NCBI RefSeq assembly: GCF_900106525.1
Contig: NZ_FNOG01000005.1
Location: 1 to 64,000, forward strand
Direction: 5' to 3'
Length of the DNA: 64,000 bases
Source: Lysobacter enzymogenes
Lineage (GTDB): Bacteria > Pseudomonadota > Gammaproteobacteria > Xanthomonadales > Xanthomonadaceae
Part shown: positions 1-64,000 of the stretch, in pieces
How the letters are laid out: each line of letters opens with the position of its first letter
Position numbering within the stretch: position 1 is the stretch's first letter
Made by a program: the position numbers and the translations under genes
The notes under the pieces: generated by a model
The model's database searches: none
Told to the model about the DNA's origin: nothing
Seen by the model: the letters and a program-made list of their open reading frames with translations, nothing else

Positions 1-369
1 GCCTTCGGTGTTCTCGCGCACCGTGATCAGGTCCACGCCCGAGGGGAAGCGCGACTTGGTGTTCGGGAACGACTTGGCCGGACGCACGTTGGCGTACAGG
101 TCGAAGCGCTTGCGCAGCTCGACGTTGATCGAGCTGAAGCCCTCGCCGACCGGCGTGGTCAGCGGGCTCTTGAGCGCGATGCGGTTCTTGCGGATCGAAT
201 CCATGGTCGCTGCGGGCAGCAGCTCGCCGTGCTTCTCCAGGGCGACGAGGCCGGCGTCGGCGAACTCGTAGCTCAGGCCGACGTTCATCGCGTCGAGCAC
301 GTGCAGGGTGGCGTCCATGATCTCCGGGCCGATGCCGTCGCCACGGATGACCGTAATCGTTTGCGTCAT
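1..369 (-). CDS. icd: NAD-type isocitrate dehydrogenase, 5' part (runs off window)
   Basis: The first 123 codons of an isocitrate/isopropylmalate dehydrogenase family protein; the 3' part lies outside the window. It begins MTQTITVIRGDGIGPEIMDA, the family's nucleotide-binding start, and has the substrate-loop sequence SPLTTPVGEGFSSINVELRK and the following RFDLYANVRP, which fit NAD-dependent isocitrate dehydrogenase (isocitrate to 2-oxoglutarate plus CO2 in the TCA cycle) better than isopropylmalate dehydrogenase. The last visible residues, TVRENTEG, match the conserved segment after the first domain. The ATG at 367-369 starts right at the conserved N-terminus. A homoisocitrate or tartrate dehydrogenase cannot be fully excluded without the C-terminal half. 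Confidence 0.88.
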   Translation of the reverse strand, partial: MTQTITVIRGDGIGPEIMDATLHVLDAMNVGLSYEFADAGLVALEKHGELLPAATMDSIRKNRIALKSPLTTPVGEGFSSINVELRKRFDLYANVRPAKSFPNTKSRFPSGVDLITVRENTEG

Positions 370-1271
370 GAGGGAATTCTTCCAGCAGTGGGGCGGGCGC
401 CCGTTGCGGCGCTGCGCACGAATCGAACGGTGTTAACCGCACAATTATGCCGGAAGCAGCCCTGGCCTACATTCGCGAACGCATCGGGCCTGAGGCGGAT
501 GGACAGGATCGACCGATCCCGCCCGATTCGGTTAAAGCGCCGGCCGCTCTTTGCAATCCACCCCGCTCGCGATATCGCCGGATGCGAAGCGTTGTCCGGA
601 GCTTTCCACGGCCGGCGCACGAACCCGGCAGACGTCGCTTGCAGCCGCCCGTGCGAGAACGACAAAGCAAGACCGGAGGCGTAGCTCACCCTGTTGTAAC
701 GGCACACCGCGTATAGGTAAACGCCTGCGGTGCAATGCCGCATCAGCGGTTAAAACCGTCGCGCACTTCCTGCTCCGGCACTGTGAGTTCGCGCGTCTGG
801 CGATAGAGGCGGCATGCTTGGCCGCCCGCATTTATCGGCGGATCGGCTGACGACTCCTCCAAGTCCAGTCATCGTTGGCGATGTCGCTTGGGCGGGAACA
901 TAGCAGTCGTCCGATCTCGAATCGGTACCGCATAAAACACGCCTCGCAACTTCGGGTTGAAGCTCGCGCCTGAATGCAGGAGCGTCGCTTGGAGAGGGAG
1001 CATCGATGATAGAAAGGAGCCGCAACGTGAAAAACCACCGTCACTTCGCATCCCCGGCCGCCGGTGCAGTCGCCGGCGGCGCGCCACATCCCGACATCGT
1101 CGCCCTGCAGGCGGCGGAAAACGAAGGTTGGCCGTCCGAAACGGCGGCGTCCTCGCCGCCGTTGTTCGCCGCCACCCCGTGGCATTGGTACTTTCGCGCT
1201 GAAGAACTCATCGCTGGCGTGGCGATCTTTCCCGTCAGCCAAGCGCGTAATCCGCGCCCGATCGGCTCGGC
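370..1271. other. Intergenic region without a convincing gene
   Basis: Several short overlapping open frames occur on both strands, but none has a recognisable domain, signal peptide or good ribosome binding site. The part next to 369 should hold the isocitrate dehydrogenase promoter. A short sequence at about 522-563 is repeated near 55890 (listed separately). Confidence 0.5.
522..563. repeat. Dispersed intergenic repeat, copy A
   Basis: The stretch containing CCCGATTCGGTTAAAGCGCC resembles 55890-55931, which contains CCCGATTCAGTCAAGGCGCC (16 of 20 positions identical in this core, with weaker similarity after it). Both copies are in non-coding DNA. A role is unknown; a small family-specific repeat is the simplest reading. 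Confidence 0.35.
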
Positions 1272-1601
1272 ATGAACGCCCTCACGATCATTGCCTGCGT
1301 AGGGTTCGCCTTGGCCCTGTCTGCGGAGTCCTTCATTCAAGCCAAATTTTGGCGACTGATGCAGGATAGCCATCCAGCCCAACTCGCGCACTTCAACATC
1401 GAGACGGGCAGACATCCCCTCGCGCGACATAGCGCGCGCGCCACGATGCTCTACCTGCGCGACAAGAGCTTCCGCCTCAGCCTGGATCGCAATGGCACGG
1501 GGCACTGCAACGACAATCGCCGCTCAATGATATTTTCTTACTGGGCAACCGTGATTACCGGCTGCCTCCTGCTGTCCACCGTCGTTCTGCACGGCTGGTA
1601 G
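1272..1601 (+). CDS. Small two-TM membrane protein
   Basis: This 109-residue product has a hydrophobic N-terminal segment (about residues 3-20), a polar and basic middle rich in Arg and His, and a second hydrophobic segment (about 88-106) ending HGW. Length and topology recall UspB-type stress membrane proteins, but I see no clear sequence match and assign no function. The ATG at 1272 has only a weak upstream Shine-Dalgarno. It stands alone between the isocitrate dehydrogenase and the fasciclin gene. It could be a chance frame, but two well-placed membrane segments make a real gene more likely than not. Confidence 0.5.
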   Translation: MNALTIIACVGFALALSAESFIQAKFWRLMQDSHPAQLAHFNIETGRHPLARHSARATMLYLRDKSFRLSLDRNGTGHCNDNRRSMIFSYWATVITGCLLLSTVVLHGW

Positions 1602-1889
1602 CGCCTGGGATGCACAGGCGCATAGCCGCCGTGGCGCTGCTCGCGCTGCCGCAGCTTCTGTCGCCCATCGCACCCCGCTGCGCGCTTTCGAACTACGCGC
1701 CGTCGATCGAAGGCGCAGGGGCTGTCCCGCTTGATACCCGCTCAGCGCCTGTCGCATACACCCCGCTCTCTGCAGGCATCGGCTACAGATCAGCCTTTCT
1801 TTCCCTGGTGGCGCCCGAACGCCAAGAGTCCTTCGATGAACTTCACCCAATCGCTGCTATGCACACTGGTCCCGATCGCGGGCGACACC

Positions 1890-2351
1890 ATGACGCAAGA
1901 GCCTCCCAAGAGGCTCCTTGAAGTGGCCGCGGAACAGGGCTCATTCGCTCTCTTTTGCGATGCGGTCAGGCAGTCGGGACTCCAAGAGAGCCTGGACGGA
2001 AAAGGACCTTTCACGGCATTCATCCCCATCGATGCCGCATTCGAAAAACTGCCCAAGGGCTACCTTGACGCACTGCTTTTGCCAGAGAACAGAAAGCACC
2101 TGATCGACTTGATCAGTTATCACATCGTGCCGAAGCGCAAGACGGTCGTGGAGTTCGAACGCTGGGACTCGCTGAAGACCCTGGACGGCAATACCCTGTC
2201 CATCCAATCCGTGAACAAGCAAGTGATTGTCGGTACGGGCAAGGTCGTGTTGCCTGATTTGTACTCCGTCAACGCGGCCATACACGGAATAGATCGGGTC
2301 AATATTCCGCCAGGCGCACAGTGGCTTGGCACCTGCCTGCTCGGCGGATAG
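1890..2351 (+). CDS. Fasciclin (FAS1) domain protein
   Basis: The protein is one FAS1 domain of about 150 residues. The N-terminal part carries the typical pattern of FAS1 proteins: LLEVAAEQGSF, then GPFTAFIPIDAAFEKLPKG. Next come the H2-like LISYHIVP, a TLDGNTLSI strand and a C-terminal INAAIHGID-type strand (NAAIHGIDRVNIPPG). FAS1 domains mediate adhesion or ligand binding, often outside the cell, but no clear export signal is visible here. The start is uncertain: ATG 1890 directly precedes the domain, while in-frame ATG 1836 would add MNFTQSLLCTLVPIAGDT, a weakly hydrophobic leader. Neither has a strong ribosome binding site. Confidence 0.8.
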   Translation: MTQEPPKRLLEVAAEQGSFALFCDAVRQSGLQESLDGKGPFTAFIPIDAAFEKLPKGYLDALLLPENRKHLIDLISYHIVPKRKTVVEFERWDSLKTLDGNTLSIQSVNKQVIVGTGKVVLPDLYSVNAAIHGIDRVNIPPGAQWLGTCLLGG

Positions 2352-2417
2352 TGGACGCGGCAAGACCGTCCTGCAACGGTCTTTGGGGCGGCACGGTCGT
2401 TCGCTGCCGCTGGGTCG

Positions 2418-3317
2418 CTAGCGCCACGCCCCTTCAGGCAGGCCGGACAGATCAATGAATCGCGCCCACTGGTTCTGGCAAAAATCCAGGTAGGCCCGGA
2501 CGATCGTCGAAGGATGGCGGTGCGAGGGATAGAGCAGATTGATCTGCTGCAACGGCATCGGATAGTCCGGCAACAACACCTGCAGCCTCCCGTCGCGGAT
2601 CGCCTGCGCCGCCAGGAACGGCGGCAGTTCGGTGATCACCGAACCCTGCAGCGCCCGATGGCGCAGATGCGCGTAGTCGTTGCTGGCGAGCACGGCCTCG
2701 GGCTGGACCGTCTGCTCGCCCAGGCGCCATGCCCCCTTCTCGCTGGTATGCCAACCCGCGCATGGAAAGCGGCCGAGCTCCTCGGGCCGGACCGGCGCGC
2801 CCAGGCGCTCCACCAACGCGGCGCCTGCGACCAGCACATGGCGGTAGGACAGGACCAGCCGCGCCACCATCGACTCGTGCGCGATCGCGCCGATGCGCAA
2901 CGCGACATCTATCCCGTCCTCGATCAGATCCACGCGGCGATCAGTCGTATGCACCTGCAGATCGATATCCGGATAGCGCTGCTGGAAGGCCGCAAGCAAA
3001 TCCCACCACGGCTCGAACGCAGGCGGCAGCGACAGACGCAACCGCCCGCGCAGCCGCGCCTGATCGCTGACCACCGCTTGCTCTGCGTCCAGCAACGCTT
3101 CGATCCCGCGGCTGGCGTGCTCGTACAGCCGGGTGCCGGCATCGGTCAGGCGCGTACCGCGCACCGAGCGCTCCAACAGCTCGACCTTCAGTTGTCGCTC
3201 CAGCTCGCGAATCCGCCGGCTCAGGGTCGGCAACGGGATCCCCATGCGCTCGGCCGCCGCCGACAGGCTGCCGGCCTGCACCACGTTGACGAACATCTGG
3301 ACGGCGTTGAGATCCAT
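2418..3317 (-). CDS. LysR-family transcriptional regulator
   Basis: A full-length LysR regulator of 299 residues. The N-terminal winged helix-turn-helix starts MDLNAVQMFVNVVQAGSLSA and includes the recognition segment PTLSRRIRELERQLKVELLE (about residues 29-48). The remainder is the effector-binding domain (VALRIG, SVITELPPFLA). It is divergent from the NTF2/MDR/DoxX operon starting at 3442, with 124 bp between starts and an inverted repeat in that gap, so it probably controls that operon and itself. The effector is unknown; regulators in such contexts often sense quinones, aromatics or oxidants, which is inference here. Confidence 0.93.
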   Translation of the reverse strand: MDLNAVQMFVNVVQAGSLSAAAERMGIPLPTLSRRIRELERQLKVELLERSVRGTRLTDAGTRLYEHASRGIEALLDAEQAVVSDQARLRGRLRLSLPPAFEPWWDLLAAFQQRYPDIDLQVHTTDRRVDLIEDGIDVALRIGAIAHESMVARLVLSYRHVLVAGAALVERLGAPVRPEELGRFPCAGWHTSEKGAWRLGEQTVQPEAVLASNDYAHLRHRALQGSVITELPPFLAAQAIRDGRLQVLLPDYPMPLQQINLLYPSHRHPSTIVRAYLDFCQNQWARFIDLSGLPEGAWR

Positions 3318-3358
3318 GCCTTGATCCTATCATTTTTGAGATTTTAACTACTACAAAT

Positions 3359-3374
3359 ACGGATTTACTTCCGT
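3359..3374. promoter_or_regulatory. Inverted repeat between divergent LysR and target operon
   Basis: ACGGATTTACTTCCGT is a perfect dyad (ACGGA / TCCGT, 6-nt spacer) in an AT-richer stretch between the LysR gene (start 3317) and the operon at 3442. Its place and symmetry suit a LysR operator. Only position and symmetry support this. Confidence 0.5.
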
Positions 3375-3441
3375 TTTTGAGCGAATCACTCTGTGTCCAC
3401 CGGCCGGCCCGACCAGCGACCCTCCTCACAGAGTCCAAACC

Positions 3442-3819
3442 ATGAACATCCAAACCGTCCTTCAGTCCTACGAAACCGCGCTCAACGGCAACGACACCGA
3501 CGCCATCCTCCAGCTCTACAGCCGCGAGCCGATCTTCATGCCGCAGAACGCGCCGGCCCTGATCGGCGCCGGCGCGGTCCGCGCAGGTTACGAGCAGGTG
3601 TTCGCCAGCATCCGCTTGAACGTGCGCTTCACCGTGCACGAGATCGAAGAACACGGCGACTGGGCCTGGGTCCGCACCAGCTCGGCCGGCCGCACCCGCA
3701 TCCTGGCCAACGACGCCGAGATCGCCGAGGGCAACAACGAGCTGTTCGTGTTCAAGCGCGAAAACGGGGCGTGGAGGATCCATCGCTATCTGTTCGCCAC
3801 CAACCAGCCGCGCAACTGA
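3442..3819 (+). CDS. NTF2-like / DUF4440-SnoaL family protein, cytoplasmic
   Basis: A 125-residue single-domain protein of the NTF2 fold. It has the family pattern of an N-terminal helix (VLQSYETALNGNDTDAILQL), YSREPIFMPQNAP, GAGAVRAGYEQVF, then beta strands ending ENGAWRIHRYLFATN. No signal peptide is present, so it should be cytoplasmic. Members include small-molecule isomerases, hydrolases and binding proteins, so the reaction cannot be read from sequence. It starts the operon NTF2-MDR-NTF2-DoxX and is paralogous to the exported protein at 4854, sharing the ALN-D-I--LY and FMPQ segments. Confidence 0.85.
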   Translation: MNIQTVLQSYETALNGNDTDAILQLYSREPIFMPQNAPALIGAGAVRAGYEQVFASIRLNVRFTVHEIEEHGDWAWVRTSSAGRTRILANDAEIAEGNNELFVFKRENGAWRIHRYLFATNQPRN

Positions 3820-3829
3820 GGACGCGGCC

Positions 3830-4816
3830 ATGAAAGCCTACGTGATCGAACAACCCGGCGGTCCGGAAGCGCTGCAACTGCGCGATATCGCCTCGCCCGA
3901 GCCGGACGCCGACGAAGTCCGGATCCGGGTACGGGCCTTCGGCCTCAACCGCGCGGAAGCCTATCTGCGCGCCGGCAAGATGGGGCCGATCTCCACCCCG
4001 CGCGTCCCGGGCATCGAAGCCGTCGGCGAAGTGATGGACGATCCGGCCGGCCGTTTCCGCACCGGCCAACGCGTCGCTACCGCGATGGGCGGCCTGCAAT
4101 TCGGACGCAACGGCAGCTACGCCGAACAGGTGACCGTGCTGCGCGACAACGTGATCGCGCTGGACGAGGCCGACCTGTCCTGGGAAGAACTCGCCGCGCT
4201 GCCGGAGGCCTATCTCACGGTGTGGGGCGCGCTCGACCGGCGCGTGGCCATCCAGCCCGGCCAAAGCCTGCTGGTGCGCGGTGCGACGTCCTCGGTCGGC
4301 CTGGCCGCGGTCGCCTACGCCAAGGCGCGCGGCTTGACGGTGATCGCCACCACCCGCTCGGCCGCCAATCGCGCGCGGCTGCTCGAGATCGGCGCCGACC
4401 ACGCGCTCGTCGACGACGGCGAGATCGCCGCAGCGGTGCGCGGATTGGTTCCCGGCGGCGTCGATGCCGCGCTCGAAGTCGTAGGCGCCTCGACCCTGCG
4501 CGACACCGTCAGGAGCGTGCGGCCGTTCGGCGCGGTTGCGGTCATCGGCCTGCTCGGCGGTCCACCGGTGCTGGAACAGTTTCATCTGATGCAGGACCTT
4601 CCCGGCGCGGTCGCGGTGAGCTTCTTCCCCAGCGGCCTGCTGGGCACGCCGGCGCTGCCCTTGCGAGACAGCCCGCTGCCGTGGATCGCCGCGGAAGTCG
4701 CGGCCGGACGGATGCCGTCGTTGCGCGCCCAGACCTTCGAGTTCGAGCAAGTGCGCCGCGCCCACAGCCTGATGGACAGCGACAGTGCGCTCGGAAAGCT
4801 CGTAGTCCGGATCTAA
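3830..4816 (+). CDS. Zinc-free MDR oxidoreductase (NADPH:quinone reductase type)
   Basis: A 328-residue medium-chain dehydrogenase/reductase. The N-terminal GroES-like domain includes MKAYVIEQPGGPEALQLRDI and VPGIEAVGEV. The Rossmann domain has the GATSSVGLAAVAYAKARG nucleotide loop (about residues 149-166) and a typical quinone-reductase C-terminus ending SALGKLVVRI. The structural and catalytic zinc ligands of alcohol dehydrogenases are absent, placing it with quinone reductase and crotonyl-reductase-like enzymes. It lies 11 bp after the first NTF2 gene, clearly in one operon. Likely role: NAD(P)H-dependent reduction of a quinone or enone in oxidant defence; the substrate is unknown. Confidence 0.9.
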   Translation: MKAYVIEQPGGPEALQLRDIASPEPDADEVRIRVRAFGLNRAEAYLRAGKMGPISTPRVPGIEAVGEVMDDPAGRFRTGQRVATAMGGLQFGRNGSYAEQVTVLRDNVIALDEADLSWEELAALPEAYLTVWGALDRRVAIQPGQSLLVRGATSSVGLAAVAYAKARGLTVIATTRSAANRARLLEIGADHALVDDGEIAAAVRGLVPGGVDAALEVVGASTLRDTVRSVRPFGAVAVIGLLGGPPVLEQFHLMQDLPGAVAVSFFPSGLLGTPALPLRDSPLPWIAAEVAAGRMPSLRAQTFEFEQVRRAHSLMDSDSALGKLVVRI

Positions 4817-4853
4817 CCGTCTCCCTCTTCGTTTTCATTCATTGGACATCGCC

Positions 4854-5351
4854 ATGAACGCTTTCTCTTTCCGCTCCACCCTCGCCGCGCTGGCGCTCGC
4901 CGCCGCGCTCCCCACGTCCGGCCACGCCGCCAAGCCCGCCCCGGACGCCAGCGTGAAGGCGGCCGTCGCCGCGCAACTGGATCGTTACCAGAACGCGCTC
5001 AACGCCTCCGATGTCGACAGCATCATGAAGCTCTATGCCGACGATGCGGTGTTCATGCCGCAAGGCCATCTGCCGGTGGAAGGCCACGAGGCGGTGCGCG
5101 CCGCGTACCGCGGCATCTTCGATGCGATCAAGCTCGACGTGCGCTTCGCCATCGACGAGATCCGCCCGCTGTCGAAGGACTGGGCCTACGCCCGCACGCG
5201 CTCCAACGGTACGGTCCGGCCGCGCGGCGCCGCCGCGCCGGCCAACGCCGAAGCCAATCAGGAACTCTTCCTGCTGCAACGCGGCGGCGACGGTCAGTGG
5301 CGCTTCGCCCGCTACATCTTCTCGACCACTACACCCGCCAAGCAGCCCTGA
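4854..5351 (+). CDS. Exported NTF2-like / DUF4440 protein
   Basis: A 165-residue protein with a clear Sec signal peptide (basic start, then LAALALAAALPTSGHAA, cleavage near residue 23) and one NTF2-like domain: AQLDRYQNALNASDVDSIMK, YADDAVFMPQGHLPV, GHEAVRAAYRGIFDAIK, and C-terminal GQWRFARYIFSTTTP. It is the secreted or periplasmic paralogue of the 3442 protein in the same operon. ATG 4854 is chosen over an upstream TTG at 4842 because it begins the signal peptide. The function is unknown; one operon encoding two such paralogues in two compartments is noteworthy. Confidence 0.87.
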   Translation: MNAFSFRSTLAALALAAALPTSGHAAKPAPDASVKAAVAAQLDRYQNALNASDVDSIMKLYADDAVFMPQGHLPVEGHEAVRAAYRGIFDAIKLDVRFAIDEIRPLSKDWAYARTRSNGTVRPRGAAAPANAEANQELFLLQRGGDGQWRFARYIFSTTTPAKQP

Positions 5352-5361
5352 GTCCGCCGCC

Positions 5362-5751
5362 ATGAATGCCAAATTCATTCCCCACGCCACCGCCATCGCG
5401 CGCATCCTGATGGCGCAGATATTCATCCTGTCGGGCCTGTCCAAGATCGGCGCCGCCGATGCGATCAGCGGCTACATGCAGGCCATGCACGTCCCCGCCG
5501 CCCTGCTGTGGCCGACGATCGCCTTCGAGATCGTCGCGGGCTCGCTGATCGTACTGGGCTATCGCACCCGCATCGTGTCGCTGTTGCTGGCCGGCTTCTG
5601 CGTCGCGACCGCGCTGATCTTCCACCACCAATTCGCCGATCCGATGCAGATCAACATGTTCCTCAAGAACATTGCCATGACCGGCGGATTCGTCCTGCTG
5701 GCCGGCGTCGGCGCCGGATCGCTGAGTCTGGATGCGCGCCGCGGCGGCTGA
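5362..5751 (+). CDS. DoxX family membrane protein
   Basis: A 129-residue DoxX-type protein with about four membrane helices. Family features are the N-terminal ARILMAQIFILSGLSKI, the PTIAFEIVAGSLIVLGYRTR segment and FHHQFADPMQINMFLKNIAM followed by GGFVLLAGVGAG. DoxX proteins are linked to thiosulfate, thiol and redox homeostasis and commonly sit in oxidative-stress operons. It is the last gene of the LysR-linked operon, 10 bp after the exported NTF2 gene. No strong terminator was seen after it. Confidence 0.9.
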   Translation: MNAKFIPHATAIARILMAQIFILSGLSKIGAADAISGYMQAMHVPAALLWPTIAFEIVAGSLIVLGYRTRIVSLLLAGFCVATALIFHHQFADPMQINMFLKNIAMTGGFVLLAGVGAGSLSLDARRGG

Positions 5752-6301
5752 CGACCGCGTGCGGCGGCGGGGACCGGCAGGCTCGCCGGACGGGCGCTGA
5801 ACGTTCCGGCGGGACTGCGGCGCCGCCGGAAGTCGCTGCGGCGAGGGCTCTGCGGAGCCCGGAGCGCGGCAATGGTAGCGCCTGAATCTTCGAATGGATG
5901 CTGGAGCAACCAAACCCCGGTTCAAACCCTGTTGAGGGGTTCTCGCCCATAGCTCTTGTGGCTTCGCGTAGGCGGCGGCTTCCGCTTCTCCGCACTTCAA
6001 ATCCTTGCCGAAGTCGCCACCGTCAGCCGACCGGCAATGCATGCCGTAGTTATAGGTGGGGAGCGCCTCCGCGCCCATCCCCGCCCGAGGAACGCCAACC
6101 AGCACGGCCGCCAGCGACACCCACACCGAGCACATGACATTCGTCTCTTCCTCCTAAAATCCGCGGTGGTGCCATGACCTGGGTTGAACTGCAGTGATAA
6201 AAAACTCAATCCTGCCTGATTAAACCAACGCTGCTTGGCCAGCAAAGACCCCGAGCGCCCACGGTCGAAGCAGCAGCCGCGGCTCTACCCATATCGCCTT
6301 C
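5752..6301. other. Gap with a possible secreted-protein remnant on the minus strand
   Basis: No firm gene. On the minus strand from ATG 6135 a frame starts MCSVWVSLAAVLVGVPRAGM with signal-peptide character and continues YNYGMHCRSADGGDFGKD. It then loses protein-like composition and runs on through the DoxX gene to 5329. Roughly the first 60 codons (to about 5955) may be the 5' end of a small exported protein, intact or decayed. Confidence 0.3.
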
Positions 6302-7942
6302 TCACGACGGCCCCACCGACGGCAAGGTGACGACAAAGCGCGTTCCTTCGCCTAAGCCGCCGCTTACCGCGATCACCTGACCATCATGCGCATGCACCAG
6401 TTCGCGCACGACTGTGAGCCCGATGCCCAACCCTGTGCCATTGACTCCCACAGCGCGCACCTCCTGAACAAACGGCTCGAACACATTCGTCAGCGCCTCC
6501 GGCGCGATGCCTATTCCACTGTCTGCGACACACACTTCGATCTGGGCACCTACTTCACGGACCGACAAGGCGATCTCGCCCTCCTCTGGCGTGTACTTAG
6601 AGGCGTTATCCAGCAGGTTGCGCAGGACTTGGGTGAGACGGTCCGCATCGCCATCGACTATCAGCCGCTCCGAAGAAGCACTCATGCTAAAGCGCTGCCG
6701 GCGCGCCTCCATTACAGAACGGCAAGCCTCGGCCGCCAACTCGGCGATCAGCACCATGTCGACGGGCCGACGATCGATCTGGAACTTCCCGCTTTTCGCC
6801 CGCGCCACATCGACCAGGTCGCCTATTAACCGGGAGATATGCATCACTTCGCGTTCGATGATGCGCTGCATATCAATCCTTACGTTCGCACTCTCCGACC
6901 TGAGCATGGTCGCAGCGATCAGAATCGGCGTCAGCGGATTGCGAAGCTCATGGGCAACCATCGCCATCGCCTGCTGCTGATGTTGATAGGCGGCTTCGGC
7001 CGTCGCTTGCGACTGCCGCGAGTTCAACGCTGCCAGCACCAGATTCTCGTTGGCTTCCTGAAGCTGATCGATGCGCGCGCCAGGCCGAACGGCGGCCGCC
7101 TGATAACGCGAGAACGGCCGACTCCGCGGCGCCCGCACTGCGCTATCGCCAGGGCTTTCGCGTACTACGCGATCCCCGTAGAAGGCGTACCTGCCCCGAC
7201 CTTTTTGTCCTTTTTTGGCGCGGTACATCGCGGCGTCGGCCCGATCGATCAAGATCTCAACATCGTCTCCATCGATCGGAAAAAGGCTGATTCCGATGCT
7301 CGCCGACAAGCGCAGGACATGCGCCCCCATTCGACACGGAACTCCCAGCGCATCGATGAGCTTTTCGGCCGTTGCGCCAGCATCCGACGCGTCTGCCACC
7401 CTGTTCAACAAGATCAGGAACTCATCTCCGCCGTAGCGACTGATCATGTCTCCTTCTCGCGTCACGGCCGCGAGCCGATGCGCAGCCAACCGCAATACTT
7501 CGTCGCCGACGGTGTGGCCGAGCGTGTCGTTGATCCACTTGAAGTCGTCCAGGTCGATAAACAGCAATGCGACGAACTCGCCATAACGACGGGAGTTCGC
7601 TATAGCAGTGCGGAAACGCTCCGATAGGCGCTCGCGATTGGGCAGCGAGGTAAGGGAATCCATGCCCACCGACCGAACCGCCTCGTCGAGTTTGTGGGTG
7701 GCGGCTTCGGACTCCTGGCGTGCTTGCAGAGCGGCGATGATGAGCTGCTCATTGACCTGCACCAGATCGGCTGGGTCCGTGCTGCCAGGGACATGCGCGT
7801 TCGCGCCACTTTGGTGAATCCGAGCCGCCAGAAGCCTCTCGATCTTCTGCGCCTTTGACTGCTGGCAAGCCCCCCTGCCTCGAACCATTCTGCGGTTGCC
7901 GCGGCGATGGGGCCCGGATCCGAATCTAGCCACGTCCGTCAT
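6302..7942 (-). CDS. Hybrid diguanylate cyclase / histidine kinase (GGDEF-HisKA-HATPase)
   Basis: A 546-residue signalling protein with two output modules. The GGDEF domain (about residues 92-255) has the active-site loop RYGGDEF (171-175) and an intact inhibitory RxxD site (REGD, 162-165), so c-di-GMP synthesis with feedback is expected. The kinase follows: HisKA phospho-acceptor His331 in MVAHELRNPL, N-box NLLDNASKY (about 442), G1 DSGIGI (474) and G2 GTGLGIGL. No receiver, PAS or membrane segment is visible. A similar helix (NEQLIIAALQARQ; NENLVLAALNSRQ) precedes each module. ATG 7942 overlaps the end of the KaiC-like gene by 17 bp; in-frame ATG 8047 would overlap much more. It is the third gene of the operon. 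Confidence 0.9.
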   Translation of the reverse strand: MTDVARFGSGPHRRGNRRMVRGRGACQQSKAQKIERLLAARIHQSGANAHVPGSTDPADLVQVNEQLIIAALQARQESEAATHKLDEAVRSVGMDSLTSLPNRERLSERFRTAIANSRRYGEFVALLFIDLDDFKWINDTLGHTVGDEVLRLAAHRLAAVTREGDMISRYGGDEFLILLNRVADASDAGATAEKLIDALGVPCRMGAHVLRLSASIGISLFPIDGDDVEILIDRADAAMYRAKKGQKGRGRYAFYGDRVVRESPGDSAVRAPRSRPFSRYQAAAVRPGARIDQLQEANENLVLAALNSRQSQATAEAAYQHQQQAMAMVAHELRNPLTPILIAATMLRSESANVRIDMQRIIEREVMHISRLIGDLVDVARAKSGKFQIDRRPVDMVLIAELAAEACRSVMEARRQRFSMSASSERLIVDGDADRLTQVLRNLLDNASKYTPEEGEIALSVREVGAQIEVCVADSGIGIAPEALTNVFEPFVQEVRAVGVNGTGLGIGLTVVRELVHAHDGQVIAVSGGLGEGTRFVVTLPSVGPS

Positions 7943-9404
7943 CGCAAGTATCGCGAGTCCCGGCTTTGCGGGTGGGCCGTCCGCCCAGAAGGCCTTCGCG
8001 ATCGTCCAGCCGTCCGGAAATCCGTAGACCATCGATGTCAATTTCATACAGCCGCAAATCGTTCGAATGGGGGCTGGCCCGAACTTTGACTACCGCAATG
8101 ACCCGCAACAGTCGACTATCGATCTCGATATAGCGCTGCACGATGATGGCGTCGGTCAGGAACGCGGTGCCGTAGGGGCTGAAGCGCAAGTCGGTGTAGC
8201 GATCCTCCAATTCCGACGTCATCAGCAGGCTCACGCCGGCATGGGCCATCGCGGAAACCAGGCGCGCCAGAGACTGACGGAAATCCTCGCGGAAAGTCGG
8301 CGCCAACGCCAGTTCGAACGCCGACAGCGAATCAATGACCACCCGAGTGGCGCCGAGACGCTCCACCTCCTTGAGCAACAGCAGAATCACCTCGTCTATG
8401 GACAGGTCGCTGGCGCGGCTATCGACTAGGCCGACGCGCCCTGTCTCAATCAATTCGGTCAGCCGTTCGTTGCGGCCACGGTTGGGCTGCTGCTCGAACA
8501 CGGCAATCACGCCCCGCTCTCCCGCGCGATCCCCCTCGCTCAGGAACGCGGAGGCCAAGATGCTCTTTCCCGAGCCGGATGGACCCGCGACGAGCAGCGA
8601 GTACCCCTGGGGCAAGCCGCCTCCGAGCATTTCGTCCAAAGTGGCGTTGCCCATCCCCAGCCGCGGCTTGGCGCCGGCAGCCAGGCCCATAGCCGCTACC
8701 GCGATCCGGGCGGGCGCGAATACTTCGATGCCCTGCGGGCCGATGCGGAAAGTATGCAGCCCCGGCAAGATGGCCTGGCCGCGCATCTTCAGCACTTCCA
8801 TTTTCCGCACCATCGAGTTGCGCTGCACGCTTTGCCGCAACCAGATCAATCCATCGGCCACGGTGAACACTGGGTTGGCCTCACTGTCGTTGAAGTACTC
8901 CCCGATCAGAAAGGTAGTCGCCTGCCAACTGGTCATCGCGATCCCCAACTGCTGGACGAAGTGCTGCAAATCGCCGAGCCGATCGCCCGCCGAAACGCCC
9001 GCGAGCATCACGGAACGGAACGAATCAACAAAAACAAGGGCGGGACCGGATTTCGCCACCTCGGCTTCGATGCGTTGCAATACCCGATCAAGACTTCCGG
9101 CCTGGATCTCTTCGCCAAGGTTAACGAACCGCACCGAGCGATTGATCGCCGTGTCGTCGAAGAATTCGAACTGCTGCTGATAGCGAAGCATCTTTAGCGG
9201 GGGCTCGCCCAGAACCGTGAAATACAACGCCGGACGTTGCGGCGTCGCCAAGGCGAACATGATCTGATGCGCAAGCGTCGTTTTTCCGCATCCGGGAGGG
9301 CCTGCGATGAGATTGAAGGAGTACTCGGGCAAGCCGCCGCCCAAGACGGTGTCCAGGCCTGGGACCCCGGTGGCCAGACGGGCGATGGTCACTTTGCTGT
9401 TCAT
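7926..9404 (-). CDS. KaiC-like double RecA/ATPase domain protein
   Basis: A 492-residue protein with two KaiC domains. CI has Walker A GPPGCGKTT (35-43) and Walker B ALVFVDS (122-128). CII has Walker A GPSGSGKS (274-281) and Walker B RVVIDS (354-359). The KaiC catalytic Glu pairs are partly changed: LGE at 65-67 and FEQ at 303-305. By my alignment the cyanobacterial autophosphorylation Ser/Thr pair maps to Ala414-Phe415 in YGTAFLTD, so canonical KaiC phosphorylation is unlikely. The C-terminal tail (about 465-492) is polar and basic. It lies between an unknown protein (4-bp ATGA overlap) and the GGDEF/kinase gene (17-bp overlap), arguing for a joint ATPase-signalling role rather than a clock. 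Confidence 0.92.
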   Translation of the reverse strand: MNSKVTIARLATGVPGLDTVLGGGLPEYSFNLIAGPPGCGKTTLAHQIMFALATPQRPALYFTVLGEPPLKMLRYQQQFEFFDDTAINRSVRFVNLGEEIQAGSLDRVLQRIEAEVAKSGPALVFVDSFRSVMLAGVSAGDRLGDLQHFVQQLGIAMTSWQATTFLIGEYFNDSEANPVFTVADGLIWLRQSVQRNSMVRKMEVLKMRGQAILPGLHTFRIGPQGIEVFAPARIAVAAMGLAAGAKPRLGMGNATLDEMLGGGLPQGYSLLVAGPSGSGKSILASAFLSEGDRAGERGVIAVFEQQPNRGRNERLTELIETGRVGLVDSRASDLSIDEVILLLLKEVERLGATRVVIDSLSAFELALAPTFREDFRQSLARLVSAMAHAGVSLLMTSELEDRYTDLRFSPYGTAFLTDAIIVQRYIEIDSRLLRVIAVVKVRASPHSNDLRLYEIDIDGLRISGRLDDREGLLGGRPTRKAGTRDTCDDGRG

Positions 9405-9829
9405 GGGGCGGCGTCCTGCGGCGGTATGTCACTGAGGGGGGCCGTCGGCACGGTGCGTAAGAGTCGCTGGGCCAACGAAGGACCGATCAGACTGGCGAGC
9501 AGCTCATGGAAGGTGCGCAGAAAATTGCTTCCGCTCGCCAATGCATCGGCTGCGCTGCATTGCATGAGGTATTCGCGAAGTCCATCGATGTCGTTTCCCT
9601 CCGCAGAAGAAGTCGACACCTGACTTAACCCAGGAGTGGCCGCGCTCGCCAGATTCAGGCTGCGTCTGTACAGCGCAGTGACGGCGATTGGCCCGACAAT
9701 GGGCCGCAATGCCGCCTCGAACTCGTACCAAATGGATGCAACTGCCTTGGCTATCGCTACTGCATCCGCACTTTCGCCAACGGCATGCGTCAATCGATAA
9801 TCGATTCCCTGATTTTCCCGATCTTCCAT
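9401..9829 (-). CDS. Hypothetical protein, first gene of the KaiC-like operon
   Basis: A 142-residue soluble, mostly helical-looking protein with no motif I recognise. It is not KaiB-like: there is no thioredoxin-fold pattern. Visible segments are AIAKAVASIWYEFEAALRPI, VTALYRRSLNLASAA and a C-terminal helix NFLRTFHELLASLIGPSLAQ followed by RLLRTVP. It could be a small partner or helical adaptor. The ATGA overlap with the KaiC-like gene shows translational coupling. The promoter should lie just upstream of 9829. Confidence 0.72.
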   Translation of the reverse strand: MEDRENQGIDYRLTHAVGESADAVAIAKAVASIWYEFEAALRPIVGPIAVTALYRRSLNLASAATPGLSQVSTSSAEGNDIDGLREYLMQCSAADALASGSNFLRTFHELLASLIGPSLAQRLLRTVPTAPLSDIPPQDAAP

Positions 9830-10216
9830 CGCATGGGCCGCAGGGTCTGCCTTGCAGAGAAATCCATACTACGCCTTATTTTCTGCACGAACCGGGCGCA
9901 ATCACTTTTTTACCCTGCTGAACTCCTCTCAGGCACTGCATCGCCGCGGGTCCTATAGCAGACCGATCCTCTTGTACACACACCCGGCAACTCTCGTCAG
10001 CGCTGAAGAGCGCCTGGTAGCCGCTCGCTGCGACACACAGGGGGGGCGAGGTAAAGAGGAGCAAGGCTCCTAGTGTCACTAGCTACACGTCCCACACTGT
10101 GGGCGCACTAACAAGGCGCGTCGTTATGGACCAAACCGTCCCTGGAGACTAGAGACCGCCAAGGGCGCGCCTTTAAGGACGCGCCGTAGATGGCTTTCAG
10201 GCAGCCCCTCTCCCTC
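9830..10216. other. Intergenic region upstream of the KaiC-like operon
   Basis: No gene is supported. It must contain the promoter of the minus-strand KaiC-like operon and the 3' end of the csbD transcript. A GC hairpin (GGCGCG / CGCGCC, 10164-10185) may end csbD transcription but lacks a T tract. Confidence 0.5.
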
Positions 10217-10399
10217 TTACTTTTCCAGCTTGTCGCGCACCTTGTCGGCCAGCTCGCCGGACTTGGCCTGGGCCTTCCCGAGGTTTTTCTCAGCCATGCC
10301 TTCCAATTCGATCCGTTTATCTCCGGTCATCTTGCCGATCGCTTCCTTGACCGATCCCTTGACCTGCTTCGCCACGCCTTCGATACGATTCTTGTCCAT
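10217..10399 (-). CDS. CsbD family stress protein
   Basis: A 60-residue CsbD-like protein: MDKNRIEGVAKQVKGSVKEA, IGKMTGDKRIELEGMAEKN, then GKAQAKSGELADKVRDKLEK. Family members are small, charged, helical proteins induced in general stress; their molecular role is unknown. ATG 10399 begins the family's conserved N-terminus and follows an AGAGGTG-like ribosome binding site. It may respond to the PAS-LuxR regulator encoded just upstream, but the two are separate genes 125 bp apart. Confidence 0.9.
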   Translation of the reverse strand: MDKNRIEGVAKQVKGSVKEAIGKMTGDKRIELEGMAEKNLGKAQAKSGELADKVRDKLEK

Positions 10400-10524
10400 G
10401 CGGCACCTCTGAGTGGGGAGTGAGGCCCCGGTGTCGGCGACGTCCAGGGCCGACGCCAATATGCGATCGGATGGACTTCCGCGACAGCCATGAATGCACT
10501 AGAGAAGCTAGTGCGTTTGCGCGG

Positions 10525-12042
10525 TTACGAGCGAGGAGTGCGTTTCTTGGCCCGGCCGGGCGACCCACTGGCGTTGCCGAAGAATCCGCGCTCGCGCGCC
10601 CATACGATCGCTTCGCTTCTGCTGTGGACGCCCAGCTTCGAATACAGGGCAGCGACATGATTGCGCACGGTGTTCGGCGCCAAGCCCAAACGCGCGGCAA
10701 CCTCCTTGTCGGCCAGGCCTTCGCAGATCAGACCCAGGACGTCGCGCTCGCGAGCCGTCAACTCGCCCAGTTCGGTCTGCTTGGCTCCCGTCGCGCCGCT
10801 TCGCCGCACGTTCGCCAGTTTTTCGATCAGGGTCTGGCTGAACCACGACGCGTCCTGCATCACCGTTTCGATCGCGCTCACCAGTTCCAGCTCGTTGCGT
10901 TTTCGATCGCTTATGTCCATCAGCACGAGCAGATAGCATTCGGCGCCATGGATGCTGACGGTCTCGGCCGACACGAGGCAGTCCAACGCACTGCCGTCTT
11001 TTCGCGCGATGCGGAATTCGAGGTTCTGCAAGCCGGTCTTTTTGGTCAGCGCGCTGCCTACTTGCAGCGCATCGGCGGTGAGTTCGAACAAGCCCGAACC
11101 TGCGAGCGTCTTGCCGATCACGTCTTCGGCGCCGTAGCCCGTCGCCATGGAAAAGGCCTCGTTGGTTTCCAGGATCGCCAAGCGGTCTGCGCTGCATACC
11201 AGGGTAGGTACCGGGGTCAGCTTGAAGGCTTTGGCGAAGCGTTCCTCGCTCTGGCGCAGCGCAACCTCGGCCTTTCGGCGCGGTTCCAGGTCCATGAAGG
11301 TAAACAGCATGCAGGCTTCCTCGCCCACTTCGATCGGCTGTCCCGCCACGATAACCAACTTGCTCCCTCCCTCCGGAAGGCTCAGTTCCGCCTCCATCTG
11401 TGGGATCGTCGCGCCTTCCCCCAGCCGCTGAACCGCCAACTCCCGATTCTGCGCACCCTCGAGCACATCCAACTCGTACACCGAACGGCCGATCACTCGA
11501 TCGCGCTCGTGGCCGGTCATCTCCAGGAAGCCCTGATTCACCTTGATATAGCGCAGATCGCCGAGCCGGCAAATCACCGCGGGCGACGGATTGGCGTTGA
11601 AGGTTTTCTCGAAACGCTGTTCCGCGCTCGCCCAATCGGTGGCGTCGGCCAAAATCAGCACCAGGCAGTCCGGCGCTCCATCGGCATCGGTCAGCACCAG
11701 GCTGCGCACACGATGGACCCAGCGCGCGTCCTCGTCGGCGACCGGCACCACTTCGACCACCACGTCGCTGAAGGCCTCTCCGGCCACTACGCGGTCGATC
11801 GGATAGCTGCCCTCGCCCAAGCGGTGATGGTTGCGATAGCGCAGTTGATAGCGGTCCCGATACTCGCTGACGGTCGCGCCCAGGCCGTCGAGCGCTTCCA
11901 CGCCATGCATCTTCAAGGCGGCGTCGTTGGCCCAGACGATGAGTTGATCGGGCTCGATCAGGATCACGCCGTCGCTTAGACCACGAATGATCTGCTGCAA
12001 CTGCTGGCGGTCGGTCTGGCGTTGCAGGACGGGGTCGTTCAT
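10525..12042 (-). CDS. Multi-PAS LuxR-type transcriptional regulator
   Basis: A 505-residue regulator. Three PAS-like domains follow each other (roughly residues 10-125, 130-245 and 250-370), seen in patterns such as GLSDGVILIEPDQLIVWAND, NPSPAVICRLGDLRYIKVNQ, and TPVPTLVCSADRLAILETNE. The C-terminus is a LuxR helix-turn-helix, LTARERDVLGLICEGLADKE followed by VAARLGLAPNTVRNHVAALY, and a basic tail. No membrane segment or receiver is present, so it probably senses a cytoplasmic signal by PAS domains and binds DNA directly. ATG 12042 is used; ATG 12075 or a further upstream start would add only low-complexity residues. It is divergent from the membrane protein at 12263. Confidence 0.88.
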   Translation of the reverse strand: MNDPVLQRQTDRQQLQQIIRGLSDGVILIEPDQLIVWANDAALKMHGVEALDGLGATVSEYRDRYQLRYRNHHRLGEGSYPIDRVVAGEAFSDVVVEVVPVADEDARWVHRVRSLVLTDADGAPDCLVLILADATDWASAEQRFEKTFNANPSPAVICRLGDLRYIKVNQGFLEMTGHERDRVIGRSVYELDVLEGAQNRELAVQRLGEGATIPQMEAELSLPEGGSKLVIVAGQPIEVGEEACMLFTFMDLEPRRKAEVALRQSEERFAKAFKLTPVPTLVCSADRLAILETNEAFSMATGYGAEDVIGKTLAGSGLFELTADALQVGSALTKKTGLQNLEFRIARKDGSALDCLVSAETVSIHGAECYLLVLMDISDRKRNELELVSAIETVMQDASWFSQTLIEKLANVRRSGATGAKQTELGELTARERDVLGLICEGLADKEVAARLGLAPNTVRNHVAALYSKLGVHSRSEAIVWARERGFFGNASGSPGRAKKRTPRS

Positions 12043-12262
12043 GGACAGTCGCGTGCTCGGGGGTGCGGCGATCATCGTGTAGACGCCGTGATTGCCGGAT
12101 GAGACGAATGCACCAGGGTCGGTAGTGCATTTGAACGGCGCTGCGCAGCGCCGTCCTGCGCAGACTGATCGCACAGGATGAACGGCCCGCGACGCGACTG
12201 CGATTCGATCCGGCCGACGTTAGCCGTTCAAGCCTGCCCCCACGGTATTTTCGAGGTATTCC

Positions 12263-13219
12263 ATGACCACCCTTCCCATCGATCCGCGCGCCGCGCGCAT
12301 CTCCTGGGGCGCCGTTTTTGCCGGCGGCCTGATTTCGCTGATCGTCTACCTGGTGCTGAGCGTGCTCGGCACCGCGATCGGCGCCTCCGCGCTGGACCCC
12401 ATGGGCGATGCGCATCCCCTGGCCGGCTTCGGAACCGGCACCGGAGTCTGGCTGACCGGCACCACGCTGCTGGCGATTTTCGCCGGCGCTTTTATCGCCG
12501 GCCGCTCGGCGCCGAGCCAGGGCGCCCTGCATGGCGTACTTGCCTGGGCGGCCACCACGCTGGCGACGGTCTGGCTGCTGGCTTCGTTGGCCAGCAGCCT
12601 GGCCGGAGCGGCCGCCAACACCGTCGGCAAGGGCTTGAGTCTGGCCGGCCAGGGCGCCGCCGCAGCGGCGCCGCAACTGGCGTCCAGCGTGCAGGCGCAG
12701 TTGCGCGAGAACGGCATCGACCTGGATTGGGACGACCTCAAGCGCGAGCTCGACACCGCCCTGCGCCAGACCGGCAAGGCGGAGCTGGATCCGCAGCGTC
12801 TTCGCCAGGACGCGCAGCGCAGCCTCGGCGACGCCAAGGCGGTCGCTGAGGACGCCGCGCTCGATCCGCAGGCTGCGAACGCCGAGTTGAGCGACTGGTT
12901 CGCGCAAGTGCGCGAACGCGGCGCGCCGGCCCTGGCCGCTGCCGACAAGGACGCTTTGGCCCATCTGATCGCCGCGCGCACCGGTCAGCCGCTGGAGCAG
13001 GCGCGCGTCACCGCCGATCGCTACGCTCAGACCTACGATCAGGCGATGGCCAAGTACGAACAGCTCAAGGCGCAGGCCGGGCAAAAGGCCCGCGAAGCGG
13101 CGCAGTCCGCGTCCGAAGGCGTGTCGAAGGCGGCCTGGAGCAGCTTGGTCGTGCTCGTGCTGGGTGGACTGCTGGCGTTCTTCGCTGGGCGCATGGGTTA
13201 CCGCCGGCAACATCGCTGA
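12263..13219 (+). CDS. Membrane protein with long soluble alanine-rich helical region
   Basis: A 318-residue protein of unknown function. Three hydrophobic segments lie in the N-terminal third (about 14-40, 58-78, 90-115). A long charged, Ala/Gln-rich, probably helical region (about 120-285) contains repeated acidic/basic patterns such as ELDPQRLRQDAQRSLGDAKA. A last membrane helix WSSLVVLVLGGLLAFFAGRM is followed by a basic tail. The layout suggests an envelope-anchored protein with a coiled domain on one side. It is divergent from the PAS-LuxR gene, which may regulate it, and is followed by a strong terminator. Confidence 0.82.
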   Translation: MTTLPIDPRAARISWGAVFAGGLISLIVYLVLSVLGTAIGASALDPMGDAHPLAGFGTGTGVWLTGTTLLAIFAGAFIAGRSAPSQGALHGVLAWAATTLATVWLLASLASSLAGAAANTVGKGLSLAGQGAAAAAPQLASSVQAQLRENGIDLDWDDLKRELDTALRQTGKAELDPQRLRQDAQRSLGDAKAVAEDAALDPQAANAELSDWFAQVRERGAPALAAADKDALAHLIAARTGQPLEQARVTADRYAQTYDQAMAKYEQLKAQAGQKAREAAQSASEGVSKAAWSSLVVLVLGGLLAFFAGRMGYRRQHR

Positions 13220-13249
13220 TCAGGCCATGGCGATATCGCCGGAACACAA

Positions 13250-13280
13250 AGCCGTCGCCCGAAAGGCGGCGGCTTTTTTT
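13250..13280 (+). terminator. Intrinsic terminator after the membrane protein gene
   Basis: GCCGTCGCC (13251-13259) pairs with GGCGGCGGC (13265-13273) with one G-T wobble; the loop is CGAAA and seven T follow (13274-13280). It ends the transcript from 12263. Confidence 0.85.
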
Positions 13281-13420
13281 CGCCACGCGTCGGCCTACAA
13301 AATTTACAAGCACGTTACTTTCGCCTGTCGCACTGAGTGGCGCCGACACGCCCATCTTGTAAAATCGCCTTCGCGATATTGTTTTATTTCATTTCTCGCG
13401 AGACCTCATCAGCAACTTGA

Positions 13421-14461
13421 TCAGTAACTTGGCGATGTGTGCCAGCGCCAGGCGCTCTCGATGATGTCCTCGATTGCGGTATGCCGCGGTACCCAGCCCA
13501 AGTGTTCACGCGCCGCCGCGCTTGAAGCAACTAACACCGCCGGATCTCCCTGGCGACGCGGCGCCACCTGGCAGTCGATCTCGCGACCGCTCACCCACGC
13601 CGCAGCGCGAACAATCTCGAGCACGCTGAAGCCGGTGCCGTTACCGAGATTGAAGCAGTGCGCACCGGGCTGTGCGTCCATCCACGCCAGCGCACGGATG
13701 TGCGCATCGGCGAGGTCGAGCACATGCACATAATCGCGCACGCACGTGCCATCGACGGTGTCGTAGTCGTCGCCGTACACCTGCAGCGGGTCGCCCTGGC
13801 CCAGTGCCGCGCGCAGCACGTTAGGGATCAGGTGGGTTTCGGGGGTGTGCGACTCTCCGATGCCCGCATCAAAAGCGGCGCCGGCGGCGTTGAAGTAGCG
13901 CAACGATACTGACCGAAGTCCGTAGGCATGCGCGGCATCGGCGAGGATGCGCTCGACCATCAGCTTGCTGGCGCCATAGGGATTGATCGGCGCCTTGGGA
14001 TGCGCCTCGTCAATGCGTTCGCTCATCGGCTGGCCGAAAACCGCGGCCGAGGACGAGAACACCAGGCGGCCAACACCGTGGGCGCGCATCGCACGCAGAA
14101 GATTCAGGCTGCCGACGACGTTGTTGAGGTAATAGTCGTAAGGTTGTGCCATCGATTCGCTAACCAGCGAGCGCGCGCAAAAGTGCATGACCGCGTCGAC
14201 CGGTTCAGCGAAGGCGGCTTCCAGGCTCTCGGGTTTGAGCAGGTCCGCATCGATCCAGCGCCCCCAGCGCAAGGCTTGGCGATGGCCGGTGCTGAGGTTA
14301 TCGAGCACGCTGACCCGGAAGCCACGCTGCGCCAGGGCGTAAGCCGCATGCGCTCCAACATAACCAGCGCCGCCACAGACCAGCACATGAGGCGCATCTG
14401 CGCGCTGTTCGGCTTCATCGGTCTCGCAGAGATCCGTCGTCCGTCGTGAAGGGAACGTCAA
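13421..14461 (-). CDS. galE: UDP-glucose 4-epimerase
   Basis: A 346-residue extended SDR. The NAD-binding GGAGYVG lies at residues 30-36, and the catalytic set is Ser136-138 (VFSSSAAVFG) with Tyr162-x3-Lys166 (PYGASK). The GalE segment LRYFNAAGA and the C-terminal substrate region (DYDTVDGTCVRDYVHVLDLA) are present. It interconverts UDP-glucose and UDP-galactose, supplying sugar nucleotide for the adjacent exopolysaccharide locus. The N-terminal 24 residues are extra and polar; no later Met is available before the Rossmann strand. It is divergent from the Wzx gene across a 222-bp gap. Confidence 0.93.
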   Translation of the reverse strand: MTFPSRRTTDLCETDEAEQRADAPHVLVCGGAGYVGAHAAYALAQRGFRVSVLDNLSTGHRQALRWGRWIDADLLKPESLEAAFAEPVDAVMHFCARSLVSESMAQPYDYYLNNVVGSLNLLRAMRAHGVGRLVFSSSAAVFGQPMSERIDEAHPKAPINPYGASKLMVERILADAAHAYGLRSVSLRYFNAAGAAFDAGIGESHTPETHLIPNVLRAALGQGDPLQVYGDDYDTVDGTCVRDYVHVLDLADAHIRALAWMDAQPGAHCFNLGNGTGFSVLEIVRAAAWVSGREIDCQVAPRRQGDPAVLVASSAAAREHLGWVPRHTAIEDIIESAWRWHTSPSY

Positions 14462-14538
14462 GAAAAATCCCCGCTATCTGAAGCCGTTCGGTCTTCCTGC
14501 TAGGCGATGCTTGTGACTACGCAGCATTGCGTGGGAGT

Positions 14539-14572
14539 ATGCGTCACGCATCGTTTTGTGATGCTTATCAAT
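14539..14572. promoter_or_regulatory. Inverted repeat and weak Clp/CRP-like site between galE and wzx
   Basis: ATGCGTCACGCAT (14539-14551) is a 6-bp perfect inverted repeat. TGTGA-N6-TCAAT (14557-14572) matches 8 of 10 positions of the CRP/Clp half-sites TGTGA-N6-TCACA. Both lie in the AT-richer gap between the divergent galE and wzx genes. This is a pattern match only. Confidence 0.35.
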
Positions 14573-14683
14573 TTAATTGCCGCGAATTTCTGAATGAACC
14601 GACTGAACGATGACGCACGTCGGCACCCAAGCGGCAACGATGCGGACCTCAGCGTCCGGCGCAGCGCAGTTCGGTAGCTGAGG

Positions 14684-16132
14684 GTGCTGATCCGTCAGAC
14701 CGCGCTTTACCTGCCGGCCCAACTGCTCGGACCACTCGCGCAGCTGGTGGCGATCGTGTTGTGGACACACTGGCTGGATCCAGGTGAGTTCGGCGCGTTC
14801 ACGCTGGCGCTGGCCGCGCAGGAGGCGATGTACCTACTGTTCCTGGCGTTTTGGTCGTACTACTTGTTGCGCTTTCTTCCCGGCAGCGACGCTGCGGTGC
14901 GCGAGCGCATAGACGTGGTCGAGAGCTGGGTGCTGATCGCCAATCTTGCGCTGCAAGGGTCGGTGCTAGCGTTGATGCTGCGTTATGTCGCCGGCACGCC
15001 GCCTGGGGCGGTTGCATTTACAGTGCTGTTCGCTTTTGCACTCACCCGCTCGTACTGCAGCCACTTGGCCGAACGGACCAAGGCCAGCAACGACATCCTC
15101 GCCTACACCGCACTGCAATGCGGCGGTCCGATCGGCGGCTTGGCGCTGGGCTGGCTGTGGGCGCACCTGGTCCGCGACGGCGAGGCTCGGATCGGCCCCT
15201 TGCAGGTGCTGGGAGCCTATGCGGTCGCGCAGAGCGCCTCCCTCCTTTTCGTGCTGTTGCGCCTGCGCCTGCGCTGGCACCTGCAGCGAGCCGACCGCGA
15301 TCTGTTGCGGTCGGTCGCGTGGTACGGACTGCCGTTAGCCCTGAGCGGAATGCTGGCGTGGGTGCCTGGCAACGGCATTCGCTTCGTGGTCGAGCACGAG
15401 CTCGGCCTGGCTGCGGTCGGCCTGTTCGCCGCCGGCTGGACCTTGGGCCAGCGCGCCTGCGCCTTCGCCGCGATGCTGGTGACCGCCGCCGCCTTCCCTA
15501 TCGCTTTGCGCCTGGAAGCGCGCGGGGAGCAGGACCGCGCGCTGCGGCAACTGGCCGACAACGGCGCGCTCTTGTGCGCCGTGCTGCTGCCTAGCGCAGC
15601 CGGGCTCGTCGCGCTGTCGACACCCCTGTCGCAACTGGCGGTATCGACGCCGTACGTCGCCGATACCATCGTCATCCTGCCCATCGCCACCCTGGCCGGC
15701 CTAGTCAAGAACCTTCGCAACCATTTCGCCAACCAGGCCTTCCTGCTAGCCCGCAAGACTGGCTGGACGCTGGCCATTGATGCGATGGAAACCGCGCTGT
15801 TCCTGGCGGGCGCCGTGCTCGGTCTGCGCGCGCTGGGACTGGCCGGCGCGGCCTGGGGCGCACTGGCGGCGGTGACGGTCGGCGCCTTGCTGTCATTCTT
15901 CCTTGCGGTACGTCGCCTGGGCATGCCGCTGCCGGCCGCGCATCTGGCGCGCATCGTCGCGGCCAGCGCGGCGATGTCGGCAGCGCTGGCGTTGCTGCCA
16001 CCGCTGGCCGGATGGCCGGCGCTGATCTACGCCACCGCGTTCGGCGGCGCCGTCTACGCTGCCGCGCTGGCGCTGTGCTATCGCCGCCACCTGCGCGGAC
16101 TGTGCGCCCGTCTTCCCTTCCCGTCTCGATGA
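14684..16132 (+). CDS. Polysaccharide flippase (Wzx/MATE-like, MviN/PST superfamily)
   Basis: A 482-residue, highly hydrophobic protein with about 12-14 predicted membrane helices in the PST flippase pattern: N-terminal RQTALYLPAQLLGPLAQLVA, then WLDPGEFGAFTLALAAQE, the mid-protein GLFAAGWTLGQRACAFAAML and a C-terminal half starting TPLSQLAVSTPYVADTIVIL. It should move undecaprenyl-linked repeat units across the inner membrane for the exopolysaccharide locus. The start is GTG 14684. It is the first gene of a three-gene plus-strand operon, overlapping the next gene by ATGA. Similarity is by topology, so naming it wzx is inference. Confidence 0.85.
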   Translation: MLIRQTALYLPAQLLGPLAQLVAIVLWTHWLDPGEFGAFTLALAAQEAMYLLFLAFWSYYLLRFLPGSDAAVRERIDVVESWVLIANLALQGSVLALMLRYVAGTPPGAVAFTVLFAFALTRSYCSHLAERTKASNDILAYTALQCGGPIGGLALGWLWAHLVRDGEARIGPLQVLGAYAVAQSASLLFVLLRLRLRWHLQRADRDLLRSVAWYGLPLALSGMLAWVPGNGIRFVVEHELGLAAVGLFAAGWTLGQRACAFAAMLVTAAAFPIALRLEARGEQDRALRQLADNGALLCAVLLPSAAGLVALSTPLSQLAVSTPYVADTIVILPIATLAGLVKNLRNHFANQAFLLARKTGWTLAIDAMETALFLAGAVLGLRALGLAGAAWGALAAVTVGALLSFFLAVRRLGMPLPAAHLARIVAASAAMSAALALLPPLAGWPALIYATAFGGAVYAAALALCYRRHLRGLCARLPFPSR

Positions 16133-17118
16133 TTTTTGCCATGGACCGCATCGCACCCGGCGCTTTGAGCGCCCTGACCCCGCATTCGCCCACGCAATGG
16201 CAACAGGCACCGCTGCTGTTCCAGCATCGCCTGCATGCCGATCCGCGCTTTGCCCTGCCGGCGGTCGCCGGTCTGATTGACCGCTACCCGCGCCGTAGTT
16301 ACTCGATCGTGCACATGGGCGAGCAAGGTCCAGAAGGACGGCGGGTGTGGCGCGAAGGCGACTTCGGCGGACTCGACGGCGCGCGCGTGCTCGACGCGAT
16401 CGAATGCGGCCGGCTGTGGCTCAACCTCCGCGACGGGCACGCGCTGGATCCCGGCCTGGACGCGGTCATGCGCGGCCTGTTCGCCGAGGCCGGCGCGCTG
16501 GCGCCGCCGGTTTCGAGTTACGGTCACCGCCTCGGCGTGCTGGTGTCCTCGCCGGGGGCGCAGGTGTATTACCACGCCGACCTGCCGGGCCAGGGCCTGC
16601 TGCAGCTACACGGACGCAAGCGCATCTACATCTATCCGCCGCGACTGCCGTTCTTGAGCGAGCAGGGGTTGGAGAACATCGCCCTGAGCCAGCTTGAAGT
16701 CGGGCTGGAATACCGGCCCGAATTCGACCGCGAGGCGGTCGTGCTCGACCTGGAGCCAGGCCAGGGCGTGTTCTGGCCGCTGAACTCACCGCATCGGATC
16801 GAGAACCACGACAGCCTCAACGTGTCGATGACATTGGAGTATTGGACCCAGCCCATCCGCCGCAGCCACATGATCAACGTGGCCAACGGCATCCTGCGCA
16901 ACCACTACGGGCGGGCCCCGCGTTCGCGCAGACTCGACGGGCCGTCGTTCTACGCCAAGGCTGCGTTGCAGGCACTGTGGCGCCGCACCGGCCGCCTCGA
17001 AGGACAGCGCCGCGCGGCGCGACCGATCGATTTCCGGCTCGATCCGGACCGACCCGGCGCGATCCTCGACCTGGGCACGCCCCAGAACGAAGGCCAACGC
17101 GACGGTCAAGGCGCATGA
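16129..17118 (+). CDS. Cupin/JmjC-like (possible 2-oxoglutarate oxygenase) protein
   Basis: A 329-residue soluble protein with a double-stranded beta-helix signature: YYHADLPGQGLLQLHGRKRI (an HxD-type metal pair followed by a strand), YIYPPRLPFL, then LEPGQGVFWPLNSPHRIENH with a second His. This is the arrangement of cupin_8/JmjC-like Fe(II) oxygenases. The substrate is unknown; in this locus it could hydroxylate or otherwise modify a sugar, lipid carrier or protein partner. ATG 16129 overlaps the flippase stop (ATGA), and the next gene begins inside its own stop. A non-catalytic cupin is also possible. Confidence 0.75.
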   Translation: MIFAMDRIAPGALSALTPHSPTQWQQAPLLFQHRLHADPRFALPAVAGLIDRYPRRSYSIVHMGEQGPEGRRVWREGDFGGLDGARVLDAIECGRLWLNLRDGHALDPGLDAVMRGLFAEAGALAPPVSSYGHRLGVLVSSPGAQVYYHADLPGQGLLQLHGRKRIYIYPPRLPFLSEQGLENIALSQLEVGLEYRPEFDREAVVLDLEPGQGVFWPLNSPHRIENHDSLNVSMTLEYWTQPIRRSHMINVANGILRNHYGRAPRSRRLDGPSFYAKAALQALWRRTGRLEGQRRAARPIDFRLDPDRPGAILDLGTPQNEGQRDGQGA

Positions 17119-18281
17119 GCCCGGCCGATAGCCGCGATCCCGACCATTACCGTGTGACGGTCGAGCGCGAACTCGCTCCCGCGCTGGCGCGCTGGCACGC
17201 GTGGGAACGCGACGGCGCCGTGATCGGCCTGTTCCAGCGAGCGCGCTGGCTGCAGGCTTGGTACGCGACGCTAGGCGCGCAGGCTGGGCGCGAGCCCCTG
17301 CTGGTCAGCATCGAACGCAGCGAAGACGGCCGACCGTTATTAGCACTGCCGCTGGTGCGTGAGCGCCGCGGCCGCCTGCGCTGCATCAGCTTCGCTGATG
17401 CGGGTGTGAGCGACTACGTCGCGCCTGTCTGCGCGCCCGATTGCCCCGAGGATCCGGCCGAGATGCGGGCGTTGTTCGCCGCGTTGCGCCGCGCGCTGCC
17501 CGCCGCAGACCTGTGGTCGCTGGAGAAGATGCCCGGTCACGTCGGCGAACGCCGTAATCCGCTGCTGCAGTTGCAGGGCACGCGTCCCAGCGCCTTGTTC
17601 GGCAATCCGGTCAGCGTCGGCGAGGACTTCGACGCCTGGCGCTTCAGCCGCGAAAAGACCCACCGCAAGGAGCTGGAACGCTCCTGGCGAGTGTTCTCAC
17701 GCCATCCGCAGGCGCGCTGGGAGCGCATCGAGGACGTCGGGCGGGCAATGCAGGTCATGGACGCGCTAGAGGCGCTGCAGCGCGAAGCGATCCGCGGCAA
17801 GGGCTGGGCCTACTTGTTGGACGAGCCGGGCTATCGCGAGTTCTACCGCGACTTGCTCACGCAAGGGCTGTCCGGCGGCGAGACCGTACTGACCGCGCTG
17901 GTCGCCGGCGAAGAGATCGTCGCCGCCCTGCTCGGCGTTCGCCACGGCGACGAATACGCGATGATCCGGATCGGCAACGCGGCCGGCGAATGGCGCAACT
18001 GTTCGCCCGGGCGTCTGGTGATCGAACGCACCATGGCCGCGCTGCACGCGCAGGGTGTGCGCCGTTTCGATTTCACCATCGGCGATTACGCCTACAAGCG
18101 CGGGTTCCAGCCCGATCGCCTGGATCTGTACGAATCGGTGCGGGCGCTGTCGTGGCGCGGCTGGCCGCACAGCCTTCGTGCGCGGCTGCTGCATCACGCG
18201 CGCACCTGGCTGGCGCGGCGGCCGCAACTGAAGGAGCGGCTGTTGGCTCTTCGCGCGCGCGGCGGCGCCGAAGCGTCTTAG
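17115..18281 (+). CDS. GNAT-family acyltransferase of CelD/BcsL type
   Basis: A 388-residue protein of the CelD-like acetyltransferase group found in cellulose and exopolysaccharide loci. Visible parts are an N-terminal WHAWERDGAVIGLFQRARWL, a middle FSREKTHRKELERSWRVFSR and a GNAT-like C-terminal half with LTALVAGEEIVAALLGVRHG, CSPGRLVIERTMAALHAQGV and RFDFTIGDYAYKRGFQPDRL. It probably adds an acyl group to the polysaccharide or its precursor in the cytoplasm. It is the last gene of the wzx operon, ATGA-coupled, and ends convergently with the GT4 gene at 18278 (4-bp overlap). Confidence 0.83.
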   Translation: MSPADSRDPDHYRVTVERELAPALARWHAWERDGAVIGLFQRARWLQAWYATLGAQAGREPLLVSIERSEDGRPLLALPLVRERRGRLRCISFADAGVSDYVAPVCAPDCPEDPAEMRALFAALRRALPAADLWSLEKMPGHVGERRNPLLQLQGTRPSALFGNPVSVGEDFDAWRFSREKTHRKELERSWRVFSRHPQARWERIEDVGRAMQVMDALEALQREAIRGKGWAYLLDEPGYREFYRDLLTQGLSGGETVLTALVAGEEIVAALLGVRHGDEYAMIRIGNAAGEWRNCSPGRLVIERTMAALHAQGVRRFDFTIGDYAYKRGFQPDRLDLYESVRALSWRGWPHSLRARLLHHARTWLARRPQLKERLLALRARGGAEAS

Positions 18282-19408
18282 CGGCGCGGCGCGGCGTCGT
18301 CGAGCAACCGCTCGAACAGTTGCAGGTAGCGCGCGGCGCTGCGCTCGACGGTGAACTGCAGCGCATACTCGCGCGCGGCAGCCACGACCTGTGGGTCGCA
18401 GTGGCGCACCTGCCTTTCGATCGCCTCGGCCAATGCGCCGGAATCGTCGGGCGGCACCAATAGGCCGTAGCGGCCGCCGGCCAGCACTTCGCGCGGCCCA
18501 ACCGGGCAGTCGGTGCTGACCACCGGCGCGCCGCAGGCCATGGCCTCGATCAGCACGTTGCCGAAGCCTTCGAACTGCGAGGCCAGCGCGAACACGCGCG
18601 CACGTCGCATGTAGGGATACGGGTTGTCGCGTTGGCCTAGCAAGCGCACGGCCGGCCCCAGGCCGAGTTCGTCGACCAGTGCCTGTAACGCCGGCCGTTG
18701 GGGGCCATCGCCGACGACAACAAGCCGCAGCCGCATCGATGCGCGCAGGCGCGCGAACGCGTGGATCAGGCCAGCGACGTTCTTCTCCTCGCTCAGACGC
18801 CCGACCGACAGCACCACGGGCTCGTCGTCGGCGCCATAGCCCTCGTCGTCCAGCGGCGCGTCGGCGCGTTCGCGCCAGTCCTTCGGCAGCACCGGATTGG
18901 CGATGATATGAACGCGCCGACGCTGATCCCGGTGAAGGTGCGCGGCGATATCCGCGCGCACGCCTTCGGAAACGGCCACGATGGCGTCGCCGAAACGGTA
19001 GACCCACGGCATCAGCGCCAAGGTCGCGCGATAGCGGGACGAACGATCGAGTCTACGCATCGAGTCGATCGGCGCGTGCTCGGTGAGCACCGTACGCACC
19101 GCGGTGCCGCGGGCCGCCAGCACGGCGACAATGTTGCTGTGGGTCAGCGCCGAAACCATTACATCGGGACGCCGCCGGCGCAGCAGCCGCGCCAACCTGC
19201 CCGGCACTGCCAGGGTACGGTCGGCGTCGAGCGACAGCAGTTCGACGCCGCCGGCCAACGCCTGCGCCGCCGGGTCGGCCCGGTGCACCGCCAGAGCCAC
19301 CGCGATGCCGCGCGCCTGCAGGCCCTGCGCTAACCGCAGCATCGAGATCTCGGCCCCGCCCAACTTGAGCTGCGGTATGTACAGCACTACCGAACGCACG
19401 GCGCTCAT
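18278..19408 (-). CDS. GT4-type glycosyltransferase
   Basis: A 376-residue GT-B glycosyltransferase. The N-terminal domain begins VVLYIPQLKLGGAEISMLRL; the C-terminal domain has VVLSVGRLSEEKNVAGLIHA and the donor-site motif FEGFGNVLIEAMACGAPVVS with the E-x7-E pair typical of GT4. It should extend the lipid-linked repeat unit on the cytoplasmic face; donor and linkage are unknown. ATG 19408 overlaps the stop of the upstream propeller gene. It is the last gene of the long minus-strand exopolysaccharide operon. Confidence 0.9.
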   Translation of the reverse strand: MSAVRSVVLYIPQLKLGGAEISMLRLAQGLQARGIAVALAVHRADPAAQALAGGVELLSLDADRTLAVPGRLARLLRRRRPDVMVSALTHSNIVAVLAARGTAVRTVLTEHAPIDSMRRLDRSSRYRATLALMPWVYRFGDAIVAVSEGVRADIAAHLHRDQRRRVHIIANPVLPKDWRERADAPLDDEGYGADDEPVVLSVGRLSEEKNVAGLIHAFARLRASMRLRLVVVGDGPQRPALQALVDELGLGPAVRLLGQRDNPYPYMRRARVFALASQFEGFGNVLIEAMACGAPVVSTDCPVGPREVLAGGRYGLLVPPDDSGALAEAIERQVRHCDPQVVAAAREYALQFTVERSAARYLQLFERLLDDAAPRR

Positions 19409-20967
19409 CCACCCACCGCCTTCACCGGCGCGATGCAGCGGCGGCTCAGCTTGCGTCCCAATTCGTACAGATTGAACACGTAGCGCTTGCCGTCGACCAA
19501 GGTGCTCCCACCCCAGGCTGAGACGGTGTGCAGCCCGTGCGGATTGCGCCCGCACGGATCCGGCCTGCACTGGCCCACGACCTCCTCGCGATAGAGATGC
19601 GGCGTGCACAGGCGCACCCGGTTGAGCGCGACCGCCTCGCCGTAACCGCTACCGCAGTCCTGCGCCGGCCGGTACAGCTCGCCGTCGTGGAAAAACGGCG
19701 TGCCGGCGGGGCGCGAACTGCGGTGGTCGAGTTTGACCGGATGGCGCGCGTGCCGGCGCCAGGGGCCGCGCAACTCGTCGGCATAGCTCAGGCAGAGATT
19801 GTCGAACGCGCCCCAGGACAAGTCGGTATAGGCCAACCAGAAGCGGCCCTCCCATCTAAACAGGCTGGCGTCGGCGACCGCCACGTCGTCGAGCAGGGTC
19901 GCGACGAAGCGCCAGTGGCCGCCAGCATCGATCTCGTACAGTTCGCAGCAGCGTCGCTGCGCGGTTTCCGGAATTGCGTACACGCGGCCGCCGTGTTCAA
20001 ACACATACGGATAGGACACATGACCGGGCCGCTGCGGTCCGGCCGGGTCGGCCCGCGCAACCCTGCCGTCGGCGTCCAGCCGCAGCAGTTCCAGCCGGCC
20101 GACGCCGTCGCGGTAGTCATAAGTCTCGCAGTACAACAGGCGGTCGTCGCCCGGCAGCCCGAACGGATCGGCGCGGTAATGGGCTGCGTCGCGCCCGCCG
20201 AGCCAGCGAATACGTTGGGCGAAAGTGCTATCGAGCACTCGTTCTATCGGTGCATCGACGACCCCGATCATCCAACTCTCGCTCAACCATTGGCTGCGCA
20301 GCCGGCGAAGTTGCGAACGCCAGCGCCCGCGCAGGCCGGCCAGCACGCGGCGCCAGCGCAGCGACGCTGCGACGGGCACGAAGGCCTCAGTCGCCAGTTC
20401 GCCATCGCCATGGGCGAGTTCCAGCAAGTTCGCCGCCAGCAGGTGGACCACACGCAGGTAGGCGTGACCGAGCACGCGCAGATAGTGCGGATCGGCGTAG
20501 TAGCGCATCCAATCGAGCACCACAGCGCCGTCGCGCACCAGCGCCAGCTCGCCGCCTCGGCCCGACACGATCGAGGCATGTACGGCGTAAGGTGCAGCCA
20601 GATGCAGGCCCTGCGTGTCGAGCGGCTGCCATACGCCCTGGCGGCTGCGCGCGCGCCACGGTGCCGCATCGCCGATCCCGGCCAGATCGATCACCGCATC
20701 CCAGGCGTCTTCGTCGACCTCGGCCGCCTCGCTTTCGTCGTCGACTCGCAGCTCCTGCAGCTCCGGCTGCTCCGCGGCCAGCCGCCGCCACTGCGCATCT
20801 TCGTCGTAGCGCGCGGCGCGCACCCGCACGATTCGGCATTGCACGTCCGCCAACCCGGACAGGGCCAACGCAACGCGTTCCTGCCAGACGCGGCTGCGCC
20901 CAGCAGGCAACAGGATCGCCGCGCGCACCGGCGCGGCGATAGGTTCACAGTCGCTCGTACAGTGCAT
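19405..20967 (-). CDS. Five-bladed beta-propeller protein (GINT1 N-terminal-like), exopolysaccharide locus
   Basis: A 520-residue protein. The N-terminal part (about 1-170) begins with a Rossmann-like strand (VRAAILLPAGRSRVWQERVA). The rest resembles the N-terminal propeller of glucosamine inositolphosphorylceramide transferase, related to GH43/GH68 folds: HVSYPYVFEHGGRVYAIPET, FRWEGRFWLAYTDLSWGAFD, LRGPWRRHARHPVKLDHRSS and ELYRPAQDCGSGYGEAVALN. Bacterial relatives are found with glycosyltransferases; their activity is unsettled. It could be a glycosyltransferase, a sugar-binding module or a formyl/acyl transferase. ATG 20967 gives a 23-bp overlap with the upstream gene; 21000 is an alternative. 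Confidence 0.72.
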   Translation of the reverse strand: MHCTSDCEPIAAPVRAAILLPAGRSRVWQERVALALSGLADVQCRIVRVRAARYDEDAQWRRLAAEQPELQELRVDDESEAAEVDEDAWDAVIDLAGIGDAAPWRARSRQGVWQPLDTQGLHLAAPYAVHASIVSGRGGELALVRDGAVVLDWMRYYADPHYLRVLGHAYLRVVHLLAANLLELAHGDGELATEAFVPVAASLRWRRVLAGLRGRWRSQLRRLRSQWLSESWMIGVVDAPIERVLDSTFAQRIRWLGGRDAAHYRADPFGLPGDDRLLYCETYDYRDGVGRLELLRLDADGRVARADPAGPQRPGHVSYPYVFEHGGRVYAIPETAQRRCCELYEIDAGGHWRFVATLLDDVAVADASLFRWEGRFWLAYTDLSWGAFDNLCLSYADELRGPWRRHARHPVKLDHRSSRPAGTPFFHDGELYRPAQDCGSGYGEAVALNRVRLCTPHLYREEVVGQCRPDPCGRNPHGLHTVSAWGGSTLVDGKRYVFNLYELGRKLSRRCIAPVKAVGG

Positions 20968-22336
20968 GTGGCAGATGGGAACGGTATTTGTTGAGGACAA
21001 TTCCGATCACCCGCGCATCGATCGCGGCCAATTCGTCGAGCAGCGCGCGCACCTGTGCGGCACGAGTGGCCTCGGCCTCGACCACTACTACCACCCCGGC
21101 GGCGTGCTTGGCCGCGGCCAGCGCATAAGGGGCCTGCGCGTCAAGCACGACTTCGTCGAAGCCGCTCGCCAGCGCGTGCCAGGCCGCGGCGTCGTCCAGC
21201 GCGGCATAGTTGTCGCGAAAATCTCGCTGCGGGTGGGTCAGTCGGGCCAGCGCCAGACCGGGTGCGGCCAGCGCGCCGGCTTGCGGGAAGCAGACGGTTT
21301 CGTCCTCGACCTCGTCCGACAAGAGCAGAACCCGACGCTTACGCAGTTGCGCCGAGGCCGCCGCGTAGCTGTGTGCCAGCGCGGTCGTCCCCTCACCCAC
21401 GCGCGCGGCGACGAACTGGACGATGCGGCCGCCTCCCGCGCTCGCACTCGCGTCGAGCCTCTGCACCAATTGCACCACGCGCGCATCCTCGATACCGAAC
21501 AGGGCCGGTGTATCGGCTTTCATAGACGATCCTTCGATTGACGGGGCGACGCCGGGCGCCGACCGCGGCGGATCCGCGGCCAAGCGCAAGGCGCGCGCGC
21601 CGAATGCGACGCCGCCGAGCAGGTAGCGCCGCCACAACCGACGCGGCTCGCGGCCGAGCCGGTACAACCATTCCAGCCGAGCGCGCCGCATCCATGCGGG
21701 TGCGCGGGCGACCCGGCCGGCAATGAAATCCGCGATCGCGCCGCCGTTGATGATCAGCAACCGCTGCCCGGCGCTGTGCGCCCATTGCGCCAGATCCGCG
21801 GCGACGCGCTCCTGCTTGGGCATGCCCATCGCCAGCACGACCAGTTCCGGCCGCTCGCGCGCGACCGCTTCGAGATAGCATGAAGCCTCACCGAAGCCGT
21901 CCAGGGCGCAGGTCACATCGATGCCATAGTCCTCGCGCAGGCGGTGCGATGCACGCTGCAGGTACGGCTCGCGGGTACCGATCAAGACGGCGCGACGCCC
22001 GCCAAACGCCGCCAGCAATTGCGGAATCAGGTCGGTGCCGTTGGCATTCAGGCCCGGATCACGCGCCAGCAGGCGCAGGCAAGCAGCGATGCCGACGCCG
22101 TCGCGCAGCAGCACGTCGCTGCGGCGCAGGTCTTCGGCGAAGTCCGGATCGGTCCAGGCCAGATTGAAGGCGTGCTGGTTGAAGAACGACAGCACGGTCG
22201 TACCGGCAGGGTCGGCCAGACGCTGCAGCAAGCTCCGGTACTGCATCTCGTCGCGGACAATGCGCAAGCGCTCGAGTAGGCCGGACACCCGCCGCGCCGC
22301 GGCACCAGGCGTCTGCCCCTGCGTGGCCGCGCTCAT
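20945..22336 (-). CDS. Fusion: GT26 (WecG/TagA/CpsF, GumM type) glycosyltransferase plus CpsD-like ATPase domain
   Basis: A 463-residue protein with two parts. Residues about 45-250 are GT26: LRDGVGIA with the catalytic-region Asp79, LAMGMPKQE (169-176) and RAPAWMRRARLEWLYRLGRE (211-230), as in GumM and WecG. Residues about 280-463 resemble the CpsD/Wzc-C ATPase domain (RIVQFVAARVGEGTTALAHS, RRVLLLSDEV, DEVVLDAQAP, GIVLNKYRSH). The P-loop reads VGEGTT, without the usual Lys, and the C-terminus has no Tyr cluster, so kinase activity is doubtful. The frame is continuous with no stop between the parts. An internal Met272 (SSMKADTPALF) marks where a separate gene could once have started. Confidence 0.85.
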   Translation of the reverse strand: MSAATQGQTPGAAARRVSGLLERLRIVRDEMQYRSLLQRLADPAGTTVLSFFNQHAFNLAWTDPDFAEDLRRSDVLLRDGVGIAACLRLLARDPGLNANGTDLIPQLLAAFGGRRAVLIGTREPYLQRASHRLREDYGIDVTCALDGFGEASCYLEAVARERPELVVLAMGMPKQERVAADLAQWAHSAGQRLLIINGGAIADFIAGRVARAPAWMRRARLEWLYRLGREPRRLWRRYLLGGVAFGARALRLAADPPRSAPGVAPSIEGSSMKADTPALFGIEDARVVQLVQRLDASASAGGGRIVQFVAARVGEGTTALAHSYAAASAQLRKRRVLLLSDEVEDETVCFPQAGALAAPGLALARLTHPQRDFRDNYAALDDAAAWHALASGFDEVVLDAQAPYALAAAKHAAGVVVVVEAEATRAAQVRALLDELAAIDARVIGIVLNKYRSHLPHALYERL

Positions 22337-23499
22337 CGCTGCGCCTGCTGGAACACTTCCTCGTACACCGCCGCCACCTGCCGCGCCATCGCCACGTCCG
22401 AATAATGCTCGCGCTGGCGTTGCAGTCCGCGGCCGGCCAGTACGGCGGCGCGCTCGGGATCATCCATCAATCCGGCTATGGCCGCCGCCAGCGCGGTCGC
22501 ATCACCCGGCGGCACTAGCGCTCCGGCGCGGCCGTCGGCGAGCACTTCGGGAATGCCCTCGTTGGCGGTGGCCACTACCGGCAAGCCCAGTGCCAGCGCT
22601 TCGATCAGCACCATCGGCAAGCCTTCTCCATAGAGGCTCGGCAAGGCGAAAATATCGATCCGGGTCAGTTCGGTCGCGACCTCGCGGGTGAAGCCGGTCC
22701 ACTCGACCTGCGCGGCCACGCCGCGCGCCTCAGCGTGGGCCAGCACGCGCTGGCGATAGACCTCACTTTCGAAGCCGCCGATCGCACGCAGGCGCACCGC
22801 CCTACCCTGTTGGCGCAACTGCGCCAGCGCATCGATCAGGATTTCCACGCCCTTGCGCGGCCGGAACAGCGCGACCATACCGAGCGTCCAGTCCCCTTGC
22901 GGCGCGATCCACGGCCGCGGCCCCAGATGCACCGGCACGCCGTTGGGCACTACGCGCAGCACCTCGTCGTCATAGCCTAGTCCGCGCAGGTAATGCGCGG
23001 TGCCGTGGGAGACCGCAATCAGGCGCGCGGCGCCGCCCGCGCCGAAGCGCTGGATCGCGCTGTTGACTCGATTGCGCAGCGCGCTTTCGGTGTCGCGGTC
23101 GGTGCGACTATGCACGTGGTGAAGCAGCGGCAGGCGCGCGAGCCGCGCGGCGAAGCGGCCGACCAATAGCGAGCGCACGGTGTGGGTGTGCAGCATAGCG
23201 TAGCCGCCGCGCTCTAGAAGGTCGGCGATCTCGCGCGACGGCCCCATATCCAGGCGCGAATGCATCGGCACGTTGACGATGCGGCTGCCGCGGGCGCTGC
23301 GTTCGCGCTCGAACGCGCCGGGCTTGAGGCAGGCGAAATCCACGTTCCAGCCAAAGTGCGGCAGTTGTTGAGCGAGCAGATCCTGCACCCGCTCTGCGCC
23401 GGCGTAGTGCTCTCCATTGATCAAGTGCAGTACCCGGTGCGGCTGCGACGGCAGCTGTTTACAGCCGCGACAGGCGTTGGTGACGGACGTTCGAGTCAC
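22333..23499 (-). CDS. GT4-type glycosyltransferase
   Basis: A 388-residue GT-B glycosyltransferase. The N-terminal domain starts RVLHLINGEHYAGAERVQDL and the C-terminal domain has GDWTLGMVALFRPRKGVEIL and LPSLYGEGLPMVLIEALALG with an E-x7-E pair. It should add a sugar to the lipid-linked repeat unit. The start is the GTG at 23499, which forms a GTGA overlap with the stop of the upstream polymerase gene; no ATG lies closer to the conserved N-terminus. It ends in an ATGA overlap with the GT26 fusion gene. Confidence 0.9.
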   Translation of the reverse strand: MTRTSVTNACRGCKQLPSQPHRVLHLINGEHYAGAERVQDLLAQQLPHFGWNVDFACLKPGAFERERSARGSRIVNVPMHSRLDMGPSREIADLLERGGYAMLHTHTVRSLLVGRFAARLARLPLLHHVHSRTDRDTESALRNRVNSAIQRFGAGGAARLIAVSHGTAHYLRGLGYDDEVLRVVPNGVPVHLGPRPWIAPQGDWTLGMVALFRPRKGVEILIDALAQLRQQGRAVRLRAIGGFESEVYRQRVLAHAEARGVAAQVEWTGFTREVATELTRIDIFALPSLYGEGLPMVLIEALALGLPVVATANEGIPEVLADGRAGALVPPGDATALAAAIAGLMDDPERAAVLAGRGLQRQREHYSDVAMARQVAAVYEEVFQQAQR

Positions 23500-24869
23500 G
23501 CGATCGCTCCGGTACGCATGCCGATGCGGCGCGGCGGCACCGGCCACGCTTGCGGCGGTGGGGGACGCCAGCCGCGATAGGCGCGCAGACAGCACAGCAG
23601 CGCGAACAGCAAGACTAGCGCGCTGGTCTTTGAGGCCAGCGAGTTGGTCGTTGAGGCGGTGATCAGGAACACCAGCAAGGCCCAGCGAGCCCCACTGCCC
23701 GCGCAGCGCCACAGCCAGTACAGGCCGGCACCTAGGCCAGCAGCGAAGACGAGGAATCCGAACACGCCGAGTAGCAATAGCATGAACAGCCAGAAGTTCT
23801 CGATCGCCTCCAGGTTCTGCGACAGACCGATGCGCAGCGCCAGTTCCTGGATCTGTTGCGGAGCGATGCCGAACAGCAGGTCGTAGCCGTCGAGATGGTC
23901 GAACACCTCGAAGATACGCAGCCGCACCGACGCACTGTCGTCCAGATACAGGCCCTGGAAGATGCGCGCGCCCAGGCCGCTCTTCCACACCGCGGCCGCG
24001 GCCGCCGGTGCGGCGATCAGACCCACCAGTAGCGCGCCGACAATGTGCAGGTAACCGTAGCGGCCGGCGCGCAGGCCGGCGCGCGCACGTAGCACCGCCT
24101 GCACCAACAGCGCCGACGCGCTGAGCAGAAAGCTGGCTCGGCCGCCGAACGCCAGCAGCGCCAGCACCAGCAAGCCGCACAGCGCCCAGCGCCGCAGCGA
24201 AGGCAGTGGCAGGTCCAGCGCGGCCAGAAGGGCGACGCTGGTCAGCAGCGCGTTCTCCAGCGGATGACCGAGCAAGGCGGTGGCGCGGAACTTGTCCTCG
24301 ATCACCGCCACGCCGCCGGCCACGGTGTACGGCACCACGTGCCGCTGCAGCGCTACCTCGACCAGACCGATAACGGCGTTGGCCACGACCGCCGCCAACA
24401 GCAGCCGACACAGCCCGCGCAGGCGCGCGTCGCCCAGCGCGACCAGCACCAGCGCGGCGACCGCCGGCATCATCAGCGTATCGATGAAGAACGCTGAGCC
24501 CGACGGCCCGTGGCGCAGCAGCGAATACGCGAAGGCAAGCACAACGGCCGCCAGGTAAGCAGCCAGCAACGGCTGCGCGCGCAGTCGTCGCAGACCTTCG
24601 ACCAAGGGGTTGCCGCAGGCGGCCAGCGAGCAGGCCAGGGCCATCAGCAAGGGGTAATCGCCGGGATGCAGCTTGAACCAGAACGGGCCGTAGGGCGCGT
24701 CGTAGGGAATGCCCAGCACGGTCAGCAGCGCCGGCGACAGGACCAGGTAGGCAAGGAGCGCCAGCGCGGTCAGCACCGCCGCGGCTGCCTGCAGGTTTGG
24801 CTGCGGCTGATGTGCCCGCAGTAAACGGGATCGGGGCAGACTTGGTCGAGGCTCGGTTGTGGCGTTCAT
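23496..24869 (-). CDS. O-antigen ligase / Wzy-like polysaccharide polymerase
   Basis: A 457-residue membrane protein with about 11-12 hydrophobic segments and one long periplasmic loop (about residues 300-355, GARIFQGLYLDDSASVRLRI and GIAPQQIQELALRIGLSQNL), the pattern of Wzy polymerases and WaaL ligases. It probably polymerises flipped repeat units with the GumC-like protein. It sits between the GH5 and GT4 genes with 4-bp overlaps on both sides. The C-terminal tail is Pro/Arg-rich. Wzy is preferred over WaaL because of the exopolysaccharide context. Confidence 0.85.
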   Translation of the reverse strand: MNATTEPRPSLPRSRLLRAHQPQPNLQAAAAVLTALALLAYLVLSPALLTVLGIPYDAPYGPFWFKLHPGDYPLLMALACSLAACGNPLVEGLRRLRAQPLLAAYLAAVVLAFAYSLLRHGPSGSAFFIDTLMMPAVAALVLVALGDARLRGLCRLLLAAVVANAVIGLVEVALQRHVVPYTVAGGVAVIEDKFRATALLGHPLENALLTSVALLAALDLPLPSLRRWALCGLLVLALLAFGGRASFLLSASALLVQAVLRARAGLRAGRYGYLHIVGALLVGLIAAPAAAAAVWKSGLGARIFQGLYLDDSASVRLRIFEVFDHLDGYDLLFGIAPQQIQELALRIGLSQNLEAIENFWLFMLLLLGVFGFLVFAAGLGAGLYWLWRCAGSGARWALLVFLITASTTNSLASKTSALVLLFALLCCLRAYRGWRPPPPQAWPVPPRRIGMRTGAIA

Positions 24870-26080
24870 CGCGCACGCTGCCTGTAATCGGTCTTGGCTT
24901 CATCGCCGCCGGCCGCGCCAACGTGTGCAGCGGCGGAATTGCCTCGCCCCACTGCGCCGTTCCGCGCGCCCAGACCGAGCGCCTGCAGCGCAGCCGGCTC
25001 CAGCATCCCGCGCGACGCGCCGGTGGTGTTGCTGTGAGCGGTCAGGCCGAAATCGTCGGCGTAGTTCCACACCGACCAGCCCCAGCCTTCGGCCTGAGCC
25101 AGTGCGCGTACATCGCCGATCCAGCGATAGCGCGACGCCGGGTCCACGCCGTCGCGGATCACTCCAAACTCGCCGCAGTGTATCCGCACCTTGTGGCGCG
25201 CGGCCCAGTCGCGCAACGGCTGCCATCGCGCTGCGATGCGCTCGCGGTCCCAGCCGTCACGGAAGTAATCGGCGATCTCCGCGCGCGCGCGCCCGCGGTC
25301 GACGCCGCCGTCGATATGCGGCAAACGCGCCTGCGCTGCCTTGGCCGGATAGCGTACGGCGCGCCAATGGCCGGCCGTGGTCCACTCGTCGCCCCGCATC
25401 CAGCCCGCGCCCTGATGCGTGAACACATACGGAAGGTAATAGTGGAAGCTGTAGACCAGCCTGTCGTCGTCGAGCGGTTCCAGTTCGACCAGCCCCTCCA
25501 GGCTGCCGCCCTTGCGCCCGCTGACGATCAGCGTGCGCTCGCGGTCCGCACTACGCACCGCTGCGATCAGGCGCCGCTGGTAGCGGTTCCACGCCGAAGC
25601 GCCGGTCCAGCCGTAATAGCCGGGTTCGTTGAACAGTTCGAACGCCACCCGCTGCGCCGGCAGCGTTCGCCATCGCCCCGCCAGCGCCTTCCACAGCGCG
25701 ACGTAGCCGTCCGCCCAGACCGCATCGCGCTCGATCGCCTGCTTGGTCTGCTCGCGAGGATGCAGGTCCACGATCACGTCGAGCCCGGCTTTGAGAGCGG
25801 CATCGATGGCCGCCCGCAAGCGAGCGTCGTCTAGGCCCGGTCCTCGCTGCGGCGACCAGCCCAGGGTCACGGGATCGACCGGGATGCGGACGTGGTCAAA
25901 CCCGGCCGCGCGCAGGGCGCTCAGTTCCGCGGCGCCCACCGGCGCGCCGGCGCTGGCTTCGAACCACCGGCTTAAGGCTACGCCGCGGCGTAGCGGCACT
26001 GCCTGCGCGAGCGCACACGCCGCCAGCCACAGCGCCACGCATGCGCACGCGCGCAGGGCGCGCCGGCACGGCGGCCGCAT
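24866..26080 (-). CDS. GH5-family glycoside hydrolase, exported
   Basis: A 404-residue cellulase-family hydrolase. A signal peptide (RACACVALWLAACALAQA) is followed by the GH5 barrel: FDHVRIPVDP, DVIVDLHP, the acid/base Glu152 in FELFNEPGYYG, YSFHYYLPYVFTHQG and the nucleophile Glu304 in HCGEFGVIRD. It should cut beta-glucan-like chains in the periplasm or outside, perhaps trimming or releasing the polysaccharide made by this locus. Its start shares one base with the GumC stop (TGATG) and its end overlaps the polymerase gene, so it belongs to the biosynthetic operon. Confidence 0.92.
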   Translation of the reverse strand: MRPPCRRALRACACVALWLAACALAQAVPLRRGVALSRWFEASAGAPVGAAELSALRAAGFDHVRIPVDPVTLGWSPQRGPGLDDARLRAAIDAALKAGLDVIVDLHPREQTKQAIERDAVWADGYVALWKALAGRWRTLPAQRVAFELFNEPGYYGWTGASAWNRYQRRLIAAVRSADRERTLIVSGRKGGSLEGLVELEPLDDDRLVYSFHYYLPYVFTHQGAGWMRGDEWTTAGHWRAVRYPAKAAQARLPHIDGGVDRGRARAEIADYFRDGWDRERIAARWQPLRDWAARHKVRIHCGEFGVIRDGVDPASRYRWIGDVRALAQAEGWGWSVWNYADDFGLTAHSNTTGASRGMLEPAALQALGLGARNGAVGRGNSAAAHVGAAGGDEAKTDYRQRAR

Positions 26081-27567
26081 CAGCGCTCCACCTTCGGCAG
26101 CGTCGCCAGCACCGGCAGGCCGAACGTGCGCTCAAGCTTTTCCGGCGACTGGAAGCTGCTGCGCAGCGCCTCGCTGAGGAACGCCGCGAGCAGTGCCGCG
26201 GCGATACTCAGGCAAAGCCCGATCGCCAGGATCGGCAGGCGCGCGCTCTTGGCCTTGAGTGGCCAACTCGCCGCTTGCAGCACGCTGACTGTCGTGCGCC
26301 GTTTCTGCTCGCTCGCCTCGGTGATGCGCGCAGCCTCGAGCTTGCGCGCGTAATTGCCGTAGCTGTCCTCGAGCAGTTTCTGCTCGCGGCTAAGGCCTGC
26401 CAGTTCGATCTGCTGGCGGCTGAGTTCGTCGGCGCGCCGGCGCAGTTGCTTGAGCTTGTCCTGCAGCGCGGTGCGGCTACCGGCCAGCGCCGATTCGTCC
26501 GAGCGCGCGCGCAGCAGGTCCAGTTCGGCGGCCTCGCGCACCGGATTTCGCCCGGTGCGTACCGTGGTCGGCGGCGCCTTGCGCTGGCTGCGAATGAAGT
26601 CCTCGGCAGTGGCCACATCCTTACCGGCGTTGATCACCAGCGGGTTGCCGTCGACGTAGCGCGCGCGCAGCCCTTGCTCTTTCAGCCGCAGCTCCAGCAA
26701 CTGCCGCGGCACCTGCGGATCGCCGAGGCTCTCGCTGAACTGCACCAAGTTGGCTGGGGTCGCCTTGGCCAGCCGGGCCAGGGTCTTGGCTCTCTCGCTG
26801 GCGGTGCGCGCCTGCTGGTCGGTATCGTTAAGGCGCGACTCCAGTTCGTTGCCCTGCTGCAGCAGCAGACCGATCTGCTGGCTGTAGTCGACGATGCCGT
26901 GGGCGCGCTTGAATCGGCTCAAATCCTGCTCGGCCCTTTGCAGGCGTTGATCGACCCTCGCCACCTGGCCTTCGAGAAAAAGCACCTGGCCGTCGGAGAA
27001 CACCGCAGCACGACGCGCCAAGTAAGTCTGCAGCAGCGTTCGCAGCGCTGCCTGGGCCAGCACAGGGTCGCGGTGCGAGAAGCCGATTTGGATTACCGTG
27101 GCGCCCTTGAGCAGTTGCGCGTCCAACCCCTGCCGGAAGCGCTCCACTGCCTGGTCGAGCTTCGGCTGCTTTGGGTCCTCGCGCTGGCGTCCGATGTCGG
27201 GATACAGCCGGTCCAGGCCGATACGTCGGACCGCCTCGGCGATCAAATCGCGGCTGGCCAGGATCTGGGTCTCGGCGGTCAGCGCCTCGGTGCGATCGAA
27301 CATCAGCGGCATCGCGCCGCCGCTGCTGCCATCGGTGTTGTCTGCCACGTACACGTACTCATGACCCAGCCGTACCAGCACGCTGGCCTCGGATTGGTAA
27401 CGCGCGCTCGGTAGCAGCGCGGCCAGCAGGGTCACGCCGAAGCACAATGCGAACGCGGTAACGATGCGACGCTTGTCGCGGAATGCTGTCTCAAGCAGTT
27501 CGCGCAGCGCGGAAGCGGGAGCCGGCGCAGGCCGGGAAGCGGAGCCGCGGTCGAGGTCCTGCTCCAT
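26080..27567 (-). CDS. Polysaccharide co-polymerase / chain-length protein, GumC-like
   Basis: A 495-residue Wzz/GumC-type inner-membrane protein. Membrane helices lie near residues 34-53 (IVTAFALCFGVTLLAALLPS) and 442-466 (LPILAIGLCLSIAAALLAAF), with a large periplasmic coiled-coil region between (QVARVDQRLQRAEQDLSRFK; LDLLRARSDESALAGSRTAL). It has no C-terminal BY-kinase domain, as in GumC. Together with the GumB-like outer-membrane exporter it controls chain length and export. It overlaps GumB and GH5 by single bases (TGATG). Interestingly, the CpsD-like domain that might pair with it is fused to the GT26 protein instead. Confidence 0.9.
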   Translation of the reverse strand: MEQDLDRGSASRPAPAPASALRELLETAFRDKRRIVTAFALCFGVTLLAALLPSARYQSEASVLVRLGHEYVYVADNTDGSSGGAMPLMFDRTEALTAETQILASRDLIAEAVRRIGLDRLYPDIGRQREDPKQPKLDQAVERFRQGLDAQLLKGATVIQIGFSHRDPVLAQAALRTLLQTYLARRAAVFSDGQVLFLEGQVARVDQRLQRAEQDLSRFKRAHGIVDYSQQIGLLLQQGNELESRLNDTDQQARTASERAKTLARLAKATPANLVQFSESLGDPQVPRQLLELRLKEQGLRARYVDGNPLVINAGKDVATAEDFIRSQRKAPPTTVRTGRNPVREAAELDLLRARSDESALAGSRTALQDKLKQLRRRADELSRQQIELAGLSREQKLLEDSYGNYARKLEAARITEASEQKRRTTVSVLQAASWPLKAKSARLPILAIGLCLSIAAALLAAFLSEALRSSFQSPEKLERTFGLPVLATLPKVER

Positions 27568-28361
27568 CAGTTCCCTGACCGGTTGTTGTCGTTGAGGTCA
27601 TAGGAGAACCCCACGTTGACCGGCAGGTTGCGGCGCACGTACTGGTCGATCCACTTGTTGACTCGCGAAATTCGCGAGGGTACGGCCAGCACCACGTCGA
27701 AAGGCTCAAGCAGCGGATCGTTGCCGTCGTCGGCACCGCGGCGCGCCTGCGAGGCCACGTCGGCACGCAGGACGCGAGTAGCGCCGGCTGCGTCGCGGCG
27801 CAGGATCACCACCCTATTGGCCGCGGCGCGGTCCGTCAGGCCCTGGGCCACGATCAGCGCGCGCATCAGGGTCAGCGATGGCAACAGCGGCTGCGCCCCG
27901 GGCCGGCCGACTTCTCCGCCGACGAATATTTGTTGGCGGCCGAAGCCCTTCTCAACGTCTACCGATACTTCCGGGTAACGCAGGCTGCCGGCATAGGCGC
28001 GCTTGAGCGCATCTGCCAACTGCTGCGGGGTCTGTTCGGAGGCCTGGACCTCGCCAACCAATTGCAGATGAATGCGGCCGTCGGGGCGCACGGTGACGGT
28101 TTCGTTGAGCTCGGGCGCGTAGAAGAACTTGAGCGCAAGCTCATCGCCTGCGGCGATGCGGTAGTTGGAACTGGTCGCGGCCGGGGCTGGCACTTGGGCG
28201 ACCGCAGACGACGTAGCCAACACCAGGAAAAGTAGGCCAGGCGTTAGCCACGCCCAACATAGCGTGCCGCAGGCCCACCGCCGCCAAAGCGATATTCTTG
28301 AGTTTCGGCATCTATCCTCCGACGGCCTGAGCGACCGCCCCCCAAAATCACCCTGGCTCAT
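27567..28361 (-). CDS. Polysaccharide export protein, GumB/Wza-like
   Basis: A 264-residue outer-membrane polysaccharide exporter. A signal sequence ends near SSAVAQ (about residue 56) after a long basic leader. Then come the poly-export domain (NYRIAAGDELALKFFYAPEL) and SLBB-like segments (VTVRPDGRIHLQLVGEV; QQIFVGGEVGRPGAQPLLPS). No lipobox Cys is seen at the cleavage site. It works with the GumC-like protein to export the polymer. It is the first gene of the main minus-strand operon; a Clp/CRP-like site and a palindrome lie upstream. Confidence 0.9.
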   Translation of the reverse strand: MSQGDFGGRSLRPSEDRCRNSRISLWRRWACGTLCWAWLTPGLLFLVLATSSAVAQVPAPAATSSNYRIAAGDELALKFFYAPELNETVTVRPDGRIHLQLVGEVQASEQTPQQLADALKRAYAGSLRYPEVSVDVEKGFGRQQIFVGGEVGRPGAQPLLPSLTLMRALIVAQGLTDRAAANRVVILRRDAAGATRVLRADVASQARRGADDGNDPLLEPFDVVLAVPSRISRVNKWIDQYVRRNLPVNVGFSYDLNDNNRSGN

Positions 28362-28472
28362 CGCTTCCTTCCGACCTGCATGACTGACTGAAAAAGGTCG
28401 CGCATCCTCCTGATGAGGGAGAAATAGAGCCGAATCGGGAGTCCGATCAGCCTCTATGACGCGACAAAATAA

Positions 28473-28488
28473 TGTGATGGATGTCGCA
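28473..28488. promoter_or_regulatory. Candidate Clp/CRP-like binding site upstream of gumB
   Basis: TGTGA-TGGATG-TCGCA matches 9 of 10 half-site positions of the CRP/Clp consensus TGTGA-N6-TCACA. It is 112 bp upstream of the gumB start, in the 297-bp gap below gumD. In Xanthomonads Clp is a c-di-GMP-responsive regulator of exopolysaccharide genes, so the site fits the context. Binding is inferred. Confidence 0.5.
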
Positions 28489-28503
28489 TTTTATAGGTCG
28501 CCG

Positions 28504-28524
28504 GTGTCGATGCTCCATCGACAC
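28504..28524. promoter_or_regulatory. Perfect palindrome in the gumD-gumB gap
   Basis: GTGTCGATG-CTC-CATCGACAC is a perfect 9-bp inverted repeat with a 3-nt centre. Read on the minus strand it lies just upstream of TATAAA (28495-28490), where it would overlap a -35 position. No T tract follows, so it is more likely an operator than a terminator for gumD. Confidence 0.5.
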
Positions 28525-28658
28525 GCGCTCCGCTTCGAGCAATTTCTGAACCGCATGAATGGGTGCCGCTCAAGGCCAGCCAAGAACACGTGTTGAATTC
28601 GACTCGCCGACACCTAACCCGCATCGATCAGACGCGCACACGTCTGCCGCCGCCTCAC

Positions 28659-30128
28659 TCAATACGCAGACTTTGCCGAAAGCACTGCGGGCAGCGTCCG
28701 CAGTAGAATCGATAGGTCCAGCCACAGCGACCAGTTCTCGATGTACTCCAGGTCGTACTCGACCCGGCGCTGGATCTTCTCGATCGTGTCGGTCTCCCCG
28801 CGGTAGCCATTGACCTGGGCGAGTCCAGTAATGCCCGGCTTGACCCGATGCCTCGACACGTACTCCAGCACCGCGTCCTCAAACAGTACATTGCCCGCTT
28901 TAGTCGCGGTCGCATGTGGGCGCGGACCGACCAGAGACATGCTTCCGGCAAGTACGTTGAACAATTGCGGCAGCTCGTCGAGGCTGGTCTTGCGGATGAA
29001 GCGCCCGACCCTGGTCACCCTTGGATCATCGCGCAGGGTCTGCTTCGCGGCATTTTCATCGCGCAAGTCGTGATGCATGGAGCGGAACTTGAACACCTCG
29101 ATCAAACGATGGTTGTAGCCATAGCGCTTCTGCCGGAACAAGACCGGCCCCGGCGAATCCAGCTTCACCGCAAGGGCGAGCAGCGCCATCAGCGGTGAGA
29201 GACACAGAAGCGCAACCGCCGAGAGCACGATGTCTTCACCGCGCTTGAATACCGGCGCCCACCCTTGCAGCGGCGGTTCGGCGACTACGAACATAGGCAC
29301 CCCAGCTACCGGCACCAGTTTGCGGTGGGCGAAGTGGAAGCTGCTCATGTCCGGCACGAGCAATACTTGTACGGGCAGCCTACGCAGTCGCTGGGCCAAA
29401 CCCTCGTTACGGCCACGGGCCTGGGCGGGCAGCGCCAACAACACCTGATCGATGCCGCCCTCACGGATCAATCGCTCAAGCTCTTCGATATCGCCCAACC
29501 TGCGCAACGAGGAAGGCGGTGATTCGTCCAGGCGGTGACGTCGGCGATCATCGATGTACCCGACCAGCCCGGAGATCACATCGGCGCGATGACTGATCTG
29601 CTCGGCCAAACGCAGAGCGTTTTCGGTCATGCCTAAGATCACCGACCGCTGAATGAAATGGCCCAAGCGGATCCGTCGCCGAAACTCCCACAGCAAGAGT
29701 AAGCGCCCGCCTACGAACAGCACGAAACTGAGTCCGAACCACAACATTAATGCGCCGTCAGGCAGTGGGCGCAAAAACCGGAAGAGCAGGTGCATGACCA
29801 TGACCAAGCCGAAGGTCGCCATCCACGCCAGCAAGGTACGACGGATCAGCAGCCGGCCACCGAACATCTCATGTCCGTACAAACCAAAGCTGTTAAACAC
29901 AAGGACGCACAACAGGCCAGCCCAGAGCGCTAAAGCGATGTAGTACGGGCCCGACAATGTCGCTAATAAGACCCTCGTCGAACTGAACAGGGACGTCGAC
30001 TCCAGGGCGTACAACGCTAGGGCGCCAGAACAGACAACGATTAAGAAATGAGTCAGGCGCGCGATGGCGACAACGTTGCGCACAGCTGAGGGTCGAACAG
30101 ATGCGAACAAAGCACTTGAAAACTCCAA
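28659..30128 (-). CDS. Undecaprenyl-phosphate glucose phosphotransferase, GumD/WcaJ-like
   Basis: A 489-residue initiating transferase. The N-terminal half has four membrane helices and a CoA-binding-like region ([20 protein letters not shown]). Then comes a further helix ([20 protein letters not shown]) and the catalytic bacterial-sugar-transferase domain: [53 protein letters not shown] and [20 protein letters not shown]. It moves glucose-1-phosphate to undecaprenyl phosphate, the first step of repeat-unit assembly. The start is TTG 30128, preceded by an AGGGG sequence; no in-frame ATG lies near. It is separated from gumB by 297 bp. Confidence 0.9.
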
Positions 30129-31007
30129 CCCTATAGACCCCTAGCCCCCCTTGATCACTGGAGCTTGATTTCATGAGCGTCAAGAACGAATGATCGCCAT
30201 CACCCAAAGATGAAAATGATAAACGCTAGCTCGGCCCTCTCGTTGCCTAGTACTTGCGCAACAAATCTGATAGGCGCGACCCAACTACGATAGGTTCGCG
30301 AATGCCACGGATGCTATTCAGGCTGGCTTATCTCGCACCGCTGGGCTCACCGACAAGGCCGCCACGCAGTCATGAAAACAAAGACAGTCGACCGCTGCTG
30401 GTGCCGGCCTTCTCTCGTGCCCTACCGCCCCTCGCGCGCCGCAGCTGCGTGAAGCCGCTCATTCCACCGAGAACGGCATCTGCTTAAATTGGATGGAAGA
30501 CGTTAGTAGTCGTCGATCAGTTGATTCGCTTGACAGCTGCGATCTGAAAGTTTGGCGCGATTTTATTTCTTACTTCCAGCTAATTCGGATAGTGAAGGAT
30601 TTCAACGTAGCTACGCCATACACCGCAGCACCGCTTCTTGACACGTGCAGACGCAGAAACCGATACCGCAGCGGCCTGGATTTCGACATTGCCTAAGCAA
30701 ACGGCAAACAACGTTTCACTCAATCGACCGAAGCCAGACACGCTCAAACTACAGAACGACCGCTTCCGATTGTTCTCAACGCCACTGAAAGACCGGCAAT
30801 GGCTAACAACCGCGGGCTGATGCTTCCAGTGCTGGCCACTGTTCTGCTGGCACGGGCGTACCCGGCGCCGGGCGGCGTTACGTCAATCCACAAAGTTATA
30901 AGGCTACAGCGAATCAACTTGCCTGAACCCACGCCGGGAGTCTGGCGCCGGCTGCGCACTGACGCGCTCCTGCTCAACGCCGGATGCGCAATGCGCTGCT
31001 AAGGGCA
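30129..31007. other. Intergenic region with lower GC upstream of the exopolysaccharide locus
   Basis: About 880 bp without a supported gene; the part 30480-30760 is visibly AT-richer than the flanks. It should contain the gumD promoter (minus strand) near 30130-30250. Short open frames here lack recognisable features. Low GC may mark a regulatory region or a remnant of acquired DNA. Confidence 0.5.
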
Positions 31008-31847
31008 TCAGAAGCGAAACGCCGCCGTCAGCCGCACGCTGCCGACTTCCAGATCCTCATCCGCGCGGCGCAAGTCGGTGCCGTTTGCATTGACCAACAG
31101 GAAGGGATTATTGGCCGGCGCGGCGCCGCGGCTTACCCGCACACGGTAATCGTCGTCGCTGACACGCGTGTACAGGTATTCGAGCCCGACCGAGAAGTTG
31201 TCGAGCACCTTGCGCTCCACGCCCAGACCGGCCTGCCAGCCATCGGCGCGGTCGTCGCCGCTGGGCGCGAACGCATTGGCGGCGTTGCTGGTGGCGAAGC
31301 TATGGTCGATCTTCGCGCGCACTGCGCCCGCGGTCGCATAGAACAGGTAGTCGCCGCGCGCGCCCGCCGTCCAGCCCACTCGTCCGCGCAGCGCCAGGGT
31401 ATGGCCGAGGTCGCGGGTCATGGTGTAGAACGCCGGCGTGGTGCTGAAGCCGCTGACGCTGTCGCGGGCGTCGTTCTGCGTGTACTCCGCCAGCACGCCG
31501 AACACCCAACGGCCGCGTTGCCAGTCGTAGCCGCCGCGCACGCCGTACTCGGCACCGCCTTTGTCGTCGCGGCAACCCGAGGCGGGGGTACGGCCGCCGG
31601 CCGCACCGTCGCAGAAACCCGGCGAGAACGCGTCGGCGCCCGCGGCGGTGCGCACAGTGTCGCCATAGCGGCCGTCGAGGCCGGTGTCGAAGTCGAGCCG
31701 GCTGGCGCCGCGACTGTCCGGTTCGGAGCCGCCGAGGTTTCCGCCCAGGTAGAAGCCAGACCAGTCCCCGGGCTGCTGGGCGTGGACAGCGGCAGGAAGC
31801 AGCAATGCGCTTGCGCTGGCGATCAGGAAGGTACGACGTAAGTCCAT
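31008..31847 (-). CDS. Outer-membrane beta-barrel protein
   Basis: A 279-residue small barrel of the OmpA/porin-like group. A signal peptide (LRRTFLIASASALLLPAAVHA) is followed by GDWSGFYLGGNLGGSEPDSR, repeated amphipathic strands such as KGGAEYGVRGGYDWQRGRWV and GLGVERKVLDNFSVGLEYLY, and a C-terminal strand ending RLTAAFRF with the terminal Phe recognised by the BAM machinery. Two Cys (SPGFCDG, SGCRD) could form a loop disulfide. ATG 31847 is chosen because it begins the signal peptide. The function is unknown; the first strand is typical of immunoreactive porin-family proteins. Confidence 0.88.
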   Translation of the reverse strand: MDLRRTFLIASASALLLPAAVHAQQPGDWSGFYLGGNLGGSEPDSRGASRLDFDTGLDGRYGDTVRTAAGADAFSPGFCDGAAGGRTPASGCRDDKGGAEYGVRGGYDWQRGRWVFGVLAEYTQNDARDSVSGFSTTPAFYTMTRDLGHTLALRGRVGWTAGARGDYLFYATAGAVRAKIDHSFATSNAANAFAPSGDDRADGWQAGLGVERKVLDNFSVGLEYLYTRVSDDDYRVRVSRGAAPANNPFLLVNANGTDLRRADEDLEVGSVRLTAAFRF

Positions 31848-32021
31848 GACGAACTCCTCGGAATGAACGGGGACAGCGGACAACCATCCGACCTACGTCG
31901 CGTTCGCGAATGTGGATGCAAACGCCCACGACGCGGCGGTTAAGCCCGTTCAGCGCATCGGCTGCATCCGCTCACGCTTTGTCTGCGTAAGTCCGTGCGT
32001 CGTCACACTACGAACGCACCT

Positions 32022-32780
32022 ATGGCCACCGCCCTCGCCTGCCTGGCGCTGATCTGTTTTGTGCCCTGTGCGGCGCACGCAGCCTCCGACTACTACGAAG
32101 GCGAGGCGTTCTCGCCCGACGGCGGACGCCTGCTGTACCGCGAACGGCACTGGGCGCAGCAGCAAGGCGGAGCGACTCAGCGCATCACGCTGTTCGTCTG
32201 TCCGGACGGACGCCCGTTCGCACGGCGCATCCTGCGCGAGCGGGCCGGCGCCGCAGCGCCGGATTTTGATTTCGAGGATGCGCGCGACGGCTACCGCGAA
32301 GGCCTGCGCAGCGAGCGCGGCCAGCGCGTGGCGTACACGCAGGCGCGCGGAGAGCGCGAGCGCAGCGCGGTGGTCGAGGTGCCGCAAGGTGGCGTCGCGG
32401 ACGCGGGATTCGACGCGCGCATGCGCGAGCTCTGGCCGCAACTCGCGGCAGGGCGCTCGGCGAGCGTTGCGTTCCTGATTCCCAGCCGGCTCGCGTTCTA
32501 CGAGTTTCGCGCCGAGCCCGAACGCCCCCAGCCCGACCCGGCCCAACTGCGCGTGCGCCTGCGCATGGACGCTTGGTACGCGTTCGCTGTACCCGATATC
32601 GAGCTGGTCTACAACGCGACCGGCCGGCGCTTGGCTTCGTTTCTCGGCCCGAGCACCATCCGCGACGAACGCGGCCGCTATCGCAAGGTGCGCATCGTCT
32701 TTCCCGACCGAGCGGCGCCCCCGCCCATGCAGGCCGACGCTGCGGCGGTCGCGCCCTTGAGCCGCCGATGCGGCCCTTGA
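32022..32780 (+). CDS. Exported hypothetical protein
   Basis: A 252-residue protein with a clear signal peptide (MATALACLALICFVPCAAHA) and no domain I recognise. The mature start ASDYYEGEAFSPDGGRLLYR suggests a beta-rich periplasmic protein. Later segments include FVCPDGRPFARRILRE and AVPDIELVYNATGRRLASFL. It lies 125 bp before the ECF sigma gene on the same strand and might be co-regulated, but no overlap links them. ATG 32022 is used rather than GTG 31995 because it opens the signal peptide. Confidence 0.75.
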   Translation: MATALACLALICFVPCAAHAASDYYEGEAFSPDGGRLLYRERHWAQQQGGATQRITLFVCPDGRPFARRILRERAGAAAPDFDFEDARDGYREGLRSERGQRVAYTQARGERERSAVVEVPQGGVADAGFDARMRELWPQLAAGRSASVAFLIPSRLAFYEFRAEPERPQPDPAQLRVRLRMDAWYAFAVPDIELVYNATGRRLASFLGPSTIRDERGRYRKVRIVFPDRAAPPPMQADAAAVAPLSRRCGP

Positions 32781-32905
32781 CTCGTCCCATTCGTGTGCGC
32801 GGATACCGACGCGGGCGCATGCGGCGGCGATTTTGCCGGATCGGTGGCGTTCCCGTAGTGTATGGCCTGCCCGCCATCGACGCTGCCTCTCTGGTAACTC
32901 AGTCC

Positions 32906-33481
32906 ATGACCGAATCGCCCGCAGATCCGTCGTCCGTGCCTGCCAATGAGGCGCAAGCCCAGTTGCTGCGGGCCGCCCTGGGGGACCGATCGGCCTTCGA
33001 GGCGTTGTTCCGCAACGTCTCCGGCGCGCTGCTCGCGGTGTGCCTGCGCCTGATTCCGGACCGCGCCGAGGCCGAGGACGTGCTGCAGGAATCCTTCGTT
33101 GCGATTTGGCACAAGGCCGATCAGTTCGATCCCCAGCGCGCGACCGCGATGACCTGGATGATCGCGATCGCTCGCAACAAGGCCATCGACCGTCTGCGCG
33201 GCAGCGCGCATGCGATCAAACGCGCCAGCATCGAGCTCGCCGACGAACTCGGCGACGAGGCCCCCTCGCCCGCGGCGCGCGCCGAAGCGATCAGCGACGC
33301 CGAACTGCTGCGCACCTGCCTGGAAGCGCTGGAACCGCGCCGCCGCCAGCTCATCCGTACCGCGTTCTTCGAAGGCGAGACCTACGAAGAACTGGCCCAG
33401 CGCACCGGCTCGCCGATCGGCAGCGTCAAGAGCTGGATCCGCCGCGGCCTGCTGCAACTTCGAGCGTGCCTGGAACGATGA
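32906..33481 (+). CDS. ECF-type RNA polymerase sigma factor
   Basis: A 191-residue ECF sigma factor. Region 2 includes LFRNVSGALLAVCLRLIPDR, AEDVLQESFVAIWHKADQFD and TAMTWMIAIARNKAIDRLRG. Region 4 includes LEPRRRQLIRTAFFEGETYE and ELAQRTGSPIGSVKSWIRRG. It should direct transcription of the downstream lipid genes when released from the anti-sigma encoded next, with which it shares an ATGA overlap. The pairing and linked genes recall RpoE-ChrR systems that answer singlet oxygen and peroxides. The start ATG 32906 precedes a short acidic leader. Confidence 0.92.
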   Translation: MTESPADPSSVPANEAQAQLLRAALGDRSAFEALFRNVSGALLAVCLRLIPDRAEAEDVLQESFVAIWHKADQFDPQRATAMTWMIAIARNKAIDRLRGSAHAIKRASIELADELGDEAPSPAARAEAISDAELLRTCLEALEPRRRQLIRTAFFEGETYEELAQRTGSPIGSVKSWIRRGLLQLRACLER

Positions 33482-34218
33482 ACATCCACGACCACCAACC
33501 CGATCAGGAGCCGCCCAGCGCCGAGGTGCGCGCGGGCGAATACGTCCTCGGCGTGCTGGACGAGCAGACACGTGCGCAAACGCGTCAGCGCATACGTAGC
33601 GACCCCGCGTTCGGCCGGCTGGTGGCGCAATGGGAGCGCCGCCTCAACCTGCTCGCGCAGGAACTGCCGGCGGCGCCGGTGTCGCCGACGCTGTGGCGCG
33701 GCGTGCGCACCCGACTGGGTTGGGACGAGGCGCGATCGTTGTCGTGGTGGGACCGCGTCGGCCTGTGGCGCGGCCTGACCGCGGCGACCGCGATCGCGGC
33801 GCTCGCGCTGTTCTGGACAGGCCGCGCGCCGCCCGTGGCGCCGCCGTCCACCCCGCCGGTGGCGCAGGAAGAGGAAGCCGCGCGCCCGGTCACGCCGCTC
33901 ACCCGCGAGGACGGCCGGCCCGGCTGGCTGGCCTCGGTCGACAAACGCGCCGGTAAGGTACTGATGGTGCCGATCCCCTCGCCCGCCGACGCGCAGGGCC
34001 GGGTCGGCGAACTATGGATCATCGCCAAGGGCGAGGCGCCGCGATCGCTCGGCTTCGTCTCCAACGAGAAGGCGCACTCGGTCGCGGTGCCGACCGAGCT
34101 GCTGTCCAAGCTGGTGGTCGGCAGCACGTTCGCGGTCACCCTGGAGCCGGCGCAAGGCATTCCTCATGCCTCGCCGACCGGGCCGATCGTGGCCAAGGGC
34201 GACATCGGCGCGATCTGA
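33478..34218 (+). CDS. Membrane anti-sigma factor (RskA-like)
   Basis: A 246-residue anti-sigma factor. The cytoplasmic N-terminal part contains AGEYVLGVLDEQTRAQTRQR, an anti-sigma helical pattern; there is one membrane helix (GLTAATAIAALALFWTG, about 98-114), a Pro-rich linker and a C-terminal RskA-type domain (DKRAGKVLMVPIPSPADAQG; VGELWIIAKGEAPRSLGFVS; TFAVTLEPAQGIPHASPTGP). It should hold the ECF sigma inactive at the membrane until an envelope signal. It is not a zinc-cupin ChrR protein, so the signal may differ from the singlet-oxygen model. Confidence 0.9.
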   Translation: MNIHDHQPDQEPPSAEVRAGEYVLGVLDEQTRAQTRQRIRSDPAFGRLVAQWERRLNLLAQELPAAPVSPTLWRGVRTRLGWDEARSLSWWDRVGLWRGLTAATAIAALALFWTGRAPPVAPPSTPPVAQEEEAARPVTPLTREDGRPGWLASVDKRAGKVLMVPIPSPADAQGRVGELWIIAKGEAPRSLGFVSNEKAHSVAVPTELLSKLVVGSTFAVTLEPAQGIPHASPTGPIVAKGDIGAI

Positions 34219-34406
34219 TCGCGCCGGTCATGTCCGCGCAAGGGCCGGTGCGTTTAACGGCTCTTGCGTGAGCGCGACGGCAAGCCTGGCGCGCGTGCAT
34301 GCGGCGTGAAAAAGCCGCGCCGATGCGAGCGAAAAGTTTTCCGCGCAGTGCATCCGCGCTCGAATGCCATGCGTAGGTCCGGGTAGCACCGTTACCGGAC
34401 CTCGCG

Positions 34407-35360
34407 ATGCCGCCGCTCCATCCCTCGCCGCACCCCGCTCCCCGCCGTCGCTGGCTGGACACGCTCCGGCGCTGGGTCGACACCTCGGCCGCGCCCGGCG
34501 CTCCCGTCGACGGCGAACGCGTGGACTGGCTGCGAGCGGTCCCGTTTGCACTGCTGCACCTGGGCTGCCTGGGTGCCATCTGGACCGGCGTCTCACCGGT
34601 GGCTCTGGCCGTCGCCGCAGCGCTGTACGTGCTGCGCATGTTCGCGATCACCGCGTTCTACCACCGCTATTTCTCGCACCGGACGTTTCACGCCTCACGC
34701 GCGGTCCAGTTTTTCTTCGCCGTGATCGGCGCGGCCAGCGTGCAGCGCGGGCCGCTGTGGTGGGCCGCCCACCACCGCCATCATCACCGCCATACCGAAA
34801 CCGCCCTGGATCCGCATTCGCCGGTCGAACACGGATTCTGGCGCAGCCACATGCTGTGGTTTCTGACGCCGCAAGCGTTCCGTACCGACCTGAGCCGTGT
34901 GCCCGACCTGGCCGCGTACCCGGAACTGCGCTGGCTCGACCGCTTCGATACGCTGGTGCCGGTGCTGCTCGCGCTCGGCCTGTTTGGACTGGGCGCCGGG
35001 TTGCAGGCCGTCGCGCCGCAGCTCGACACCGGCGCCTGGCAAATGCTGGTGTGGGGATTCTTCATCTCCACCACGGTGCTGTTCCACGCCACTGTGACCA
35101 TCAACTCGCTGGCGCACCGCTACGGCCGCCGCCGTTTCGACACGCGCGACAACAGCCGCAACAACCTGTGGCTGGCGCTGCTGACCTTCGGCGAAGGCTG
35201 GCACAACAACCATCATTTCTTCCCCGGCAGCGCCCGACAGGGTTTTCGCTGGTGGGAGATCGACCTGACCTACTACGGACTGCGCGCGCTCGCCGCCCTG
35301 GGGCTGGTGCGCGATCTCAAGCCGGTGCCCGCCTGGGTGCTCGAACGAGCGAGGAGCTGA
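34407..35360 (+). CDS. Membrane fatty acid desaturase, delta-9 acyl type
   Basis: A 317-residue membrane di-iron desaturase. The three His boxes are HRYFSH, HHRHHHRH and HNNHH, as in acyl-CoA/acyl-lipid delta-9 desaturases, with four membrane helices around them. It should put a cis double bond in acyl chains, supplying the substrate for the methyltransferases downstream. It begins 188 bp after the anti-sigma gene. A possible ECF-like promoter (TGCATCC at 34349, CGTAGG at 34372) ends about 30 bp before the ATG; this is a weak pattern match. Confidence 0.92.
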   Translation: MPPLHPSPHPAPRRRWLDTLRRWVDTSAAPGAPVDGERVDWLRAVPFALLHLGCLGAIWTGVSPVALAVAAALYVLRMFAITAFYHRYFSHRTFHASRAVQFFFAVIGAASVQRGPLWWAAHHRHHHRHTETALDPHSPVEHGFWRSHMLWFLTPQAFRTDLSRVPDLAAYPELRWLDRFDTLVPVLLALGLFGLGAGLQAVAPQLDTGAWQMLVWGFFISTTVLFHATVTINSLAHRYGRRRFDTRDNSRNNLWLALLTFGEGWHNNHHFFPGSARQGFRWWEIDLTYYGLRALAALGLVRDLKPVPAWVLERARS

Positions 35361-35362
35361 GT

Positions 35363-36670
35363 ATGCGCATCGCTGTCATCGGTTCCGGTATCGCCGGGCT
35401 GGCCAGCGCCTGGTTGTTGCATCGCGAGCACGACGTGGTGCTGTTCGAGCGCGATCGACGCCTGGGCGGGCATACCCACACCCATGAGGTGCGCATCGGC
35501 GAACGCGACTACCGCGTCGACACCGGCTTCATCGTGTTCAACACGGAGCATTATCCGCTGCTGAGCCGGCTGTTCGAGGAACTTGGCGTGGCTTCGCGGC
35601 CGACGACCATGAGCTTTTCCGTGCAGTGCCAGCGCAGCGGCCTGGAGTACAACGCCACCGACCTGGACTCGCTGTTCTGCCAGCGGCGCAACCTGCTGTC
35701 GCCGCGCTTTTGGGGCATGGTGCGCGACCTGACCCGCTTCTACCGCAACGCGCCCGACTTGCTGCAGGACTTTGGCCCAGGCCCTACCCTGGGCGAATAT
35801 CTGCGCCGCGAGCGCTACGGCGCTGCTTTTCGCGATCTGCATTTGCTGCCTATGACCTGCGCGCTGTGGTCGCTGCCGGTCGAACGCGCGCTGGAATTTC
35901 CGGCGCGCTATCTGGTGCGTTTCATGGCCAACCACCAGATGCTGCAGGTTTCGGGCCGGCCGCAGTGGCGGGTGGTCGACGGCGGCTCCGACCGCTACCT
36001 AACCGCGATGCGCTCGCGCTGGAACGTGCGCGAGCGCAACGGTTGCGGCGTGCTGGGGCTGCGTCGCGACGCCGATGGGGTGTGGGTACGCCACGCCTGG
36101 GGCGTGGAACGCTTCGACCATGCGGTGATGGCCTGCCACAGCGACCAGGCCCTGGCCCTGCTCGAAGACGCCAGCGACGAAGAGCGAGAGATCCTCGGCG
36201 CCATCGGCTATCAGCCCAACGACGTCGTGCTGCACACCGATGCCCGCCTGCTGCCGCGCCGACGCAAGGCTTGGGCGGCCTGGAACGCCTACGTGCCCGC
36301 CGATCCGGCCGCCGGCTGCACGGTCAGCTACTGCATGAACCTACTGCAGGGCCTGGATGCGCCCGAGCCGATCGTGGTCACACTCAACCGTAGCGCCGAC
36401 ATCGATCCATCGAAGGTGCTGGCGCGCATGCGCTACGAGCATCCGGTGCACGACCCGGCCGCGGTGGCCGCGCAACAACGCAAGCCCGAGATCCAGGGGC
36501 AGCGCCACACCTGGTTCGCTGGTGCCTATTGGGGCTGGGGCTTCCATGAAGACGGCATGCGCTCGGCGGTCGAGGTGGCGCAGGGCTTGGGCGCTGCTGC
36601 CGGCGCGCGATTCGCACTGGCGCCGCACCGCGATCCTGGGCCGCGCTGCGATGCGCAGGAGGCCGCATGA
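35363..36670 (+). CDS. FAD/NAD(P)-binding oxidoreductase, amine-oxidase-like
   Basis: A 435-residue flavoprotein. The N-terminal dinucleotide site is AVIGSGIAGLASAWLLHREH with a following acidic FERD and the GG motif RRLGGHTHTHEV. A C-terminal FAD-contact segment (TWFAGAYWGWGFHEDGMRSA) is present. Relatives are neighbours of CFA-synthase genes in many bacteria; in Rhodobacter some such flavoproteins desaturate methylated fatty acids during furan fatty acid synthesis. That role here is inference. ATG 35363 lies 2 bp after the desaturase stop and follows GAGGAG; its end overlaps DUF1365 by ATGA. Confidence 0.88.
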   Translation: MRIAVIGSGIAGLASAWLLHREHDVVLFERDRRLGGHTHTHEVRIGERDYRVDTGFIVFNTEHYPLLSRLFEELGVASRPTTMSFSVQCQRSGLEYNATDLDSLFCQRRNLLSPRFWGMVRDLTRFYRNAPDLLQDFGPGPTLGEYLRRERYGAAFRDLHLLPMTCALWSLPVERALEFPARYLVRFMANHQMLQVSGRPQWRVVDGGSDRYLTAMRSRWNVRERNGCGVLGLRRDADGVWVRHAWGVERFDHAVMACHSDQALALLEDASDEEREILGAIGYQPNDVVLHTDARLLPRRRKAWAAWNAYVPADPAAGCTVSYCMNLLQGLDAPEPIVVTLNRSADIDPSKVLARMRYEHPVHDPAAVAAQQRKPEIQGQRHTWFAGAYWGWGFHEDGMRSAVEVAQGLGAAAGARFALAPHRDPGPRCDAQEAA

Positions 36671-37461
36671 GCCAACTGGCGGTCACCGATTCGACGTTGC
36701 ACAGCGCGATCTACGAAGGCAGCGTGCGCCATCGCCGCCACCGACCGGGCGCGCATGCGTTCGCCTACCGCATGGCCCAGTTGTACCTGGACCTGGACGA
36801 GGTCGAGCGCGTGTTCGAGCGCCGCTGGTTGTGGTCGGCCCGCCGTCCCAATCTCGGCCACTTCCGCCGCGAGGACTATCTGGGGCCTGCGCGTATACCT
36901 CTGTCGGACGCCGTGCGCGAACGGGTGCAGCGCGCCTGCGGCCGCAGGCCGCAAGGCCCGATCCGACTGCTGACCCATCCGCGTTACTGCGGCTACGTGT
37001 TCAATCCGGTCAGCTTCTACTACTGCTTCGGCGCCGATGGCGGCGCGCTGGAATTCGTCGTCGCCGAAATCACCAACACGCCATGGGGCGAGCGCCATGC
37101 GTACGTGCTGGACGCCGAGCGTGCGCAACGGCGCGGACGCGCCCTGCTGTGGAATTTCGACAAACGCTTCCACGTTTCGCCGTTCATGCCGATGGCGCGG
37201 CGGTATGGCTGGCGATTCACCGAACCGAACGACGACCTGTTCGTGCACATGGATGTCTACGACCAGGATCGGCGCGACTTCGACGCGACCTTACGGCTGC
37301 ATCGGCGTCCCTGCGACGGCCGCGGACTCGCCCGCCTGCTGTGGCGCTATCCGTTGATGACCGCGCAAGTGGTCGGCGCCATCCATTGGCAGGCCCTGCG
37401 CCTTTGGCTCAAGCGCAATCCTGTGTACGACCATCCCCACAAGACCCGAGGCCACGCATGA
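36667..37461 (+). CDS. DUF1365 family protein
   Basis: A 264-residue DUF1365 protein. Conserved parts are the N-terminal SAIYEGSVRHRRHRPGAHAF, LLTHPRYCGYVFNPVSFYYC, EITNTPWGERHAYVL and KRFHVSPFMPM, with the C-terminal helix and PVYDHPHKT. The biochemical role is unknown, but it nearly always sits between the FAD oxidoreductase and a CFA-synthase-like gene, as here, with ATGA overlaps on both sides. It probably works on the same lipid product. Confidence 0.9.
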   Translation: MSQLAVTDSTLHSAIYEGSVRHRRHRPGAHAFAYRMAQLYLDLDEVERVFERRWLWSARRPNLGHFRREDYLGPARIPLSDAVRERVQRACGRRPQGPIRLLTHPRYCGYVFNPVSFYYCFGADGGALEFVVAEITNTPWGERHAYVLDAERAQRRGRALLWNFDKRFHVSPFMPMARRYGWRFTEPNDDLFVHMDVYDQDRRDFDATLRLHRRPCDGRGLARLLWRYPLMTAQVVGAIHWQALRLWLKRNPVYDHPHKTRGHA

Positions 37462-38747
37462 ACCGCAGTCTCGCTTCCGCCGGCAAGCGCGGCGGCGCCA
37501 GTTACACCGGCCTGGACGCGATGCTGCGGCGTCGCCTGATCGCGCAGCTCGCCGTCTTGCGCCACGGCCGCATCCGCCTGTGCGACGAGTTCGGCGAGTT
37601 GGTGCTCGGAACGGTCAGCGCCGATGATCCCGACCGCCTTGAAGTAACCATGACCGTACGCGATCCGGGTTTCTATCGCGCCCTCGCGGCCCACGGCAGC
37701 GTCGGCGCGGGTGAGGCCTTCATCGAGGGATTGTGGGACTGCGACGATCTGGTCGCCCTGGTCCGGCTGCTAGTGCGCAACCGCGACCTGCTCGATGCGA
37801 TGGAGGGCGGCTGGGCCCGCCTCGGTGGCTGGGCGCTGCGCGCCTGGTACCGCCTGCAGCGCAACACCCGCGCCGGCAGCCGCCGCAACATCGCAGCCCA
37901 TTACGATCTGGGCAACGAATTCTTCGCCACCTTCCTGTCCACCGACCTGATGTATTCCAGCGCGGTCTATGCCGGCGAGGATGACGCGCTGGAAGCGGCT
38001 TCGCAGCGCAAGCTCGACCGCATCTGCCGCAAGCTCGATCTGCGCCCCGGCGACCGGGTCATAGAGATCGGCACTGGATGGGGCGGTTTCGCCGTCCATG
38101 CCGCCGGCCGATATGGCTGCCACGTCACCACCACCACCATTTCGCGGGAGCAGCATGCCGAGGCCGCCCGACGGGTGCGCGAGGCCGGCCTGGAAGACCG
38201 GGTGACCCTGCGGCTGGAGGATTACCGCGACCTGCGCGGCGAGTACGACAAGCTGGTGTCGATCGAAATGGTCGAAGCCGTCGGCGCGGATTTCCTGCCC
38301 GGTTACTTCGAACGCTTGGGTGCCTTGCTGGCGCCAAACGGGCTGGCGATGCTGCAGGCGATCACCATCGAGGACCATCGCTACCGGCGCGCTCTCGGTG
38401 AGGTGGATTTCATCAAGCGCTTCGTATTTCCAGGCAGTTTCATTCCGTCGATCGCCGCCCTGCTAGAGGCCAAGACCCGCGCCTGCGACCTGGCGTTGGT
38501 GCAGCTCGACGATTTCGGCCCGTCGTATGCGTTGACGCTGCGGGCCTGGCGCGAACGATTCCTGCGCGAACGCTCGCGCATCGCAGCGATGGGCTACGAC
38601 GAGCGGTTCCTGCGCTTGTGGGAGTTCTACCTGTGCTACTGCGAGGGTGGCTTTCGCGAACGCTCGATCGGCGTGGCGCAGATGCTGTTCGCCAAGCCCG
38701 GACACCGGCGCGCAGTGCGGCTGCCGGAGACGGAGTTGATGGCGTGA
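37458..38747 (+). CDS. Cyclopropane-fatty-acyl-phospholipid synthase family methyltransferase (first copy)
   Basis: A 429-residue CFA-synthase-like SAM methyltransferase. The N-terminal lipid-binding domain (FYRALAAHGSVGAGEAFIEG) precedes NIAAHYDLGNEFFATFLSTD, the SAM site GDRVIEIGTGWGGFAVHAA, TTTTISREQHAEAARRVREA, KLVSIEMVEAVG and the CFA-type FIKRFVFPGSFIPSI. It should methylate unsaturated acyl chains on phospholipid. With the FAD protein and DUF1365 it forms the conserved core of ECF-sigma-linked lipid loci, where a homologue makes 11-methyl intermediates of furan fatty acids; the exact product is unknown. Confidence 0.92.
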   Translation: MNRSLASAGKRGGASYTGLDAMLRRRLIAQLAVLRHGRIRLCDEFGELVLGTVSADDPDRLEVTMTVRDPGFYRALAAHGSVGAGEAFIEGLWDCDDLVALVRLLVRNRDLLDAMEGGWARLGGWALRAWYRLQRNTRAGSRRNIAAHYDLGNEFFATFLSTDLMYSSAVYAGEDDALEAASQRKLDRICRKLDLRPGDRVIEIGTGWGGFAVHAAGRYGCHVTTTTISREQHAEAARRVREAGLEDRVTLRLEDYRDLRGEYDKLVSIEMVEAVGADFLPGYFERLGALLAPNGLAMLQAITIEDHRYRRALGEVDFIKRFVFPGSFIPSIAALLEAKTRACDLALVQLDDFGPSYALTLRAWRERFLRERSRIAAMGYDERFLRLWEFYLCYCEGGFRERSIGVAQMLFAKPGHRRAVRLPETELMA

Positions 38748-39286
38748 ACGTCTGGGTCGAGTTCGTCGCTTACCAGGCCGTGTGGTTCGTGGCGGTGATC
38801 GCCGCCGGCAACGGCTACGCGTGGCCGGGCATGCTGACCGCCGCGGCGTTCGTGGGCGTGCAGTGGTTGCTGTCGCCGCGACGGACGGGCCTGACGATGC
38901 TGGCGGCCTTGGCGCTGCTGGCCGGGACGCTCGTCGACGGGGCGCTGGCATTGAGCGGCTTGGCGCGCTACGCGGCCGCGTGGCCATCGCCACAGTCGGC
39001 GCCGGCCTGGATCCTGGGCTTGTGGTGCGCATTCGCGACCACGCTGGCCGGCAGCCTGCGGGTGTTTCAGACGCACTTGTACGCGGCTGCGCTGCTCGGT
39101 GCGGTCGGCGCGCCGCTGGCCTATCTCGGCGCGGCGCGCGGCTGGAGCGCGGTCGCGTTCGCCGAACCGGCGTGGCGGGGATTGGCCTCGTTGGCTGCGG
39201 GTTGGGCGCTGGCGCTGCCGGCGCTGGCGTGGTCTGCGCGCCGGCTCGCGCAGGCGCCCGCCTCCACCGCGGGAGCGTGCGCATGA
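38744..39286 (+). CDS. DUF2878 family membrane protein
   Basis: A 180-residue membrane protein with five to six hydrophobic segments (VWVEFVAYQAVWFVAVIAAG; MLTAAAFVGVQWLL; LTMLAALALLAGTLVDGALA; ILGLWCAFATTLAGSLRVFQ). This matches the DUF2878 pattern. The start is GTG 38744, giving a GTGA overlap with the CFA gene. Function is unknown; it is commonly found in this same lipid cluster. Confidence 0.85.
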   Translation: MNVWVEFVAYQAVWFVAVIAAGNGYAWPGMLTAAAFVGVQWLLSPRRTGLTMLAALALLAGTLVDGALALSGLARYAAAWPSPQSAPAWILGLWCAFATTLAGSLRVFQTHLYAAALLGAVGAPLAYLGAARGWSAVAFAEPAWRGLASLAAGWALALPALAWSARRLAQAPASTAGACA

Positions 39287-40089
39287 GCTGGACCATGACC
39301 CTGCTGATGATCTGGGCGGCGATGGCCGCGGTAATGACCGCGGGCTGGCTGTGGCAGCGCCGGCGCGACAACGCCGGCATCGTCGACGTGCTGTGGTCGG
39401 CCGGCGTCGGCGCCGGCGCGGTGGCCTGCGCCGCGTTCGGCGCTGGAGACGCGCGCGTACGTCTGCTGGTGGCCGTGTGCGGCGGGCTATGGGGGCTGCG
39501 CCTGGCCTGGCATCTGTGGCGCCGAGTGCGCAGCGAGGATGAGGACGGGCGCTACCGACACCTGCGCGCGCATTGGCAGGGGCACCAGGGCAAATTCTTC
39601 CTATTCTTCCAGTTCCAGGCGCTGCTGGTTCCGCTGTTCTGCCTGCCGTTCGCCGCAGCCGCCGCCAACGCGTCGCTGCGCGCGCCGTGGCTGGCGGCCG
39701 GTGTGGCGGTGTGGGCGCTGGCGTGGGGCGGCGAGGCGCTGGCGGACCGGCAGCTCGCGCGCTTCCGCGCCGATCCCGGCAACCGCGGCCGTACCTGCGA
39801 CACCGGGCTCTGGCGTTACTCGCGCCACCCCAATTACTTCTTCGAATGGTTGCATTGGTTCGCCTATGCCCTGTTCGCCGTCGGCTCGCCGCTGGCGTGG
39901 GTGGCCTGGACCGGGCCGGCGACGATGTACCTGTTCGTGCGTTACCTCAGCGGCGTCCCGTTCACCGAGGCGCAGGCCTTGCGCACTCGCGGCGAAGACT
40001 ACCGCCGCTACCAGCAACGCACGCCGATGTTCTTTCCGTGGTTCCCGCGCGCGTCGCGGGAGCGTTCCGCGCAGGAGAAAGCCCAATGA
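39283..40089 (+). CDS. DUF1295 / steroid 5-alpha-reductase-like membrane protein
   Basis: A 268-residue integral membrane protein with about six helices. The C-terminal motif RYSRHPNYFFEWLHWFAYAL and the ending YRRYQQRTPMFFPWFPR are diagnostic of DUF1295 and related isoprenylcysteine methyltransferase/5-alpha-reductase folds. It may reduce or modify a lipid double bond with NAD(P)H, but this is unproved. ATGA overlaps on both sides couple it to DUF2878 and the second CFA-like gene. Confidence 0.9.
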   Translation: MSWTMTLLMIWAAMAAVMTAGWLWQRRRDNAGIVDVLWSAGVGAGAVACAAFGAGDARVRLLVAVCGGLWGLRLAWHLWRRVRSEDEDGRYRHLRAHWQGHQGKFFLFFQFQALLVPLFCLPFAAAAANASLRAPWLAAGVAVWALAWGGEALADRQLARFRADPGNRGRTCDTGLWRYSRHPNYFFEWLHWFAYALFAVGSPLAWVAWTGPATMYLFVRYLSGVPFTEAQALRTRGEDYRRYQQRTPMFFPWFPRASRERSAQEKAQ

Positions 40090-41177
40090 ATTCGTTGGTG
40101 TCCGAGTCGTCTACCCTTCCCGCCTACGCGCCCGACCGGCGCCCCGCCGCCGGCCTGCTCGGGCTGGCCGAGCGCGGCTGGCTGCCGGATGCGGCGATCC
40201 GCTACGGCATCCGCGGCCTGTGCGCGCAGCGCCTGCGCGAGGAACGCGCCGATGGTCTGGGCGGCCAGCACGATCTATACCGAGCGCGCATCGAGTTGTT
40301 GCGGCAAAGCCCGATCGCGATCCACACCGACGCGGCCAACGGCCAGCATTACGAGCTGCCGCCGGAGTTCTTCGTCCAATGCCTGGGGCCGCGGATGAAG
40401 TACTCCTGCTGCTATTACCCCACCGGCGAGGAGACCCTGGCGCAAGCGGAAGAGGCGATGCTCGAGCTCTACGGCCGCCGCGCGCAGCTCAAGGACGGCC
40501 AGTGCATCCTCGAACTGGGCTGCGGTTGGGGATCGCTGACCCTGTGGATGGCACAACGCTATCCGTCCGCGCAGATCGTCGCGGTGTCCAACTCGCAGCC
40601 GCAGCGCGAGCACATCGAACGGCGCTGCCGCGAACTGGGGCTATCGAACGTGATGGTGATCACCGCCGACGTCAACCGCTTGAACCTGGAACCGATGCGC
40701 TTCGATCGTTGCGTCTCGATCGAGATGTTCGAGCACATGCGCAACTACGAGCATCTGCTGCGCCGCATCGCCGGCTGGTTACAGCCCGATGGCAAGCTGT
40801 TCGTGCATATCTTCTGCCACCGCGAGCTGATGTACCCGTTCGAGACCCGGGGCGAAGACGACTGGATGGGCCGCCACTTCTTCACCGGCGGCCTGATGCC
40901 GGCCGCCGACACCCTGCTGTGGTTCCAGAACGACTTGCGCATCGACAAGCGCTGGGTGCTCGACGGCACTCATTACCAGCGCACCGCCAACCATTGGCTG
41001 GCCAACCAGGACGCCCGCCGCGGCGCTAGCGACGATGCGTTGGAGGCCGCCTACGGCGATGCCTACCGCTTGTGGCGGCAGCGCTGGCGGATGTTCTGGA
41101 TGGCCTGCGCCGAGCTGTTCGGCTACGACGACGGGCAGCAATGGGGCGTCGCCCATTACCTGTTCTGCAAACGTTGA
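40086..41177 (+). CDS. CFA-synthase-like SAM methyltransferase (second copy)
   Basis: A 363-residue methyltransferase of the CFA family, distinct from the copy at 37458. It has PPEFFVQCLGPRMKYSCCYY, the SAM site CILELGCGWGSLTLWMAQRY, VSNSQPQREHIERRCRELGL and EMFEHMRNYEHLLRRIAGWL, then GRHFFTGGLMPAADTLLWFQ. It lacks the long N-terminal lipid-binding domain of the first copy and the FVFPGSFIPS segment, so it probably acts on a different substrate or step. It is coupled to DUF1295 by an ATGA overlap. Confidence 0.9.
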   Translation: MNSLVSESSTLPAYAPDRRPAAGLLGLAERGWLPDAAIRYGIRGLCAQRLREERADGLGGQHDLYRARIELLRQSPIAIHTDAANGQHYELPPEFFVQCLGPRMKYSCCYYPTGEETLAQAEEAMLELYGRRAQLKDGQCILELGCGWGSLTLWMAQRYPSAQIVAVSNSQPQREHIERRCRELGLSNVMVITADVNRLNLEPMRFDRCVSIEMFEHMRNYEHLLRRIAGWLQPDGKLFVHIFCHRELMYPFETRGEDDWMGRHFFTGGLMPAADTLLWFQNDLRIDKRWVLDGTHYQRTANHWLANQDARRGASDDALEAAYGDAYRLWRQRWRMFWMACAELFGYDDGQQWGVAHYLFCKR

Positions 41178-41186
41178 GGAATCGTC

Positions 41187-41750
41187 ATGATCTCTCATCT
41201 ACGTTGTGTCGCCGTGCTCGCCTTGATTCCCGCCCTGGGCGCCTGCGCGAGCCCGCCGCGCCCGATGCCGCCGGTGGCCTCGGTCGACCTGCCGCGTTTC
41301 ATGGGCGACTGGTACGTGATCGCCCATATCCCTTCACGGCCTGAGCGCGAGGCCTTCGATGCGGTCGAGTCGTACCGGCTGGATGAAAAGGGTCGGGTGC
41401 GCACGACCTTCACATTCCGCAAGGGCAGCCACGACGCGCCGGTAGAGGCGATGCATCCGACCGGCTTCGTCGAGCCCGGTACCGGCAATGCGGTCTGGGG
41501 CATGCAGTTCGTCTGGCCGATCAAGGCCGAGTATGTCATCGCCTATCTGGACGAGGACTACACCCGGACGATCGTCGCGCGCAGCAAGCGCGACTACGCC
41601 TGGATCATGGCCCGTTCGCCGCAGATCCCCGATCAGGACTACGCCCGACTGGTGGAGCGTCTTCGCGCGCTCGGCTATTCGACCCGGGACCTGAGAAAGG
41701 TGCCGCAGGCGCAGCCGTCGCAGGGCGCGGCCGAACGCGGCGCGAACTGA
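41187..41750 (+). CDS. Lipocalin family lipoprotein (Blc-like)
   Basis: A 187-residue lipoprotein. The signal peptide ends in the lipobox LGAC (Cys20), followed by the lipocalin motif VDLPRFMGDWYVIAHIP, a strand-rich domain and TRTIVARSKRDYAWIMARSP with IPDQDYARLVERLRALGYST, as in Blc. Blc proteins bind lysolipids or fatty acids at the outer membrane. As the last gene of the lipid cluster it may carry products of lipid repair or modification. It starts 9 bp after the methyltransferase stop. Confidence 0.92.
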   Translation: MISHLRCVAVLALIPALGACASPPRPMPPVASVDLPRFMGDWYVIAHIPSRPEREAFDAVESYRLDEKGRVRTTFTFRKGSHDAPVEAMHPTGFVEPGTGNAVWGMQFVWPIKAEYVIAYLDEDYTRTIVARSKRDYAWIMARSPQIPDQDYARLVERLRALGYSTRDLRKVPQAQPSQGAAERGAN

Positions 41751-41757
41751 ATCGCCA

Positions 41758-41830
41758 CAAGCACGTCGAAACCGCGATCGGCGCGTCGCGCGCCGAGCAA
41801 GCGCGCGATCGGATGTTGAAGAAGAACTGA
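41758..41830 (+). pseudogene. Duplicated 3' fragment of the ferritin-like gene
   Basis: These 73 bp match 63119-63191, the last 24 codons plus stop of the ferritin-like gene, with four mismatches. The reading KHVETAIGASRAEQA is kept and the end is RMLKKN plus stop. There is no start or upstream gene body. It begins 8 bp after the lipocalin stop, showing that a rearrangement left a gene tail here. Confidence 0.85.
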
Positions 41831-42726
41831 GCACCAGACCCGCTCTGGCATCGCATCGTTTATCGCACGCAAGACGACTTTGGACTGGCGTTGCGCCATC
41901 GCTACTGGGAAGGGCTAGCTGTGGCGGAGGCCGAGCACTTCTTTGAGCTCCAGTTAGCTAAGCACCAGTTTGAAGTCGCTTGGACGCAGGATTTCATTTT
42001 TGCCCACCGCGATCTACAACTCGCCTTATCTATCGCGCAATGGCGATACTGCTGTTGGGCGGCTACCCGACAAGGCGCCTCTGTAGCTCTTCAGCAGCGT
42101 GTGCCTGCGTTGGCGCTCGTACGCGAAGCGATCTATCCAGTGCATCACGCTACTTGCCATTATTTGTGCCGTGACACGTTACGTAGTGGCCTATGTGTTG
42201 ATTTTTGGACCCTACAATCGGCTTCATGTCTTGCGGTTGATAGCTCGGACGCTGCAGCCCTGGCGACCCAGAGAGCTGATCGTTCCTGGCATGCGCTACG
42301 TGGATGGCGCTCAGTTGGGTGTGCCCATTACGCCGTCGGGAGCAGGCCCCCGCTCGATTCTCCTCAGCGGCTGCAGCCTACGTGCCTTTGCAGCCTACGT
42401 GCCTTTCTCGCCGCCTACGTGCCTTTCTCGCCGCCTACTGGCGTTAACGCCTGCCGTGCCCTCAGACGACGGCGCCGACACCTGGGCGGGAGTCGACACC
42501 AAGGGCACCTGCCCCGCTATGCGATTGTTCTGCGCGGTGGCGATGGACTGTGAGAACGGCAGACCAACGAGCCGTTCCCGCGCCTGTCCGTGCGGTGCCC
42601 GCCACTCAAGCACATGCCGGCAGCACTAGTTGGCGGATGGCAGCGCGCGCTATTGATTCACGCCTTAGCGGCGCCGGGCATGCGCCTCACCGGACCTGCC
42701 CGACGTCGCCACGGCCGACGCCGCTC
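41831..42726. other. Gap with atypical composition, no supported gene
   Basis: About 900 bp of non-coding-looking DNA, visibly AT-richer around 41930-42260 than the flanking lipid genes. Open frames on the plus strand (for example 42099-42629) show no domain, and their later parts are Cys/Arg/Ser-rich. A tandem repeat lies at 42374-42438. The region follows a gene fragment, so it may be scar DNA. Confidence 0.5.
42374..42438. repeat. Short tandem repeat (CCTACGTGCCTTTCTCGCCG unit)
   Basis: Copies of CCTACGTGCC begin at 42377, 42394 and 42414, and a truncated copy begins at 42434; the last two full units are 20 bp and nearly identical. Role unknown. Confidence 0.8.
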
Positions 42727-43266
42727 TCAATGGCTCGCGAACGCAGTGGTGCGGCCATCGCGGCCGATGAGTTCCACGGTGTAAGGCTCCGCCCTGCCGT
42801 CCGGCATCTCCATGCCGGGCGAGCCCATTGGCATTCCAGGCAGCGCCAGCCCCTTGGCATCGGGCTTTTCCGCCAGCAAGCGCTTGATGTCGCCGGCGGG
42901 AACATGGCCTTCGACCACGTAGCCGCCGACTTCCGCGGTATGGCAAGAACCCTTGCCGTGCGGCACGCCCAACCGTTCCTTGATCGGATTGAGGTTGTCC
43001 TGGTTCTCGACCGCCACGGTGAAGCCGGCTTGCCGCAGATGCTCCACCCACACGCCGCAGCAGCCGCAACTCGGGCTCTTGTGCACCACGACGTGCGGCA
43101 ATGCGGCCGATGCGCCGGCCGGCGCGGCTTCCGGAGCAGCCTTCGCAACGGGAGTCGGAACGGCCGTCGAGCCGCCCTGGGAGGAATGCGAATCGGTACA
43201 GGCACCGAGCGCCAAGCTCGTGCTTGCCAGCAAGGCGGCGGCGCAGATCAATCGGGTAATCGTCAC
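42727..43266 (-). CDS. DUF411 family metal-binding lipoprotein
   Basis: A 179-residue lipoprotein. The lipobox LGAC (Cys22) is followed by a Ser/Pro/Ala linker and a DUF411 domain with VVHKSPSCGCCGVWVEHLRQ (CxCC, soft-metal site), HGKGSCHTAEVGGYVVEGHV and a Met-rich end LPGMPMGSPGMEMPDG, typical of copper-related DUF411 proteins. It should bind Cu or a similar metal in the envelope. It is the last gene of the minus-strand TonB receptor/PepSY locus, 83 bp after the reductase gene. Confidence 0.92.
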   Translation of the reverse strand: MTITRLICAAALLASTSLALGACTDSHSSQGGSTAVPTPVAKAAPEAAPAGASAALPHVVVHKSPSCGCCGVWVEHLRQAGFTVAVENQDNLNPIKERLGVPHGKGSCHTAEVGGYVVEGHVPAGDIKRLLAEKPDAKGLALPGMPMGSPGMEMPDGRAEPYTVELIGRDGRTTAFASH

Positions 43267-43349
43267 AAGAACTCCATTAGTGTCGGGTTTTGGGAGATCG
43301 GCGAAAGCCGTGCGCGACGGCCGCGCACGACGCTAGCGGCCGATCTTGG

Positions 43350-45179
43350 TCAGATCTTGAAATCATCGAACGCAACCTGCGCCTCCGGGACTCCCAGACG
43401 TTGCAGCAACTGGCGCGTCGCCGCCAGCATTGCCGGCGGGCCGCACAGGTAGAAATCGCAGTCCAGCAGGCTCGCATGTTCCTTCAGCAGATGCTCGTGC
43501 ACCGCCTCGTGCACCAGCCCGCGCAGCAGCGCGTCGCCGCATTCGGCGGCTTCCGACACGACCGGATGCCAGCTGAAGTTCGCGTTGTCCCGCGACAGCG
43601 CCGCCATTTCGTCCATGTACGGCGCGTCGCGTGCGGTACGGGTGCCGTACCAGTAGTGGATGCGCTCCGTCGCGCCGCGGTCGAGCAGCGAGTGGATCAT
43701 GGCCCGCAACGGCGCCATGCCGGCGCCGCCGCCGATGAAGATCTTCTCGCGTGCGTTGGCGCGCACGGCAAAGTCGCCGAACGGGCCGCTGAAGCGGATC
43801 CGATCGCCGGGCTGCAGGCTGTACAAATAGGTCGAACCCCTGCCCGGCGCCTGCCGCTTGCGGTCCTGCCGGCCGGGGCTGAAACGCACCAGCAGATGCA
43901 AGCGCCCGTCGGCCTTGTCCACCGGCAACGACAACGAATACGAGCGCCGCGCCGCCTCGCGATTGCACAGCGAGTCGGGCAGGTCCAGCGCTTCCCAGTC
44001 GCCGCGGTGCTCGTCGGGCCGTGCGATGCGCTCGCGCGGGAATTCGTAGTCGGGCACGTGCACCTGCAGATAGGCGCCGGGTTGGTATTCCGGGCCCGGC
44101 GCGTGCCCGGGCTTGAGCACGATCTCGCGCAGGAACGGGGCGACCGCCACGACCCGCTCCACCGTGGCGTCGTGTTCGGTCCACAGGTTCGGGCCGCCCG
44201 CCACCTCGACCTCCATGCCCTCCTCCAGCGGCAGGTTGCAGGCGAGACGATAGCCGATCTTCAGCTTGCCCTGACTCAGGTGCGCGCGATCCGCCGCGGT
44301 CGGCGGCGGCGGCGAGGCGCCGCGGTAGCGCACCTCGCACAGGCCGCAACTCTGGCCGCCTCCGCAGTTGGACGGCAACTGCAGATCGTTGCGCGCCAGC
44401 GCCACGTACACGCTGTCGCCGGCCGCGGATTTGACCGTGCGCAGTTTTCCGCCGTTCGCCGCATACACCGTCAGCTCGCGCGACCGGCGCCAGCGCTCGG
44501 GAACGAACTCGCGCAGATGGAAGCTCGCCACCAGCAACCACATCCCGGTCAAGGCCAGCCACAAGCCGCCGATGCCGGTCCCGACCACCAGCGGGTTGTT
44601 GAAGTTGGAGCGGCCGGCGTAGTCCATGATGTGCAACATCCAGAACACGTCGAACACGCGCCAGGTCGAGTTGCGATGCGCCAGCACTTCGCCGGTCTGC
44701 GCCGACAGATACACGGTGGTGCGGTCGGCGTCGTCGAAGTCCACCCGCCACGAACGTCCTTCGTGGGTGCGCGCTTCCTGAGTCCAATCCAGCAGCACCG
44801 GCGCCTGGGCCTGGCCCGGGCCGCTGTAGGACGCCACCGCCAGCGCGCGCGCGAGCGTGCGATCGATCGTCAGGGGGCGTCCGTCGCGGGCATCGAACAG
44901 ACGCTGGCCATCGCGGTCGGCGACCCGATAGACCGGCCGGTCCAGCAGCCACGCCGAGGCGATCGATTGCGCCGACACCGCCCGCTTCAGCACCGCCTGC
45001 GCCGGCACCGTGTCGGCCGGCCATGCCCGCTCGGCAGGCGCATGCACGCGAAACTCGTGCCCCTGCACCTTGTCATGCGACAACAGGCTCATGACCAGTC
45101 CGCTCGCCATCCACAGGACGAACTGCAAACCGATCGCCAGCCCGAGCCATTTGTGAATCCTGCGCATCCACGGCGTCAT
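43350..45179 (-). CDS. PepSY transmembrane - ferredoxin/NAD reductase fusion (NqrF-like)
   Basis: A 609-residue protein. The N-terminal PepSY-TM part (MRRIHKWLGLAIGLQFVLWM; membrane helices also near 200-240) is followed by a 2Fe-2S ferredoxin domain with NCGGGQSCGLC and a fourth Cys in YRLACNLPL, then an FAD domain (RRSYSLSLPVDKADG) and an NAD domain (IFIGGGAGMAPLRAMI; FYLCGPPAML). The C-terminal half is like NqrF. It likely passes electrons from NADH across the inner membrane, for example to reduce ferric or cupric complexes brought in by the TonB receptor. ATG 45179 overlaps the preceding PepSY gene stop. Confidence 0.92.
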   Translation of the reverse strand: MTPWMRRIHKWLGLAIGLQFVLWMASGLVMSLLSHDKVQGHEFRVHAPAERAWPADTVPAQAVLKRAVSAQSIASAWLLDRPVYRVADRDGQRLFDARDGRPLTIDRTLARALAVASYSGPGQAQAPVLLDWTQEARTHEGRSWRVDFDDADRTTVYLSAQTGEVLAHRNSTWRVFDVFWMLHIMDYAGRSNFNNPLVVGTGIGGLWLALTGMWLLVASFHLREFVPERWRRSRELTVYAANGGKLRTVKSAAGDSVYVALARNDLQLPSNCGGGQSCGLCEVRYRGASPPPPTAADRAHLSQGKLKIGYRLACNLPLEEGMEVEVAGGPNLWTEHDATVERVVAVAPFLREIVLKPGHAPGPEYQPGAYLQVHVPDYEFPRERIARPDEHRGDWEALDLPDSLCNREAARRSYSLSLPVDKADGRLHLLVRFSPGRQDRKRQAPGRGSTYLYSLQPGDRIRFSGPFGDFAVRANAREKIFIGGGAGMAPLRAMIHSLLDRGATERIHYWYGTRTARDAPYMDEMAALSRDNANFSWHPVVSEAAECGDALLRGLVHEAVHEHLLKEHASLLDCDFYLCGPPAMLAATRQLLQRLGVPEAQVAFDDFKI

Positions 45180-45868
45180 GCGCTGCGCCTCCAACGGAAG
45201 CTGTAGAACATCAGCCACGCGCCGCTCAGCGCGAACAGCAGCCCGACCGCCGCCGCCACGCGCAGCAGGGTGTTGTTGACGTCGCTGCGGGTGTCGTAGT
45301 CCATGATGTGGAACATCCACAGGAAATCGAACCAACGCCACAGGCTGTGCCGGCGCGCGAGCAGATCGCCGCTGTCCGGGGAAAAGTACAGCGTGGTATC
45401 GCCGCTGTCGGCGAAGCGAACCGCCCACATCGGCACCGGTCTCCTGGCCGCTTCCTGCGGCGCCCTGGTCACCCATTCCACGCCGACGATCTCGGCCTCG
45501 CCCTGGTAGGCCTTGCGCGCCAGCGCGACCGCCGCGTCGCGTTCCAGCGGGCTGATCCTGGCGCCGCTGGCGGCATCGATCAGCGCAACCTGCGCGCCCT
45601 GGCGGATTTCGTACACGTCCCGATCCAGAAGCCGCTTGAGCTTGAACGAGGTGATCCCGGGATAGCGCCCCATCACAGCGGCCTGGTCCATCCGCGGCGT
45701 GGCCGCCTGCAACGCATCGCCGGCCGCATGCGCGAGGTGGTCGCCGTGAATCACATCGATGGGAACCACGGTCATGTAGACGCCGCTGATCATCCACAGC
45801 AGCGCCTGCACGCCGACGAACAGGCCGATCCATTTATGGGCGCGACGCGCCCAGAACGAAGGTTTCAT
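45176..45868 (-). CDS. PepSY-associated TM protein
   Basis: A 230-residue membrane protein. It has an N-terminal helix (HKWIGLFVGVQALLWMISGV), PepSY-like periplasmic segments (GEAEIVGVEWVTRA; DTTLYFSPDSGDLLARRHSL), the HIMDYDTRSDVNNTLLR motif and a last helix. It is homologous to the N-terminal half of the next protein (both share HKW-G---G-Q, WRVFD/WRWFDF and HIMDY). The two probably form one reductase complex. ATG 45868 starts at the conserved basic residues. Confidence 0.9.
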   Translation of the reverse strand: MKPSFWARRAHKWIGLFVGVQALLWMISGVYMTVVPIDVIHGDHLAHAAGDALQAATPRMDQAAVMGRYPGITSFKLKRLLDRDVYEIRQGAQVALIDAASGARISPLERDAAVALARKAYQGEAEIVGVEWVTRAPQEAARRPVPMWAVRFADSGDTTLYFSPDSGDLLARRHSLWRWFDFLWMFHIMDYDTRSDVNNTLLRVAAAVGLLFALSGAWLMFYSFRWRRSA

Positions 45869-45938
45869 GAAATCTCCCGCAATGCCTGGATGCCCTGCCG
45901 GCCGCTTCGGCTCGCGCCGATGCGGCCGGCTGCGTCGA

Positions 45939-48647
45939 TTACCAGCGATAACCCAGGCGCGCATACCAGCGCCGACCCAGCAAGTCGTAGGTCATGGTGT
46001 CGGTATTGGCGTCGGTGTAGCTCTGGATGAAGGGCGGCTGCTTGTCGAACAGATTGTCGATGCCGAACGACACGTCCCAGGATTTGACCGGCGAGTACTT
46101 CAACTGCACGTTGTGGTAGGCCACGCTCGGCGCATGGTCGCCGATGTCGCCGCGCGCGGCGTTGATGTCGTCGGCGTTGCCGATGTACTGCAGGCTGTAG
46201 CTGCCCGACCAGGCATCGCGGTTCATCGTCAGCGAGGAAAACGCGCGCCAGCGGGTGTAGCTGCCGCGGCCGCCGGTGATCTTGCCGGCGTAGCCGATCA
46301 CTTCCGCGCCGGGGAACGGCCGTACGTCGTACTTGTCGAGATAGGACACATCCAGGCTGAAGCTGGAATCGAAGCCGCCCAGCTCGAACTCGTACAGGCC
46401 GCCCAGGTCGATGCCCGAGACGCGTTCGTTGGCGGCATTGACCGGCTGCGAGGACAGGAAATCGACCTCGCCGGTCACCGGGTTGCGGGTGAAGTTGTCC
46501 CGTCCGCAGAACGGATGCGCCAGGCCGGGGGTGTTGTAGCAGATCGCCAGCTTGGTCGATCCGTCGATGCGCTGGATGGCGTTGTCGATGCGGATGTTGA
46601 AGTAGTCGGCGGTCAGGGTCAGCCCGGGCGCGAAGCCCGGCGTCCACACCATGCCCACGGTCAGCGAGCGCGCGTCTTCCGGTTCCAGGTCCTTGTTGCC
46701 GCCGGAGGTGGTCAGGATGGTATTGCCCGGCTGCACATAACCGGCCGGCACGCCATAGGCCTGGCAGTTCTGCCGCACGGTCGACCCGGCCGGCTGCGCG
46801 CTCCAGCCGCTGCACGGATCGGTGGTGGTCAGGTTGCCCTCGGCGATGCCGCCGAACAGCTCCGGGATGTTGGGAATGCGGAACGCGGTGGCGTAGTTCG
46901 CGCGCAGCTTGAGCGAGGGCACGATCTGCCAGTCCAGTCCGACCTTGTAGTTGATGTCCTCGCCGAACAAGTCGTAGTCCGAGTAGCGCACCGCGGCGTT
47001 CAAGGTCAGCGACTCGGCGAAGCGTCGGCCTTGCAGCAGCGGCACGGCGAGTTCGGCGAAGGCTTCCTTGGCCAGGTATTCCCCGGCGATGGGATCTTGC
47101 TGGTTGGTGTTGGCGATGCCGAGCACGGTCAGCGGGTCCGGGTCGCGCCAGCCGCGTTCCTTGCGCACTTCGATGCCCGAGGCGAAGCCGACCCAGCTGG
47201 CCGGCATCTCGAACAACTGGCCGCTCAGGTTGGCGGTGAAGCTCTTCTGCTCGTTGCCGCCGTGGTCGCGGGTGGTGAACAGGATGTAGTCCAGCACCCG
47301 CTGGTTGATATCGCCGTAGCCGAGGTAGTCGCCGCACGGGATCGCCGCGCCCGGCGCGTTGCTGCACACCGATCGGTCCAGGGTCCGGTCGACGCGGTCC
47401 AGGTTGGCGACCTTGGTCGAGCCGTCGGTGCCGGTGTTGCGGCCCCAGTTGATCGCGGCCGACCAGTCCCAGTCGGTCCCCAGCCGCCCTTCCAGGCCGA
47501 GCACGGCGCGGAACGTATTGGTTTCCTGGAAGAACTCGCGCGGGCCGGCTTCCTCCAGCCGGCGCCGCTGCAGCAGCAGGTCCTGCCCGGTCGGATTGGT
47601 CGGATGATCGGCGGCGATGTTGATCGGCCGGTACACGCCCAGGCCGCCGGGCGCGGCCAGCTGATTGGAGCGCCGGTTGGTGTACATCAACTCGGTGAAC
47701 AGGCGCAGGTCTTCGCCCAGCTGCATGTCGCCCAGCGCGCTGGCGCTGATGCGCTTGATCGGATTGACGGCGTTGAGGGTCGGGTTGCCGTTGTAGTTGT
47801 GCTTGGCCGCCGAATACGGCTCGAAGAAGTCGCCGTTGCCGCCGGGCACCTGGTTGAAATTGACCCGACGGCCGTCCGCCAGCAGCGCGCGGCCGCCGAT
47901 GGTGGTGGAACTGCCGACGCATTGCAGCCGTCCGTCGACCTCGCCCAGGCCGCAGGGCGCGCGCGAAGCCATGTTGACGGTGCCGCCTTCGGAATAGCTC
48001 AGGCCGGCCATCAGCGAGCCCTTGTCGCTGTGCGCGCCCCAGACCAGGTCGATCGCGCCGTCGCGGCCGTCGTTCTCGAAGGTCTGGCCGTAGCGCACGG
48101 CCAGTTCGGCGCCGTCGTAGTTCTTCTTGGTGATGATGTTGACCACGCCGGCGACCGCGTCGGCGCCGTAGATCGCCGACGCGCCGTCCTTGAGCACCTC
48201 GATGCGCTCGATCAGGGCCACCGGGATCATGTTGAGATCCACGGAACTGTTGGCGCCGGTGCCGCCGTTGACCACGCGCCGGCCGTTCAACAGCACCAGC
48301 GTGCGGTTGATGCCGAGGCCGCGCAGGTTGACCTGGCTGGTGCCGTAGCCGTTCTCGGCCCAGTAGGCGTTGGACTGGCTGCCGGCGAAGCCGGCCGAGG
48401 CCGGCAAACGCTGCAGCAAGGTGTCCACCGAGGTGGCGCCGGAGCGCTCGATCGCCTCGGCGTCGACCACGGTGACCGGGCCGACGCCGGAAATCTGCAG
48501 GCGCTTGATGTGGCTGCCGGTGACCTGCACCGCATCGAGCGTGGTCGCCGGCCCCTCTCCGGCTTCCTGGGCGAAAACGTGTTGCGCCGGAGCTGCGCAC
48601 AGCAGCAGGCCGACGGCCGCCGCAAGCGGCGCGCGCTGGAATGACAT
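45939..48647 (-). CDS. TonB-dependent outer-membrane receptor
   Basis: A 902-residue TonB-dependent receptor. Signal peptide (LAAAVGLLLCAAPAQHVFAQ), a TonB-box-like start (TTLDAVQVTGSHIKR), plug domain (GPVTVVDAEAIERSGATSVD; VNLRGLGINRTLVLLNGRRV; IERIEVLKDGASAIYGADAV) and a barrel ending WYARLGYRW with a terminal aromatic. The ligand is unknown; adjacent PepSY reductases and a CopL-like gene suggest a metal complex. The large size and DGASAIYG plug resemble the expanded receptor families of Xanthomonadaceae. The gap to PepSY is 70 bp, the gap from copL 117 bp. Confidence 0.94.
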   Translation of the reverse strand: MSFQRAPLAAAVGLLLCAAPAQHVFAQEAGEGPATTLDAVQVTGSHIKRLQISGVGPVTVVDAEAIERSGATSVDTLLQRLPASAGFAGSQSNAYWAENGYGTSQVNLRGLGINRTLVLLNGRRVVNGGTGANSSVDLNMIPVALIERIEVLKDGASAIYGADAVAGVVNIITKKNYDGAELAVRYGQTFENDGRDGAIDLVWGAHSDKGSLMAGLSYSEGGTVNMASRAPCGLGEVDGRLQCVGSSTTIGGRALLADGRRVNFNQVPGGNGDFFEPYSAAKHNYNGNPTLNAVNPIKRISASALGDMQLGEDLRLFTELMYTNRRSNQLAAPGGLGVYRPINIAADHPTNPTGQDLLLQRRRLEEAGPREFFQETNTFRAVLGLEGRLGTDWDWSAAINWGRNTGTDGSTKVANLDRVDRTLDRSVCSNAPGAAIPCGDYLGYGDINQRVLDYILFTTRDHGGNEQKSFTANLSGQLFEMPASWVGFASGIEVRKERGWRDPDPLTVLGIANTNQQDPIAGEYLAKEAFAELAVPLLQGRRFAESLTLNAAVRYSDYDLFGEDINYKVGLDWQIVPSLKLRANYATAFRIPNIPELFGGIAEGNLTTTDPCSGWSAQPAGSTVRQNCQAYGVPAGYVQPGNTILTTSGGNKDLEPEDARSLTVGMVWTPGFAPGLTLTADYFNIRIDNAIQRIDGSTKLAICYNTPGLAHPFCGRDNFTRNPVTGEVDFLSSQPVNAANERVSGIDLGGLYEFELGGFDSSFSLDVSYLDKYDVRPFPGAEVIGYAGKITGGRGSYTRWRAFSSLTMNRDAWSGSYSLQYIGNADDINAARGDIGDHAPSVAYHNVQLKYSPVKSWDVSFGIDNLFDKQPPFIQSYTDANTDTMTYDLLGRRWYARLGYRW

Positions 48648-48764
48648 GGATCTCTCTCCCCGAATGATTGGAACGCGTTCGCGGCCGCTCCCGAGCGCTC
48701 CAAGATGAGGCGCCGAGCGAATGTCGGGATGCGGCGAAATGTCGCCTGGGGCGACTGGACGCGA

Positions 48765-49175
48765 TCAGGCGATCGGAGGTCGGAACAACGCGGAGAGACG
48801 GTGGCGCACCGGCGGCAGCAACGGCGGGGCCAGGTGCATCGACGCCAGCGTGTGCTGGGCGCAGAACAAGGGCGCGTTGCGCCCCGGGAAGAAGGTCAGC
48901 ATGCAGCTGCAGGTGCAGCCGGACAGACTGCTGCAATCGCAGTCGTCATGGTGCGGCGAGGGATCGGGAACCGGCGCGCCGGCGCCGTCGTCCTGGGCGA
49001 GGCGCTGCCCTGGCGCCTTGGCCGGGCCGGATGCGCCATGGTGCGAGACGCTGCTGGACGCGCCGTGCCCGAGTTCGGCCACGGCCATCCGCGTCGACGC
49101 CCACGCAGCGAAGATTCCATCGGCGCAGAGCACCAGAATCAGGAACATTCGCAGGAGCACGCGGGACGACGGCAT
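48765..49175 (-). CDS. CopL-family metal-binding regulatory protein
   Basis: A 136-residue exported protein. It has a signal peptide (VLLRMFLILVLCADGIFAAW), a His/Asp/Cys-rich centre (SPHHDDCDCSSLSGCTCSCM) and a conserved C-terminus with LRPP-like ending SALFRPP, the layout of CopL proteins of Xanthomonas that sense or bind copper upstream of copAB. No copA/copB genes are nearby; instead it precedes the TonB receptor, suggesting a metal-linked role for that operon. Its start lies 132 bp from the divergent HutC-like gene. Confidence 0.82.
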   Translation of the reverse strand: MPSSRVLLRMFLILVLCADGIFAAWASTRMAVAELGHGASSSVSHHGASGPAKAPGQRLAQDDGAGAPVPDPSPHHDDCDCSSLSGCTCSCMLTFFPGRNAPLFCAQHTLASMHLAPPLLPPVRHRLSALFRPPIA

Positions 49176-49197
49176 GTGCGTGTAGCGAGACCGTTTG

Positions 49198-49233
49198 CTT
49201 GTCTATACCACAGCAATAGCATGCCTATACAAG
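49198..49233. promoter_or_regulatory. Paired operator-like sites between copL-like gene and gntR/hutC-like gene
   Basis: CTTGTCTATACCAC (49198-49211) and CATGCCTATACAAG (49220-49233) are two imperfect copies of a CTTGTATATACAAG-like palindrome, 22 bp (two helical turns) apart. CTTGTNTATACNAG-like sequences are typical of HutC/GntR operators. The position suits control of both divergent genes. Confidence 0.6.
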
Positions 49234-49306
49234 TAGTGTCAAACGCTGGTGCGACGCACCATCGGCGGCCGTTGGCGCGTCGGTGCGGACCTGCAATGCT
49301 ACTGCC

Positions 49307-50017
49307 ATGGACGCGCCCAAGCCGCATTACCTCAAGCTCAAGCACTACATCCTGCGGCAGATCACCCACGGCGACTGGAAACCGCACGAGCGCGTCCCCA
49401 GCGAGAACGAGCTGGTGAAGAAGTTCGGCATCTCGCGCATGACCGTCAATCGCGCGCTGCGCGAACTCACCGACAGCGGCATCCTGGTGCGCGCCCAGGG
49501 CGTGGGCACCTTCGTCGCCGGCCCCAAGGCCGAATCGGCGATGTTCGAAGTGCGAAGCATCCGCGACGAGATCCAGTCGCGCGGGCAAGTGCACAGCGTG
49601 CGCGTGCTGACCTGCGAGGCGGTGCTGGCGCGCGCCGCGGTCAGCGCGCAGTTCGAGCTGGACGCCGGCAGCGAACTGTTCCACACCCGGCTGCTGCACA
49701 ACGCCGACGGCAAGCCGCTGCAACTGGAAGACCGCTTCGTCAATCCGCGCTGCGCGCCCGAGTACCTGGGCCTGGATTTCAGCCACGAGCTGCCGCACCC
49801 GTACCTGATGCGGGTCGCCCCGTTGCAACGCGCCGAACATGCGATCGAAGCCGACATCGCGCACAAGCGCGCGGCCGCGCAGTTGGCCCTGAAGGAAGGC
49901 GATCCGCTGCTGGTGCTGATCCGCCGCACCTGGTCGCGCGGCCGGGTCGCCAGCTACGTCCGCCTGACCAGTCCGGCGGCGCAGTATCGCTTCGTCGGTT
50001 CGTTCGAGGTCGGCTGA
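49307..50017 (+). CDS. GntR/HutC-family transcriptional regulator
   Basis: A 236-residue GntR regulator of the HutC subfamily. The N-terminal wHTH reads PHYLKLKHYILRQITHGDWK, VPSENELVKKFGISRMTVNR and ALRELTDSGILVRAQGVGTF; the C-terminal UTRA domain includes ELFHTRLLHNADGKPLQLED and APLQRAEHAIEADIAHKRAA. It closely resembles the histidine-utilisation repressor HutC, but no hut enzyme genes are in the window; here it is divergent from the CopL/TonB receptor locus with paired operator-like sites between. ATG 49307 is preferred over GTG 49283 as it starts the conserved domain. Confidence 0.9.
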   Translation: MDAPKPHYLKLKHYILRQITHGDWKPHERVPSENELVKKFGISRMTVNRALRELTDSGILVRAQGVGTFVAGPKAESAMFEVRSIRDEIQSRGQVHSVRVLTCEAVLARAAVSAQFELDAGSELFHTRLLHNADGKPLQLEDRFVNPRCAPEYLGLDFSHELPHPYLMRVAPLQRAEHAIEADIAHKRAAAQLALKEGDPLLVLIRRTWSRGRVASYVRLTSPAAQYRFVGSFEVG

Positions 50018-50047
50018 GCCGGTCCGCCTCGACAGGCCCAACAAAAA

Positions 50048-50065
50048 GGCCCCGTTTCCGGGGCC
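50048..50065. terminator. GC hairpin after the GntR gene
   Basis: GGCCCCG (50048-50054) pairs with CGGGGCC (50059-50065) with a TTTC loop. Five A precede it (a T tract on the minus strand), so as an intrinsic terminator it faces the minus strand, though it may also limit plus-strand readthrough from gntR. Confidence 0.5.
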
Positions 50066-50326
50066 TCGAACGATCGCCCGATAGTGGGATCGGCGTTCGC
50101 TCAAGCCCGCGCGCATCGGTGCTAAAACGGCCGTGGCGATCGGCGTCGGCTACGTCCGCGCGATCGCAGCGTAGCGGCTGGCGTCGACGATTCCCGATAC
50201 CCATAAGGTTTGCATCGGTGGTCGCCGCTGACCACGCCCTGCGCAGTCGCCTCGAACGTGCGCACGAACGCGCACGAGCGCGCAAACCCATTGCGCACCC
50301 CCTAGCGTGCAGAAGGATCCGCCGCC

Positions 50327-51676
50327 ATGTCGCAATCCTCAGTCCCCGGCTGTCTCGCCGTCGCCCTGCTCGCGCTGTCCGCCGCACCGGCCTACAGCGC
50401 GCCACCCACCGCCCAGAACAGCGCTGCCGCTTCCGCGCGGGCAGCGCCGCAATCGCCGTTGAGCGCGGTCGAGTACGAACAGCGCAAGAACCGCATCGTG
50501 CAGTTCTTCGAGCAGCAACGCGCCGCGTATCGCGTAGTCGCGACCACGCGCACCAAGTCCGGCCAGATCATCGACTGGATCTGGCCGCAGTCGCAGGTCG
50601 CCGACGGTGCCGTCGCGGCGCCGCCCGACGCGGGCGACAGCCTGCCGCCCAAGGGGCAGGCGTATCAGGCTTCTTCGCTGGCGGCCAAGGCGCCCGGCGC
50701 ACCGAACCGCACGGCGCAGACCGAAGTGCAGCTCGACGCGTCGATGTGCGGGCCGAAGGGCACCGTGCCGGTGGTTCGCTTCGATGTCGACGCCTATCTG
50801 CGCCAGGTCAAGAACCTGCCGCTGGATCCGCGCCAGATCGTCAGCAAGGCACCGCCGGCGCCGAGCCCCGCGTCGAACAACCGCTACTACGTGGTCTGGC
50901 ATCGCTTCGCCGATGTGTACGGCACCTCCGGCTACATCAACATCTGGGACACGGCGGGGCCGGTGTACGGCGAAACCTCCATCGCCCAGACCGCAGTGAT
51001 CCGCGGCGTTCCGATGCAGGCGATCGAAGCCGGCAAGATCGAGCACGTCGCGTTCGCTCCGGCCTCGCAACCGGTGTTCTTCACCTACTTCCGCACCAAC
51101 GATGCCGCCTCGGGCGATTGGGTCGGCGGCTACAACGCCCTGGTCCGCGGTTGGGTGCAGGTGTCGCCGACGGTCGCGCCAGGCATGTCGCTGGTGGGCT
51201 GGTCCAGCGTCGCCGGCGGTCCGCAGTACGACCTGGACCTGGAAGTGCGTTTGTTCAACGGCAACTGGTGGGTCAAGGCCGCCGGCCAGTGGGCGGGCTA
51301 CTACCCCCATTGCGTCGGCGGCGGCGCCGCGCCGCCGTGCCCCAGCGGCACCTTGTTCTCGGCCGCCGGCATCCGCGACAAGGCCGACCGCCTGGATTGG
51401 TACGGCGAGATCTACGACAGCAGCGCGCCGGCGTCGACTTCGACCGACATGGGCAGCGGCGCCTACGCCAACGCCCAGTTCGGCCACGCCGCGTACTTCC
51501 GCAACCTGACCTACTTCTGGTCGGCCGATAACTACTGGTGGTGGGACAGCGGCTCGCTGTCGGTCACCGACGCCGCGTGCTACAGCGGCCTGGGCCCGTA
51601 CTTCCACACCGACCCGACCTGGCGGAACTGGTTCTACTACGGCGGCCCGGGACGCGAAGGTGCCGGCTGTCTCTAA
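50327..51676 (+). CDS. Neprosin-family glutamic endopeptidase (prolyl endopeptidase type), exported
   Basis: A 449-residue exported protease. Signal peptide (CLAVALLALSAAPAYSA), a propeptide-like region (about 26-180) and the neprosin catalytic domain: WDTAGPVYGETSIAQ with candidate catalytic Glu216, GWVQVSPTVAPGMSL, GGPQYDLDLEVRLFNGNWWV and LDWYGEIYDSSAP with the second Glu361, then DMGSGAYANAQFGHAAYFRN. Plant neprosins use two Glu residues in the same motifs to cleave after proline. Secretion is typical of predatory, lytic Lysobacter-like bacteria. It overlaps the following lipoprotein gene by 17 bp. Confidence 0.9.
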   Translation: MSQSSVPGCLAVALLALSAAPAYSAPPTAQNSAAASARAAPQSPLSAVEYEQRKNRIVQFFEQQRAAYRVVATTRTKSGQIIDWIWPQSQVADGAVAAPPDAGDSLPPKGQAYQASSLAAKAPGAPNRTAQTEVQLDASMCGPKGTVPVVRFDVDAYLRQVKNLPLDPRQIVSKAPPAPSPASNNRYYVVWHRFADVYGTSGYINIWDTAGPVYGETSIAQTAVIRGVPMQAIEAGKIEHVAFAPASQPVFFTYFRTNDAASGDWVGGYNALVRGWVQVSPTVAPGMSLVGWSSVAGGPQYDLDLEVRLFNGNWWVKAAGQWAGYYPHCVGGGAAPPCPSGTLFSAAGIRDKADRLDWYGEIYDSSAPASTSTDMGSGAYANAQFGHAAYFRNLTYFWSADNYWWWDSGSLSVTDAACYSGLGPYFHTDPTWRNWFYYGGPGREGAGCL

Positions 51677-52034
51677 GGCGCTGCTGCTGGCGCTGACGCT
51701 GCTTTGCGCCGCCTGCGGCCGCGAAGGTCCGCAGGCGACGCACGACGCGTCGCGTCTGCTCGGCGCGGCGTGTTCGGCGGATGCGCAATGCGGTTCGGGT
51801 TTCTGCGATCGACAGACTTGCGCCGCACCCAACGACCTCTACGGCCGCCGATGCCGGCCCGCGCCGCGCGTGGCGGGCGCGTTGCGCGACGGGAAACTGA
51901 ATGCCTGCGGCGCTTACGTCTGCGCAGACGGGCGCTGCCGCTCGTGCGCGTCGGTGCGCCAATGCCGGGACGAATACGGCGCGCCGGCGTGCAAGGCGGT
52001 GCCCGCCGAGCCGGGACTTCGCTGCGGACGATAA
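51660..52034 (+). CDS. Cysteine-rich lipoprotein
   Basis: A 124-residue lipoprotein with lipobox LLCAAC (Cys19) and about ten further Cys in the mature part (GAACSADAQCGSGFCDRQTC; CGAYVCADGRCRSCASVRQC), a disulfide-rich knot-like pattern recalling EB or Dickkopf-type modules. The GTG start 51660 overlaps the neprosin gene by 17 bp, suggesting translational coupling. It could be a surface partner or inhibitor of the protease; this is inference. A GC hairpin follows. Confidence 0.75.
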   Translation: MPAVSKALLLALTLLCAACGREGPQATHDASRLLGAACSADAQCGSGFCDRQTCAAPNDLYGRRCRPAPRVAGALRDGKLNACGAYVCADGRCRSCASVRQCRDEYGAPACKAVPAEPGLRCGR

Positions 52035-52044
52035 ACGCAGGCCA

Positions 52045-52067
52045 GGCCCCGGAACGATTCCGGGGCC
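52045..52067 (+). terminator. GC-rich hairpin after the neprosin-lipoprotein pair
   Basis: GGCCCCGGAA (52045-52054) pairs perfectly with TTCCGGGGCC (52058-52067), loop CGA. No T tract follows, so termination is probable but not certain. Confidence 0.6.
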
Positions 52068-52951
52068 CGGCGCTGGAAGACATCGCCGCGGAGCCACCAG
52101 CGCACCGTCTAGAACCAGACACCGCTGTTCGGCCCCTGGGCTGGATGGCGGCTCTCTGGAGCAAGGCTGTTAGCGCCAGCCGGTGACTGGATCGCGCCGC
52201 ACACCCTCGACCGATGGCTGTACCGACATACGCGGCTCTACAGTGACGGATGAAACGACAATACTGTAATTCGAACCAGCCTCAAGCTAAGGCGACGTGT
52301 ACGGAAACACGTCAAGCGAGTTTGCGGGGAGGGGCGCTCTTGGTAGTTGGCCTGGCGCTAGTAGTCCGATCCCCTGCCCCTACCCTAGTGGCGCCCTGCT
52401 CTCTCCTAACGACGGCTCAGCGCGAGCCAGAGCAGGCTCGGAGCGCTGCCGGTACGGGTTGTAAACCGGGCCATCCCGAGCGATGCGCCGACACTCGGAA
52501 GAGCTATCGCACGCGAACGATCTAGCGCGCCAACCAGGTGTCCACGAAACCCCTGGCAACTCCACGTGCTTCGTTTCGCATTGCGATGCTGCGCTCAGCA
52601 CAGTTGGCAAGAACAAGAAAAGCTCAGGGAGACGCTCAAGCTCCGTGAGTTTTTGTGCTTGTTGGTTAAATTCGGTGATCCAATCCGAGTCCGCCTACCC
52701 TGTCTCGGAACCGGATCCGAATGGACGGTATATCCAGCACAACTTAGTCGCAAGCTGCGTCGGCCAGGGCTCAAGCAGTCGGCGCGTCCTTCTTGTTGGT
52801 CCGTTGCCGCCAGTTTCAGGGTGGCTCGACCGCGGCTGGTCAATTCGCAAGCTGTAACGGGCCGTGCAGTCGGTTGCAGTCGCGAAACGTTGGACGGTTC
52901 CACTCCCAGATCCACAAATACCTATCCACAATGCCGATGGCGGAGAAACCT
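52068..52951. other. Intergenic region with no supported gene
   Basis: About 880 bp without a recognisable coding sequence; composition is less GC-rich than the neighbours, and short open frames in several phases lack domains. The last part should hold the promoter for the alpha/beta hydrolase at 52952. Confidence 0.5.
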
Positions 52952-53833
52952 ATGGCGGTGCAATCCGAAGACTTGTTCATTGAGATCGAAGACGTGAAGT
53001 TGTGCTATCGGATTGACGGCGACCCAGCGCACCCGCCGGTGTTGTTGATCATGGGCCTGAACTCCCAGTTGATCCATTGGCCGCAGCGACTCGTCGACAA
53101 GCTGAAAGAGGCGCATCGGGTCATCCGCTTCGACAACCGCGACAGCGGCCTGACCCGATGGCGGACCGGGGAGCCGCCCGCCGACGGGTATCGCCTTGTC
53201 GACATGGCCGATGACGCCGTTCAATTGCTGGATCACCTCGGGATAGACCAGGCCCATATCGTCGGGGCTTCGATGGGCGGCATGATCGCGCAGAGACTGG
53301 CGATCAACTATCCCGAGCGAGCGCGCAGCCTGTGCTCGATCATGAGCACCACCGGCAATATCTGGGTCGGATATGCGCAGCCCGGCGTCATTGCGGAGCT
53401 GATCAAGGAGCCGCCGTCCGACCCAGAAGGCGCTATCGATCATATCGTGGCGCTGTACGATCTTATCGGCTCGGATACGTATGCTGCCGAAGAAGCGCCG
53501 CGCCGTCGGGCGCTCGCCGAGGCGTCTTATCGGCGCTCGCTCGATTCGAACGGCGGCCCGGCCCACCCGGGCGGCGGCGCACGTCAAGTCGGCGCGATCC
53601 TGCTCGCGGGCGATCGTACCAAGGAACTCAATGGCCTGACCCTGCCAACGCTGGTCATCCACGGCAACGAGGACGCGCTCATCCACATTTCCGGCGGCAA
53701 GGCCACACGGGACGCGATCCCCGCGGCCAAATGGCTGGGGGATCCCGAGAAAGGTGTCGAGGGCATGGGGCACGATCTGCCGCAACCGCTTCTCGACGCG
53801 ATCGCTGCCGGGATCGTCGCTCACCTCAAATAG
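52952..53833 (+). CDS. Alpha/beta hydrolase
   Basis: A 293-residue alpha/beta hydrolase. The nucleophile elbow is VGASMGGMIAQRLA (Ser in GASMG), the acid Asp is in VIHGNEDALIHISGG and the base His in GVEGMGHDLP. The oxyanion-side LLIMGLNSQLIHWP and FDNRDSGLTR are typical of the family. The substrate is an unknown ester, lactone or amide; there is no signal peptide. ATG 52952 has a GGAG sequence 7 bp upstream; the alternative ATG 52931 lacks one. It stands alone, followed by the convergent GST gene. Confidence 0.9.
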   Translation: MAVQSEDLFIEIEDVKLCYRIDGDPAHPPVLLIMGLNSQLIHWPQRLVDKLKEAHRVIRFDNRDSGLTRWRTGEPPADGYRLVDMADDAVQLLDHLGIDQAHIVGASMGGMIAQRLAINYPERARSLCSIMSTTGNIWVGYAQPGVIAELIKEPPSDPEGAIDHIVALYDLIGSDTYAAEEAPRRRALAEASYRRSLDSNGGPAHPGGGARQVGAILLAGDRTKELNGLTLPTLVIHGNEDALIHISGGKATRDAIPAAKWLGDPEKGVEGMGHDLPQPLLDAIAAGIVAHLK

Positions 53834-53920
53834 CGTTCGTTCGCGAGCTGGGTCAACGGCGAGCGGCCCAGCCCGCGGAACAACCACCGACAGCCCGTTG
53901 CCGATAGCGCTTAAAAAGCG

Positions 53921-54649
53921 CTACGCACCCAGCGGCTTTCGCTCGGTTGCGCTCGTGCGGGCGGCAGCCCTAAACGAATCAGCTCCATCCCTTTCGGCTT
54001 GCGCCTGCCGCTTCCACATCGTCAGCAATACGCTCTTTTCCCGCTCCAACGCCCGGCGGGCTCCGGGGCGAGCGATCAGGCGCTCGTTCATGGCGGCGAG
54101 ATGGGTCAGTTCTTTGACCGGCAGGCCCAGTTCGCGTCCCCAGGGGTAGAAGACAAGCGCATACGGGTCGGCCAGGGTGAAGCATTCCCCCATGACCCAC
54201 GGCCGGTCTGCCAACAGCGCATCGATTTCCCGCAGTTGCGACCAGTACGTCTCTTTGGCCTGAGCTTTGATCGCTGCGTGCGTGGCAACATCTCCGGAAA
54301 ACTGTTCGGGGTGGATGAATTGTTTGAAAGTCGGGTGCACGGCACCCGACAGCCAGGCGCAAAAGGCAAGCGTGCGCGAACGCTCCAACGCATCGGTGCC
54401 GAGCAGCTCCCCGTCGAGGTGGTTTTGCCCAATCCATCCAAGGATAGCGACGGTCTCCAACAGCACGCGTCCGTCATCGAAAGCAAGCGCTGGGACTTTT
54501 GCGCGCGGGTTGATCGCGAGATAGTCGGGCTTGAATTGTTCGCCTGTGAAGATATTGACCTTCTGGGCTTCGAATGCGACGCCGGCTTCTTCCAGCGCAA
54601 CATGCGATGCCATCGAGCAGGCGTAGGGGCAGTAGTAGAGCGTCAGCAC
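53921..54649 (-). CDS. Glutathione S-transferase family protein
   Basis: A 242-residue GST. The N-terminal thioredoxin-like domain is LTLYYCPYACSMASHVALEE, INPRAKVPALAFDDGRVLLE and TVAILGWI; the C-terminal helical domain includes KETYWSQLREIDALLADRPW and the N-capping GECFTLADPYALVFYP. It should conjugate or reduce electrophiles with glutathione. The start is GTG 54649, 10 nt after AAGGA. It is divergent from the LysR gene at 54883, which likely regulates it. Confidence 0.9.
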   Translation of the reverse strand: MLTLYYCPYACSMASHVALEEAGVAFEAQKVNIFTGEQFKPDYLAINPRAKVPALAFDDGRVLLETVAILGWIGQNHLDGELLGTDALERSRTLAFCAWLSGAVHPTFKQFIHPEQFSGDVATHAAIKAQAKETYWSQLREIDALLADRPWVMGECFTLADPYALVFYPWGRELGLPVKELTHLAAMNERLIARPGARRALEREKSVLLTMWKRQAQAERDGADSFRAAARTSATERKPLGA

Positions 54650-54882
54650 GGCGGGGGTGTCCTTGCGGCAGAGATCGAAGTTTCGGGGGCGCACGCTTCT
54701 GCCGGTTCATTCGAGGCATGACGACAGTGGCGGCGCGAGCGCTCGCTATGCGAACTGCCCTCGACACCGCCTGGCGCTCCTCGGTGAGGTATGGGCATTC
54801 GCGAGGCTTTGGTTGGCGGGCAAGATAGCGGGCTTGCATTTGCCACACAATCGGCCAAAGTTGCGCAGAACCTTTGCGAAAA

Positions 54883-55806
54883 ATGAGAAGGTCCTTGGAT
54901 CGACTGGAGACCATGTCGCTGTTGCTCGACAGCGTTGAGGCCGGCAGCTTTTCAGCCGCCGCGCGGTTGCGCGGCCTGGCGGTCGCGTCGTTGACCCGCA
55001 AGATCGGCCAGTTGGAACGGCAGTTGGGTGCCGTGCTGCTGATCCGCTCGACGCGCCGCCTGACCTTGACTGACGCCGGCCGACGCTACGTAGCGGACGC
55101 GCGCCGTATCCTGGCGCAAGTGGACGAAATGGAGCGCGAGGCCGCCGGCGAGTTCGTGGAGCCGACCGGACGTCTGGTGATCAGCGCGCCGCGGATGTTC
55201 GGGCGGCTGCATGTGTTGCCGGTGGTCGGAGATTTTCTGCGCGAACATAAAGGAATCAACGTCCATCTGCAGTTGCTCGACAGCAACGTCGATTTGAGCG
55301 CCGGCGCCGCCGATATCGCGGTGCGGATCGGCGCCTTGCCCGACAGCGCCCTCGTCGCTACCCGGCTCGGCGCCATGCGTGCGCTGCTGGTAGCCAGCCC
55401 CGCATTGCTGCAGCGTCATGGTGTGCCGAAACATCCGCGCGACCTAGCCGAATTGCCGGCGGTTGCGCTGGATATTCCATTGTCGAACCTTGCGGCCCGG
55501 GATCCGGCAGGCGCGCATGCGCGTTTGTCGGTGACTGGCGCTGAGGCCGCAATCGATGCAGTGAAGGCCGGTATCGGCTACGCACGACTGCTGCATTACC
55601 AAGTGGCCGATGCGCTGAAAGCGGGGCAGCTGGTCCCCATACTGGACGCTTTCGAGCCGGCACCGCTGCCGGTGCATGCGCTCCATCCCCCGCTGACGCA
55701 ATTGCCGTTGAAAACCCGCCGTTTTCTCGACTACGCGAGTGGCCGGCTGCGCGCCTCGCTGCGAAAGATCGCCCGCAGCGGCGCCTCGCCTACGCCCGCG
55801 AGTTGA
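54883..55806 (+). CDS. LysR-family transcriptional regulator
   Basis: A 307-residue LysR regulator. The wHTH is DRLETMSLLLDSVEAGSFSA, LRGLAVASLTRKIGQLERQL and LTLTDAGRRYV; the effector domain follows (FGRLHVLPVVGDFLREHKGI; DIAVRIGALPDSALVATRLG). ATG 54883 is used; TTG 54895 (LDRLETM, preceded by GAGAAGG) is a plausible alternative because it aligns with usual LysR starts. It is divergent from the GST gene, its probable target. The C-terminus ends in a Ser/Pro-rich tail. Confidence 0.92.
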   Translation: MRRSLDRLETMSLLLDSVEAGSFSAAARLRGLAVASLTRKIGQLERQLGAVLLIRSTRRLTLTDAGRRYVADARRILAQVDEMEREAAGEFVEPTGRLVISAPRMFGRLHVLPVVGDFLREHKGINVHLQLLDSNVDLSAGAADIAVRIGALPDSALVATRLGAMRALLVASPALLQRHGVPKHPRDLAELPAVALDIPLSNLAARDPAGAHARLSVTGAEAAIDAVKAGIGYARLLHYQVADALKAGQLVPILDAFEPAPLPVHALHPPLTQLPLKTRRFLDYASGRLRASLRKIARSGASPTPAS

Positions 55807-56168
55807 GGCGTCCGCCGGGAGCTGCGTCTTAGGCATTCACCAGCAACTTTCGCCTTGCCGCGCGATCTGCGTGCGGCCGCGATCGACTGGCCCGATTCAG
55901 TCAAGGCGCCAGTCGAGTCCTGCAGCAATCGCAATCGCGACACTCTATGCATGGATAGCTCTCGGCTCGGGAAGATTTTGCGGCGATCAAAAGAAAGACG
56001 TCGCTTTCGCGACGGCTTGCTCGCTCATTCAGCACGGGTTTTCCCCACCAACGCTCACGCTGCGCCGTGGGTCTCGGACCGCATCGGATGATGGCTTGTA
56101 AAAGCTGAAAAGCCCGTTGCCAACGTGGCGTTCTGAGCTTCATCCAAGGCCCATGCCAGGAGCGAAAA
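55807..56168. other. Intergenic region with repeat copy B
   Basis: No gene seen. The segment 55890-55931 is the second copy of the dispersed repeat at 522-563. The promoter for the secreted repeat protein at 56169 should be near its 3' end. Confidence 0.45.
55890..55931. repeat. Dispersed intergenic repeat, copy B
   Basis: Contains CCCGATTCAGTCAAGGCGCC, partner of copy A at 522-563 (16 of 20 identical in the core). Both lie in non-coding DNA. Confidence 0.35.
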
Positions 56169-56780
56169 ATGAAAAAGCGAAATATCGCCATCGCTGTGAT
56201 TGTGACAGCGATGCTATCTGCATTCACCAACAGTCCGCGCAGCGCAAATGCTGTATCGCTCAATTCCGGCACATTGCTCGTGGTCGATGGTCTGGCGGGA
56301 ACGAACGAGCTCGGAGCGTTGTTCGCAATCAACCGCGTAACGGGCAAACGCACGCTCGTCAGCGACTTCGGCAATCCGGCACAGGGGCCGCTCGGTGCGT
56401 TCCCTACTGGCGTGACTGTGGCCCCCGGCCTTCTTGGCATTGGCGGGGCGATACTCGTTTCCGACAGCAGCGCAGGCACGGACGAGAACGGTGCGTTGTT
56501 CGTTGTCGATCCGGCCAACGGAAACAGAAAGCTTCTGAGCGATTTCGGCGACGAGTCTCAAGGACCTCATGGCACCGTCCCTGCGGACGTATTCGTTGAA
56601 ACCAGCCTGTTGGGAGCAGGCAGCAGGATCTATGTGGTCGATCCCGGCGCGGGAGCCAATGGCAACGGCTTGCTGTTCGAAGTCGATCCGGCTACGGGCA
56701 TGCGTTCCGTCGTCAGCGACTTTGGCAATGCCGCCCAGGGCAGTATCGGCCAGTGGCCGAGCAACATTTCCATCAGATAA
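56169..56780 (+). CDS. Exported protein with three propeller-like repeats
   Basis: A 203-residue exported protein: signal peptide (IAIAVIVTAMLSAFTNSPRS) and three repeats of about 50-57 residues. Each has the pattern VVD...G-NE-GALF-I/VDP-TG-R-L/V-SDFG-(P/D)-QGP-G--P: first at GTLLVVDGLAGTNELGALFA, second at GAILVSDSSAGTDENGALFV, third at SRIYVVDPGAGANGNGLLFE. This resembles short beta-propeller blades; three blades are too few for a closed propeller, so it may oligomerise or be truncated. Function unknown. The next small secreted gene begins 19 bp after its stop. Confidence 0.82.
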   Translation: MKKRNIAIAVIVTAMLSAFTNSPRSANAVSLNSGTLLVVDGLAGTNELGALFAINRVTGKRTLVSDFGNPAQGPLGAFPTGVTVAPGLLGIGGAILVSDSSAGTDENGALFVVDPANGNRKLLSDFGDESQGPHGTVPADVFVETSLLGAGSRIYVVDPGAGANGNGLLFEVDPATGMRSVVSDFGNAAQGSIGQWPSNISIR

Positions 56781-56799
56781 TCGAGCCGGAATCACACCC

Positions 56800-57129
56800 A
56801 TGAACAGATCGGCGGTTTTCGCATTCGTAGCGTCGTTGGCGCTATTCCAATCCGTGCACGCCCAGGCGCCCAGTTGCACGACACACAACACAAAGCTGAT
56901 CAAGGACGGCGACGAATACTGCTTCACTGTAAGGCCACTACCTCAATGCAGGCCGTCATGCACCGCCACTTCGACGACCCAAAAGAATGTGGCCGTCCAT
57001 TGCATCGCAAAAGGCGCGGCCGCGCATCATTTCGAAACGCGGATCAACGATGGCGCTCGGGACGTCGATTTCAGCAGGAAGCCCGTCACGAAAAATCTAT
57101 CGGTAACCATTCCAGTCAGTTGTTCCTAG
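56800..57129 (+). CDS. Small exported Cys-containing protein
   Basis: A 109-residue exported protein: signal peptide (VFAFVASLALFQSVHAQ) then a mature part with six Cys (APSCTTHN, EYCFTV, QCRPSCTA, VHCIAK, VSCS) and no known domain. The C-terminus ends LSVTIPVSCS. It follows the repeat protein by 19 bp and is probably co-transcribed. Function unknown. Confidence 0.7.
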   Translation: MNRSAVFAFVASLALFQSVHAQAPSCTTHNTKLIKDGDEYCFTVRPLPQCRPSCTATSTTQKNVAVHCIAKGAAAHHFETRINDGARDVDFSRKPVTKNLSVTIPVSCS

Positions 57130-57326
57130 TCAGCAAGGCGATCCCTCTGGACGGCGAACCCACCACAGGACGCCTCGATTCGGTCCAGCACGCAAATAGA
57201 ACTGAACCCGATAGTCTAATTTCGCGATGCATTGCGGCTTCACGAAGTTCACGTTTCGCCAACGCAGACTCTCATACGTTCATCTTCCCCAGCCCTCCCT
57301 ACTCCACTGGACGGAGGCTGCTAACG

Positions 57327-57734
57327 ATGGGAATGCACGCATAGGAGACCGATCGCCACATTGCGCTGGTTGTCGACGCTGAGGCCGAAATCGCGCACTG
57401 GCGCTCGCGTTACCGCGACCTGCCTCACTGCCGGCAGATGCGGTGGGACGATGTCAAGCCTGCGCTTCAGCTCGGCATCGACGCTTGTCTTAAAGCGGGC
57501 GGGCGCGACATCGTCGAAATGCTGGACGAGTCGGAACTGCGTTATCGGCGCACGGGTAAGGACTCCCGTCTGGACTGGCTCCGCGCGCGCGAGGTCGTGG
57601 CGGCTGTCTGGGTTCGGATTTGGAACCAGAACAAGGCCAGCCGCGCGCCCTCGGCCGATGTCGCCGATCTGGCGCGGCCGACCATCGGTATGCGGTTACG
57701 TCGAGCTTGTGCACTGCCGGACTCGATGGTTTAG
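57327..57734 (+). pseudogene. Paralogue of the 63474 gene with an early amber codon
   Basis: Read from ATG 57327 after a strong ACGGAGG site, the frame gives MGMHA, then TAG at 57342-57344, then ETDRHIALVVDAEAEIAHWR and RLDWLRAREVVAAVWVRIWN, closely matching the intact protein at 63474 (MGMQAFETTHEIALVVDADA). The rest is open to 57734. So the gene is intact apart from one stop at codon 6, unless that is a sequencing error or an internal start such as the codons near 57438 is used. Confidence 0.8.
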
Positions 57735-57831
57735 GCGAAAGCTGCAAAAAGCCCCGGGCATTGATCGGTCAGCAAGCGCATCGACGCCGCAAGACGTAAG
57801 CTAGAGCGCTCCATATCCAGCGGAGTTCGAC

Positions 57832-58260
57832 ATGGCAACGCAGACGATGCATCGTGGCCGCTTGATCGATCACCTGCAGTTGGTGGTGAAAGACCTGGAA
57901 GCCAGCCGCCGCTTTTACGGCGCGGTGCTCGAGGTGCTCGGGATACCTGTCGGCGGCAGCGGCGAGGATTACTTCTGGGCCGACGAGTTGTTCGTCTCCA
58001 ACGCCGACAGCGCCGCGGCGCAGGGCGCCTTGACCGGGCGTCATCATCTGGCCTTCCAGGCGCGCGACCGCAGCGTGGTCGATGCGTTCTACCGCGCCGC
58101 GCTCGCCAATGGCGGACGCGACCACGGCGCGCCCGGCGAGCGCCGCTACCATCCGGGTTACTACGCCGCGTTCGTTCTCGACCCGGACGGCAACAACATC
58201 GAAGCGGTCTACCACGGCGAGGCCGAGCGCAGCGCGGCTTCCGTCGAGATTTCGTTCTAG
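57832..58260 (+). CDS. VOC family (glyoxalase-like) protein
   Basis: A 142-residue single vicinal-oxygen-chelate protein: LIDHLQLVVKDLEASRRFYG (first metal-site His), EDYFWADELFVSNAD, GRHHLAFQARDRSVVDAFYR and the C-terminal GYYAAFVLDPDGNNIEAVYH with the final Glu typical of the metal site. It could be a glyoxalase-, dioxygenase- or resistance-type enzyme; the substrate is unknown. It stands in the stress-gene region between two damaged genes. Confidence 0.9.
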   Translation: MATQTMHRGRLIDHLQLVVKDLEASRRFYGAVLEVLGIPVGGSGEDYFWADELFVSNADSAAAQGALTGRHHLAFQARDRSVVDAFYRAALANGGRDHGAPGERRYHPGYYAAFVLDPDGNNIEAVYHGEAERSAASVEISF

Positions 58261-58307
58261 CCGCGCAGACCCGCAGCTGCTCCAGGCGGGTATGCGCTTC
58301 GCCCGCC

Positions 58308-58870
58308 TCAGCCGCGGGGCCCGCCCATGACCGGCAGCACGATTCGATTGACGTAGGACGCCGTCACCGGCGATGCCAGGAATACGAAAGCCGGCGAGAT
58401 CTCCTCGGGTTGCGCGGGCCGTCCCATGTCGCTGTCCTGGCCGAACTTGGCCACCTCCTCGGCAGACCGGTCGGCCGGATTCAGCGGCGTCCACACCGGT
58501 CCCGGCGCGACCGCGTTGACGCGGATGCCGCGCGGCAGCAACTGGCTGGCGAGGGACTTGGTGAAAGCATGGGTCGCGCCCTTGGTCGCCGAATAGTCCA
58601 ACAGCTTCTTGTTGCCGAAGATGCCGGTTTCCGAACCGGTGTTGATGATGGACGCGCCAGACTGCAGATGCGGCAGCGCGGCGCGGGCCATGTGGAAGTA
58701 ACCCGCCACGTTCGTCTGCAACGTCTCTTGCAGATGCGCATCGGACAGTTCTTCGAGGGTGTCGCTGTGCTCTTGGAACGCGGCGTTGTTGACCAGGACG
58801 TCGAGCCGGCCGAAGGCCTCGATCACCTGCGCGACCGCCTCTTCGCAGAAACGAGGATTGCGCACTTCGT
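58308..58870 (-). pseudogene. N-terminally truncated SDR oxidoreductase
   Basis: The C-terminal about 185 residues of a short-chain dehydrogenase remain: RLDVLVNNAAFQEHSDTLEE, INTGSETGIFGNKKLLDYSA with the catalytic Ser and Tyr-x3-Lys (YSATK), then NAVAPGPVWTPLNPA and the end SYVNRIVLPVMGGPRG. The N-terminal Rossmann part with TGxxxGIG is missing; homology stops near 58870 and the frame continues into unrelated residues up to an ATG at 58946. About 100 residues are lost, so NAD(P) binding cannot occur. Confidence 0.8.
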
Positions 58871-59064
58871 TGCACGAACGTGAGTTTTCGCCTAAGCATC
58901 GCCGACGCGTCGTTAACCGACCACCCTGCACCGTCTCTAAAGACATCCGATCTCCGCCGCCCTACTCCGCGTCATGCCTGCGGAACGCGCTTACGCGCGC
59001 AGCGCGGCCGACGACGGGCCGCCGCTAGAGCCCGTTCATCGCCAGCCGCTACAGGATCGCTCCC

Positions 59065-61248
59065 ATGGCCAGCAAATCCCGTTCCACGCCGCACAACCGC
59101 CGCGCCGCCCGCAAGACGGGCAAGCCCTCTAAGGCCGCGCCATCCGTGGCGGCGCCCGGTTCGGCGAATGCGCCGCCTCGCCGCCCGGCCGGGGGCAAAC
59201 GCGCGGATTCGCGCGGCGGCGGCGATGAACTGCACCAGCACGTCGCAGGCGAACACCAAACCCTGACCAGCAATCAGGGCGTGCCGCTGTCGGACAACCA
59301 GAACTCGCTGCGCGCGAGCGAGCGCGGCCCGACTTTGCTGGAAGATTTCATTCTTCGCGAGAAGATCACCCACTTCGACCACGAGCGCATTCCCGAGCGC
59401 ATCGTGCACGCGCGCGGCTCGGCCGCGCACGGTTATTTCGAGCTGACCCGTTCGCTGAAGAAGCACACCACCGCGCGGATCCTCACCGAAGTCGGCGAGC
59501 GCACGCCGGTGTTCGTGCGTTTTTCCACCGTGGCCGGCGGCGCCGGCTCGATCGACACACCGCGCGATGTGCGCGGGTTCGCGGTCAAGTTCTACACCCA
59601 GCAAGGCAATTGGGATCTGGTCGGCAACAACATCCCGGTGTTCTTCATCCAGGACGCGATGAAATTCCCCGACCTGGTGCACTCGGTCAAGATGGAGCCT
59701 GATCGCGGGTTTCCCCAGGCCGCCAGCGCCCACGACACGTTCTGGGACTTCATTTCGCTGACGCCCGAAGCGATGCACATGATCATGTGGGCGATGTCCG
59801 ACCGCGCCATTCCGCGGTCGTTGCGCATGATCGAGGGCTTCGGCGTGCACAGCTTCCGCCTGCTGGACGCGAAGGGCCGCTCCACTTTCGTCAAGTTCCA
59901 CTGGCGGCCCAGGCTTGGCCTGCAGTCCATGCTTTGGGACGAAGCGGTCAAGCTCGCCGGCGCCGATCCGGACTTCCACCGCCGCGACCTGTTCGAAGCG
60001 ATCGAGCGCGGCGATTACCCGGAATGGGAGCTGGCGGTGCAGTTGTTCGACCAGCAACAGGCCGACGCGCTGCCGTTCGACCACCTGGACCCGACCAAGC
60101 TCATCCCCGAGGAAACCATCCCGCTGACCGTGATCGGCCGCATGGTGCTGGACCGCTGGCCCGACAATTTCTTCGCCGAAACCGAGCAGGTGGCGTTCTG
60201 CCCTTCGCATGTCGTGCCGGGCATCGATTTCTCCAACGATCCGCTGCTGCAGGGGCGGCTGTTCTCGTATCTGGATACCCAGCTCTCGCGCCTGGGCTCG
60301 CCCAACTTCCATCAACTGCCGATCAACGCGCCCAAGTGCCCGTTCGCGAACCTGCAGCGCGACGGCCATATGCAAATGGGCGTGCCCAAGGGCCGGGTGA
60401 ACTACGAGCCCAGTTCGCTGGATCCGACCTCGCCGCGGGCGACGCCGGCGGGCTTTCGCAGCGCGGCGATCGCCGCCGACGACGGGGTCAAGGGGCGCGT
60501 GCGCGCTGCCAGTTTCGCCGATCATTACAGCCAGGCGCGGCTGTTCTTCCGCAGCCAGACCCCGCCCGAGCAGGCGCATCTGGCCTCGGCCCTGGTGTTC
60601 GAGCTGTCCAAGGTGCACACGCCGCACGTGCGCGAGGCCATCGTCGGACATCTGCGCCACGTCGATCCCGATCTGGCCCGGCGCGTGGCCGACGGGCTGG
60701 GCCTGCAACGGCTGCCGCCCGCGCCGCCGGCCGCGGTGGAACCGGTGGATCTGCCGCTGTCGCCGATGCTGCAATTGATCGGCAAGCGCAAGGACACCCT
60801 CGCCGGACGTTGCGTCGGTGCGCTGGTGGACGAAGGCTCGGATGCGGCGGCCATCGCGGCGTTGCGCGAGGCGGTGGAGGCGGCCGGCGCGCAGTTCAAG
60901 ATCGTCGCGCCCAAGCTGTCCGGGGCCAAGCTCAGCAACGGCCGTTCGCTGCCGGCCGACGGACAGCTTGCGGGAACGCCGTCGCTCGTCTTCGACGCCG
61001 TGGCGGTGGTGCTGTCGGAGACGGCCGCGCGACGTCTGGCGAGCGAAGCGGCCGCGCTGGATTTCGTCCGCGACGCGTTCGGCCACCTCAAGGCGCTCGC
61101 GGTGGACGCGGGCGGACGTGCGCTGCTGCGCGCCGCGGGCATAGAGGCCGATGCCGGCGTGGTCGCCGCGCAGCGCGCGGCCGCCTTCGTCAAGCTGGCC
61201 AAGAACCGGCAGTGGGACCGCGAGCCGACGCTGCGGACCCTGGCCTGA
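59065..61248 (+). CDS. katE: Large-subunit catalase (HPII/KatE)
   Basis: A 727-residue clade-2 catalase. A basic, low-complexity N-terminal extension (1-60) precedes the catalase core: [14 protein letters not shown] with catalytic His115, [40 protein letters not shown] with the Asn, and the heme-Tyr region [17 protein letters not shown]-terminal flavodoxin/DJ-1-like domain (about 570-727, [20 protein letters not shown]) is typical of KatE. It breaks down H2O2 in the cytoplasm, usually under stationary-phase control. ATG 59065 is the only start before the basic leader. Confidence 0.95.
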
Positions 61249-61324
61249 GCCCGCGCGGTACGGGCAGGCTGCGCGGTCGGCATCATGAGTCTTGAACCAA
61301 CGCCCGCGCACAAGTACTGCGCCT

Positions 61325-61689
61325 ATGCCTGAAGGCCCCACGATCGTCATATTGAAAGAACAAGCCGCGGCGTTCGATGGGCGCGTGGTGGAGCGTGCGG
61401 CCGGCAACAGTACGCAGGACATCCAGCGGATGCGGGGCCGCAAGATCCTGGCGCTCCGCTCCTGGGGCAAGCATTTCCTGCTCGAGTTTTCCGGCTTCAG
61501 CCTGCGCGTGCATTTCATGCTGTACGGCAGTTGCCGCATCGACGAGCGGCGCGAGGCCGCGCCGCGCTTAAGCCTGCAGATGGCGCCAGGCTGAGTTTTC
61601 GCAAGCAGCTCGGTCGCTACGAACGGCGCGCGTTCTTCTGCCCGCTGTGCCAGCGGCTTTACCCGCCTGCGCAGGGCATCGCCGGCTAG
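61325..61689 (+). pseudogene. Internally deleted Nei/Fpg-type DNA glycosylase
   Basis: The N-terminal about 87 residues of an endonuclease VIII-like glycosylase are present (MPEGPTIVILKEQAAAFDGR, RMRGRKILALRSWGKHFLLE, RVHFMLYGSCRIDERREA), with the catalytic Pro2-Glu3. The frame stops at 61592. From 61591 in another frame the C-terminal zinc finger follows at once: LGRYERRAFFCPLCQRLYPP to a stop at 61687. The middle of about 150 codons (H2TH helices) is missing. This is an internal deletion with frame change, so no active enzyme. Confidence 0.85.
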
Positions 61690-61762
61690 CCGATTGCGGG
61701 CATGGTCGGGCAGCGACTTTGGGCGCGCACGACGAGGCGGCGCTGACCCCGTGCTTAGCCGC

Positions 61763-62413
61763 CTAAGCGCCGGTCTGCCGGTGCGGCGCGTGCACCGGTT
61801 TGGACTCGGGCGATTTGTCCTGGCGCAGGAAGATCGACAGCACCACGATCGCCAGCACCGCGAGGAATTCGCTCTGCCAGTTCTGCAACGACTCGAACCA
61901 GAAAGACGCGCTTTCCAGGTGCCCGACCAGACTTTCCTCAGCCCGCCCCTGGATCTGCCGCTGCTCGTTCTCGTGCCGCCAACTGCCGTAACCGTGCAGC
62001 GCGAACGAGGCCAGGAACAGGCCGATGAACGCCAGCGTCAACGAGTTCGCATAGAGCTTGCGCCATACCCCGCCCTTGCGAACCGGCCAGGGAGTGGGGC
62101 CCGGATCGATCTTGTCGGGCTCTTCTTCGAATCCGCGCGATTCGGCCGAACCCAGCTGCCGCAGCCACACCGTCAGCAAGACGTACATGCCCATCTGCAG
62201 AAACTCGCTTTCCCAGTTCTCGAACGTCGCGGAGATGAAATGCCCGCTGCTGAAGTAGGCCGTCAGATCCAGTGGCGGCCGCCCCGCACGCACGAGTTCT
62301 TGGTTCCAGCTCGCCTGCCCGGTCAGTACCTGCCCCAGCAGAAACACAACGAAGATCGCGGTCAGCACCAAGCTCAGTGCGTTGCGTTGCCAGAAAGACG
62401 GTTCGCGTCGCAT
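61763..62413 (-). CDS. DUF6766-like membrane protein
   Basis: A 216-residue protein with four membrane segments arranged as two similar halves. Each half has a hydrophobic helix, then a WESEFLQMG- or WQSEFLAV-type segment (FENWESEFLQMGMYVLLTVW; LQNWQSEFLAVLAIVVLSIF) and LRQ. The repeat suggests duplication of a two-helix unit. It matches the DUF6766 pattern; function unknown. ATG 62413 is chosen at MRREPSFWQRNALSLVLTAI; an ATG at 62494 would add a less likely leader. Confidence 0.82.
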   Translation of the reverse strand: MRREPSFWQRNALSLVLTAIFVVFLLGQVLTGQASWNQELVRAGRPPLDLTAYFSSGHFISATFENWESEFLQMGMYVLLTVWLRQLGSAESRGFEEEPDKIDPGPTPWPVRKGGVWRKLYANSLTLAFIGLFLASFALHGYGSWRHENEQRQIQGRAEESLVGHLESASFWFESLQNWQSEFLAVLAIVVLSIFLRQDKSPESKPVHAPHRQTGA

Positions 62414-62573
62414 GGGCGATGGGTTCCGGTCGGAGGATCGTTGCCGCAACCATCCGCCGGTCGCTGTTAGCGCGATGTTCACGCCAAAGTTCACCAGTAC
62501 TGAATTCCATCGGCATTAGGTTGCACTACGCAAGCAACGCACCTTCGCCAGCAATCGCCCCGGAGAAATAACG

Positions 62574-63191
62574 ATGGCCAGCAAGAAAAACGACCGTGCG
62601 CAGTTGAACGAGCTGCTCTACCAGGCCTTGGAAACCGAAAGCGGCGGAATCGAGATCTACCAGACGGCGCTGGAATGCGCGGTCAACGACGATTTGCGCG
62701 AGGAATGGCAAGGCTATCTCGACGAGACCCGCCGCCATCACCAGATACTGACGACGCTCCTGACCGAGATGGGGCTGGATCCGCAGGCGGGTTCGCCCGG
62801 ACGCGAGGTAGTCGCGCACATCGGCGCGTCCCTGGTGAAAGCCATGCGCATGGCTCAGCAAGCCGGCGACCCCCAGGCCGCCGAACTGGTCGCGGCCGAG
62901 TGCGTCGTGCTGGCCGAGACCAAGGACCACCAGAACTGGGAACTGATCGGCCACGTCGCCAAAAACACCAGCGGCAAGCAGGCGCAAGTGCTGATGGACG
63001 CTTACGAACAGGTGGAAAAGGAAGAGGATCACCACCTTTATCACACCAAGGGTTGGGGCCGGGAACTGTGGATCGCCAGTCTCGGCTTCAAGGCGGTGCT
63101 GCCGCCGCCGGAAGAGATCAAGCACGTCGAAACCGCGATCGGCGCGTCGCGCGCCGAACAGGCGCGCGAGCAGATGTTGAAGAAGAACTGA
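62574..63191 (+). CDS. Ferritin-like domain protein
   Basis: A 205-residue mainly helical protein of the ferritin/rubrerythrin-like type: NELLYQALETESGGIEIYQT (E and ExxH-like ligands), YLDETRRHHQILTTLLTEMG, VLAETKDHQNWELIGHVAKN and EQVEKEEDHHLYHTKGW. The paired Glu/His residues are expected to bind a di-metal site. It probably protects against metal or peroxide stress beside KatE. A GGAG site lies 9 bp before ATG 62574. Its last 24 codons are duplicated at 41758-41830. Confidence 0.88.
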   Translation: MASKKNDRAQLNELLYQALETESGGIEIYQTALECAVNDDLREEWQGYLDETRRHHQILTTLLTEMGLDPQAGSPGREVVAHIGASLVKAMRMAQQAGDPQAAELVAAECVVLAETKDHQNWELIGHVAKNTSGKQAQVLMDAYEQVEKEEDHHLYHTKGWGRELWIASLGFKAVLPPPEEIKHVETAIGASRAEQAREQMLKKN

Positions 63192-63231
63192 GCGACGGCT
63201 GCTCCGGCCTCGCATCGCTTCGTTACCGCCG

Positions 63232-63258
63232 CCGCCCGGAAGCGTCGCTTCCGGGCGG
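63232..63258 (+). terminator. Terminator hairpin after the ferritin-like gene
   Basis: CCGCCCGGAAGC (63232-63243) pairs perfectly with GCTTCCGGGCGG (63247-63258), loop GTC; a short T run (TTTT) follows 7 nt later. Strong stem, weak T tract. Confidence 0.7.
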
Positions 63259-63473
63259 TTCGCGTTTTCGCCGCTCGCAACGCACGCACGGCTGCCGCCT
63301 CGATGCGCCGCTAGCGTGAGCGATTTCCTACTTCTGCGCTGAACGGTTAAGCCGCATCGGCGAATAGAAATCTATCTTCCGCGAATGCCGTTTTATTCAC
63401 GTTGCGGCGACCCTGCGCTGCTTACGGTCGGCGACCTGAGGGACATCCTCTTCAACGCTAAGGAACGCTCACG

Positions 63474-63851
63474 ATGGGTATGCAAGCTTTCGAGACCACG
63501 CATGAAATCGCATTGGTAGTGGATGCCGATGCCGAACTGGCGCATTGGCGTTCCGGATTTCGGCAGTTGCCGCATTGCCGGTCGCTGCGATGGGACGAGG
63601 TCAAGCCGGCGCTCAAGCTGGGCATCGATGCCTGCCTCAAGGCCAATGGCCGCGACCTGACCGAAATGGTCGAAGAACTGGAAGCCCGTTACCGGCGCAC
63701 CGGCAACGAATCGCGCCTGGACTGGCGCCAAGCACGCGACCTCGTCGCCATGGTGTGGGTCCGCATCTGGGAGCGAAGCCGGAACCCGACGATCGCGTCG
63801 ATGGCGCCGATTGCCAGCGGCAGCGCGACCTTGGGACTGCGCGTGCGCTGA
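63474..63851 (+). CDS. Hypothetical protein, stress-region family
   Basis: A 125-residue soluble protein: ETTHEIALVVDADAELAHWR, CRSLRWDEVKPALKLGIDAC, ARYRRTGNESRLDWRQARDL and VAMVWVRIWERS. I have no named family, but it has a close paralogue at 57327 and similar small proteins are common beside KatE/CsbD-type genes in Xanthomonadaceae. Probably a helical stress-related protein. AAGGAA lies upstream of ATG 63474. The intact copy helps prove that the 57327 copy is broken. Confidence 0.82.
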   Translation: MGMQAFETTHEIALVVDADAELAHWRSGFRQLPHCRSLRWDEVKPALKLGIDACLKANGRDLTEMVEELEARYRRTGNESRLDWRQARDLVAMVWVRIWERSRNPTIASMAPIASGSATLGLRVR

Positions 63852-63933
63852 TCTCGCGCCTGCGCCGATCGCGCCGTCAGGGGCGATCCCGCCGGTGCTC
63901 GCCGCCCCCCACCCTGTCCCTTGGAGAACTCTC

Positions 63934-64000
63934 ATGCTGCATTACGCCGTGGTATTCCTGGTTATCGCGCTCATCGCCGGCGTGCTCGGCTTCACCGGCA
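63934..64000 (+). CDS. DUF1328-type small membrane protein, 5' part
   Basis: The first 22 codons (MLHYAVVFLVIALIAGVLGF then TG) of a small membrane protein of the DUF1328/YtjA kind; the rest lies outside the window. TTGGAG precedes ATG 63934. Such proteins have two helices and are often next to CsbD-like stress genes. Confidence 0.8.
   Translation, partial: MLHYAVVFLVIALIAGVLGFTG

Follow-up and report, generated by a model that had tools for sequence, protein, structure and literature searches.

The window, i.e., the whole stretch of 64,000 nucleotides of Lysobacter enzymogenes DNA that was analyzed here, carries three tightly packed genes on its minus strand. According to open reading frame (ORF) calling and Pfam searches, these encode, in this order, a small protein without a family name (U), a KaiC-like ATPase, and an enzyme combining a GGDEF domain with a HisKA–HATPase histidine kinase part. 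An earlier note on this DNA had described them as one operon with overlaps of 4 and 17 bp, which coordinates and translations confirm: 4 bp are common to the U and KaiC genes, and the ATG of the enzyme at 7942 yields the 17-bp overlap with kaiC. The mechanically longest ORF of the enzyme would begin at 8047. The genome to which the window belongs comprises 6.26 Mb in 23 contigs. The features are as follows.

9401..9829, minus strand: U, 142 aa, first gene of the operon, predicted all-helical, unnamed family (ORF, upstream of KaiC in 86 of 86 loci)
7926..9404, minus strand: KaiC-like two-domain ATPase, 492 aa (PF06745, two stretches)
8712..9374, minus strand: CI-type KaiC domain, Glu pair LGE (PF06745 and alignment)
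8016..8642, minus strand: CII-type KaiC domain, Glu pair FEQ (PF06745 and alignment)
8160..8165, minus strand: Ala414-Phe415, at the position of the clock phospho-acceptor Ser-Thr (alignment to solved KaiC)
6302..7942, minus strand: output enzyme, 546 aa, ordered as coil, ANE helix, GGDEF, ANE helix, HisKA, HATPase_c (Pfam, ATG at 7942)
7703..7753, minus strand: first ANE helix, before GGDEF, a weak match (E 0.016 in the whole genome; motif seen)
7202..7663, minus strand: GGDEF domain with the motifs GGDEF and RxxD (REGD) (Pfam, motifs)
6971..7090, minus strand: second ANE helix, before HisKA (one of 11 profile rows)
6788..6979, minus strand: HisKA with the H box HELRNPL (Pfam, motif)
6317..6652, minus strand: HATPase_c (Pfam)

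None of the three proteins contains a membrane-like hydrophobic stretch (best 19-residue Kyte–Doolittle mean 1.48). Compared with one close congener (G008), dN/dS amounts to 0.20 for U, 0.07 for KaiC, and 0.21 for the enzyme.

A KaiC relative and its putative small partner

The KaiC-like protein matches PF06745 in two stretches (E 8e-59), i.e., it has two KaiC ATPase domains, both of which can be aligned to the sequence of solved KaiC and both of which retain their Walker A motif. At the position of the clock phosphosites (Ser431/Thr432), this alignment places Ala414-Phe415, the same residues (414-415) that the earlier note had pointed out. The pair is virtually fixed in 85 orthologues (the 86 loci described below minus one whose kaiC has a stop), with Ala in 85 of 85 and Phe in 84 of 85. 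The Glu pairs, which had been read as LGE and FEQ, likewise agree with the alignment. The CI pair is G-E, with one extra residue inserted (85/85 for both Gly and Glu), and the CII pair is E-Q (Glu in 85/85, Gln in 80/85).

Assignment as a circadian clock KaiC was considered and rejected: the two domains are present, but the Ser/Thr pair is absent and the scores against TIGR02655 (120.5 of 546.25 bits) and NF006799 (206 of 408 bits) lie far under the cut-offs. A search for KaiB (PF07689) gives 0 matches in the window's genome, and the control search does find it in Synechococcus elongatus. The earlier view that this is not a clock stands on these three points, namely the fixed Ala-Phe, the unmatched KaiB, and the low clock scores. 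A clock relative without phosphorylation sites, placed in a self-contained trio, suggests an ATP-driven signaling switch rather than a clock.

U occurs as a single copy in the window's genome. An alignment of 60 members reveals seven invariant positions, namely L41, P43, G46, R56, L111, G116, and L119. Pfam families hit at most one of these 60 members each (E ≤ 0.1), and no PDB sequence matches U at E ≤ 1. The structure model is all-helical (pLDDT 79.3, pTM 0.73) and has no clear fold match. Pfam, PDB, and fold comparisons thus give no clear match of U to KaiA either, although a missing match excludes nothing.

Conservation and distribution of the trio

A contig scan yielded 182 relatives, the best 80 of which (68–77% identity over the best segment) were kept. 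Five further loci (65–94% identity) came from the 60 nearest genomes, the window's own included, so that together with the window the set comprises 86 loci. Since the best-scoring 80 are mostly Pseudomonas, the counts apply to the family's core. No Xanthomonas titles occur among the best 80 of the 182 relatives.

In all 86 loci of this KaiC subfamily, U lies upstream of KaiC. Downstream, a gene with a GGDEF domain and/or a histidine kinase part follows in 81 of the 86 loci, or 81 of the 84 in which the contig reaches far enough (in L040 and L051 it ends at or just behind kaiC). Finding the complete trio in 81 of 84 informative loci means that the arrangement is not due to chance, and the linkage of KaiC homologues to GGDEF or kinase genes, on which the earlier note had staked its idea, is borne out. 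A fourth conserved gene was not found, the widest cluster of flanking ORFs covering 19 of the 86 loci (with clusters that overlap the trio set aside), nor is any response regulator conserved beside the operon in these 86 loci. Judged by gene content across the set, the steadiest pair is U and KaiC.

A few loci depart from the common layout. U is split over two ORFs in L044 and cut by the contig start in L096. In L057 no GGDEF or kinase gene was called and an ORF with the ANE helix is present, in L116 the GGDEF gene sits on the opposite strand, and in L086 no output gene was found.

Among 369 genomes sampled evenly across the class (four first-look KaiC candidates scored per genome), 30 contain a KaiC at E ≤ 1e-20, and in nine of these it is at least 48% identical. 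Six of the nine contain U at E ≤ 0.001 (10 candidates scored per genome), and a seventh (G232) has a weaker U match beside KaiC. Neither U nor an output gene was found in G075, whose KaiC is 55% identical, and U was not found in G368, where kaiC is a fragment. Of the 21 class genomes whose KaiCs are all distant (at most 33%), one (G213) has a U domain, and the other 339 class genomes have none. The fetched loci of distant KaiCs also gave no U (0 of 11; L032–L038, L163–L166). In the phylum sample, U is present in 4 of 398 genomes, and a KaiC of the same subfamily (50–71%) adjoins each of the three matches besides the window's own (G748, G698, and G614); no output gene could be detected in G614. 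Within the genus, two of 20 genomes carry the subfamily, and in one of these, the congener G008, codon 110 of kaiC is a stop.

The output enzyme, its ANE helix, and exchange of outputs

In the window's enzyme, GGDEF (PF00990, E 2e-45), HisKA, and HATPase_c all score above their Pfam cut-offs, and no Pfam sensor domain is found. The output motifs are intact: GGDEF and RxxD (REGD) for the diguanylate cyclase, and an H box together with HATPase_c for a HisKA-type histidine kinase. Across the family, the GGDEF motif is kept in 31 of 33 and RxxD in 33 of 33 domains, and 72 of the 77 kinase parts retain the H-box His, the other five lacking it.

Ahead of the output domains lies a helix with the consensus QLREANEQLVLAALSAQ, which we call the ANE helix. 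Its profile spans 41 positions and was built from 11 rows. It matches 83 of 83 output ORFs of 81 loci, 11 of which built the profile, and at least two matches occur in 77 of the 83 (weak matches included). Across the complete set of loci (11,354 ORFs), seven other matches lie under E 0.01, and each belongs to the output gene of an additional copy or a remnant (L175, L170, L057, L171, L131, L126, and L162). The window's genome has 21 GGDEF matches, yet the ANE helix is confined to this one enzyme, which it matches twice, at E 5e-16 (a profile member by construction) and at 0.016. This repeated helix is probably the coupling element of the enzyme.

The placement of the helix links the two main forms of the output. 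Of the 27 GGDEF–kinase enzymes, 26 have an ANE motif ahead of GGDEF and 24 have one that separates GGDEF from the H box. In ORFs with the kinase only, two ANE motifs precede the H box in 46 of 50, at a spacing of 33–34 residues in 42 of the 46. The kinase-only enzymes therefore resemble GGDEF–kinase enzymes from which GGDEF has been excised. In a quickly built KaiC tree, the 46 kinase-only rows form one clade (SH-aLRT 98) made up of Pseudomonas, Stutzerimonas, and one MAG, and as read from these sequences GGDEF was lost once, in this large Pseudomonas clade. The GGDEF-only loci (L097, L111, and L118) are scattered over the same tree. A joint output of c-di-GMP and phosphotransfer, as the earlier note had envisaged, is therefore not a constant of the family: GGDEF is lost in the Pseudomonas clade, and the kinase part was not found in three other loci.

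More distant relatives exchange the output altogether. In L161, the output behind U and KaiC (49% identical) is a REC-GGDEF-EAL protein. A Paracoccus plasmid (L174) encodes, one after another, a 138-aa U-like protein, a KaiC at 50% identity, a kinase of the HWE type, and a protein annotated as a response regulator; the U-like protein scores 52 bits against a U profile built without it, and the receiver match of the regulator stays under the Pfam cut-off. In G213 (locus L129), a U domain is even fused to GGDEF, and no KaiC match was found within the surrounding 14 kb. The ANE helix was undetected at E ≤ 10 in the REC-GGDEF-EAL protein, the HWE kinase, the U-GGDEF fusion, and a GGDEF protein in L130, and it matches the kinase of L127 at E 3 only. 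Being undetected in these distant outputs, the helix does not account for coupling throughout the wider family.

One Caballeronia plasmid (L175) has the full trio with a GGDEF–kinase enzyme; a second (L176) has a kaiC match in two pieces without an annotated gene. A Polaromonas plasmid contains U, with KaiC unmatched at E ≤ 1e-40.

Proposed mechanism, rival explanations, and known systems

U and KaiC stay while the outputs change, the enzyme lacks a sensor domain, and in the core family it bears the ANE helix, which is confined to it; together, this points most simply to an input module docked on that helix. In our best reading, to which we give a probability of roughly 0.6, the trio would be a cytoplasmic three-part cassette in which KaiC and U act as an input module driving exchangeable outputs. 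The KaiC-like protein would be a two-ring ATPase without clock phosphosites that shifts its shape with nucleotide state, both ring formation and ATPase activity being presumed. U may be a small, helical, dedicated partner that links or tunes KaiC. The two would attach to the output enzyme, which lacks a sensor, at its repeated ANE helices and could thereby set its histidine kinase and/or diguanylate cyclase activity, with the direction of control and the signal sensed likewise presumed.

A more tentative extension, which we think could be right but would not favor, holds that U is a dedicated KaiC adaptor outside the KaiA/KaiB world. U and the non-phosphorylating KaiC would then form a portable input module for nucleotide state that holds on to the ANE helices and drives any output enzyme encoded after it, be it a histidine kinase, a diguanylate cyclase, both, a REC-GGDEF-EAL protein, or an HWE kinase plus receiver.

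Several observations count against the cassette model. U occurs without this KaiC (G213, the Polaromonas plasmid) and KaiC without U (G075), L086 has no output gene, the distant outputs lack ANE, and the kaiC of G008 has a stop. The missing His in 5 of 77 kinase parts and the altered GGDEF in 2 of 33 domains belong here too.

Gene order alone is silent on the direction of control. The linkage would also suit an enzyme that acts on KaiC, such that the kinase or c-di-GMP is the input, KaiC the output (a nucleotide-driven regulator or remodeler), and U a loader. KaiC moreover shows the strongest constraint within the trio (dN/dS 0.07). However, the enzyme has no sensor domain, and outputs that change while U and KaiC stay are what is expected of an input module, so that we consider this reversed reading unlikely.

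We find it rather improbable that the three are merely co-expressed signaling genes whose products never make direct contact. Parts are indeed missing in some loci (L086, G075), but the linkage persists in 86 of 86 and 81 of 84 loci amid otherwise changing flanks, the ANE helix is restricted to the output enzyme, and in one case U is fused to GGDEF. Very improbable, finally, is an hourglass or oscillator in which KaiC keeps time via its ATPase alone, U plays the KaiA/KaiB role, and the enzyme reads out like SasA: KaiC homology does extend over both domains, a kinase gene adjoins, and a timing role is proposed for a Ramlibacter KaiC–histidine kinase pair with phosphorylable residues (available part of PMC3164672), but the subfamily lacks the phosphosite pair, KaiB is unmatched in the window's genome, and Pfam and PDB searches show no similarity of U to a named family.

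The cassette reading shares with the cyanobacterial KaiABC-SasA clock a KaiC ATPase that is two-domain by sequence and a histidine kinase output. It differs in that here there is no Ser/Thr pair, KaiB is unmatched in the genome, U is the small partner, and the output carries ANE helices and GGDEF. KaiC homologues outside cyanobacteria are described as mostly unexplained in the accessible text of PMC5520375. A trio with a dedicated partner, a confined helix, and natural domain swaps offers a concrete, testable system for a clock-free KaiC, in workable soil bacteria, and if the reading is true, ATPase state would be joined to c-di-GMP and phospho-signaling.

KaiC beside kinase or GGDEF genes is known in print since 2011, as the available part of the Ramlibacter genome paper (PMC3164672) documents. 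It distinguishes three kaiC contexts, the third of which ("black") has poorly conserved phosphosites, AF included, and has histidine kinase, receiver, or GGDEF/EAL genes as neighbors. Our KaiC resembles this third context in its poorly conserved phosphosites and nearby signaling genes; compared by description, however, that context is called heterogeneous, whereas here one fixed trio with U recurs. For U, the ANE helix, and the output swaps, no description was found in searches of the open-access literature. Archaeal KaiC-like ATPases have been proposed as signal transduction hubs (cited in the accessible text of PMC5847659), and they too are related to KaiC and connected with two-component parts instead of a clock. 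Those hubs involve fusions such as KaiC-REC, whereas the system described here is bacterial and comes with U and a GGDEF/histidine kinase enzyme.

KaiC loci in other genomes

In the nearest congener (G008, locus L027), codon 110 of kaiC is TAA; the reading frames of U, in the window the 142-aa protein encoded first in the operon, and of the output enzyme, the GGDEF-HisKA-HATPase_c protein, are still open. Three genomes of the same genus (G001, G002, and G016; loci L033, L034, and L035, respectively) carry a different KaiC (28% identity), in which Ser-Tyr occupies the phosphosites, i.e., the place of the clock Ser-Thr pair. U was not found in these three loci, and in L033 a weakly kinase-like ORF follows the different KaiC.

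The KaiC of G075 (L160) is a member of the window's subfamily (55% identity), beside which neither U nor a GGDEF/HK neighbour was found; it is preceded by an ORF that looks Crp/Fnr-like by eye.

Genes upstream of the operon

Two features lie upstream of U in the window, the smaller of which presumably resembles a CsbD-type stress protein:

10217-10399, minus strand, small ORF
10525-12174, minus strand (as the operon), PAS-LuxR type regulator

U outside the trio

A single ORF in G213 (L129:6546-7637) joins a U domain to a GGDEF domain, with no KaiC match found nearby. Naming its neighbours by eye, we find regulator-like ORFs preceding this fusion and a sigma-factor-like ORF 3' of it. A U-like gene is also carried by the Polaromonas plasmid pH6NP1 (L173:4944-5333), a record without a KaiC match at E<=1e-40, where genes annotated as CheB, HAMP histidine kinase, and recombinase are close by.
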